Source: Calditrichaceae bacterium (GTDB taxonomy: Bacteria; Calditrichota; Calditrichia; Calditrichales; Calditrichaceae). From it: 42,072 nucleotides of DNA. Both the position numbers and the translations under genes were made by a program. The stretch is taken from assembly GCA_024762535.1 (NCBI GenBank), contig JANTHG010000003.1:1-42072 (forward strand). The letters run 5' to 3'. Below the pieces are notes generated by a model. That model did no database searches and was not told the DNA's origin. It saw only the letters and a program-made list of their open reading frames with translations. Below are positions 1 through 42,072 of the stretch, one piece after another. The stretch's first letter is position 1. Each line of letters begins with the position of its first letter.

Positions 1-1162
1 ATGATTTCCACCAGCCATCGTTATAAACCGATTCAATCCTTAAAGTTAAAGACGGAGCCAGCTGGAATTTAAATTTGCCCATCAGGTTTAAAGAATGGCT
101 GGGATTCATCGGTACAATGTCTCTGTCTCCGGTTCGCTCAATATACCAGTCATCATGATGACGAGTGCGCCGTTCATATACCTTTTCGTCGGTTTCCACC
201 AAATATTCTTCATCCCAACCGTTAAAATTGGCGGAGTCAGAGGGGCTGTGTTCGCGCAATCCGTACAAATAGCCTTCGCTGTTTGTGTATCGGGCGGAAA
301 AAAACATGGAACTACTTTGTCCAAAAAACTTGGGTAACGGTCCGGATAAAGTACCCTCAATATTTTTTGTACTTAGTGGATTAACCGTGTTGATATTATA
401 AAATATATTATCGTGGTTGCTGACATAGTCTCCGGTATAAGCCGTAAGAGTCGATTTAAAATTACGACTACCATCTTTTGTTGTAATGTTAACCACACCG
501 CTCATCGCATTACCATATTCGGCATTAAAAGCGCCGCTTACCACTGTCATTTCCTGAATGGCATTGGTGGCCACACTTGTTGCAAGGCCATTTGTGCTGT
601 AAGGATTCGCAACCGACATCCCATCCACCAGATACGAAACCTCGTTTGAGCGACCGCCACGAATATGAATAGCTCCGTCCGCACCCTTGGTAACTCCTGC
701 CTGTGTTGCCAAAATAGCCGTAAACGATTCAACAGGTAAGGCCTTAATTTCTTCGGCACTCGTAGTTTTTTTGGAAGCCGTTAAATCTTTTTGCACCATA
801 GGGCGATCCGCAACCACAGTTATTTCTTCACTCATGTCCAGGGTTTCTTCCTGAACCGTAAATTCAACAACCGTTGTCTGATCAGACTGAACGGCTACAT
901 TTTTCATGGTTACTTTATTATACCCGATAATCAGGCACTCCAAATCATACTGCCCCGGTGACAAATTTAGAATATAAAACTCACCGTTCAGGTCGGTTGC
1001 GGCACCCATGGAGGTCCCTTTTACCAGTATGTTGGCACCCGGCAAGGGTTCTGATGTGTTTTTATCTAACACACGCCCGGCAATTTTACCGGTATTGCCT
1101 GCAAAAATTAGTGATACTGAGAACAAGAGCAGTAACAAAATCCTGGAAAAAAATTTCGCCAT
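1..1162 (-). CDS. TonB-dependent receptor, N-terminal part (truncated by window start)
   Basis: Minus-strand reading from ATG at 1162 after GGAGG: MAKFFSRILLLLLFSVSLIFAGNTGKIAGRVLDKNTSEPLPGANILVKGTSMGAATDLNGEFYI (signal peptide + CarboxypepD_reg-like), then a plug-like stretch with IRGGRSNEVSYLVDGM and AEYGNAMSGVVNITTKDG. Open to the window edge, so absent from the ORF track. Confidence 0.9.
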   Translation of the reverse strand, partial: MAKFFSRILLLLLFSVSLIFAGNTGKIAGRVLDKNTSEPLPGANILVKGTSMGAATDLNGEFYILNLSPGQYDLECLIIGYNKVTMKNVAVQSDQTTVVEFTVQEETLDMSEEITVVADRPMVQKDLTASKKTTSAEEIKALPVESFTAILATQAGVTKGADGAIHIRGGRSNEVSYLVDGMSVANPYSTNGLATSVATNAIQEMTVVSGAFNAEYGNAMSGVVNITTKDGSRNFKSTLTAYTGDYVSNHDNIFYNINTVNPLSTKNIEGTLSGPLPKFFGQSSSMFFSARYTNSEGYLYGLREHSPSDSANFNGWDEEYLVETDEKVYERRTRHHDDWYIERTGDRDIVPMNPSHSLNLMGKFKFQLAPSLTLRIESVYNDGWWKS

Positions 1163-1368
1163 TCTGCCTCCGGAAAAATGAAAGTTTAATGTTTGTTCAA
1201 TGATTTAACTAATATAAACATTAAACCGCTAATTCTCAATTGAATAAAAGAAAGAACTGCTATTTTTTGGGGCTTTAAATCCCAATATTTCTTGATTTGT
1301 AAAAAAAAATATGTAATTTATGCTACATTGATTCACTAATCTTACCAACCAACCAAGGAGGTCTTTTT

Positions 1369-3153
1369 ATGAAAAAAGTTTTTTTACTCATTTCATCTAT
1401 TCTGTTAAGTCTTTCGGTCGTTAGCCTGTTTGCACAGTCCAACGTCGATAACAATATGATGAAACGCACCATGAGCAATCCCGTTGTGAACAACCTAACC
1501 GGTTTCGGCAGAGGGATAGTCGCCGGCTGTGATTTGGATAAAGACGGAAAACCGGAAATTGTTATGAGCCAATATCAAAATGGCGGTGCTATTGAAATTT
1601 TTGAAGTTACTGCAGACAACACCCTGGAAGAAGTTTGGCGTTCGGAAGATTTTGGCTCTCCTTACGGCTCTCCGGTTCGTACTGTTGCTGTTGGTGATTT
1701 GGATGGCAACGGCTATGATGAACTCTATGCCTATGTAAATACCGGATGGAACACCATTGACAGTACCGGTGGTATCGTCGTTTTTCAAAATGACGGAACC
1801 GATAACGGCTACCAAATGGTCTCTAAGCTTGATTATGTTAACAATCCTACGTTAATCGACACCGGCTCTTACCGCTGCGAAGATATGACCATTGCCGATT
1901 TTGATAATGACGGCCATCAGGAATTAGCTTTTACCCGCTGGATTGGCGGCGATGCTAACGCCCGTACCGTAAATATTTTTTCAGTTAACGGTGACTTTGC
2001 CTCCGGTTTCTACACCTGGAAAGCCGAATACAAACAAACCCGCTACCAGTTAAATACCGGTGGTAGTGTAACCGGCGCTTACTATGGTGATTTGGACAAT
2101 GACGGCCACGGCGAACTTTGGGTGGGCGTTTATGATTTATTAAGCTTGCGTGCTATTGAATCTACCGGCCCCGACGCCTATGTGGATTCCGCTCATGTAA
2201 AATATGTCGACCATTTAGTACCGGCTAAAGATACTTACATTATTAAAGGTTTTGTCCATGGCGACATCGATGGTGACGGCACCAATGAAATTTTGGTCGA
2301 AGCTACCCATACGGGCCAGGTATTCATGTTAAAAGCTGTGGGTGATGTTCAGGATAGTGTTTCTGTTACCGAACTGACTTTCTTGCAACCCGGCGCTTTT
2401 ACAACTTTGGCCCTGGGTGATCAGGACCATACACAAGGTGCAGACGGTATGGATTTGTATTCCGGCGGTACCAGCAAAGGTATTGTGGACTATGAATTTA
2501 CCGGCGGCGCATTAACGGATTCTGTCAATTGGGTTCGTTATGAATTTGGCGCGGATACAGCCGTTATTGATTCCTATCAAATTGCTGTTGTAGATACCAC
2601 CGTTATTCCCTGGGATACCACTATGGTGGATACCACCAGCCCTGTTATTAGCCCGAGCTGGATGGTTGCCGTACCTCCTGTGGACATGGATGCCGACGGA
2701 CGTAAAGAACTCGTTGCGTCTTACCTTGTTGCAGGAAATACTTCTGCCGACTATGCAGACACCACCAGCCACGGCGTCGTTATTCCCGAAGAAAACAAAC
2801 GCTGGATCCAGGTGTTTGAACTCGACCCGACCGTTGGTATTAAAAACAGCGGCTGGAAAGTAATTTCCGCCGATGATTTTAAACTGAAACAAAATTACCC
2901 GAATCCTTTTAACCCTACTACCAGCATCGAATTCTACCTGCCTATCAACAAACGGGTTTCTTTAACCGTTTACAATGCCTTAGGGCAGAAAGTAAAAACA
3001 CTGGTTAATGATCAACTGGTTAAAGCCGGTACCCATGTTATGCAGTGGGATGGAACAAATAGCGCGGGTGTTAAAGTTGCTTCCGGTATGTATGTTTATG
3101 AATTAAAATATGGTAACTTTACCCTGCACAAACGTATGACGTTAATGAAGTAA
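1369..3153 (+). CDS. Secreted FG-GAP/VCBS repeat protein with C-terminal T9SS type A sorting domain
   Basis: Signal peptide; repeated Ca-loop motifs (DLDKDGKPEI, DLDGNGYDEL, DFDNDGHQEL, DLDNDGHGEL, DIDGDGTNEI, DMDADGRKEL); C-terminus KLKQNYPNPFNPTTSIEFYLP...GQKVKTL...GVKVASGMYVYEL; RBS AAGGAGG. Confidence 0.92.
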   Translation: MKKVFLLISSILLSLSVVSLFAQSNVDNNMMKRTMSNPVVNNLTGFGRGIVAGCDLDKDGKPEIVMSQYQNGGAIEIFEVTADNTLEEVWRSEDFGSPYGSPVRTVAVGDLDGNGYDELYAYVNTGWNTIDSTGGIVVFQNDGTDNGYQMVSKLDYVNNPTLIDTGSYRCEDMTIADFDNDGHQELAFTRWIGGDANARTVNIFSVNGDFASGFYTWKAEYKQTRYQLNTGGSVTGAYYGDLDNDGHGELWVGVYDLLSLRAIESTGPDAYVDSAHVKYVDHLVPAKDTYIIKGFVHGDIDGDGTNEILVEATHTGQVFMLKAVGDVQDSVSVTELTFLQPGAFTTLALGDQDHTQGADGMDLYSGGTSKGIVDYEFTGGALTDSVNWVRYEFGADTAVIDSYQIAVVDTTVIPWDTTMVDTTSPVISPSWMVAVPPVDMDADGRKELVASYLVAGNTSADYADTTSHGVVIPEENKRWIQVFELDPTVGIKNSGWKVISADDFKLKQNYPNPFNPTTSIEFYLPINKRVSLTVYNALGQKVKTLVNDQLVKAGTHVMQWDGTNSAGVKVASGMYVYELKYGNFTLHKRMTLMK

Positions 3154-3173
3154 TGATTCTTCTTTAAAAAACG

Positions 3174-3204
3174 AAAAGGCTGACCTATCCGGTCAGCCTT
3201 TTTT
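3174..3204. terminator. Intrinsic, bidirectional-type terminator between convergent genes
   Basis: AAAAGGCTGACC-tatcc-GGTCAGCCTTTTTTT; 12-bp perfect stem with T-tract, between convergent CDSs. Confidence 0.9.
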
Positions 3205-4107
3205 TATTCTTGTTTTTAAGTGTATCTTGCTCACCTGAATGATGCTGTAAATCAAAATGGCCACACCCACCCATTGCGAAGCGTTTAGTACTTTCCCATG
3301 TACAAAATATTCTAAAACCACGGCTGTTAACGGAAATGCCAACTCACAAATAGTAGCCACAGAAGCCCGAACGCGGTTTAAACCAAAATTGTACATAAAA
3401 ATCCCGGGACCACCTGTGGCAAAAACAATCAAAACAAAAATAATCCATTGCGAGCTGTTTACTTCACCCACCTTAACCACATCACCCGTGTACAACGAAA
3501 CAATGAGCATAATAATAGCGGTAAACAAAAATCGCAAATAGGTGCTTAATTTATAATTTACATGGCGCAGCGCCCGTTTGCTAAATACCGTGGACGATGC
3601 AAACGAAATCGTTGCAATAAGGGCAAACAAAACCGCCATGGTCCGCTTATCGCCCATGGAAAGATTGGGTGAATCAAAACCAAAGGTCATCAGATAGGCG
3701 CCCAACATTGCCAATCCGGCCCAAAGATAGAAAATGCGCGGCAATCGTTCTTTGAGTAACAACGCAGCCAGGCTGATAGCAAACACCGGTTGTAATTTTT
3801 GGATTAACACAACCACCGAAAGATTGACATAATTTACGTAAAACAACGCTTTGGTGATAGCCATCGTACCAACGGCGCCGCCAAAAACAGCCACAGCAAT
3901 TAATGCCAGCCAGTCTTTATCTTGTAACCGCTTCAGGGTTTTAAGCTCTTTTAGAAAAAAAGGCGTTAACAATACTGCCACGATGGACGACTCCAACAAA
4001 ACCACTAAGGGAACGGGAAGAGTATATAAGGATGGGCGTAAAACAATGCCGTCCACTCCCCAAAGTGCGGCGGCAAAGATGATAAACAATACAGCAAATC
4101 GGCTCAT
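3193..4107 (-). CDS. EamA/DMT-family transporter
   Basis: ~10 hydrophobic segments, two EamA-like repeats (LFIIFAAALWGVDGIVLRP..., VLFALIATISFASSTVFSKRALRHV...). Confidence 0.85.
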   Translation of the reverse strand: MSRFAVLFIIFAAALWGVDGIVLRPSLYTLPVPLVVLLESSIVAVLLTPFFLKELKTLKRLQDKDWLALIAVAVFGGAVGTMAITKALFYVNYVNLSVVVLIQKLQPVFAISLAALLLKERLPRIFYLWAGLAMLGAYLMTFGFDSPNLSMGDKRTMAVLFALIATISFASSTVFSKRALRHVNYKLSTYLRFLFTAIIMLIVSLYTGDVVKVGEVNSSQWIIFVLIVFATGGPGIFMYNFGLNRVRASVATICELAFPLTAVVLEYFVHGKVLNASQWVGVAILIYSIIQVSKIHLKTRIKKG

Positions 4108-4307
4108 AGAATTCTCTCGTATAAATGCGGCCTAAATTTACGTTTTCATGTTTACAATCACAAAAATATGTTTTTTCAAAAATTGCATCTGTTACCATAC
4201 TCTTGTATTTTTCGACAATTGCTTTTGGTGTGGTTCTCCGGATGTGTTTTTTCTCTGGGAACCAGCTTAGGCCATCTGTTTGGTTCATTAGACAAAAGGA
4301 AAACTAC

Positions 4308-7300
4308 ATGGCTGCACCTCTTTTATTTGAATTTCATATTTCTGCCAAAGCACGCAAAAAATACAAAATCGCAGAATCTCTTTTTGCTTTACAGGGACGG
4401 GTTGTGTTCGCAAATTTTCAGGCTTCCCGGGCCCTGGCAGAGCAATTAACCCAAAACGGCCTCCAAGTGCCTGCCTCAGAACTGAATGCCTTTGGTCTGA
4501 TGGACGAAGTGCTGCACTTACTGATTCAGTCCTATGTGAGCCGCCAAAATCCCAACCTCTTTTCCAAACTGGAAACCATTTTATCTAAGAAAAACGAGCA
4601 CTGGTACCACAATGTTCTAACTGATTTCTGTCGTACCTTTCCGCCGGTTGCTCTGATGGATGCAGCGGAGAAGATCCCCGCTTATTTAAAATCCGAATCC
4701 AACCGTCGGATCGTTTTGGAAGAAATGATTCTTCTCTGGTTAGAAAATCAGAATCCGGCCTACCAAGCCATTTCGGAACTCATCGATTCCGGTCAGTTGG
4801 AAGACAAGAAGGCTTTTAACCGCCTCATTCAGGGAATCGAAACCAGCTTAGAGGCCGAACCCTCTTTTGCAGAAACAGGGCAAACCCTTTTAGAGTGGCT
4901 GCAAATACCGGCCAAAAAATTTCCCGATACCATCATGGCGCAATTCGAATATATTTTAGAGCACTGGAAACCCTATCTTGGCGATATGCTTTCGCGCCTG
5001 CTCATCAGCATGGATTTTATCCGCGAAGAACAAATGGCCCGATTCGATCCGGCGGTATTTGGCCCAGGCCCAACTCAGGTCATCGATTTTAGCGGGGATG
5101 ATGATTTTGAACCGGAACAATTCAGCGCGGATCTGGACTGGATGCCGCAATTGGTGCTGATTGCAAAAAGCACCTACGTGTGGTTAGACCAGCTTAGTAA
5201 AACATATAAAAGAGACATTCAGCGTTTGGATCAAATTCCCGATGCCGAACTGGACCTGTTGGCAAGACGCGGATTTAGCGGTTTGTGGCTGATTGGCCTG
5301 TGGGAACGCAGCCGCGCTTCTCAGAAAATCAAACAAATTGCCGGCAATCCCGAAGCGGTTGCGTCCGCCTATTCCCTGTACGATTATCAAATTGCTGCCG
5401 ATTTAGGTGGCGACGACGCTTACCGGAATTTAAAAGATCGCGCCGCGCAACGGGGAATTCGCCTGGCCAGCGATATGGTTCCCAACCACATGGGAATTGA
5501 TTCCCGCTGGGTGGTGGAACATCCGGACTGGTTTATCCAGTCTAAGTACTCGCCCTTCCCTGCGTACCGTTTTACCGGGCCCGATTTAAGCGAAGACGAG
5601 CGGGTGGGTATTTTTATTGAAGACGGCTACTGGAATAAAACCGATGCCGCGGTTGTATTTAAGCGCGTGGACCGCTGGACCGGCTCTGCCTCCTATGTTT
5701 ATCACGGAAACGACGGCACTACGATGCCCTGGAATGATACGGCGCAGCTCAATTACCTGATTCCCGAAGTGCGGGAAGCGGTCATTCAAACCATTCTGCA
5801 CGTTGCCCGTAAATTCCCGATTATTCGATTTGACGCGGCAATGACTCTTGCCAAAAAACACTATCAGCGCCTGTGGTTTCCGGAACCGGGCCACGGCGGA
5901 GATATCCCTTCACGGGCCGAGCACGCTATGACCAAAGCCGATTTTAACAAGGTCTTCCCTACGGAGTTTTGGCGCGAGGTCGTAGACCGCGTTCAGCAGG
6001 AAGCCCCTGATACGTTACTTTTGGCAGAAGCCTTTTGGATGATGGAAAGCTATTTTGTACGTACCCTTGGCATGCATCGCGTGTACAACAGCGCTTTTAT
6101 GAATATGCTTAAAAATGAAGAAAACGATAAATACCGCTTATCTATTAAGAATGTGCTGGAGTTTAATCCGCAAATTTTAAAGCGCTATGTTAATTTTATG
6201 AATAATCCCGATGAAGATACGGCCGTTAACCAGTTCGGCAAAGATGATAAATATTTCGGGGTTTGTATTTTAATGGCTACCATGCCCGGCCTGCCCATGT
6301 TCGGCCACGGTCAGGTAGAAGGTTTTGCCGAAAAATACGGTATGGAATACAAACGCGCCTATTGGGACGAAACAGTAGATGAAAACCTTGTGGCCCGTCA
6401 TGAACGTGAGATCTTCCCTCTGCTAAAAAAACGCTATCTGTTTAGCGATGTGCAACATTTTTTTCTCTATGATTTTTATTCCGGCAACGGAACTGTGAAT
6501 GAAAATGTTTTTGCTTACAGCAACCGCTTTGGAAACGAACGGGCGCTTGTGGTTTACAACAACAAGTTTGAACAGGCTGCGGGATGGATTAACCAATCTG
6601 CTGCCTTTTTGGAAAACGGAACGCTTGTACAACGCTCCTTGATGCAGGGTTTGTCTCTGGTTCAGGATAACGCGGATTTGTGTGTCGTGTTTACGGATGT
6701 TATCAGCGGTAATCAATATATCCGTTCCGCCTGGCAGATGGCTTCGCAGGGGCTGTATCTCGAATTGGGTGCTTTTAAATACCAGGTGTTTGTAGGCTTT
6801 AAAGAAGTGATGCACACAAAAGAACGGCCGTATCACAAACTGCGGGAATATTTAAACGGCCGCGGTGTACCCAATATGGAAAGGGCGATGGATGAGTGGT
6901 TGTATCGGGAACCGCTTGCGGTTCTGAAGAAGCTGGTTTCTGCAGAAACGAGCACACAGCTTCTTTCCCCACAAAATGAAGCGCTGTTTCAATCGGCGTT
7001 AACTGAATTAAACACAGCCTTTGCTTCTTTTTCTTCGTACCACAAGCTAAGCGCTAAAGAAGTGCAAGCCTTTACCCGAATGTGGAAAAAATGGATTAAG
7101 GCAGCCAAAGATAATTCTCCTTTTACTATTCCCGCGCTTTCCCTGCTCTTGCTGCAGGCAGCCGATGTTTCTGATTCCTTATTCTCTTCGAAAAATGTCT
7201 ATGTAAACACACTTCGTGAAGCCTGGCAAACACACCAGCTTCCGGAAGAAATGATTGAAGCCCTGATAGAGCTGATTGCTTTTACCTTTAAACATCCGAA

Positions 7301-7592
7301 CCGGTTCGAACTCCAAAGCGACTGCAACGCCCGGGCCTATATGGAATCCCTCATTAGTATTCCCGAATCCGTGTCGCTGCTGAAAATTAATCGGTTTGAA
7401 TCGGTAACCTACATTAACAAAGAGCGGCTCGAGCTGGTTTTAGACTGGCAGTCATTCCTTATCAACTGGCAGGCTTCCGGCAAAGCGGCCGAACGGAAAG
7501 CGTTTATTAACATGCTGGAAGGCATCAAAACAGAAGCAGCAAAAGCCGGTTATAATTTAAAAATGCTGCTAATAGCAGAGCCGAAAGAATAA
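4308..7592 (+). CDS. Large GH13-type alpha-amylase family protein with long N-terminal helical region
   Basis: Start at ATG 4308 (AAAAGGA upstream) preferred over the track start 4125. GH13 region I-like SDMVPNHMG, region II IIRFDAAM, region III LLLAEAFW. Confidence 0.85.
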   Translation: MAAPLLFEFHISAKARKKYKIAESLFALQGRVVFANFQASRALAEQLTQNGLQVPASELNAFGLMDEVLHLLIQSYVSRQNPNLFSKLETILSKKNEHWYHNVLTDFCRTFPPVALMDAAEKIPAYLKSESNRRIVLEEMILLWLENQNPAYQAISELIDSGQLEDKKAFNRLIQGIETSLEAEPSFAETGQTLLEWLQIPAKKFPDTIMAQFEYILEHWKPYLGDMLSRLLISMDFIREEQMARFDPAVFGPGPTQVIDFSGDDDFEPEQFSADLDWMPQLVLIAKSTYVWLDQLSKTYKRDIQRLDQIPDAELDLLARRGFSGLWLIGLWERSRASQKIKQIAGNPEAVASAYSLYDYQIAADLGGDDAYRNLKDRAAQRGIRLASDMVPNHMGIDSRWVVEHPDWFIQSKYSPFPAYRFTGPDLSEDERVGIFIEDGYWNKTDAAVVFKRVDRWTGSASYVYHGNDGTTMPWNDTAQLNYLIPEVREAVIQTILHVARKFPIIRFDAAMTLAKKHYQRLWFPEPGHGGDIPSRAEHAMTKADFNKVFPTEFWREVVDRVQQEAPDTLLLAEAFWMMESYFVRTLGMHRVYNSAFMNMLKNEENDKYRLSIKNVLEFNPQILKRYVNFMNNPDEDTAVNQFGKDDKYFGVCILMATMPGLPMFGHGQVEGFAEKYGMEYKRAYWDETVDENLVARHEREIFPLLKKRYLFSDVQHFFLYDFYSGNGTVNENVFAYSNRFGNERALVVYNNKFEQAAGWINQSAAFLENGTLVQRSLMQGLSLVQDNADLCVVFTDVISGNQYIRSAWQMASQGLYLELGAFKYQVFVGFKEVMHTKERPYHKLREYLNGRGVPNMERAMDEWLYREPLAVLKKLVSAETSTQLLSPQNEALFQSALTELNTAFASFSSYHKLSAKEVQAFTRMWKKWIKAAKDNSPFTIPALSLLLLQAADVSDSLFSSKNVYVNTLREAWQTHQLPEEMIEALIELIAFTFKHPNRFELQSDCNARAYMESLISIPESVSLLKINRFESVTYINKERLELVLDWQSFLINWQASGKAAERKAFINMLEGIKTEAAKAGYNLKMLLIAEPKE

Positions 7593-7632
7593 CCTTAGGT
7601 GAGCAATTGTTGATATAAACCCAATAAAATAA

Positions 7633-7706
7633 CGTCATTGCGAGGAACGACGTTACAAAGCAATCCCTATGAGGATCGCCACATCGCTGTCACAACTTTC
7701 GATGAC
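7633..7706. repeat. Imperfect-palindrome intergenic repeat of the widespread 'CGTCATTGCGAGG...GCAATCC...GGATCGCC...CGCT...' type (degraded copy)
   Basis: CGTCATTGCGAGGAACGACGTTACAAAGCAATCCCTATGAGGATCGCCACATCGCTGTCACAACTTTCGATGAC; ends imperfectly inverted (GTCATTGCGAG vs GTCATCGAAAG), inner GCAATCC/GGATCGC. Confidence 0.55.
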
Positions 7707-7789
7707 AAATTAGAAACGCTCTATTCAGGTATATATTTACGCTCTGGGTTATCATTAGTAATATGTAATAGTCGATCGGAGGTATAACC

Positions 7790-8140
7790 ATGACGAATCA
7801 ACGAATCTACGGCATGGAATTTTCTAAAATATATCAATTGTATGTTCAGAAAGCGGAACGCAAAGGTCGTAGTAAGGAAGAAGTTAATCAGATTATCCAA
7901 TGGCTGACCGGCTACAGCCCGCAGGCGTTACAAGAACAAATCGAGCTTAAGAATGATCTTGAGACATTCTTTGATCAGGCACCAGGTCTGAATCCAAATA
8001 GTTCTCTCATTAAAGGTGTGGTTTGCGGGGTCAGGGTTGAAGAGGTTGAGGAACCGCTGATGAAGAAGATTCGCTATTTGGACAAGCTGATCGACGAGCT
8101 TGCCAAAGGTAAATCGATGGAGAAAATCCTGAGGCAATAG
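7790..8140 (+). CDS. DUF2200-like small conserved protein
   Basis: [39 protein letters not shown] resembles the DUF2200 N-terminal pattern; RBS CGGAGG upstream. Confidence 0.75.
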
Positions 8141-8383
8141 TTCGATCAGCTGTATATTGAAGCCGCTACGCTTTCAAGTTTTACAAGAATAGCCAATGAA
8201 CCGCCATACCGCTTTTTAGTTTAGCATCGTTGCCGGAGTGCTAACAAACGGTTACATTGATAAATTCCACACCTTCGGTTTATTTCCATTTTAAACAAAT
8301 TCGAACGTGTCAACTTCTGTGAACCGCTGGCCGATATAAGGGTACTGAACATGGGTTGGTTTAAGGGATGGCAGATATGGCGG

Positions 8384-8427
8384 AATAAAAAAAATAGCGG
8401 CACCATCCAAACGATGAAACCGCTATT
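8384..8427 (-). terminator. Probable intrinsic terminator of the thioredoxin lipoprotein gene
   Basis: AATAGCGG...CCGCTATT stem (8 bp, long loop); on the minus strand followed by a T-rich tract (TTTTTTTTATTCC). Confidence 0.55.
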
Positions 8428-8456
8428 AAAAAATCATTGAATACTAAAATCCGGGA

Positions 8457-9344
8457 TTAAAAAAAGGCGCTCTCAATAGCATTTATCTCGTTTTGTACAT
8501 TTTGTATGGTTGACATATATTTGCTATATATCCGGGTATTTTCTTCGGTGCGCTGCGGTTTTGTTACCAGCCAGTTATTTAATGCATTTTGAGCGGATTC
8601 TAATTTTGCTGTCAGGGTTTTATATTTTTCTGCCTGCTCTGCGGACAAACTTGTTGTGATTTTTTCAGTCTCAATTTCTTTTATCTTTTTATTCAAAGAG
8701 CTCAATTCATTGTTGAACTGATTCATTTTGTTCATGTTTTCAGGGGTTTGAGTCGGTTTAGTGGCTACCCAGGATTGAAAATCATTTTCCGCTTTTCTGA
8801 AAGATTTCCATAAATTTTTATACTTTTTACCCTCAGAATCGGAAAGAGATGAACTAAATTTTTCTATCCCTTTTGCACTGTACCTTAAGACACTTTTTAC
8901 TTCGGATATAAAACTTTCTGCGGTCTTCTCTTTACCTGCGCCTAATTGTCCCAATCTTGTCTGGCCGTCCGAATCTAAAATAATATAGGTTGGATAACCC
9001 TGTACTCCCATTTGCTCCTGTAACTTGCTGTTCCTTTTTTGATATTCTTCGGAAATTTTTGATTTATCTTTGGGGAAATCCAGAGTAACCAAAACCAAAT
9101 TATCTTTGGCATACGCATCCCACTCTGGTTTAGAAAAGACGTTTTCTTTCATTAATTTACACCAAACACACCAGTCTGAACCGGTAAAATTTAAGAATAC
9201 AGGTACCTTCTCTTCTTGCGCCAGTTTTATGGCAGAATCATAATCCGCCGTCCATTTACCAATAGTAACGGCGTTTTCCTGCTTTCCACATGAGAAAGAA
9301 GTGAACAATATTGTGATCGAAATAAGTAAAAATAGCTTTTTCAT
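8457..9344 (-). CDS. Thioredoxin-fold lipoprotein with duplicated C-terminal helical module
   Basis: Lipobox-like FTSFSC; VFLNFTGSDWCVWCKLMKENVF (CVWC redox motif); cis-Pro GYPTYIILD. Confidence 0.82.
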   Translation of the reverse strand: MKKLFLLISITILFTSFSCGKQENAVTIGKWTADYDSAIKLAQEEKVPVFLNFTGSDWCVWCKLMKENVFSKPEWDAYAKDNLVLVTLDFPKDKSKISEEYQKRNSKLQEQMGVQGYPTYIILDSDGQTRLGQLGAGKEKTAESFISEVKSVLRYSAKGIEKFSSSLSDSEGKKYKNLWKSFRKAENDFQSWVATKPTQTPENMNKMNQFNNELSSLNKKIKEIETEKITTSLSAEQAEKYKTLTAKLESAQNALNNWLVTKPQRTEENTRIYSKYMSTIQNVQNEINAIESAFF

Positions 9345-9555
9345 AAAAATTCCTTTTAAGTTTGTACTGCCTTATTAGATGTAAAAATATTAAAAAGAGA
9401 CAAAAAAGTTTTTTTAGAAACACGTTCATAAATTCAGGATGCAAGAAAAAACGTATATATTCATACTAAAGAACTTATTTATATGAGCATGCCTCTTTCG
9501 AATAAATCGCGTCTTACATAATTGTTGTTCTCATCCACATTGGAGTTATTTTACA

Positions 9556-10341
9556 TTACGCCCTGTTTGAATTTTTTAAGGCAATGAGGGCGGCGCCATA
9601 GGCCCCCATAAGCTGCGGATATTCCGGCATGGTCACCTGCTCTCCTAATTCCTGAGTAATCATTTCCCGGATAGCCGGATTTTTAACCACCCCGCCGGAA
9701 AGCATTAACGGTGGAACCAGTCCCACACTACGGATCATGGCTACAATGCGCAAAATAAGAGAACGGTGCAATCCTTTTAAAATGGGATTCACTTCTACTC
9801 CATGAGCAATCATGGAAATAATTTCCGATTCAGCAAAAACCGTACAAGTGCTGGAAATGGCTACTTCTTCTGCGGCCGAGAGTGCTTCAACTCCCATTCT
9901 GTCCAATGGTACTCTAAGTCTTCCGGCTGTGTTTTCCAAAAACCGACCGGTCCCTGCTGCGCACTTGTCGTTCATAGCAAAATCGACAACCTGGCTGTTT
10001 TCTCCAATAATAATCACTTTACTGTCTTGTCCACCGATATCCACCAGCGTACCACCATGGCCTAATTGATTATAAACACCCGTGGCATGACAGGTAATTT
10101 CCGTTACCTTCTTTTCGGCTTGTTCGACCAGATTTCGTCCGTAACCGGTAGCTACCATAGGCAGTTCTTTACCATCAAAACCATGTTCCCGCATTAGATT
10201 AAAAAAGTGATCTACCTGATCTTCGACTCTGGGATCCGCCCCTTCCAAATGGTGCCAGATTAATTTTCCCTGTGCGTCAACGGCTGTTAATTTAACAGTT
10301 GTGGATCCCACATCTATTCCTAATGCCTTTACCTCTTCCAT
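9556..10341 (-). CDS. Acyl-CoA dehydratase activase (BadF/BadG/HgdC-type ATPase)
   Basis: GIDVGSTTVKLTAVD nucleotide-binding motif; NDKCAAGTGRFLE and ISSTCTVFAESEIISM with the two Cys expected for the bridging [4Fe-4S] cluster. Confidence 0.93.
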   Translation of the reverse strand: MEEVKALGIDVGSTTVKLTAVDAQGKLIWHHLEGADPRVEDQVDHFFNLMREHGFDGKELPMVATGYGRNLVEQAEKKVTEITCHATGVYNQLGHGGTLVDIGGQDSKVIIIGENSQVVDFAMNDKCAAGTGRFLENTAGRLRVPLDRMGVEALSAAEEVAISSTCTVFAESEIISMIAHGVEVNPILKGLHRSLILRIVAMIRSVGLVPPLMLSGGVVKNPAIREMITQELGEQVTMPEYPQLMGAYGAALIALKNSNRA

Positions 10342-10344
10342 ATA

Positions 10345-11670
10345 TTAATCCTCCAGCATTTCCATGAAAGCAGCCAAGCGGGATGCCACCTGCTCTTCCG
10401 CATAGGCACGCGGGTCGTCATGGTCGGCTTCCAGTAAAAGGGCCGGTATGTTGTATTCTTTAATCAAACGGTTGCGTTGATCCACCTGACCGATGGAATA
10501 TGGTTTACATGAACGATCTGAATGTAAAATGACACCATTGAGATCAAAGTCCTCAACCATTCGACGCATCGTATTCAGTTTATATTTTGTACCTTTGTTC
10601 AAAATCGGATAGAGGTAGGTACGTGCCATAGAGTCCAGGGGCTTATCTACATTAATAAGCGGCGCTAACTCTCCCCAGGCATTTGTATAAGTTGAAGCAA
10701 CCACGGCAATACCGCGTTCCGCCAGATATTCCGACAAATAGCGCAAGCGGTACCAGATGGGTAAGTTGTCCCAGAGTAATCGTTTTCGTTCTTTCTTAAG
10801 CGCACCGATTCCTTTTGATATTCGTTCGTCCAGTTCTTTTAATAATTGACTATAGAAATCAACGGTCGTCTTTAATCCACGCATCTCTACAATGGGCGCC
10901 ATATGAATAAATTGGTCAAATACCGAAAGAGGCGCGGGATGTTGCTTTCCCCTTCCCATAATTTCTAACCAGAGTTCTGTAGCATCTTTGCTTAACTGCA
11001 GCACCTCCTGCAATTTTTTATATTCTAATGTTTTTCCTGCTACCTGTTCCGACACAGGAATAGAATCTTCCAACTGCCGGCGTACAAACTTAATCGCATG
11101 ATCGGGTGCTTCATCATAAACAAAGGGTGTGTCAATTAATATCAGAGGAACGTTAAAATGATCTGCCAGTACGCGGTACCAATGTAAAACGGTCTGGCAA
11201 ATATTTGTACAAGCCAGCAACAAATCCGGCTTAGGAAGCTTCCCAACAGGTGTTTTTCCCGATAGCACAGACCCGATATCGGTACGGGCATAAGAGCATA
11301 TATCCCTTGAATAACCGGCGTTCTCCGCCTCTGTTGAAATATCCACAACGGCGCGCCGCGCTCCACATAACGCTCCGTGGTTTTCGGGATAAAGCACATA
11401 GTATCCCAATGCCTGTAAAATTTCTACCGGCCCTCCGGATGTTACCCAGGCCACGGGCCTGTGTCCGTTTGCATAGCGCCCCGCCAGGTAGTGGAGCGAA
11501 ATTAATTCTTTAGTACGTGCACCGATTCTCAATGGTTCGGATAAAATATCCGTTCGCCATTTAGAAGAGGAAAATGTGCTATGCTCTGCTCGTCGTCTCT
11601 GCCAGCCGAGTGCCGTTTTCCCTATAATATTCACATTTACCATATATTTCAGCGTTGCGCTCACACTCAT
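10345..11670 (-). CDS. 2-hydroxyacyl-CoA dehydratase / benzoyl-CoA reductase-like subunit (HgdB/BcrB family)
   Basis: [41 protein letters not shown]: Cys positions typical of cluster ligands. ATGA overlap with upstream gene. Confidence 0.88.
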
Positions 11671-12767
11671 CCTAATATCTCCAGAAAAGCTCCAATCCTT
11701 GTTACAATCTGATTTGACAAGGGATCATTTAAGTCGATCTCGATTTGAACCGAAGGCAAGCCGGCTGCTTTCAGTTTGGCCCGCAACCGGGGAAGATCAA
11801 ATAATTCAGGTTCACAAAACTTTACATCATAAAACACAACTCCCCTGGCATCTGTTTGGTCTGCCAACCGAAGAAGATATTGTTTACGTTCTTCAAGCGA
11901 ATTACCCCGTGTAGGATCCGGCGGAGCGTTCAGAATGCGTTCCGCCATACGTCTGAAGGGTTGCTCACTTTTCCCGGAAGCATATAATCGCCGCCCACAG
12001 CAGGCCAGGTCGTCGGCTACGACAGCAGCTCCCAACTCCGTAATTGTTGTTAATACCTCCATTGGCTCCGGAACAATTCCTGAAAGAATAATTGCTGTTC
12101 CCTTTGGATTATCGAAACCCTTACGGGACAGAACCTTTTCTGCAATTGAAATAAATGTTTCTGCCGGTAAATATTCTCGCGTGCGGACCAGATGGTAAAA
12201 AGAATAATTAGAAAGTGACACCTTTTGCCGCTTTTCGTATAATTGCCGGAGTAAATCATCGGCCTTTTCTTCACGTCGGATACAACGTAGTAATATCTCC
12301 TCAGATGGCTTTTTACCGGTTAACCCGCTCAGGTGACGGTATAATTGGCGAAATTCTTCTGTCAGAAAACGCAGGTCTTCCGGACGATTGCCACGTGGTA
12401 AATAAAGCGGGAATATGGATTGTTTCGGTTTAACAAAATCCAGCAGAATACTTCCGAAACCCTGCAGACTGTCACACGTATGGGGAACGGCTATAAAATC
12501 AGCCAAATCCAGCCCGCCCTTTTTAAGGAATGAAAGCGCATTGTGCACAATAGAACACACATACGGCTGCAGATGTGCTCCTCCATGACTTACATCCGTT
12601 CCAGGCGGCCCCCATACTTCAACCGGTAAAACATCAAACGCCCGGAACAAACTTCTCGGATAATGAATAGGGAGAACGGCCGCTATCATCCCGGAGTTTT
12701 GTTTGAAAGCTGTTATTGTTTCAATTCGATTGGGTATCGCAGGTAATTCCATCGTTTTTAGGCTCAT
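11667..12767 (-). CDS. 2-hydroxyacyl-CoA dehydratase-like second subunit (HgdB/BcrC family)
   Basis: [57 protein letters not shown]. Confidence 0.85.
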
Positions 12768-14437
12768 CCGTTTGTTTGTTGTTTTTTAATTTCGTTATCA
12801 CGCAGTGAACGTCTTAAAATTTTTCCGATTGCACTTTTAGGCAAGTCAGAACAAAATTCAATTTCTGACGGTACTTTATAGGGGGTTAAATATTGCCTGA
12901 AATATTTCTTTAATTCGTCTTCCGTTGCTTTTTCACCCTCTTTAAGCACTATAAAGACTTTTACCTTTTCGCCTTTATATGTATCCGGGATGCCAACCGC
13001 AATACCTTCTTTTACTTTGGGATGCTTGTATATTAATTCATCGATTTCGCGTGGATAGATATTAAAACCACCAACAATAATTAATTCTTTTTTACGGTCA
13101 GTAATATAAAAATATCCCTCTTCATCCATATAGCCGATATCACCGGTTAGCAGCCAGTCATCCAGCATTGTTTTTTCTGTTTCTACCGGATTCTTGTAAT
13201 AACCCTTCATCATGGTGGGTGTACGCAGGGCAATTTCACCTAATTCACCAGGGGGTAAATCACTTTTGTCTTTTAAGCTAACAATTTTTGCTTCCACATC
13301 CGGGAAGGGCAAGCCAATGCTGCCGATCTTATGTTTTCCCTCGTAAGGATTGGCCATAATAGCAGTAACCGCTTCTGTAAGACCATATCCTTCGATGGCT
13401 CGTCCATTAGTCATCTTTTCGAAATTCTCTTTGATAGCTGTTGTCAATGGCGCCGCACCTACCCAAACCGCATTTAAACTGCCAAAATCATATTTTGAAA
13501 TATTTTTAAGATTCGATAAGGCAACTAAAATAGTAGGTACAACCGCGGAAACCGTTGGTTTATATTTATGGATTGCCTTGGCCATTTCCTGTGCATTGAA
13601 TTTTGGCAACATTATGATTTCTGCACCGGCAAGAATAAAGGAATTCATGCCTACGCTCATACCATATCCATGAAAAAAGGGCAAGATGGCCAGCATGCGG
13701 TCTTCTTTTTTGAGGTGTCCCCAAACTTTTATCTGATGCGCATTTGCAACAATATTAAAATGCGAGAGCATGATTCCTTTAGCAATGCCCGTGGTGCCGC
13801 CTGAATAAATAAGAACAGCCAAATCATCCGGCTGTGCCGGATGCGGTTTAAAGTTTTCAAGGTTCCCCGTCGTTATTAATTCCCTGAAATCATAAATATC
13901 CTGCTTACTGTTTTTTAACTGCTTTTTTACAAGTTTGTTCTCGCGGATGGTCTGAACGAGACCCCGGGGAAAAGGTAAAAAATCTCCGATACGGCTATAA
14001 ATGATTTGTTTAATTGGTACCCGACTGCTCAATTCCATTATTTTTTCCAGGAACATGGGCAGAGTAATAACCGTTTTTGCTCCGGAATCATTAAAATGAA
14101 ACTCCAGTTCCGAAACCGAGTACAGGGGATTTAAGGGCACAATCACTGCACCCGCCTTAAGGGCGCCGAAGTAGGCAATCGGGTAACCGGGAAAATTAGG
14201 AAGTAAAAAGGCAATTTTATTACCCGGCTTAAGCCCCTGTTCACGAAGAGCCACCGCAAAGCGGTCGGACATTTCTTTAATCTCGCGATAAGAAAGCTGT
14301 TTGCCAAAAAAACGGCTTAACGGACGATCCGCAAATTGAGCAGCGCTTTCATCTAATAACTCATACACGGGAACCGTTGGATATTCCAAACGTTCCGGTA
14401 CTTGCTTGTCATAGAATTGCAACCAGGGCTTCGTCAT
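12764..14437 (-). CDS. AMP-dependent acyl-CoA synthetase/ligase
   Basis: LIYSGGTTGIAKGIMLSH (P-loop), EGYGLTEA, LLTGDIGYMDEEGYFYITDRKKELIIVGGFNIYPREIDE, KSAIGKILRRSLRD. Confidence 0.93.
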   Translation of the reverse strand: MTKPWLQFYDKQVPERLEYPTVPVYELLDESAAQFADRPLSRFFGKQLSYREIKEMSDRFAVALREQGLKPGNKIAFLLPNFPGYPIAYFGALKAGAVIVPLNPLYSVSELEFHFNDSGAKTVITLPMFLEKIMELSSRVPIKQIIYSRIGDFLPFPRGLVQTIRENKLVKKQLKNSKQDIYDFRELITTGNLENFKPHPAQPDDLAVLIYSGGTTGIAKGIMLSHFNIVANAHQIKVWGHLKKEDRMLAILPFFHGYGMSVGMNSFILAGAEIIMLPKFNAQEMAKAIHKYKPTVSAVVPTILVALSNLKNISKYDFGSLNAVWVGAAPLTTAIKENFEKMTNGRAIEGYGLTEAVTAIMANPYEGKHKIGSIGLPFPDVEAKIVSLKDKSDLPPGELGEIALRTPTMMKGYYKNPVETEKTMLDDWLLTGDIGYMDEEGYFYITDRKKELIIVGGFNIYPREIDELIYKHPKVKEGIAVGIPDTYKGEKVKVFIVLKEGEKATEDELKKYFRQYLTPYKVPSEIEFCSDLPKSAIGKILRRSLRDNEIKKQQTNG

Positions 14438-14749
14438 ACCATACCTCCGGAAAATTAATCTTTAAGAAATATAGGCAACTAAAATAATACATTCCAAAAT
14501 TAATTCCACACCCTGAAGCAATGGTAAGGGTATTTCCCTATCGTATCCACATCCCGGGCACACGCGGCCTATTAAAATCAACTGGATTAAATTTAAATGG
14601 ATTGTCATTTTAAAAAAGTAATGTAAAAAATATTTCTGCCGGCAACTTGTAACTTTAGTCTTCCGTATGTAACATTGCTCAGTCCGTTTCCCTGAAGAAC
14701 CAACGGTCAGATCCGATAGTATCTATTTTCATAAATTTAGGAGTTTTTT

Positions 14750-17700
14750 ATGCGTCGTATCCTGATTTCTTTATTCCTATTTCTGCCTTTTGTGTTACAA
14801 GCTGCGGGAAATAACGGTTACTACCGTTTTCCGGCACTTTATCAAAACACCATTATTTTTACTGCTGAAGGTGATTTGTGGAAGGTACCCATAACCGGTG
14901 GCAACGCTCAGCGTCTAACTACCAATCACGGCGTAGAATCAAACGCTTCCGTTTCAGCACATGGAAAATGGATTGCCTTTTCGGCCCAATACGAAGGGCC
15001 TACTGAAGTGTATGTAATGCCAATCGCGGGTGGTATTCCCAAAAGACTAACCTTCGAAGGACACCGGGCTATAGTATCCGGGTGGGCAACAGACGGCAAA
15101 GTTCTATTCAGCACATCCCGTTACTCTACGCTACCGGACAGGCAACTGGTCAAGGTAGATATAAATACACGGCAAAAGGAAATCATTCCCTTGAGTCAGG
15201 CCGATCAGGGTGCTTTTGAGCCGCAAGGAAAAACCCTCTTTTTTACGAGACGTCCGTTTCAGGGCAGCCATACTAAACGCTACAAGGGCGGTACGGCACA
15301 AAATCTCTGGAAATTTACCAGCGACAGTGCAGAAGCGATTCCCCTGACTGCTGATTATCCCGGTACCAGTAAAAATCCCATGTGGTGGAACGGTCGAATA
15401 TATTTCCTCAGTGATCGTGACAATACAATGAATATCTGGTCCATGAAGGAGGACGGTTCGGACTTAAGACAGCACACTTTTCACAAAGGGCTGGATATAA
15501 ACAGCGCGTCACTGAATAACGGACGCATCGTTTACCAGTTGCTGGCTGATTTGTTTGTGTATGATATTGCTAAGGACAGCGATAATAAACTAAATATAAA
15601 ATTAACTTCCGATTTTGACCAAATGCATGAAAAATGGGTGAAGAAGCCCATGAAATACTTAACCGCTACCCATATTTCAGCGGACGGTTCCATGGTTGCT
15701 TTAACTGCAAGAGGACAGGTGTTTGTTGCACCGGTTGAAGGTGGACGCCTGATTCGCGCGACACGGAATGAAAGCATCCGTTACCGGCAAGCACGCTTTA
15801 TGCCGGATGGTAAAACTCTGCTGGCCTTATCCGATGAAAGCGGTGAATTCGAATTCCATCGTCTTCCTGCCAACGGTGTGGGAAAGGAAGCAGTGCTCAC
15901 CCGGGATGCTGATGTGCTCCGCTACCAGGGTGTACCGGCACCGGATGGTAAAAAATTCGCCTTTACCGATAAAAATTACCGCCTGTGGGTGTACGATTTT
16001 AGTATGCATAAAGCCAAAATCCTTACTACCTCAAAAATAGAAAATTTCTACAATTTGGCCTGGTCACCAGACAGCCGCTGGCTGGCTTTTCTAAGCTTTG
16101 CGGAGAACCAATTTGCCCAAATCAAAATTTATGACAGTAAAACGGGCCGGTTTCATGATCTTACCGATGACCGCGTAAACAGTTTTAATCCAGTTTGGAG
16201 TGCCGACGGCAAATGGCTGTACTTTTTATCCCAAAGAAATTTGCACACCGTTGTACCCAGTCCCTGGGGAGAATATCAACCCGAACCGTTTCTAGATAAA
16301 ATTACTAAAATTTACATGGTGTCTTTGACGCCTGAGGTGCGTTCTCCTTTTTTGCCAGAAGATGAACTGACACGGGCTAAACTACAAATCGAAAAAGACA
16401 AGAAAAAAAGTGAAAACAAAAAAAACGAAAATGAAAAAGTAACGGTTACCATCGATTTTTCCGGTTTGCAGCAGCGGGTAATGCCGGTACCTCTACCGGC
16501 TGCCAATTACACAGATTTGGCTGTAAATAAGGAGTATCTGTTTTGGTCGGAAATCAACCGTACCGGCAAAAACAAACACATCTTGAAAGCATTAAAAATT
16601 AAGAACAAAGATATTGAAGCAAAAAAACTGGTGGATGATATCCGCGGGTTCGAGCTTTCTGCCAACGGGAAAAAAATATTAGTACGACAGAAAGAAAATC
16701 TCTTTGTTGTTGACGCCAAGGATACAGCACCGGCAAAAATCACCAAAAATAGAGTCGATTTAAAAGGCTGGACTTATTCGCTGCACCCCAAAGATGAGTG
16801 GCGTCAAATGCTGGTGGATGCCTGGCGAATGGAACGTGACTATTTTTATGATCCAAATTTACACGGTGTTAAGTATAAAGAAATCTTAGACAAATATCTT
16901 CCGTATATCGATCGCGTTACAGACCGTGATGAACTGGATGATTTAATTGGTCAGATGGTCGGTGAACTATCTGCCCTGCATACCTTTGTGGCCGGAGGCG
17001 ACAAAAGACGAAGTGAAACAAATACAAAACAGGGCTTTCTCGGAGCCGTACTGGAACATGATTTCGCAAACAAGGGTTACCGCATTGCGCATATCTACCA
17101 ATCTGATCCCAATTTTCCCGAACGCCTTGCCCCGCTTGACAAACCGGAGGTTCGTATTCCAGAAGGCGATGTAATCCGTGCGGTCAACGGCATTCCCGCT
17201 TTATCCGTAGACGATATTTCCTTGTTATTAAAAAATCAGGCCGGGAAACAGGTGTTGCTAACTTTATATTCACTAAAAAGCAAAAAGCTCTATAATAAGC
17301 TGGTTAAACCTTTCGATGCCCGGCAGGAAAGTAGTTTACGTTACAGTGAGTGGGAATATACGCGCCGGTTGCAGGTAGAGAAAGAGGGAAAAAGTGAACT
17401 GGGCTATGTACATCTGCGGGCAATGGGTGGGGGCAATTACCGCGAATGGCTTGAAAATTTTTATCCGGTAGCTAACCGCAAAGGTCTGATTATCGACGTT
17501 CGCCACAACAGAGGCGGCAATATTGACAGTTGGATTCTGGAAAAACTCCTGCGCAAAATCTGGTTCTACTGGAAACCGCGTGTGGGTAAACCTACCTGGA
17601 ATATGCAGTATGCTTTTCCTGGCCATATGGTGGTTTTATGCGACGGCTTTACGGCCTCGGATGGCGAAGCTTTTTCGGAAGGCTTCCGTAGGCTGGGTTT

Positions 17701-18007
17701 GGGTAAGGTCATCGGTACACGTACCTGGGGCGGTGAAATCTGGTTGTCCTTCAGTAATCGTTTGGTAGATATGGGCATTGCTTCTGCTGCAGAAACCGGT
17801 GTTTACGGTCCGGAGGGTAAGTGGCTGATTGAAGGACACGGCGTTGAACCGGATCGCATTGTGGATAATCTGCCTCATGCGACCTTTGAAGGAAAAGATG
17901 CTCAGTTGGAAGCGGCCATTTCATACTTACAGGAAAAAATAGCGAAGGAGCCGGTAACTATTCCACAGCCTCCGGCCTATCCGGATAAAACGGGTAAGGT
18001 AAAATAA
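14750..18007 (+). CDS. Tricorn protease-like S41 peptidase, exported
   Basis: Signal peptide; beta-propeller WD/PD40-like repeats (HGKWIAFSAQYEG, SPDSRWLAFLS, SADGKWLYFLS); tricorn core WRQMLVDAWRMERDYFYDPNLHGV; PDZ-like; S41 LIIDVRHNRGGN and CDGFTASDGEAFSEGFR. Confidence 0.92.
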   Translation: MRRILISLFLFLPFVLQAAGNNGYYRFPALYQNTIIFTAEGDLWKVPITGGNAQRLTTNHGVESNASVSAHGKWIAFSAQYEGPTEVYVMPIAGGIPKRLTFEGHRAIVSGWATDGKVLFSTSRYSTLPDRQLVKVDINTRQKEIIPLSQADQGAFEPQGKTLFFTRRPFQGSHTKRYKGGTAQNLWKFTSDSAEAIPLTADYPGTSKNPMWWNGRIYFLSDRDNTMNIWSMKEDGSDLRQHTFHKGLDINSASLNNGRIVYQLLADLFVYDIAKDSDNKLNIKLTSDFDQMHEKWVKKPMKYLTATHISADGSMVALTARGQVFVAPVEGGRLIRATRNESIRYRQARFMPDGKTLLALSDESGEFEFHRLPANGVGKEAVLTRDADVLRYQGVPAPDGKKFAFTDKNYRLWVYDFSMHKAKILTTSKIENFYNLAWSPDSRWLAFLSFAENQFAQIKIYDSKTGRFHDLTDDRVNSFNPVWSADGKWLYFLSQRNLHTVVPSPWGEYQPEPFLDKITKIYMVSLTPEVRSPFLPEDELTRAKLQIEKDKKKSENKKNENEKVTVTIDFSGLQQRVMPVPLPAANYTDLAVNKEYLFWSEINRTGKNKHILKALKIKNKDIEAKKLVDDIRGFELSANGKKILVRQKENLFVVDAKDTAPAKITKNRVDLKGWTYSLHPKDEWRQMLVDAWRMERDYFYDPNLHGVKYKEILDKYLPYIDRVTDRDELDDLIGQMVGELSALHTFVAGGDKRRSETNTKQGFLGAVLEHDFANKGYRIAHIYQSDPNFPERLAPLDKPEVRIPEGDVIRAVNGIPALSVDDISLLLKNQAGKQVLLTLYSLKSKKLYNKLVKPFDARQESSLRYSEWEYTRRLQVEKEGKSELGYVHLRAMGGGNYREWLENFYPVANRKGLIIDVRHNRGGNIDSWILEKLLRKIWFYWKPRVGKPTWNMQYAFPGHMVVLCDGFTASDGEAFSEGFRRLGLGKVIGTRTWGGEIWLSFSNRLVDMGIASAAETGVYGPEGKWLIEGHGVEPDRIVDNLPHATFEGKDAQLEAAISYLQEKIAKEPVTIPQPPAYPDKTGKVK

Positions 18008-18040
18008 CAAAATAGTGAACGATGACAAGTTGTGAGTAAT

Positions 18041-18784
18041 TTATTCAAACAGCGGCATAAAATCGTTCACGAAAACCATTTCGGTTTTTTCGATCTTTTT
18101 CAGATCGGAACGAATTAATTCTGAGGAGGTATGAAACTCGATGGGATAATTGGGGTACATTTCCTTGTTCTGCTCTCGGCGCGGTGGAACACTTTGGCGT
18201 AATTCCACCAAAAAGAGAGATTGGTACAGATACGTTCGGGCGGTTTCCAGTTCCCCACGCTGCATTAAACATAAACTTTTGATATGTGTATAATTGGCCG
18301 ATGAAGGATTGAAAGATAGGCTTATGTTGATGCAATGCAAGGCCATGTCAAAATTATGTAAATCATAAAATACGATAGCTGCCAAATAGTTGATATATTC
18401 ATCCGATGGAAAATCTTTGTATATATTGATTATATAATCATCATATCGTTTACGATATGCTTTCCATGCCAAGCGGCTATTCATCTCAAAAATATTTTGA
18501 ATAAGTTCCGGAGATATTTCCGTATGTTTTTCCGAAAACCGTTCATATATTTCTAAGGTTCGTTCCAATGAAAAAGGCTCGTCGTCCATAATATCCGGCG
18601 CTTTACTCTGTGGCCTGTTCTTTAGACGATCCAGTTCTTCGCCATTATGCCGTTGAAAAACCTCATTCCCTATTTCAAAAATGCTACTGATCGACTCCAG
18701 CGTAAAAGCCTTAATCACATTACGCTGGATATAAAGCTTATAAATTTCCTGAATCGATTCCTGCATTTTTGCTTTTGAAATCAT
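18041..18784 (-). CDS. Hypothetical protein, TPR-like in its C-terminal half
   Basis: Intact 247-aa ORF; helical, with EYINYLAAIVFYDLHNFDMALHCINISLSFNPSSANYTHIKSLCLMQRGELETARTYLYQSL resembling TPRs. Confidence 0.65.
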   Translation of the reverse strand: MISKAKMQESIQEIYKLYIQRNVIKAFTLESISSIFEIGNEVFQRHNGEELDRLKNRPQSKAPDIMDDEPFSLERTLEIYERFSEKHTEISPELIQNIFEMNSRLAWKAYRKRYDDYIINIYKDFPSDEYINYLAAIVFYDLHNFDMALHCINISLSFNPSSANYTHIKSLCLMQRGELETARTYLYQSLFLVELRQSVPPRREQNKEMYPNYPIEFHTSSELIRSDLKKIEKTEMVFVNDFMPLFE

Positions 18785-19036
18785 TTTTTACCTTTAACTT
18801 GCTTTTCTTTAGTCTAATAGTCGAACTATTTAAACAAATATTAATATTTTTGTGTACTCTGCCCGATATTTTCTCATTCCGGCTATTGTGTGTTTTTTCT
18901 TTAAAAATATATACACACATAGCAAAAATCAACTGATTTCTTTTACCTATAAACATCAGTTTACAATTGTATTATTCCCACACTTTTTTTAGCTTAACCC
19001 AGATATGTTACTTTTACCTATTTCTTGGGAGTATTA

Positions 19037-20263
19037 TTGAAAACGTTTTTATTCATCATCCTTGGTTTTAGTCTCTTTCTTTTATCCGGTTGCCAGCAGC
19101 AATTACTTAAACCCGGCCAAACTAATGCCCCTAAAGCCAGGGTACTAATAAAAGAAATATCCACGCTCGATTCTGTAGTTTTTAAGGGTACTTATATATT
19201 CAATTCTTCTGAAGCCCGCTACGAATTTGGACGCAACAACCATTTCATTTCCATAGAACCCACTCAAAATGGTTTTAAAATATTTAATTCCAACCGTTAT
19301 TTTGTACTAACGTGTCAGGATCGTGCCTTCTTTTATCCTAAAGATTCCCAGGGTTTGTTTATATTAAACGGGCACTCCTACCATGGGGGGGTAGTCCTAT
19401 TAAAAAACCAGGCGAACGTTTTGCTTGCTATTAATTCAGTGGATTTAGAAGATTATTTAAAGGGTGTGGTTCCAGCCGAAATGCCTTCAGCCAATCCGTC
19501 CTATCTAAACGCGCTAAAGGCCCAGGCCATCTGTGCGCGCGGTTATACACTTAAACAAATGGAAGAACACCGTAACGATCCTTTTGATGTCTTTGCTGAT
19601 ACACGGGACCAGGTTTACCTTGGAAAAAACGCAGAAACAGACCTGGCAACTCAAGCTGTCAATCAAACCCGCGGCGATGTACTCATGTTCCACGATACGC
19701 TTGCTACCATCTACTACCATTCCACCTGCGGTGGACAAACTGAAGCGGTTCAGAATGTTTGGCCCAATCGTAGTTATTCTTACCTGCAACCTCAAAAGGA
19801 TGTTCTTGGAAACCGGTTTTCGTGTTCGGTGTCTCCCCTGTTTCGCTGGACGCGACGCTTTTCCTTAGCCGAATTGGACCAATCCTTTTTAACTATGTTT
19901 GGACATTCTCTTCTAACTCGGCCCGTATCGGACACAACACGCATTTCCTTTTCCGCGCAAATCGTTAAAAAAAGCAACACTGGTCGGGTACAATCTCTTA
20001 AGATTGCTTATGCAGACACCAGCTTTGTCTTAAACGGTTATGACATACGACGGTTTTTTAGTAAAGACAACAAGCCTTTGCCAAGTACTCTTTTCTATTT
20101 AAGAAAAGACGGCCCAACCTTAATAATCTTTGGCGGAGGCTATGGCCATGGCGTTGGTCTGTGCCAGTGGGGCGCCTTAAATATGTCCCAAATGGGTTTT
20201 AAGTATTATGATATTTTAGTTAATAAATATTTTAAAGGTACCTATTTAAAAAAGGTGTATTAA
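19037..20263 (+). CDS. SpoIID/LytB-domain lipoprotein
   Basis: Probable TTG start at 19037 after GGGAG (track used TTG 19025); lipobox LLSGC; SpoIID core LEDYLKGVVPAEMPSANPSYLNALKAQAICARGYTL, HSTCGGQTE, GGGYGHGVGLCQWGA. Confidence 0.9.
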   Translation: MKTFLFIILGFSLFLLSGCQQQLLKPGQTNAPKARVLIKEISTLDSVVFKGTYIFNSSEARYEFGRNNHFISIEPTQNGFKIFNSNRYFVLTCQDRAFFYPKDSQGLFILNGHSYHGGVVLLKNQANVLLAINSVDLEDYLKGVVPAEMPSANPSYLNALKAQAICARGYTLKQMEEHRNDPFDVFADTRDQVYLGKNAETDLATQAVNQTRGDVLMFHDTLATIYYHSTCGGQTEAVQNVWPNRSYSYLQPQKDVLGNRFSCSVSPLFRWTRRFSLAELDQSFLTMFGHSLLTRPVSDTTRISFSAQIVKKSNTGRVQSLKIAYADTSFVLNGYDIRRFFSKDNKPLPSTLFYLRKDGPTLIIFGGGYGHGVGLCQWGALNMSQMGFKYYDILVNKYFKGTYLKKVY

Positions 20264-21025
20264 ATGATGCGATTGAGTTTGATTGTTTTTGCCGTATTAT
20301 TGTTTTTCTGGAGTTGTCAGCCCGGTTTAATTTATACCAAGAAAAATACCGATCAAGTTGACAGTGTTTTGTTTTATCAAACAAATGCACCGGAAGATCC
20401 TTTTCTCGATTCCCTTTCCACAAAGCAACAGGCAACAGTGCAAGTGGATACCATTTTGACACCTCTCCCCAAACCGCCCACAGCAGATACGATCCGAACC
20501 GCGCAAGGTTTCCGCGTTCAGATATTCGCCGGAATGGATTCATCCAATGCCGCACGATTGGGTTTACAGGCCTCAAGAATTGTCCCGGATTCCATTTATG
20601 TGTTTCGGCAAAACGGTCTGTTCAAAACCCAGGTAGGCGATTATTTGTATCGTACATCTGCTGACTCCACAAGACATTTATTATTTAAAAATGGTTTAAC
20701 CCGCGCCTGGATTGTTCCCCGCTCTATCTTTTTATATCCGTCTCTATCTGATTCCGGCATGGCGGCACCACGGCAAGTACCATCCTCTGAAGCAGTAGAA
20801 AAAACATATAAATATACCATTCAAGTATTGGTTGTTTCTGACGAGTCCCGGGCACAAAGCCGTGTAAAGCAACTTATCGAGCAGTTTCCTTATCCCGTTT
20901 TTTATAAAAAATCCGGAAATGTTTTAAAAATATTTATAGGTAAGTTTCAAACACGGGAAGCGGCCGACCAAGCCCTCAAAAACGTGCGCTCTAATGATTA
21001 TCCGGATGCTTGGTTAGTGTATTAG
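20264..21025 (+). CDS. Lipoprotein with two SPOR-like domains
   Basis: Lipobox-like FFWSC; FRVQIFAGMDSSNAARLG... and YTIQVLVVSDESRAQSRVKQLIEQFPYPVFYKKSGNVLKIFIGKFQTREAADQALKNV. Starts at the base after the upstream stop. Confidence 0.85.
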   Translation: MMRLSLIVFAVLLFFWSCQPGLIYTKKNTDQVDSVLFYQTNAPEDPFLDSLSTKQQATVQVDTILTPLPKPPTADTIRTAQGFRVQIFAGMDSSNAARLGLQASRIVPDSIYVFRQNGLFKTQVGDYLYRTSADSTRHLLFKNGLTRAWIVPRSIFLYPSLSDSGMAAPRQVPSSEAVEKTYKYTIQVLVVSDESRAQSRVKQLIEQFPYPVFYKKSGNVLKIFIGKFQTREAADQALKNVRSNDYPDAWLVY

Positions 21026-21027
21026 AT

Positions 21028-21840
21028 CTAAACGAAGGATTTGTGATTACGTAAAATACGAGATATATCAGAATTAAAAGATATAGCAGGTATGTTTAAA
21101 GCTTTTGCAATAGAGAGATATAAATCTTCGGATGTTAATACAGATACCGACATATTTATTAATATTGCAATCTCCAGGATATTAAACCTAAGATCTGTAA
21201 AAGTAATTCTCTTGTTTTCATCCATATTCAATCCGAAATCCCTTTTTGCCCCCAAAAACACTATTTTATAATTGCTCTTTTTTAAAAAGTCCTGAATAAA
21301 ATTCAAATATTCCTCCCGAACAGAGAGCTTTCCGGTATCTACTAATATATAACCGCTGTGTATATTTCTGTTTTTTAGAAATGAAACAACCGGTTTAGCA
21401 ACCGTATCTTTCCAATATAGTTCGGGTTGCTGATTAAGGAATTTCTGTTTATCAAATAGTTTTTCCATTTCGGGGAAAAACTGTTTTTGTTCTTTTTTCT
21501 TTCCGGACAGTCCTTTTCCTTTTTCTCCCCATTTTTTACCCGGAAGAAATAGACATAGTAGCTTTGAAAGACTATTATTCTGCAAATCAAAAATATATGT
21601 ATAGGATGACAAGTGTAATCTTTTTCGTATTCTCGACATCTCTTTAAAGGATCGTGATGATTCGGTTGTAAAAAGGAAGTCTAAATGGGGATTATATTTT
21701 AGTAAAAGCTCCGCTGATTTATCTGTCAGGAAATCGATTTGCGCATCCGGATAAGTCATTCGAACCTGGCGTAAAAACGGGGTACTCTGCAAAACCTCTT
21801 TTGCATCCGAAAAGCGGATGATCAGGATTTTTATTTCCAT
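21028..21840 (-). CDS. Glycosyltransferase family 9-like (heptosyltransferase-like), divergent
   Basis: IKILIIRFSDAKEVLQSTPFLRQVRMTYPDAQIDFLTDKSAELLLKYNPHLD resembles the GT9 N-terminus; C-terminal donor-site motifs are weak. Confidence 0.65.
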   Translation of the reverse strand: MEIKILIIRFSDAKEVLQSTPFLRQVRMTYPDAQIDFLTDKSAELLLKYNPHLDFLFTTESSRSFKEMSRIRKRLHLSSYTYIFDLQNNSLSKLLCLFLPGKKWGEKGKGLSGKKKEQKQFFPEMEKLFDKQKFLNQQPELYWKDTVAKPVVSFLKNRNIHSGYILVDTGKLSVREEYLNFIQDFLKKSNYKIVFLGAKRDFGLNMDENKRITFTDLRFNILEIAILINMSVSVLTSEDLYLSIAKALNIPAISFNSDISRILRNHKSFV

Positions 21841-22812
21841 TTATTTTTTTCGACTCACCGTATAATCTACAAAAGCAAACAGATGCTTCTTCACGTCATT
21901 GTCCGGGTAAGCAGACAAACATTCTTTCGCAGCCTGAGCATATTCTTCTTTTTTTGAATTTGCATATTCAATACCGCCTTTTTCTTCAACAAAGCGGATA
22001 ATTCCCCGAACATCTTCATTGTTTACGCCCTTTTTAAGCATTCGTTTAATATTAGATATTTCTTTAGCACTCGCTTGCTTAAATGCATAAATAAGGGGTA
22101 GAGTTATTTTTTTGTCTTTGAAATCATTACCAACCGGTTTACCAACAAAACGCCTGTGGCCATAGTAATCCAATAAATCATCTTTGATCTGAAAAGCGAT
22201 GCCCAGCTTTTCACCGAATTTTTTAAGATGTTCATGATCGTCGGCATTTTTAGAACTGCTCATGGCACCTAATTCGGATGCGGCACTAATTAAAGCGGCT
22301 GTTTTATCGGAAATAATTTCAAAATATTCTGTTTCTGTTATATTCAGTTTTCGGGATTTTTCTATTTGCGAAAGTTCTCCTTTGCTCAAGCGTTTCGATG
22401 CTTCTGCCAACACCTGCATAACGCGAATTTGTCCTGTTCCGGCCGCTCCTATGAGGCACTTGGATAACATATAATCGCCCATTAATACAGCAATTTTGTT
22501 TTTCCACATGGCATTGATGGAAGGGAGTCCACGTCGGATATTGGCTTCATCAACTACGTCGTCATGAACTAAGGATGCAGAATGTAAGAGTTCGATAATA
22601 GAAGCCACCACAAATGTATCTTCCGTCGGTTGACCAACCAACTTAGCAGCCATTATCACTAATAATGGGCGTACTCCTTTACCCTTTGTTTTGACAACAT
22701 ATTTAACAATGGTATCTATTAATTGAACATTGGAAGATAAAATGGAACGAAACGTGCGGTCATATTCCAGTAGTTCTTTTTGGAAGGGTTTTTTTATTTC
22801 ATCTAATTTCAT
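21841..22812 (-). CDS. Polyprenyl (trans-isoprenyl) diphosphate synthase
   Basis: GKGVRPLLVIMAAKL, HSASLVHDDVVDEANIRRG (FARM), FQIKDDLLDYYGH (SARM). Confidence 0.93.
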   Translation of the reverse strand: MKLDEIKKPFQKELLEYDRTFRSILSSNVQLIDTIVKYVVKTKGKGVRPLLVIMAAKLVGQPTEDTFVVASIIELLHSASLVHDDVVDEANIRRGLPSINAMWKNKIAVLMGDYMLSKCLIGAAGTGQIRVMQVLAEASKRLSKGELSQIEKSRKLNITETEYFEIISDKTAALISAASELGAMSSSKNADDHEHLKKFGEKLGIAFQIKDDLLDYYGHRRFVGKPVGNDFKDKKITLPLIYAFKQASAKEISNIKRMLKKGVNNEDVRGIIRFVEEKGGIEYANSKKEEYAQAAKECLSAYPDNDVKKHLFAFVDYTVSRKK

Positions 22813-22952
22813 TAAATATCCATTTATCGATGTGATTATCCTGTTAATTTAACAGTTTCCACCTGTTTAATCAACATTGGATTTTAGAACTTTTAATTAA
22901 GAAATTTAATCAAAAAACTTGATGCCAGGTCCCCGGAAAGCAACATTAATGA

Positions 22953-23690
22953 TTATTCATTTTTCTTATAAAAAAAATAACTGATCCATATCGTGGCTTC
23001 ATATAAGGCTAGTAAAGGTATTGCTAACATTATTTGGGTGGTAGGATCCGGAGGCGTTAACACGGCAGCTGCAATAAACATAATTACAATGGCATGCCTG
23101 CGGTATTTTTTAAGAAACTGGGGAGAGAGCAAACCAATCTTAGTTAGGAACAAACTGATTACCGGCAGTTCAAAAACAACGCCAAATACCAAAACCAAAC
23201 GTGCTACAAACCCAAAGAAAAAATCTAAGGCAATATTATTGGTTACGGATGGTGGAGCCAGGCTTAAAAAGAAATCCAGAGCCAATGGAACAATTAAAAA
23301 ATAGGCAAAAGCAGCACCGCCAATAAAACTAAGAGTGGCGAACAAAATTACCGGCCAAACATATTTTCGCTCAGATTTTAGTAAGCCTGGTGCAACAAAG
23401 GCATAGATTTGATAAAATATTATCGGCAATGCTAATACAATACCGAAAATGAGCGCAATTTCCAGCTTGATGATAAATACAGACTGTACTTTTAACACTT
23501 GCAGGTGGATATCATATTGTAGATTTTTTACAGTATATAACAGCGCATCCAGAATATAACCGGAAAAATAAAAACTGATAATGGTCAATACCAGGACGGC
23601 AGTAAAGGATTTGATCAAACGCCACCGTAATTCCTCAAGATGGTCGAGGAATGGCATTTCAACTTCTTCGATATGGGTTCGTTTTGCCAT
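22953..23690 (-). CDS. tatC: Sec-independent protein translocase TatC
   Basis: EMPFLDHLEELRWRLIKSF, six TM segments, FYQIYAFVAPGLLKSERKYV. Confidence 0.95.
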   Translation of the reverse strand: MAKRTHIEEVEMPFLDHLEELRWRLIKSFTAVLVLTIISFYFSGYILDALLYTVKNLQYDIHLQVLKVQSVFIIKLEIALIFGIVLALPIIFYQIYAFVAPGLLKSERKYVWPVILFATLSFIGGAAFAYFLIVPLALDFFLSLAPPSVTNNIALDFFFGFVARLVLVFGVVFELPVISLFLTKIGLLSPQFLKKYRRHAIVIMFIAAAVLTPPDPTTQIMLAIPLLALYEATIWISYFFYKKNE

Positions 23691-23703
23691 AATTTATAAA
23701 TTA

Positions 23704-23731
23704 AAAAGGAAGCCGATTAAAGCTTCCTTTT
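23704..23731 (-). terminator. Intrinsic terminator downstream of glyA
   Basis: AAAAGGAAGC-cgattaaa-GCTTCCTTTT, 10-bp perfect stem; T-rich tract on the minus strand. Confidence 0.8.
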
Positions 23732-23753
23732 GTATTGAGTTACTTCTCATCCA

Positions 23754-25046
23754 TTAAAGGGAATACATCTGAAAATTTTTATTCATTTCGAATATTTCGG
23801 CATTTACCGATTTGATCACTTCTTCATTATCGATATCACCAAGTACACGATTAATGAAGCCGGCAATATCCTTCATTTCACCTTCCTTCATACCCTTGGT
23901 TGTCAGAGCTGCGGTACCAAGACGAATACCGCTGGTAACAAAAGGGCTGCGTGTATCAAAAGGAACCATGTTTTTATTAACCGTAATCCCCGCAGCATGC
24001 AAAGCATTTTCTGCGGCTTTTCCTGTAATATTTTTATTGCTCAAATCCACAAGGAACACATGGTTATCTGTACCGCCGGAAACAATATCATAGCCCATTT
24101 CCATTAAAGTATTCGCCAACATTTGTGCATTTTTAATTATCTGTTTGGCGTATTCTTTAAATTCCGGTTTCAACGCCTCGCCAAATGCCACAGCCTTGGC
24201 AGCGATTACGTGCATCAGCGGGCCGCCCTGAATGCCAGGCATAACATTACTATCTACAATTTCGGACATCATTTTCACACGGCCGGATTTGGGCGCTACA
24301 ATTCCCATTTTATTTTCCACATCCTTACCCATCATAATCATACCGCCACGGGGTCCGCGTAGAGTTTTATGCGTGGTGGTAGTAACTATATCGCAATAGG
24401 GAATGGGGCTGGGGTGCACACCCGCAGCAATCAGACCGGCCGGATGAGCCACGTCCGAAAATAAAATAGCTCCTACTTCATCTGCTATTTCACGAAATTT
24501 TTCAAATTCATAATGTCGGGAATACGCACTTGCGCCAACCACAATCATTTTAGGCTTGTGCTCCCGGGCCAGTTCAGCTACTTCATTCATTTTAATGCGG
24601 CCGGTTTCCTTATCCACGCCATAGGGCACAAACTGAAACATTTTACCGGAAAAATTCACGGGTGAACCATGGGTTAGATGTCCGCCATGTGCCAGATTCA
24701 TCCCCAGCACGGTGTCTCTGTTTTTCAAATAGGTAAAATATACAGCCATATTGGCCTGAGAACCGGAATGTGGTTGTACATTTACATATTCACAACCAAA
24801 TAATTCTTTAGCACGATCCCGGGCTAAATCTTCAGCCACATCTACAAATTCACAGCCCCCATAATAACGTTTAGCCGGATATCCCTCTGCGTATTTATTG
24901 GTCAATACCGAACCATTTGCTTCGAGTACCGCTTTCGATACAAAATTTTCCGAAGCAATGAGCTCCAGCGTATTGTTTTGACGACCCATTTCCTTAGTAA
25001 TGGCTTCATAAACAGCCGGATCCGATTGTTTGATATGTTCTAACAT
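23754..25046 (-). CDS. glyA: Serine hydroxymethyltransferase
   Basis: [48 protein letters not shown] (PLP Lys). Confidence 0.97.
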
Positions 25047-25048
25047 AA

Positions 25049-25489
25049 TTATAACCCCGTAAGCTGAGAAATTAAATTAAGTCTGTTTTGGTGTCTTCCT
25101 CCTTCAAAGGAGGTGCTCAGGAAGGCTTCAACCACTTTAATTCCTTCCTCGTCGCTCAAAATCCGTCCGCCCAGGCAGAGTACATTGGCATCGTTGTGCA
25201 AACGGCTCATTTGAGCCATTTCCGGATCATAGGCCTGTGCCGCGCGGATACCTTTTATTTTATTGGCTGTGATGCACATACCGATACCCGTACCACAAAC
25301 CAAAATGCCAAGATCTGCTTCTCCGGCCGCTACAGCGGAACTCACTTTATAACTATATTCCGGATAATCGCAGGAATCCAGTTTAAAGGTTCCAAAGTCT
25401 TTGTATTCTATCTTCTTTTCCGTAAAATAATTTTTGATCGCTTCTTTTAAAACGTAGCCCGCATGGTCGGACCCAAGTGCAATTTTCAA
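25049..25489 (-). CDS. rpiB: Ribose-5-phosphate isomerase B
   Basis: [46 protein letters not shown]. Confidence 0.96.
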
Positions 25490-25498
25490 GGGACGCTC

Positions 25499-26764
25499 CT
25501 ACTTAATCCAACTGTAGCATTTCGATTTGATTTTTGCACCTTTATGCATAAATAAATCTTCCTTGGTTGGTGTAAAGGGTTTCACGTTTTCCAGTTTTTT
25601 CTTGGCTTTGCTGCGGAACGATGGGTCCTTGGCCGCTTTTACATATTCATTCGCAGCAAGTTTGTAAACCAGTTTGTCTTCATATTTTGTTTTGTTTTTC
25701 CCTTTTCTCTTTCCCTGGCAATACGAAACGGCCGCTTCGTACACTTCGCCCATAGAAATATAGGCCTGTCCATATCCGGGTTTTACTTTTAATGCTTTGT
25801 AAACCCAGGTACGTGCACTAGCAAAGGAATTGATGTTGCGATAATTTTCCACGATCCGTAACATAATACTTATATTTTTGGGCTCTATTTTTAAGGCGGC
25901 TTTATAATCTGCGATGGCCTTTTTAATCTGATTTAAATTTTCATACGCTTCCGCCCTGCTTAAATATACCTGAACCGAAGGTTTTTTAGCTATTACATCT
26001 CCAAGCGGTTTAAGAGCCTCTTTATAATTGCCGGCCTGAACAGCTGCCTGGGCATAACTATAGGCAAAGCCCATATTACTCGGATCCTGTTCCCATGCTT
26101 TTTTACGAAATTCAAGATCGGCTCCTTCACCACGGATTTCTTTTACATACACAGCCAGCGTATTCGCTTCTTCTGCGTTCTTGGGGCTAAGTTTGACTAC
26201 TTTTTCCTGATATTCGATTGCACGGTCGTCCTTGTTTTTAAAATAAAGGAATGCCAGTGTTTTTAAATAGGTAATACTTGTAGAGTCTTTTTTAACCAAC
26301 GCTTCAAAATGCGGTATGGCGCAACGGAATTTTCCGAGTTTATTTTCCAACAAACCGGCATAATGATGCAAGCGTACCAGCGTCGGAAAACGCTCCAGAC
26401 CTCTGTAACAGGCTATCAAAGTACTGTCCACCTGGCCCTGTGTAAAATAAATTTCTGCAATTTTACGAACGGAAGAACGTGCGTATTTATCCGGACCATG
26501 CAAAAACACTTTCCAAAGGTAGGGCATGGCATCTTTGTATGCTTTGTTTTTATAATATTCATACCCAAAATTATATAATAAACGCACATCCTGATCCGGC
26601 TTTTGGGACGCCAGAGAATCCCAGCCTGTTTTCATATTAGCCGGTATACAGGATTCTTCGGTTTGCTCTGCCTGTTCGTCTCCCAGCATATCGTCTTCAA
26701 ACTGAGCAAACAGAAAGGATGCACTGAATACGATTAACAAGATTAAATAGCGATGTAATTTCAT
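25499..26764 (-). CDS. Tetratricopeptide repeat protein, exported
   Basis: Signal peptide and multiple TPR motifs (e.g. LSRAEAYENLNQIKKAIADYKAALKIEPKN). Confidence 0.88.
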   Translation of the reverse strand: MKLHRYLILLIVFSASFLFAQFEDDMLGDEQAEQTEESCIPANMKTGWDSLASQKPDQDVRLLYNFGYEYYKNKAYKDAMPYLWKVFLHGPDKYARSSVRKIAEIYFTQGQVDSTLIACYRGLERFPTLVRLHHYAGLLENKLGKFRCAIPHFEALVKKDSTSITYLKTLAFLYFKNKDDRAIEYQEKVVKLSPKNAEEANTLAVYVKEIRGEGADLEFRKKAWEQDPSNMGFAYSYAQAAVQAGNYKEALKPLGDVIAKKPSVQVYLSRAEAYENLNQIKKAIADYKAALKIEPKNISIMLRIVENYRNINSFASARTWVYKALKVKPGYGQAYISMGEVYEAAVSYCQGKRKGKNKTKYEDKLVYKLAANEYVKAAKDPSFRSKAKKKLENVKPFTPTKEDLFMHKGAKIKSKCYSWIK

Positions 26765-26789
26765 TCTTTTTATCCTCCGGTTTTAACAA

Positions 26790-27986
26790 CTATTCTTCGG
26801 TCTGTACAAACCAACGCTCTGCTGCGCTGATGGAAACCCCAAACTTAAAAAAGTTTTCCTTATAGTGATTAGTATCTAAGCTTCCCCGAATACCGCCCAT
26901 TGCGGCAAAATCAATTTTGGAACGAAAACGTTGCAGAGGAAAAGAAAAGCCAAAAGACAATCCCATTTCATCCACAGGATTTAAGTTACTGACTTGACTT
27001 AAGCGACGATAAAAACCTCCTACACGGAAATCCATTTGCTCCGTTATTGATGTAAAAAGTTTAGAACTTTGTTTTTTTTCTAAACCAAGCCCAACTTTAA
27101 AGTGTTGAGTAAAGCCCTGTTTTAAAACAACGTCATCTAAAGCAAACTCAGAACCCCAGTCTTGAAATTCAATATCCATACCTGCATTCCAGCGTTTCGC
27201 CAATTGGTACTCCATCCCGGCTCCGATTTGTGCTGGAATAGTAATGGAATGTATTTTTTCTGCATCAACCACATCCGAAGAGGTTGTTGCTTGTATTTTG
27301 AAATCAATCGTTGTTTGAGGCCTAAAAAACAATCCCAGCTGTAATTTATTCATCGGCCTATAAAAAGCACTGGCTACCAAACCGCTACCATAATACCGAT
27401 ATTCATAATATAATAAAATCGGATCGAAAGCGATCGAGGCATCTTCCATACGAAAATTTTTAGTGATTTTACCAAAAACATATTCGTAGCCTAGGCCCAC
27501 ACCAAGGTTTGGCAAAACATTATAGGAAAGATTCAAATGCGCTTTACTTAATCCCCCTTTAATCAGAATTTCCTGAGCTTGTCCGTCTAAACCTTCTTCT
27601 CTGTAGCGTTGCTCCATATCTGAAAAGGGAGATAGACCAAGCCCAAAAGCTATCTGGTATTTTAATAAGGGAATGGTTAAATACCCACCTCCAAAATTTC
27701 CTATATCATTGTAATAAGAATTGGATTGCGCATCTGATCCAAAAGCGCCACTATAACTCACCTTCGCGCTATAAGACGTCAAAGGCAAGTTGGTCCACAA
27801 TGCGTAATTTTTATAATTGATTTGTAGTGTATCCATGGATGCTATTTCATAAGAACGCGCCATGCCCGGTGCTGAATATGTATTGGACAACATGCCAACA
27901 CCCCGGGTACTAATTCCAAACAGACTCTCTCCGGCTGTCGCCTGAATAGTTAAGCTTAATATAAATATTAAAAATAGTTTTTTCAT
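26790..27986 (-). CDS. Outer-membrane beta-barrel protein (PorV/FadL-like)
   Basis: Signal peptide; alternating amphipathic strands; NLGVGLGYEYVFGKITKNFRMEDAS, RVGGFYRRLSQVSNLNPVDEMGLSFGFSFPLQ. Confidence 0.75.
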   Translation of the reverse strand: MKKLFLIFILSLTIQATAGESLFGISTRGVGMLSNTYSAPGMARSYEIASMDTLQINYKNYALWTNLPLTSYSAKVSYSGAFGSDAQSNSYYNDIGNFGGGYLTIPLLKYQIAFGLGLSPFSDMEQRYREEGLDGQAQEILIKGGLSKAHLNLSYNVLPNLGVGLGYEYVFGKITKNFRMEDASIAFDPILLYYEYRYYGSGLVASAFYRPMNKLQLGLFFRPQTTIDFKIQATTSSDVVDAEKIHSITIPAQIGAGMEYQLAKRWNAGMDIEFQDWGSEFALDDVVLKQGFTQHFKVGLGLEKKQSSKLFTSITEQMDFRVGGFYRRLSQVSNLNPVDEMGLSFGFSFPLQRFRSKIDFAAMGGIRGSLDTNHYKENFFKFGVSISAAERWFVQTEE

Positions 27987-27998
27987 GCTTTCCTCAGA

Positions 27999-29219
27999 TT
28001 ATAACCCGTCATTCTCTATTAGAAAATAGCGCAAATGCAGGCTTATGGGATGTTCCGGCGATAGCCCGTGTAAACGAACAACGGAAATCATGCTCTTTTC
28101 ATCTTTATACTGCAAATAGAACCATTCGGTCTGATCTTTTTTGTTGATGATATTTTGAAATTTTTCTTTGGCAAAGTTTTGCTTCTGTGAATCATTGGCA
28201 AGGGTTAAAGAATCTCCTCGTACTTCCATTTCAAAGTTTTGATTATAATTACCGACAAAAGAAGAATCCAGAACCATATTGCTCAGATCATCATCCATTT
28301 CTTTTACAGAACGAATATAAAAACGGTTTTCTTGGCCACTATTTAAAAGGGGGTTGTTTTCCGGTTTCACATTCAACAATAAATTTGCCGATTGCATCAC
28401 TGCATTTTCCGGTAAATTATCCAGGCCATTAAAATGAACAAGTATCCTGGAGGCTATGCCACTGGACAGTAAAAGTTCGTTTTGTATGTGCCCCTGAGTA
28501 AAAAGATTTTGTGCGCTGGAATCGGGATAATCAAAAATGGTAGCATCATAACCGATGCGGACACTATCTTTTTCACTTACCGTATCTTTATTCACATAAT
28601 AATACAGTTTAGGCCAATTTAAGTCATTTGAAATTTCCAGAGATTCAAATTGACGAATGTAATTATTTTCATCGGAAGCTGCTTTAAAATATAAGCCATG
28701 GTTTTCATCCGTATTCATACGCCATTTGTTGAATAATTCCGTGGATATCGGTATTCTGGTTTTAAAACTATCCTCAACCGCTACTGTAATACGAATGGGT
28801 TCACCTGTCGGCAGATAATGATGCCATTCGTCCTCGGTATTAACCAAGTTTTCATCCCAGGCGCTTTCCACCTCATATACTTCGATGTCTAAGGGTGTAT
28901 TCGCTTCGCCCATTTTACTTTTACTGGTAAGTTCGATATATACGGAGTCGATATTAAGGGTATCTGTCGGAAGCCCAAAAAATTTCAGAAAAAATCCGGT
29001 CCTAAAATTTTCATAATTCCCAACGCATAATTTATAAGCAAAACCGGTATCAATTCGATAATCCGTTTTGAAATCGGCTTTATCCGCATAAATTACCGTA
29101 TCTTTTAATTGGCCAAATTGACCGGTCAAATCAAATTCATCCGGAGGCTGAATTGAATTTAAATCCTGGCAAGACCAAACAAGCAGGCCGAAAAATAATA
29201 ACAAAAGTGCTTTTTTCAT
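27999..29219 (-). CDS. Lipoprotein, DNRLRE-like beta-sandwich
   Basis: Lipobox LLVWSC; IDSVYIELTSKSKMGEANTPLDIEVYEVESAWDENLVNTEDEW; second similar block ILVHFNGLDNLPENAVMQSANLLLNV. Confidence 0.65.
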   Translation of the reverse strand: MKKALLLLFFGLLVWSCQDLNSIQPPDEFDLTGQFGQLKDTVIYADKADFKTDYRIDTGFAYKLCVGNYENFRTGFFLKFFGLPTDTLNIDSVYIELTSKSKMGEANTPLDIEVYEVESAWDENLVNTEDEWHHYLPTGEPIRITVAVEDSFKTRIPISTELFNKWRMNTDENHGLYFKAASDENNYIRQFESLEISNDLNWPKLYYYVNKDTVSEKDSVRIGYDATIFDYPDSSAQNLFTQGHIQNELLLSSGIASRILVHFNGLDNLPENAVMQSANLLLNVKPENNPLLNSGQENRFYIRSVKEMDDDLSNMVLDSSFVGNYNQNFEMEVRGDSLTLANDSQKQNFAKEKFQNIINKKDQTEWFYLQYKDEKSMISVVRLHGLSPEHPISLHLRYFLIENDGL

Positions 29220-29362
29220 ATAATTCCAAATTTTAATGAGCCATTAAATTTAATTAATACTGATTGCACAGTCAATCTGAATGCCTTTTCAAAAAATTGA
29301 TTTAACAGATTGAACCAAAATCTTTCCTTTTTGTTCCACTTTGCTTTTTATCTTAAAATAAA

Positions 29363-29392
29363 TAAGCGAGACAAATCGTTTATTGCCTCGCT
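29363..29392 (-). terminator. Probable intrinsic terminator downstream of glgA
   Basis: AAGCGAG ... CTCGCTT inverted repeat with T-rich flank on the minus strand, just past the glgA stop. Confidence 0.6.
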
Positions 29393-29418
29393 TTCATACT
29401 GTTTTGTAATTTGTCTGT

Positions 29419-30897
29419 TTATTCCGCTAATGTACGCTCATAAATATCAATGTAGCGTTTGGCAGAGAGTTCCCATGAAAAATCTTCTGCCATGATGCGT
29501 TTTTGGATTTCCTGCCACTTTTCCGGTTGATGGTAAAGCTCTGCGCCTCTCTTTACTGCTGCAACAATTGCTTCGGCGGAAAGATCTTCTAAAATAATGC
29601 CGGTACCCTCTTCGGCAGCCTCGTCCAAATCTTCCACAGTATCGAATAATCCGCCCACCTGAGATACAATCGGCAGGGTTCCATATTTTAAACTGTAAAT
29701 CTGATTTAAGCCGCAGGGTTCGTACCTGGATGGAAAGAGATACATATCCGAACCCGCTTCAATGAGATGTGCCATTTTATCATCAAAGGTTACGTTGATA
29801 CGGAATTTATCCGGAGCCTTTGTTGTATATTCATTCAGTTTTTTAACCAGAGCACGGTCTCCGTCACCGTGAATAATCATTTGAATGTCCATATCCATCA
29901 ACTGATCCATTGCTTCATGTACCAGGTCCACTCCCTTTTGAGAAGTGATTTTAGATATCAGGCTGACAAGAGGAGTGTTTTCTTTATATTCCATCCCCAG
30001 GCGCATAAGCAGAGCTTTTTTATTTTCTTCTTTTCCGCTGAGGTCTTCCGAGGAATATGTGTGTGGAATAAATTTATCCGTTGCCGGATTCCAAACAGAA
30101 TAGTCCACGCCATTTAAGATGCCCTCGAATTTTTCCCCTTTTTCTTCCAGCAGTTTTCCCAACCCAAAACCGATGGAATCATCGTCAATAATTTCATTGG
30201 CATAGGTTTCGGATACTGTCGTAATAAAATCCGAAAAATGGATTGCACCCTTAGTCAGGTTTAGTTTGCCGTCTTTGTAGAACATGCCGCCTTCCTTTAC
30301 CTGGCTCTGGTCAAACTCGATCTTTTCGGCAACTTCCGGTTCAAACTCTCCCTGTTCTGTAAGGTTGTGAATTGTAAAAATCGTTTTTATGCCCTGCATA
30401 AAAGGATCATTCTGATATACTGTTTTAATATAGACCGGTACAAAAGAAGTTTGCCAGTCGTTGCAGTGAATTATATCCGGTTGCCAGGACAATATTTTTA
30501 GTGTTTCCAAAGCTGCCTTGGAAAAATATGCGAATCGTTCTGCGTTGTCCGGATACGGTTTTTTGGTTTTGGGATCAATATAAATTCCTGAACGGTTAAA
30601 GAACCCTCCCACATCTACGAGATATATCTGTACCTTACTATCTGGTAAAAAGGCCGATTTAACACTGGCTATTTCCGTTTTACCGTTAATGGTTACCGGT
30701 ATTTCCCGTAATCGTATCACTTCTCTCAGCACATATTTTCGTTCATTAATAAATTTGTATTTGGGAATGATCAGACGTACTTCATGATTAAAACCTTTTA
30801 AGGCTTTTGGTAAGGCACTGGTTACATCTGCAAGGCCACCAGCAATTGCAAATGGTGACACTTCACTAGCTAAATACAAAATTTTAAGGTTGTCCAT
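29419..30897 (-). CDS. glgA: Glycogen synthase (GT5)
   Basis: KILYLASEVSPFAIAGGLADVTSALPKAL, DIIHCNDWQTSFVPVYIK, FPSRYEPCGLNQIYSLKYGTLPIV. Confidence 0.93.
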   Translation of the reverse strand: MDNLKILYLASEVSPFAIAGGLADVTSALPKALKGFNHEVRLIIPKYKFINERKYVLREVIRLREIPVTINGKTEIASVKSAFLPDSKVQIYLVDVGGFFNRSGIYIDPKTKKPYPDNAERFAYFSKAALETLKILSWQPDIIHCNDWQTSFVPVYIKTVYQNDPFMQGIKTIFTIHNLTEQGEFEPEVAEKIEFDQSQVKEGGMFYKDGKLNLTKGAIHFSDFITTVSETYANEIIDDDSIGFGLGKLLEEKGEKFEGILNGVDYSVWNPATDKFIPHTYSSEDLSGKEENKKALLMRLGMEYKENTPLVSLISKITSQKGVDLVHEAMDQLMDMDIQMIIHGDGDRALVKKLNEYTTKAPDKFRINVTFDDKMAHLIEAGSDMYLFPSRYEPCGLNQIYSLKYGTLPIVSQVGGLFDTVEDLDEAAEEGTGIILEDLSAEAIVAAVKRGAELYHQPEKWQEIQKRIMAEDFSWELSAKRYIDIYERTLAE

Positions 30898-30993
30898 ATT
30901 TACCTCTTTGCTGTAGATCCCATGGAATAACGGTAGGTTGCTTCTCTATAATCGTGTAATTTACCTAAAAATACGGTTTTAATCAAACCAAAA

Positions 30994-31752
30994 CTATATA
31001 TGATCTAAGATAAACTGATCGGTTTCCCGAAACACAATTTCTTTTTCCACATCCAGGGTTATCACGTGAAACGATCTGGGCAGTTTTAAAAACCGCTTGT
31101 CTTTTGAAGAAATGTGTTCGTAAATCCACTGCGCACCCTTCATATCCACCACATGGTCGTGCTCAGCCTGGATGAGCAAGACAGGTACATAAATTTCAGG
31201 TAAATCCATTTTAACGTGTGCGTACAATTTTAAAACTTGCTTGGCTGCCTTTATAGGTGTTTTAGAATAGGAAACCGCTTTTTTCTTTTCTGCTTCATCC
31301 GAAATGTCCGGGCCTCCGTCTTTGGAACGATAGCGTATGAACGGAGGTACATAGGGAAGCAGGCTGGTTGAAAACCCTTTTAATATCAATGCAGGAGATA
31401 GCGCTACCACTCCTTCCACCTGGTAGTGTGCCGCCAAATGTAGTGCGAGGGTTGCTCCGGTTGATAATCCGCAAACAATAATTCTTGTACAGGTTTTACG
31501 TAATTCAAATAAAGCCTGTTTCCCATCTTCAAACCAATCATACCATTTACAGGGAATGAGGTCTTTTGCTCTCGTGCCGTGACCTCTTAACAAGGGAATG
31601 GATACTGTATACCCCTTTACCTGCAATCGCCGCCCCAGTTCTTTCATTTCATAAGGACTGCCTGTAAACCCATGTAACAATAAGATACCGGTATCATTCC
31701 CTTTATGAAATACCGGTTCTGCTCCGGCAAGAATTTTTATCTCTTTGTCCAT
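30994..31752 (-). CDS. Alpha/beta hydrolase (carboxylesterase/monoacylglycerol-lipase-like)
   Basis: LLLHGFTGSPYEM, GLSTGATLALHLAA nucleophile elbow, LIQAEHDHVVD, SFHVITLD. Confidence 0.9.
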   Translation of the reverse strand: MDKEIKILAGAEPVFHKGNDTGILLLHGFTGSPYEMKELGRRLQVKGYTVSIPLLRGHGTRAKDLIPCKWYDWFEDGKQALFELRKTCTRIIVCGLSTGATLALHLAAHYQVEGVVALSPALILKGFSTSLLPYVPPFIRYRSKDGGPDISDEAEKKKAVSYSKTPIKAAKQVLKLYAHVKMDLPEIYVPVLLIQAEHDHVVDMKGAQWIYEHISSKDKRFLKLPRSFHVITLDVEKEIVFRETDQFILDHI

Positions 31753-31756
31753 ATGT

Positions 31757-33046
31757 CTATCCCTCTACCGTAGATTCCTTAGCGCGTATCAAAACATATT
31801 TAAAAAACACCGGTCCCAACAATTCGTTTATAACAACTGTCGCAATAAGAATTAATTTAAACGTGGAACCGATTTCTCCGGGAAATGTTTTTTCAATAAT
31901 GGTACCCAATCCCACAGCAATCCCCGCTTGCCCCACATAACCCATCCACGAAATATTTTTTACCAAGTACGTTTCTTTTGCCAGAAAAGATCCAATATAA
32001 TTTCCCACAAACATAAAAACTAGGCGCGCCACCACCAGGAATGCCGTTAACAGAATCGTATGGCTAAGTGCTTCAATATGTAGGCCAGCGCCAGCAAAAC
32101 CGAAAAAGATAATGTAAAACGGAAGAGAGCTTTTTTCTATATTCATTATCAGCGCTTCTCCCTTTTCCGAGAAATTTTCTACGATAATACCGGCCATGAT
32201 AGAAGTTAACAAAATTTCCATATCAAATATATTTGTGAACTCTGTAAGTATAACTGCAATTCCCAGTAAAAATATACTTTGTTCCACTTTAACAAACTTT
32301 AAATAGGCAATGATGATAAACCCAATAATTACTCCTAAAAACACAGATCCGAAAATCTGCCTTGCTACATCGTTGAGCAATACCAGGTTTAAAGTTGTAT
32401 CGGGAATTAAATAGGTTTTAGCCCAGGCAATGATTAATGGAAAAGCCATAACAACCACTATGGCTTTTAAAATGGTTATCGTTAAAACCATTTCACTAAT
32501 ACGTCCCTTGGCGCGTAATTCTGTAATAATACCTATGGTTGTGGCCGGTGATTTGGAAAGAGCCGTTCCAGCAAACAAAATAGAAAAACCTATTACCATA
32601 TGACTTTCCTGATTAGCCAGAAAATCAAAATAAGGCGCAAAAAGAATCAACGATAAAAACAGACCGATAAAAACAACAAGAATCTGTCCCGATAGCTGCA
32701 GAGTTGCGCTTTTAAAAATCTTACGGAACCGTTCATATTTAAATTCGCCACCAGCCGTTAAGGCAATAAAAGAAAGCGCCAAGTCTTCCAGAAAATGAAG
32801 CTGATGTAATAAGTCCCGGGTTAAAAAATTAAGACCTATGGGTCCAACGGCCATACCAAGCACCATATATCCGGTCAGCTTTGGCAATTTAATCCGCTTT
32901 ACCAGCAGAGCCACCATATATGCACTAATCAAAATAATTCCCGTGACAAGTGTTGGCTCTGCAAAGGCCGCGTTCGCCTCTGGGTGTAGATATTTTATAA
33001 TCCAATATAAAATTAGCAAACTCGTTGTAATGATCACCTTTTTCAT
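31757..33046 (-). CDS. CPA2-type cation:proton antiporter-like membrane protein (B partner)
   Basis: Start at ATG 33046 (ATGA overlap with upstream gene) preferred over track start 33265, whose extra N-terminus is not membrane-like. GYMVLGMAVGPIGLNFLTRDLLHQLHFLEDLALSFIALTAGGEF. Confidence 0.85.
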   Translation of the reverse strand: MKKVIITTSLLILYWIIKYLHPEANAAFAEPTLVTGIILISAYMVALLVKRIKLPKLTGYMVLGMAVGPIGLNFLTRDLLHQLHFLEDLALSFIALTAGGEFKYERFRKIFKSATLQLSGQILVVFIGLFLSLILFAPYFDFLANQESHMVIGFSILFAGTALSKSPATTIGIITELRAKGRISEMVLTITILKAIVVVMAFPLIIAWAKTYLIPDTTLNLVLLNDVARQIFGSVFLGVIIGFIIIAYLKFVKVEQSIFLLGIAVILTEFTNIFDMEILLTSIMAGIIVENFSEKGEALIMNIEKSSLPFYIIFFGFAGAGLHIEALSHTILLTAFLVVARLVFMFVGNYIGSFLAKETYLVKNISWMGYVGQAGIAVGLGTIIEKTFPGEIGSTFKLILIATVVINELLGPVFFKYVLIRAKESTVEG

Positions 33047-34215
33047 TTGCGAATAAGCCTTCCTTTTAAATAGTTTAAGGCTATTCCATCCTGAAAAACA
33101 ATCGTTATAAAGACAACAAAAATCAATAATCCCGAACCGGGCCCCGGATTCATTACATAAAAATCCAGCACAATTGCCAAAGGCAGGCCGCCCATGCCAA
33201 TATTGGCTATCCCTAACCAACCATGATGACGCTCCCCTTTTTTTATGGTTAAATTGGCAACCCATTCCCCCAGTATTTTGGCTCCGAATCTCCCCACAAA
33301 GAAAACAATAATCAAAATATAAGCCGGTTGGATGTTCATATTGGCTCCGGCTAACACCAAAAGTAAAATGTACATCGGTTTTTCCAATTGCTGAATATTA
33401 CGATACAAGCTACGCGCCCGTTTCGTACTGTTGGCTAAAACCAATCCGAATATTAATCCGGCAAACAAAAGACTCACCCCCAAGTAGAGCGCCGTGCCCA
33501 CTACAACCATAAGTAAACCGATAATATATAGTGTTTCTTCTTCTTCACTCATTTTGTGTTTAGATAGCCAGGTATAAATTCCTCCGGATAACAGAGCCAC
33601 AATAATCACCATCGAGATATCCGTTAAAACCATCCCAAAAGATTCTTGTTTGTATAAACCCAATCCAATTTCCAGGAATCCAATGGTAACAATCCCCAGT
33701 AAATTATCGAATGCCGCCTGAAATTGCAGTAAATGCGCTAACCGTGCCTGAACACGGTTATCCCGCACTACAACTGCCAGCATAATGGGAGATGTTATGG
33801 CACCGGCCAATGCCAGTATCAACATATTCGGAGTTTCCATTTGAACATGAAAAACCATTTTCAACAGGAACCAGAATCCAACGACAGAAAGAAAAAATAT
33901 AAGAATAATATTCGTTACAGTATAGCGGAAATACATGGAAGGAAAACGACGCATTCCCGAAAATTTTGCCTGAAGACCCACCAAAAACCCAGCCCATCCC
34001 AAAACGAGAGCAAACAGAATATTCAGATTTTTTAAAATTGTATCATCGAAAACATTAAATACTTCCGGGCTTAAAATATATCCCAGAATAATATATAACA
34101 TTCCGGTATATGCTATGCTCTCAAGAAAGGTACTGCGGATTTTAATCTTTTTAAAAATCGTAGAACCCACAAAGGCCAACAAAACAATTAATACGATACT
34201 AAGTAAAGAGGTCAT
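33043..34215 (-). CDS. CPA2-type cation:proton antiporter-like membrane protein (A partner)
   Basis: ~12 TM segments; YIILGYILSPEVFNVFDDTILKNLNILFALVLGWAGFLVGLQAKF; AFDNLLGIV motif. Confidence 0.83.
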   Translation of the reverse strand: MTSLLSIVLIVLLAFVGSTIFKKIKIRSTFLESIAYTGMLYIILGYILSPEVFNVFDDTILKNLNILFALVLGWAGFLVGLQAKFSGMRRFPSMYFRYTVTNIILIFFLSVVGFWFLLKMVFHVQMETPNMLILALAGAITSPIMLAVVVRDNRVQARLAHLLQFQAAFDNLLGIVTIGFLEIGLGLYKQESFGMVLTDISMVIIVALLSGGIYTWLSKHKMSEEEETLYIIGLLMVVVGTALYLGVSLLFAGLIFGLVLANSTKRARSLYRNIQQLEKPMYILLLVLAGANMNIQPAYILIIVFFVGRFGAKILGEWVANLTIKKGERHHGWLGIANIGMGGLPLAIVLDFYVMNPGPGSGLLIFVVFITIVFQDGIALNYLKGRLIRK

Positions 34216-34611
34216 TATATAATTTAGGTTGTTCAGGTAAAATATTCAACAGGGGAATGTGTTGGTGTGTTTTCGTACACCCTACAAAAAAAAGCGGATA
34301 GATACACGCAATTTTCCGTGATATTTTTTTTACTTCCGCATTTTGTGCGGACTCTTTCGAAAGGAATATGGTACTATGTCGTTTAATATGGTGAACATAA
34401 TTTTAGTCGTTTTTCCACAGGCTCATTAGCACGAATATTAATACCAAAACAATTTCTTTATCAAACCCGATGATCCTTCGCAGGGATTCAAAGCATTGAA
34501 TCCCTACGCCGGGCGCGCAGGCCGATACCAAACATTTCGTTGTTTTATCTTTGAAGTGAAATTTAGTGGTTGAAACCCTGTACCGGTGCGCCTAAAACAG
34601 GGGCGCTCACA

Positions 34612-35541
34612 TTAGATATGTTTACGCCAGTCCTGTAAAGCTTTTTTAAGAAATCCGTTGTTGGCATCTAAAAATTTATGAGCAACTTCTTTATTGGAAT
34701 TGGTTAAAGCGATAAAGATTGCTGTTTTCACATGCCCCTCTGCTTGTTCCAGGCTGGAGGCAGCCTCTTCATAATCCACATCCGCAGCCATCATGATAAT
34801 TTTTTTAGACCGTTCCACCAGTTTTAAATTATTTTGCTGTAGATCGATCATCATATTTTCATATACTTTACCCAGTTTAATCATGGATACGCTGGTCAGC
34901 ATATTAAGTACCATTTTTTGAGCCGTTGCCGCTTTAAGTCGCGTAGAACCCATAATCACTTCCGGACCCGGAACAGGACAAATAGCCACATCCACATCAA
35001 ATTGTAAATGTTCTCTGGGGTTACAAACCACCGTAATTGTTTTAGCACCCCGCTTTTTTCCTTCTTCAATCGCGCCAATTACGTAAGGTGTTCGGCGACT
35101 TGCCGCGATGCCGCAAACCACATCTTTCTCAGTTACTTGCAATTCCTCTACGTCTTTGGCACCGTTTTCTTCGTAATCTTCATAACCTTCCACCGCGGTG
35201 TGCAGCGCTTCGTATCCACCGGCAATTCTTCCGACTACCATTCCTACGTCCACACCGAAAGTTGGCGGACATTCCGCTGCATCCAAAACACCCAGGCGTC
35301 CGGAGGTTCCGGCACCAAAATAACACAAGCGCCCTCCGTTTTTAAAAGCCTCCGTAATAATTTCGATAGCTTCGGCAATGTAGGGTAATTCTTTTTCTAC
35401 AGCCTGCGCTACTTTTTTATCTTCTTCATTAAATAAACGAACGGCATCTATGGTTTCCATTACATCTACTTCGTAAGAATTTGGATTCCGACTTTCTGTA
35501 ACCAGTGCGGATAATTCTTTAAAAAGATCTTTTTCTGCCAT
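34612..35541 (-). CDS. murQ: N-acetylmuramic acid 6-phosphate etherase
   Basis: GGRLCYFGAGTSGRLGVLDAAECPPTFG, GIAASRRTPYVIGAIEEGKKRGA, GSTRLKAATAQKMVLNMLTS. Confidence 0.95.
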   Translation of the reverse strand: MAEKDLFKELSALVTESRNPNSYEVDVMETIDAVRLFNEEDKKVAQAVEKELPYIAEAIEIITEAFKNGGRLCYFGAGTSGRLGVLDAAECPPTFGVDVGMVVGRIAGGYEALHTAVEGYEDYEENGAKDVEELQVTEKDVVCGIAASRRTPYVIGAIEEGKKRGAKTITVVCNPREHLQFDVDVAICPVPGPEVIMGSTRLKAATAQKMVLNMLTSVSMIKLGKVYENMMIDLQQNNLKLVERSKKIIMMAADVDYEEAASSLEQAEGHVKTAIFIALTNSNKEVAHKFLDANNGFLKKALQDWRKHI

Positions 35542-36213
35542 TTAAAACTCCACTTTAATCATACGTTTATGCGCCAAATTTGGCGCTAACTCTAACCATT
35601 TATCATCTATTTTCATTTCGTGAATGGTCACACCATCCGGAGGAATCTCTCTCATCTCCTGCAAATAATTATCCCCCTTTAAAGCAAACAAGACCCCTTT
35701 TTCACTCATCAACGGTTTTGAGTAAGAAATCAATTCACTTAGATTCGAAAACCCACGCGCAACGGCAAAAGAAAACCTTTTTTCAAACGAGCCCAGTTGT
35801 TCTACCCTGGAATGCAGCACATCCGCGTTCAATTGTAAATCCCGTACCACCCGTTTTAAAAAGAGCGTCTTCTTTCTCGATGCATCCACCATTGTAACCT
35901 CAACCTTTTCCAGCAAGATCGAAAGGACAATTCCAGGAAACCCACCCCCAGAACCCAAATCTACCACCGGAACAATTTCATCACCAATCTCATTTCGAAG
36001 AAACACGGCATACAACACACTGGGAAGCAGGTGTTCCAGCACAATATTTGAATGGGGTGTTCGTGAAACCAGGTTTATTTTGCGATTCCATTCTCGCACA
36101 AGAAAAACATAGTCAACTAATTGTTTTTCTTGTGCTTGACTCGTTTTCCAACCACCCTCATCCAGAACAGAAAGGATCCGGAAAATATCTTTATCAGGTT
36201 TCACGTGAAACAT
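35542..36213 (-). CDS. rsmG: 16S rRNA (guanine527-N7)-methyltransferase
   Basis: WNRKINLVSRT, VVDLGSGGGFPGIVLSIL, MVDASRKKTLFLKRVVRDL, VARGFSNLSELI; position after mnmG. Confidence 0.95.
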   Translation of the reverse strand: MFHVKPDKDIFRILSVLDEGGWKTSQAQEKQLVDYVFLVREWNRKINLVSRTPHSNIVLEHLLPSVLYAVFLRNEIGDEIVPVVDLGSGGGFPGIVLSILLEKVEVTMVDASRKKTLFLKRVVRDLQLNADVLHSRVEQLGSFEKRFSFAVARGFSNLSELISYSKPLMSEKGVLFALKGDNYLQEMREIPPDGVTIHEMKIDDKWLELAPNLAHKRMIKVEF

Positions 36214-38089
36214 CCATTATTTTATTTTTTTCCAGATAAATAACCAAGACGGAAAGGTCTGCCGGAGACACACCAGAAATACGTGAAGCCTGTCCCAAGC
36301 TTTCCGGGCGTATACGGCTCAGTTTTTCCCTCGACTCTACAGACATTGCTTTAATTTTAGAATAATCTAAAGAGTCCGGAATTTTTTTATCTTCTAATTT
36401 CTTAAACTTTTCTATTTGTTCCTGCTGTCGCTTTAAATATCCCTCGTACTTGGTATTAAATTCTACTTCATTGATTGCCGCTTCGGCAAACGTTTTTGTT
36501 GAGACCAGAGGAATAAGCTCCCTTAGCTTCAGTTCCGGCCTGCGCAATAAAGTGGCTACTTTTTGGGCCTGCCTTAACTCTGAACTCTTCACAGAAAAAC
36601 GTTCAGCAAAAACAGTTGGCTCTATGGTTTTACGTAGTATAGAGTGTTCAATTTCTGCAATCTCATCTTTTTTCTTCAAATACGTTTCATATATGTGCTT
36701 TTCTATTAAGCCTAATTGATGACCCATCTCCATTAAGCGCAAATCTGCATTATCCTGCCTTAAGGTTAATCGGAATTCTGCTCGGGAAGTAAACATACGG
36801 TAAGGCTCATCGTGGGTTTTGTTGATCAGGTCGTCAATCAATACACCAATATAAGCATCGGAACGCCTTAATACGAAAGGGGGATTGTTTTGAATTTTCA
36901 GGGCAGCATTAATACCGGCCATCAAACCCTGAGCTGCTGCCTCTTCATATCCCGATGTCCCATTGATTTGTCCGGCAAAATAGAGGTTCTCAATCCCCTT
37001 TGTTTCCAGAGTATGTTTTATTTGGCTGGGTGGGAAAAAATCATATTCTACTGCATAACCGAGGCGAATAATTTTAGCCTGTTCCAATCCGGGAATGGAA
37101 TGAATGGATCGTTCCTGAATATCTATGGGCAGACTGGTGGAAAAACCGTTTACGTAGATTTCTTCATTATCATATCCTTCGGGTTCTAAAAACAATTGAT
37201 GTCTGGGTTTGTCTGCAAAGCGATTGATTTTATCCTCAATGGATGGACAATAGCGAGGCCCGACACCTTTGATGGTTCCGAGAAACAAGGGTGACCGGTC
37301 AAAGCCCAAACGAAGAATATCATGGGTTTGTTCGTTTGTATGAACGATATAACAGTTTATTTGCTTTTGAGTAATGGCTTTTGTTGCATAGGAAAACGGA
37401 ACCGGGCGTTCGTCCGGATATTGTACCTCCGTTTTTGAATAGTCTATGGATTCTTTATGAATCCTGGGCGGTGTTCCCGTTTTTAAGCGCGCAGAGCGAA
37501 AACCTAAAGATTCCAATGATTCTGTCATTCCATGGGCAGGTAAATCACCGGCTCGTCCTGCTCCCAACTTCTTCATTCCTATATAAATTATGCCGTTTAA
37601 AAAAGTTCCGGCTGTTATAATAGCTGCATCACACAACACTGTTGTGCCGTCCTTTAATTGAACACCAGATACCCTATTATGGTTAACGGTTACACCAACT
37701 GCCATGTCTTCAATTACGGACAGGTTTATAGTGTTTTCTGCATAACGGCCCGCAACAACGGCATATCCTCTGCGGTCCGCCTGAGCCCGGGGAGACTGAA
37801 CGGCCGGTCCCTTGGAAATATTCAGCATTTTAAAATGAATGCCTGCTTCGTCCGTTATTCTTCCCATCACACCGCCAAGAGCGTCTATTTCTTTAACAAG
37901 CTGCCCCTTTGCCAGGCCACCAATGGCTGGATTACAAGACATTAGCGCTATTTTTTTCCGGTCCAGGGTAATCAGGGCGGTTTTCATTCCAAGGCGAGCA
38001 GACACAATTGCTGCTTCCAAACCGGCATGCCCGGCTCCTACAACGATAACATCATATTTGTTTTTTGATTTTTGTTTCACGTGAAACAC
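36194..38089 (-). CDS. mnmG: tRNA uridine-5-carboxymethylaminomethyl modification enzyme MnmG
   Basis: DVIVVGAGHAGLEAAIVSARLG, SCNPAIGGLAKGQLVKEIDALGG. Preferred start GTG 38089 (GGAAAG upstream); track used TTG 38104. Confidence 0.96.
   Translation of the reverse strand: MFHVKQKSKNKYDVIVVGAGHAGLEAAIVSARLGMKTALITLDRKKIALMSCNPAIGGLAKGQLVKEIDALGGVMGRITDEAGIHFKMLNISKGPAVQSPRAQADRRGYAVVAGRYAENTINLSVIEDMAVGVTVNHNRVSGVQLKDGTTVLCDAAIITAGTFLNGIIYIGMKKLGAGRAGDLPAHGMTESLESLGFRSARLKTGTPPRIHKESIDYSKTEVQYPDERPVPFSYATKAITQKQINCYIVHTNEQTHDILRLGFDRSPLFLGTIKGVGPRYCPSIEDKINRFADKPRHQLFLEPEGYDNEEIYVNGFSTSLPIDIQERSIHSIPGLEQAKIIRLGYAVEYDFFPPSQIKHTLETKGIENLYFAGQINGTSGYEEAAAQGLMAGINAALKIQNNPPFVLRRSDAYIGVLIDDLINKTHDEPYRMFTSRAEFRLTLRQDNADLRLMEMGHQLGLIEKHIYETYLKKKDEIAEIEHSILRKTIEPTVFAERFSVKSSELRQAQKVATLLRRPELKLRELIPLVSTKTFAEAAINEVEFNTKYEGYLKRQQEQIEKFKKLEDKKIPDSLDYSKIKAMSVESREKLSRIRPESLGQASRISGVSPADLSVLVIYLEKNKIMDVSRET
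36198..36211. promoter_or_regulatory. parS-like site 1 (ParB/Spo0J binding palindrome)
   Basis: GTTTCACGTGAAAC perfect 14-bp palindrome; 15/16 match to TGTTTCACGTGAAACA; lies in the mnmG/rsmG overlap. Confidence 0.88.
38073..38088. promoter_or_regulatory. parS-like site 2 (perfect 16-bp palindrome)
   Basis: TGTTTCACGTGAAACA, at the mnmE/mnmG junction. Confidence 0.92.
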
Positions 38090-39477
38090 TACTTTCCTAT
38101 ACAAAAATCTGCAAAAATGGAATTTAAAATATCATCCGTGGTTATCTCACCTGTTATCTCAGATAGGTGGTGTATTGCAGATCTTAAATCAACAGCGGCA
38201 AATTCATAGCCGATATTTTCTTTTATGCTTGTTACAGCTTTTACTAAATCTGAGTGAGCTGCCTTAAGTTTCTGGTACTGGCGTTGATTGCTTAATAATG
38301 CCCCGGTCTGAAGTTCGCTTTTATTATTTCCGCTTTTTTCGATTATATGCTTTTTAATTGTTTCTATGTTTATGTTTTTCTTCGCAGAAATAGAAAGACT
38401 TGGTAATTGGGTTGTCTCTATTTTTTTTACCGTTGAAGATTTTGTGGTCAAATCATTCTTATTTATTAAGACAAATGTTTTATCCGGATAGGTTTGGGAT
38501 AATGTTTTTAAAAGGTTTTCATCTTCATATGTCAACTCCTGCGAGCCATCCACCAGTAACAGAATAATGTCTGCTCGTTCAAATTGGTTTCTTGCACGCT
38601 CAACACCTTCCGCTTCAATAAAACTATCCGTTAACCGTATACCCGCACTATCATAAAATCGGACTCGGGTGTTTTGAATAATTATTTCTTCATGTATGAT
38701 ATCTCGTGTGGTACCAGGCGTATCCGATACAATCACTCTATTCTCGTCAAGAAGCGCATTCATTAGGCTGGATTTGCCAACATTTGGTTTTCCCGTTATC
38801 AGAACATCTATACCCTTTGATAATATAGTTCCCTGCTTGTATGTATTTAGAATTGCATTAATAGAGAGCATCGTTTGTTCGATTTCTTTAATGACCTGAG
38901 TTGGGTGGATGATTTCAAGGTCTTCTTCTGTAAAGTCTAAATCCAGTTCCAAAAAGGATGCAGTGCGAATAATGTTCGTACGAATTTCTTGAATTTGTTT
39001 AGACAACTCCCCTTTTAATTGTGAAAGAGAGTTTTTAACACCTTCGGAGGATTGAGCTGCAATAATATCCGCTACTGCTTCTGCTTGCACCAAATCCATT
39101 TTTCCGTTTAAAAAGGCACGCTTGGTAAATTCGCCCGCCTCAGCCATCCGGCAACCAGCCTTTAAAAAAAGTTGGATGATCTGATCTACAATAAATGGAT
39201 TTGCATGACAACTTACTTCCACAACATCATCACCGGTGTAGGAAGAAGGGCTGCGGAACAAAGAAAGAATGATCTCGTCCACAATTCTTCCATTGGGGTC
39301 TCTAAGAGAACCAAAGAAGAATTGCCCCCCTTTTTTATCCGATAGATCGGTTCCCGAAAAAAAGCGGTTCGCATACTCAATGGCATTGCTGCCACTAATG
39401 CGTAAAAGCGCCACACTTCCTCCTGTGTTAGGAGTAAGGGGCGCAATAATTGTATCTGTCTGTTCGTTAATGTTCAT
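38089..39477 (-). CDS. mnmE: tRNA modification GTPase MnmE
   Basis: TIIAPLTPNTGGSVALLRISG, GKPNVGKSSLMNALL, DTPGTTRDIIHE, C-terminal FCIGK. ATG 39477 preferred; an in-frame ATG at 39507 overlaps the yidC stop. Confidence 0.96.
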   Translation of the reverse strand: MNINEQTDTIIAPLTPNTGGSVALLRISGSNAIEYANRFFSGTDLSDKKGGQFFFGSLRDPNGRIVDEIILSLFRSPSSYTGDDVVEVSCHANPFIVDQIIQLFLKAGCRMAEAGEFTKRAFLNGKMDLVQAEAVADIIAAQSSEGVKNSLSQLKGELSKQIQEIRTNIIRTASFLELDLDFTEEDLEIIHPTQVIKEIEQTMLSINAILNTYKQGTILSKGIDVLITGKPNVGKSSLMNALLDENRVIVSDTPGTTRDIIHEEIIIQNTRVRFYDSAGIRLTDSFIEAEGVERARNQFERADIILLLVDGSQELTYEDENLLKTLSQTYPDKTFVLINKNDLTTKSSTVKKIETTQLPSLSISAKKNINIETIKKHIIEKSGNNKSELQTGALLSNQRQYQKLKAAHSDLVKAVTSIKENIGYEFAAVDLRSAIHHLSEITGEITTDDILNSIFADFCIGK

Positions 39478-39480
39478 AAA

Positions 39481-39498
39481 AAACCCCTTTCGGGGTTT
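39481..39498 (-). promoter_or_regulatory. GAAA-tetraloop hairpin with T6 immediately before mnmE ATG
   Basis: Minus strand: AAACCCC-GAAA-GGGGTTTTTTATGAACATT; the stem contains the only obvious Shine-Dalgarno (AAAGGGG). Confidence 0.65.
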
Positions 39499-39503
39499 GT
39501 AAC

Positions 39504-41288
39504 TCATTTCTTTCGCTTCGGCTTTTGTGTTGCCTTGCCTGTTGCTGGTGCAAGTTTAGGACTTGGCGTAATATATTTTTGTTGAATAATAGTAAATAAA
39601 TTAAACAATGTATAATACAAATTTAAACCGGATGAGAATTGGTTAAATATGAGTAACATAAAAATGGGCATAATATAGACCATTGCTTTTTGCTTAGGAT
39701 CCTGCATAGTCATTTTCGATTGGAAAATCATAGTAACGGCCATTAAAATGGGCAGCACATTAAACTGGTTTCCATACATGGGTAAACTAAAGGGCAAGGT
39801 AAATATGGTATCCGGTACAGATAAATCCGGAATCCAGCCCGGAATAAACATGGCCCCGCGTAACTGAATGGTTGAACGAAAAACGATATACAACGAAATA
39901 AGCAGAGGCATTTGCAATAAGGTTGGCAAACAACCACCTAGGGGATTAACACCGTGTTCCTTATATAATTTCATCGTTTCTTTATTCAGGCGCTGGGGAT
40001 CCCCTTTATATTTTTCTTTCAGTTCCGCAACCAGCGGATTAATACGTTGCATTTCCTTCATCGAACTATAACTCTTATGTGTCAACGGAAAAACAACTAG
40101 TTTAATAAGAATTGAAAATACAATAATCACAATCCCATAATTCGGAATAAAAGAATGGAGCAGTTCTAAAATCTGTAATACGAGAAGACTAAAAAATCGG
40201 AACACCCTCTCATACCAGCCATTATTCATTATGAGTTTATCGAGATTATTATCGTAATGTTCTAACTCATTATAATCCAATGGTCCGAGATAAATACGCA
40301 TGGAATCGCCCGTTGTACTTTCATATCTTGCATTATACCCTACATCATAGAGTCGTTCGATATAATCAGGATTTTTATGTTCAATTCCTCTGCCCGAAAA
40401 ATAAATTCCTTCTGTATGATTATTCCTTAGTGGAAATAAAGATGATAGAAAATATTTTGTCCGTACCGATAACCAATCCGCTTTACCCGTCATTGTAACG
40501 GTTTCTTTTTTCCCGGCATCGGTTACATCATAATTTTCCAGTTCTTCACCCATATAAACATAGGCTTGATTATATGTAAAATCGTCCCTTTCGTTTTTTT
40601 CCGTAGATGGCAGTCCGCCTTTCCAGCCAAGTTGATATTGACGATTTAAAAGCATCTTTGCCGGGTCAGAAAAATAGATAACCATATCAAAGTGATACCG
40701 ATCCCCATAAAAAATAAAGGTTTTACGTAAAGTTTGTTCCTGTACTTTTAAGCTAAACTCAATTTTATATTGTTCGTTTTCCGATAATTTGAAGGTTCCT
40801 GGCGTTTTATTTCCTGTAAATAGATAATTATCGGTATTAACATATTCACCTGCCTGATCCTGAAAAGCGAGGGTGAGTCCATTTTGGTTTATTTTACTAA
40901 TTAAATCTACAGTGGAAGAATCGTATTTCAGATATTTTTTTAATAGAAAAGTTTTAAGTGTGCCACCACCTTTATTAGATAAAACAGCATGAAATTTATC
41001 CGTATCAATCACATACAAATGTTCTGAACTGTCTTCTTCAATTTTTGCAGAAATTTTAACAGGGGCTGGTTTTGTATCAGAATTTGATTCCTGTTTAACG
41101 ACCTGTTGCACTGGCTGATCCGGTGCTTTCTGTGCCGATACAGCTTGCTTTTTCTCTATTGTTTGAACCGAATCTTTTTCAATAATTGGCTGTTCCGGCA
41201 CATTTCCAATAAACATTTCCTGATAATAGGGTAAAAGCAAAATTATGATTGCTATTAATACCAAAGCTAATATTGACTTTCTGTCCAT
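39504..41288 (-). CDS. yidC: Membrane protein insertase YidC
   Basis: MDRKSILALVLIAIIILLLPYYQ; YGIVIIVFSILIKLVVFPLTHKSYSSMKEMQRINPLVAELKEKYKGDPQRLNKETMKLYKEHGVNPLGGCLPTLLQMP. Confidence 0.96.
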   Translation of the reverse strand: MDRKSILALVLIAIIILLLPYYQEMFIGNVPEQPIIEKDSVQTIEKKQAVSAQKAPDQPVQQVVKQESNSDTKPAPVKISAKIEEDSSEHLYVIDTDKFHAVLSNKGGGTLKTFLLKKYLKYDSSTVDLISKINQNGLTLAFQDQAGEYVNTDNYLFTGNKTPGTFKLSENEQYKIEFSLKVQEQTLRKTFIFYGDRYHFDMVIYFSDPAKMLLNRQYQLGWKGGLPSTEKNERDDFTYNQAYVYMGEELENYDVTDAGKKETVTMTGKADWLSVRTKYFLSSLFPLRNNHTEGIYFSGRGIEHKNPDYIERLYDVGYNARYESTTGDSMRIYLGPLDYNELEHYDNNLDKLIMNNGWYERVFRFFSLLVLQILELLHSFIPNYGIVIIVFSILIKLVVFPLTHKSYSSMKEMQRINPLVAELKEKYKGDPQRLNKETMKLYKEHGVNPLGGCLPTLLQMPLLISLYIVFRSTIQLRGAMFIPGWIPDLSVPDTIFTLPFSLPMYGNQFNVLPILMAVTMIFQSKMTMQDPKQKAMVYIMPIFMLLIFNQFSSGLNLYYTLFNLFTIIQQKYITPSPKLAPATGKATQKPKRKK

Positions 41289-41309
41289 TCTATTTCCTTA
41301 ACATGTTTT

Positions 41310-41519
41310 TTATTTCACCGGATCAAAGCCACCTGGATGAAAAGGGTGACATTTACTGATACGCACCACTGAATAAAATCCCCCTTTTATAACGCCATGT
41401 TTTTTTATTGATTCAAAAGAATACTCAGAACATGTGGGATAAAATCGGCATTTGGGTGGGCGCATAGGGGATATGTATTTTTGGTATCCTCTGATGAGAA
41501 GTAATATTAGTTTTCTCAT
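41310..41519 (-). CDS. yidD: Membrane protein insertion efficiency factor YidD
   Basis: [39 protein letters not shown]...[15 protein letters not shown]. Confidence 0.96.
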
Positions 41520-41854
41520 ATTTTTTGTATAGCTTTTAAATAACGTTCTTTTAATTCCGAATAACTTATGGTTCCCATATAAGTATATAAAAAAATCATT
41601 CTGTTATGAGTTGTCAGTTCTTCGGCATATTCTCTAATAAAAGAACGAATCATTCGTTTGATGTGATTACGCTTAACAGCATTTCCACATCTTTTTTTTA
41701 TTAGAATCCCAATGGCATTATAATTTGTTGCTGGTTCGTTTTTATAAAAGATTAACCCAAATTTAGTAAAGACCTTCTCACCACTTGCAAGAAGGTCTTT
41801 TATTTCGTTTTTACTTTTTAAAGAACGAATATTATGCGTTTTTGACAAATTCAT
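41516..41854 (-). CDS. rnpA: Ribonuclease P protein component
   Basis: [28 protein letters not shown] core RNase P motif; between rpmH and yidD. Confidence 0.94.
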
Positions 41855-41990
41855 CGCTGACCGTCAGTCTTTTACGACCCTTTGCTCTTCTGCGAGCAAG
41901 AACAGCGCGACCATTAGCAGAACTCATGCGTGAGCGGAAACCGTGTTTGTTCTTTCTTTTACGGTTACTCGGTTGATAGGTACGTTTCAT
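41832..41990 (-). CDS. rpmH: 50S ribosomal protein L34
   Basis: Minus-strand translation [52 protein letters not shown] (52 aa), too short for the ORF track; RBS AGGAT upstream. Confidence 0.97.
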
Positions 41991-42072
41991 TTATCCTCCA
42001 ATTGTACTATATTTATCGAAAACTTTAATTTATCCATATTTTAAATTGAAAGGCAAATTTTATAAACACTAT

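Follow-up and report, generated by a model that had tools for sequence, protein, structure and literature searches.

A four-gene operon from a Calditrichaceae bacterium that probably feeds a 2-hydroxyacyl-CoA dehydratase from its own AMP-forming ligase

Here, we describe a four-gene operon in a 42,072-nucleotide stretch of DNA from a Calditrichaceae bacterium; we refer to the whole stretch as “the window”. The operon is best read as encoding a HadBC/HadI-like 2-hydroxyacyl-CoA dehydratase together with its own AMP-forming ligase, rather than a benzoyl-CoA-type reductase. Radical dehydration of a free 2-hydroxy acid, supplied as its CoA ester by the ligase, is the best explanation for the operon, and we consider it probable. 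The chemistry of such dehydratases is already known; this branch, which extends across many uncultured bacterial phyla, seems to be uncharacterized, and no paper on the clade was found in the part of the literature that was covered.

Operon organization

All four genes are on the minus strand, in an arrangement established from ORFs and Pfam matches. The first gene (12764–14437) encodes an AMP-forming, FadD-like acyl-CoA ligase of 557 aa (AMP-binding, 311 bits, plus AMP-binding_C). The next two encode a small, HadC-like subunit of 366 aa that would carry an electron-relay cluster (S; 11667–12767; HGD-D, 209 bits) and a large, putatively catalytic, HadB-like subunit of 441 aa (L; 10345–11670; HGD-D, 245 bits). 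PF06050 scores above cutoff in both, i.e., two paralogous HGD-D subunits are encoded together. The last gene (9556–10341) encodes the activase, a HadI/HgdC-like ATPase of 261 aa with a predicted bridging [4Fe-4S] cluster (BcrAD_BadFG, 177 bits). Read from the sequence, the ligase/S and S/L junctions are ATGA overlaps, and the L/activase junction (TAA-TAT-ATG) has a 3-nt gap. The original prediction of a four-gene operon with two overlaps followed by a short gap is therefore borne out by the ORFs, the Pfam matches, and the junctions themselves.

The intergenic region 5′ of the ligase gene (14438–14749, minus strand) contains GGAGG at 14444–14448 and a weak promoter-like site, and a divergent neighbor begins at 14750. 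In a promoter scan of this region, the score was not above that of shuffled sequence, and Rfam as well as promoter/terminator scans were uninformative. Of 80 loci from other genomes, most share the S-L-activase order, and the ligase gene is directly upstream of this trio in 17 loci from several phyla, the window included, indicating that the arrangement is no accident.

Dehydratase subunits and activase

Both dehydratase subunits were predicted to keep the Cys residues of their clusters, and proper alignment shows no loss. C125, C158, and C388 of L, equivalent to C84, C117, and C346 of HadB, are kept in 63/63 relatives, and C71, C98, and C318 of S, equivalent to C72, C99, and C325 of HadC, in 64/64. 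L also has S78 and E96 at the positions of the catalytic S37 and E55 of HadB; these residues are invariant in the 63 L sequences, except for one Asp in place of Glu. By sequence, L scores 223 bits to HadB vs 133 bits to MbdO and 122 bits to BzdO, and S scores 95 bits to HadC vs 86 bits to BzdN. The predicted folds have the same top matches, HadB for L and HadC for S (TM 0.90). Scores to the NCBIfam equivalog models fall well short of membership, at 282 of 750 bits for HadB and 109 of 700 bits for HadC, and F39, a residue of the HadB pocket wall, is replaced by Ala or Gly in the window clade.

The activase matches TIGR00241 (acyl-CoA dehydratase activase) at 230 bits (cutoff 125). Its C127 and C166 are kept in 51 of 52 aligned relatives, in agreement with the prediction that the bridging-cluster Cys residues are retained. 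Separately, a plasmalogen or ether-lipid role was considered and rejected: the genome contains a giant ORF with DUF2229 and twin activase domains, but no link between it and the operon was found.

Phylogenetic trees were anchored with PDB sequences and with Fusobacterium and Proteus clusters, as stand-ins for LcdAB, HgdAB of A. fermentans, FldBC/FldL of C. sporogenes, and BcrBC/BadDE. In these trees, S and L each form supported clades apart from HadBC, the 2-hydroxyglutarate-type pair, the Fld-like pair, and the Bzd/Mbd reductases. YjiM branches away from both subunits, which also score only 38 and 50 bits to DCCP and do not belong to the double-cubane protein (YjiM/DCCP) family. Hence, in a phylogeny of the kind that was proposed alongside the original prediction, the subunits fall inside none of the sampled characterized clades. 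The trio is found in about ten phyla, and the clade with its own ligase is represented in Calditrichota, Ignavibacteriota, WOR-3, Desulfurellales, Chloroflexota, Thermodesulfobacteriota, and others. Some members are in lineages often thought to be aerobic (Myxococcota, Acidimicrobiia, and SAR324), an odd fit with an oxygen-sensitive enzyme.

The ligase and the substrate class

Comparison across genomes indicates that the ligase is a true operon partner. In addition to its position upstream of the trio, the ligase gene adjoins a relocated activase gene in four Chloroflexi genomes. Across 249 Anaerolineae genomes, ligase and L co-occur, with a Fisher p of about 1e-7 at a cut-off chosen post hoc, and of 3e-5 when all ligases are counted. 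The operon ligases form a clade with 100/100 support. About half of trios are without a ligase, and in many trio genomes no close ligase relative was found. The top NCBIfam model for the ligase is long-chain-fatty-acid--CoA ligase, at 511 bits; this is below cutoff, and FadD-type equivalogs reach at best 511 of 1116 bits. Although 37.8% identical to E. coli FadD, the ligase lies outside the FadD branch of the tree. We infer that it is a 2-hydroxy acid:CoA ligase.

The substrate had originally been left unassigned. Genome context narrows it to 2-hydroxyacyl-CoA as the class of compound on which the dehydratase would act. In four genomes that have no trio, a gene of the same ligase clade adjoins one for a 2-hydroxyacyl-CoA lyase-like enzyme; these are sister ligases, outside the operon clade proper, and the lyase-like enzymes beside them score below the NCBIfam lyase cutoff. 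Some ligase-free trios, in Myxococcota, adjoin other lyase-like genes. Both sets of neighbors suggest a 2-hydroxyacyl-CoA intermediate. The FadD-like ligase, the smaller wall residue, and the beta-oxidation genes of the host, which encodes acyl-CoA dehydrogenases and 3-hydroxyacyl-CoA dehydrogenases, weakly favor a bulky, branched, or long-chain acid. At most loci, neither a 2-hydroxyacid dehydrogenase nor an enoyl-CoA reductase is linked to the operon. The neighboring genes (tRNA synthetase, helicase, gyrase, NFACT, etc.) for the most part differ from genome to genome and are uninformative.

Alternative explanations

The operon might instead serve amino-acid fermentation in the Fld/Had manner, with amino-acid-derived aryl or branched 2-hydroxy acids being activated, dehydrated, and then reduced as an electron sink. 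We consider this rather unlikely. The chemistry is common to Had and Fld enzymes, and the Fld-like cluster of Proteus has a ligase too; moreover, an aminotransferase gene adjoins the activase-ligase pair in three closely related Chloroflexi genomes, and genes for FAD-linked 2-hydroxyacid oxidases are close to four trios. However, the operon has no CoA-transferase gene, and most loci have no genes for acyl-CoA dehydrogenase, Etf, or 2-hydroxyacid dehydrogenase. The window clade is also separate from the Had/Fld/glutamate-type enzymes, whose Phe wall residue is the one replaced by Ala or Gly here.

The original prediction had a dedicated ligase activate a free acid for ATP-driven radical chemistry, either dehydration or ring/double-bond reduction. 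The first option is supported, and the second less so: HadB and HadC are the closest proteins by sequence and predicted fold, and there is one activase. An ATP-driven reductase resembling class I benzoyl-CoA reductases, which would reduce the ligase product at an aromatic ring or a conjugated double bond, appears improbable. Such a reductase would belong to the common superfamily, and S scores nearly as high to BzdN as to HadC, but L, with its much higher score to HadB, groups with neither MbdO nor BzdO. The two unlike activase-type subunits of class I enzymes were not found; the operon has no second ATPase subunit gene, and the two further activase domains of the host genome sit in one 1,406-aa ORF elsewhere. 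Benzoate-CoA ligases are far lower in the match list of the FadD-like ligase, and the Bcr/Bzd equivalog cutoffs are missed (BcrB, 159 of 487 bits; BzdO, 128 of 449; BcrC, 82 of 421; BzdN, 81 of 454). In S, three of the six double-cubane ligands of BzdN are absent, with C36, C263, and C293 replaced by P33, A255, and D284. This is not decisive, because MbdN, a real reductase subunit, is also without at least two of them. Similarly, His131 of BzdO is absent from MbdO also, and both of these arguments against a reductase were downgraded.

It is very unlikely that an ordinary fatty-acid ligase merely happens to be encoded upstream, with the CoA ester for the dehydratase made elsewhere: its FadD-like family and the many trio genomes without a close ligase would allow this, but cross-phylum adjacency, relocated activase-ligase pairs, co-occurrence, translational coupling through ATGA overlaps, and an operon-specific ligase clade argue against it.

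Proposed mechanism and implications

In the preferred reading, ligase-fed radical dehydration, the ligase would convert a free 2-hydroxy acid to 2-hydroxyacyl-CoA, with ATP going to AMP. An activase dimer, with ferredoxin or flavodoxin as its reductant, would use ATP to put one electron into the S cluster, and L would then receive this electron at its own [4Fe-4S] cluster (C125, C158, and C388, with one open iron). There, the thioester would become a ketyl radical and the 2-hydroxyl would be expelled, yielding 2-enoyl-CoA. Gene identities, residues, linkage, and co-occurrence come from the sequences themselves, and the dehydration chemistry is carried over by analogy from HadBC and HgdAB. Because no dedicated downstream enzyme is linked, the 2-enoyl-CoA would probably enter general beta-oxidation.

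Knowledge of such dehydratases comes mainly from anaerobes that ferment amino acids (PMC8473912, PMC11574389). The presence in many phyla of a conserved and apparently uncharacterized clade with its own ligase suggests a broader environmental role for ketyl-radical dehydration. Tentatively, this role might be a widespread anaerobic salvage of free long-chain or branched 2-hydroxy acids, with ligase and radical dehydratase giving an enoyl-CoA for beta-oxidation in two steps. If so, the 2-hydroxyacyl-CoA lyase route would have an alternative, and many uncultured phyla would use ketyl-radical dehydration for something other than amino-acid fermentation. The ligase offers a simple handle, since a standard ligase assay in air can probably find its substrate and hence that of the dehydratase.

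Comparison with known systems

The closest known system is HadBC with HadI, the (R)-2-hydroxyisocaproyl-CoA dehydratase of Clostridioides difficile, the top match by sequence and fold. Like the window operon, it has two HGD-D subunits and one activase, and it has the same catalytic Ser/Glu and all the cluster Cys residues. It differs in having a CoA-transferase, HadA, in place of a ligase, and in belonging to a different clade, with 31% identity in L, 21–22% in S, and Phe39 where the window clade has Ala/Gly.

According to the original prediction, known systems usually use a CoA-transferase or two activase-like subunits, whereas this operon has one activase and a dedicated ligase. The description of the operon stands, but a ligase beside such a dehydratase has precedent in the Fld-type (phenyllactate dehydratase) cluster of Proteus mirabilis, and so is not peculiar to this operon. 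In that record, the order is ligase, type III CoA-transferase, activase, L, S, permease, acyl-CoA dehydrogenase, and two Etf genes. Beyond the dehydratase/activase core, only the ligase (29% identical) is common to both; the CoA-transferase, permease, acyl-CoA dehydrogenase, and Etf genes are absent from the window operon. The Proteus subunits, a stand-in for C. sporogenes FldBC, group with HadBC, and thus the window operon is not an Fld-type cluster. The 2-hydroxyglutaryl-CoA dehydratase cluster of Fusobacterium likewise has an activase and two HGD-D subunits and groups with HadBC, but has no ligase; it includes a glutamate symporter gene and a carboxyltransferase-domain (glutaconyl-CoA decarboxylase-like) gene. 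The class I benzoyl-CoA reductases (Bzd and Mbd) are of the same superfamily and also act on a ligase-formed CoA ester, but they have two unlike ATPase subunits rather than one activase, and are less similar; the window operon is without the BzdN-type double-cubane ligand set.

Lastly, the lyase-HCL cluster of Actinomycetospora, which acts on 2-hydroxyisobutyrate (PMC7176365), pairs a ligase with an enzyme that consumes 2-hydroxyacyl-CoA; HCL is 465 aa long. Sister ligases of the window ligase adjoin AcHACL-like lyases, whose place in the window operon is taken by a radical dehydratase.

Operon organization

The operon (9556-14437, minus strand) comprises, in the order originally proposed, genes for an AMP-forming, FadD-like ligase, the small (S) and large (L) dehydratase subunits, and the activase, with Pfam domains AMP-binding, HGD-D (twice), and BcrAD_BadFG. 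Direct reading of the sequence bore out the tight junctions of the original prediction, two ATGA overlaps and one 3-nt gap, and revealed GGAGG 6 bases upstream of the ligase ATG. No HGD-D genes other than those for S and L were found in the 317 contigs of this genome, which is 89% complete. The divergent neighbor (14750-18007) encodes a tricorn-protease-like protein with S41 peptidase, tricorn C1, and PDZ domains.

Elsewhere in the genome, a 1,406-aa ORF on contig C5 (L115:189-4409), with DUF2229 and two BcrAD_BadFG domains, resembles PlsA-type plasmalogen synthases, and the organism may make ether lipids. Many long open frames (2,000-3,460 aa) on contigs C14, C88, C105, and C152 weakly match the ligase, which suggests that the genome is rich in nonribosomal peptide synthetases.

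Relationship to characterized dehydratases

In a 74-row tree, L and S each fall in a 26-row clade (support 100/99 and 100/100, respectively), separate from HadBC, with which a Fusobacterium pair (glutamate-type) and a Proteus pair (Fld-like) group, and from Bzd and Mbd. Neither subunit lies inside a characterized clade sampled in this tree, in which PDB anchors and the Fusobacterium and Proteus pairs stand in for LcdAB, Acidaminococcus fermentans HgdAB, Clostridium sporogenes FldBC, and BcrBC/BadDE. The records containing these two pairs (L119 and L121), from a plasmid collection, are 2.1 and 4.1 Mb and look like chromosomes filed as plasmids. Both window subunits fall far short of the NCBIfam HadB and HadC cutoffs.

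Proper alignment upheld the expectation that the cluster cysteines of both subunits and the activase are retained. HadB S37, E55, C84, C117, and C346 correspond to L S78, E96, C125, C158, and C388, invariant across 63 L subunits except for a single Asp at E96; S C71, C98, and C318 correspond to HadC C72, C99, and C325 and are kept in 64/64 aligned S subunits; and the activase Cys are conserved in 51 of 52 relatives. The double-cubane ligands of BzdN include C36, C263, and C293 (PMC11971306), positions occupied in S by Pro, Ala, and Asp. The position of BzdO Trp46 and HadB Phe39 is Ala or Gly in the whole window clade, which suggests extra space next to the cluster; Phe is retained in the Fusobacterium and Proteus relatives. 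AlphaFold models of S and L (mean pLDDT 92.7 and 88.3) have HadC (TM-score 0.90, normalized by query) and HadB (0.92, normalized by target) as their top PDB matches.

The ligase as a partner

A protein-guided scan retained the best 80 of 186 loci, with identity down to 52%. Among these 80 are Chloroflexota, Deltaproteobacteria (broad sense), WOR-3, Desulfurellales, Myxococcota, Acidobacteriota, Actinomycetota, Spirochaetota, SAR324, and others; the constant core is the S-L-activase trio, with the remaining neighbors mostly variable. A ligase (58-70% identity) lies upstream of the trio in 17 loci, the window and members of Ignavibacteriota, Thermodesulfobacteriota, WOR-3, Desulfurellales, Deferribacteres, and Chloroflexota. 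In a SAR324 genome, a CaiB-type CoA-transferase (L095:5708-6907) occupies the ligase's position just upstream of S. In two Desulfurellales loci (L039:5019-11205 and L051:8704-14982), the operon is followed, on the opposite strand, by a gene for an Fe-alcohol dehydrogenase; an aldehyde dehydrogenase, an SDR, and an HpaB-family protein are also encoded nearby, and this neighborhood could reflect 4-hydroxybutyrate metabolism.

In four Chloroflexi genomes (G068, G072, G074, and G166), the activase and ligase genes adjoin each other at a site separate from L; three have an S-L pair with neither activase nor ligase (L041, L049, and L055), and in the fourth (L035/L148) no S was recognized beside L. 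Two more genomes with the trio have an unlinked ligase (67% and 58% identity). L is present in 9 of 249 Anaerolineae genomes and a ligase with 62% identity or more in 6, and 5 genomes have both (Fisher p ~1e-7, with the cut-off set after seeing the data; p = 3e-5 counting all 14 ligases of at least 53%). No close ligase was found in 60 genomes related to that of the window, one of which (G013, same family, with the trio) has a contig ending inside S. In three closely related Chloroflexi genomes (L109:4426-12146, L110, and L111), the activase-ligase pair has a class I/II aminotransferase gene on one side and a radical SAM gene on the other.

Operon ligases form a single clade (100/100), nested with the activase-linked and lyase-linked ligases in a larger clade (98/98); E. 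coli FadD and generic FadD-like enzymes fall outside this larger clade.

Substrate class

Eight ligases, from genomes in which no L was detected, fall in the branch sister to the operon ligases; near four of them (L151, L154, L155, and L164), no more than 2 kb away, the same strand encodes a thiamine-diphosphate enzyme. The best PDB match of the L151 enzyme is an actinobacterial 2-hydroxyacyl-CoA lyase (240 bits); for L151, L154, and L155, the top NCBIfam family is an acetolactate synthase model and the second 2-hydroxyacyl-CoA lyase, both below cutoff. In four related Myxococcota loci, the trio is flanked by a divergent gene for a different thiamine-diphosphate enzyme, whose nearest PDB entries are BbmA and a 2-hydroxyacyl-CoA lyase/synthase; a third type adjoins the trio at L063. 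It is plausible that ligase-dehydratase and ligase-lyase pairs share a 2-hydroxyacyl-CoA intermediate. A characterized example of ligase-lyase pairing is the lyase-HCL cluster of Actinomycetospora (PMC7176365). Another sister ligase (55%) is directly upstream of a tyrosine phenol-lyase scoring above its curated cutoff (L156:8241-11598).

The FadD-like ligase, the Ala/Gly pocket residue, and the acyl-CoA and 3-hydroxyacyl-CoA dehydrogenases found in the host genome weakly favor an aliphatic acid whose product could enter beta-oxidation. An amino-acid-derived acid is also possible, since aminotransferase and 2-hydroxyacid-oxidase genes are neighbors in a few genomes.

Comparison with known systems

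The window operon belongs neither to the class I benzoyl-CoA reductases nor to the Fld-type clusters, as sampled, and S and L are not members of the HadBC equivalog. Every sequence feature of the 2-hydroxyacyl-CoA dehydratase superfamily that was tested is present, and the operon most likely works like such a dehydratase with its own ligase. In HgdAB and HadBC, the activase drives an ATP-dependent one-electron transfer, a ketyl radical forms at the thioester, the 2-hydroxyl is lost, and the electron is recycled over many turnovers (PMC8473912, PMC11574389). By analogy, the window activase would transfer one electron at the expense of ATP, and the dehydratase would pass through a ketyl radical at the thioester to lose the 2-hydroxyl, reusing the electron through many turnovers as HgdAB and HadBC do.
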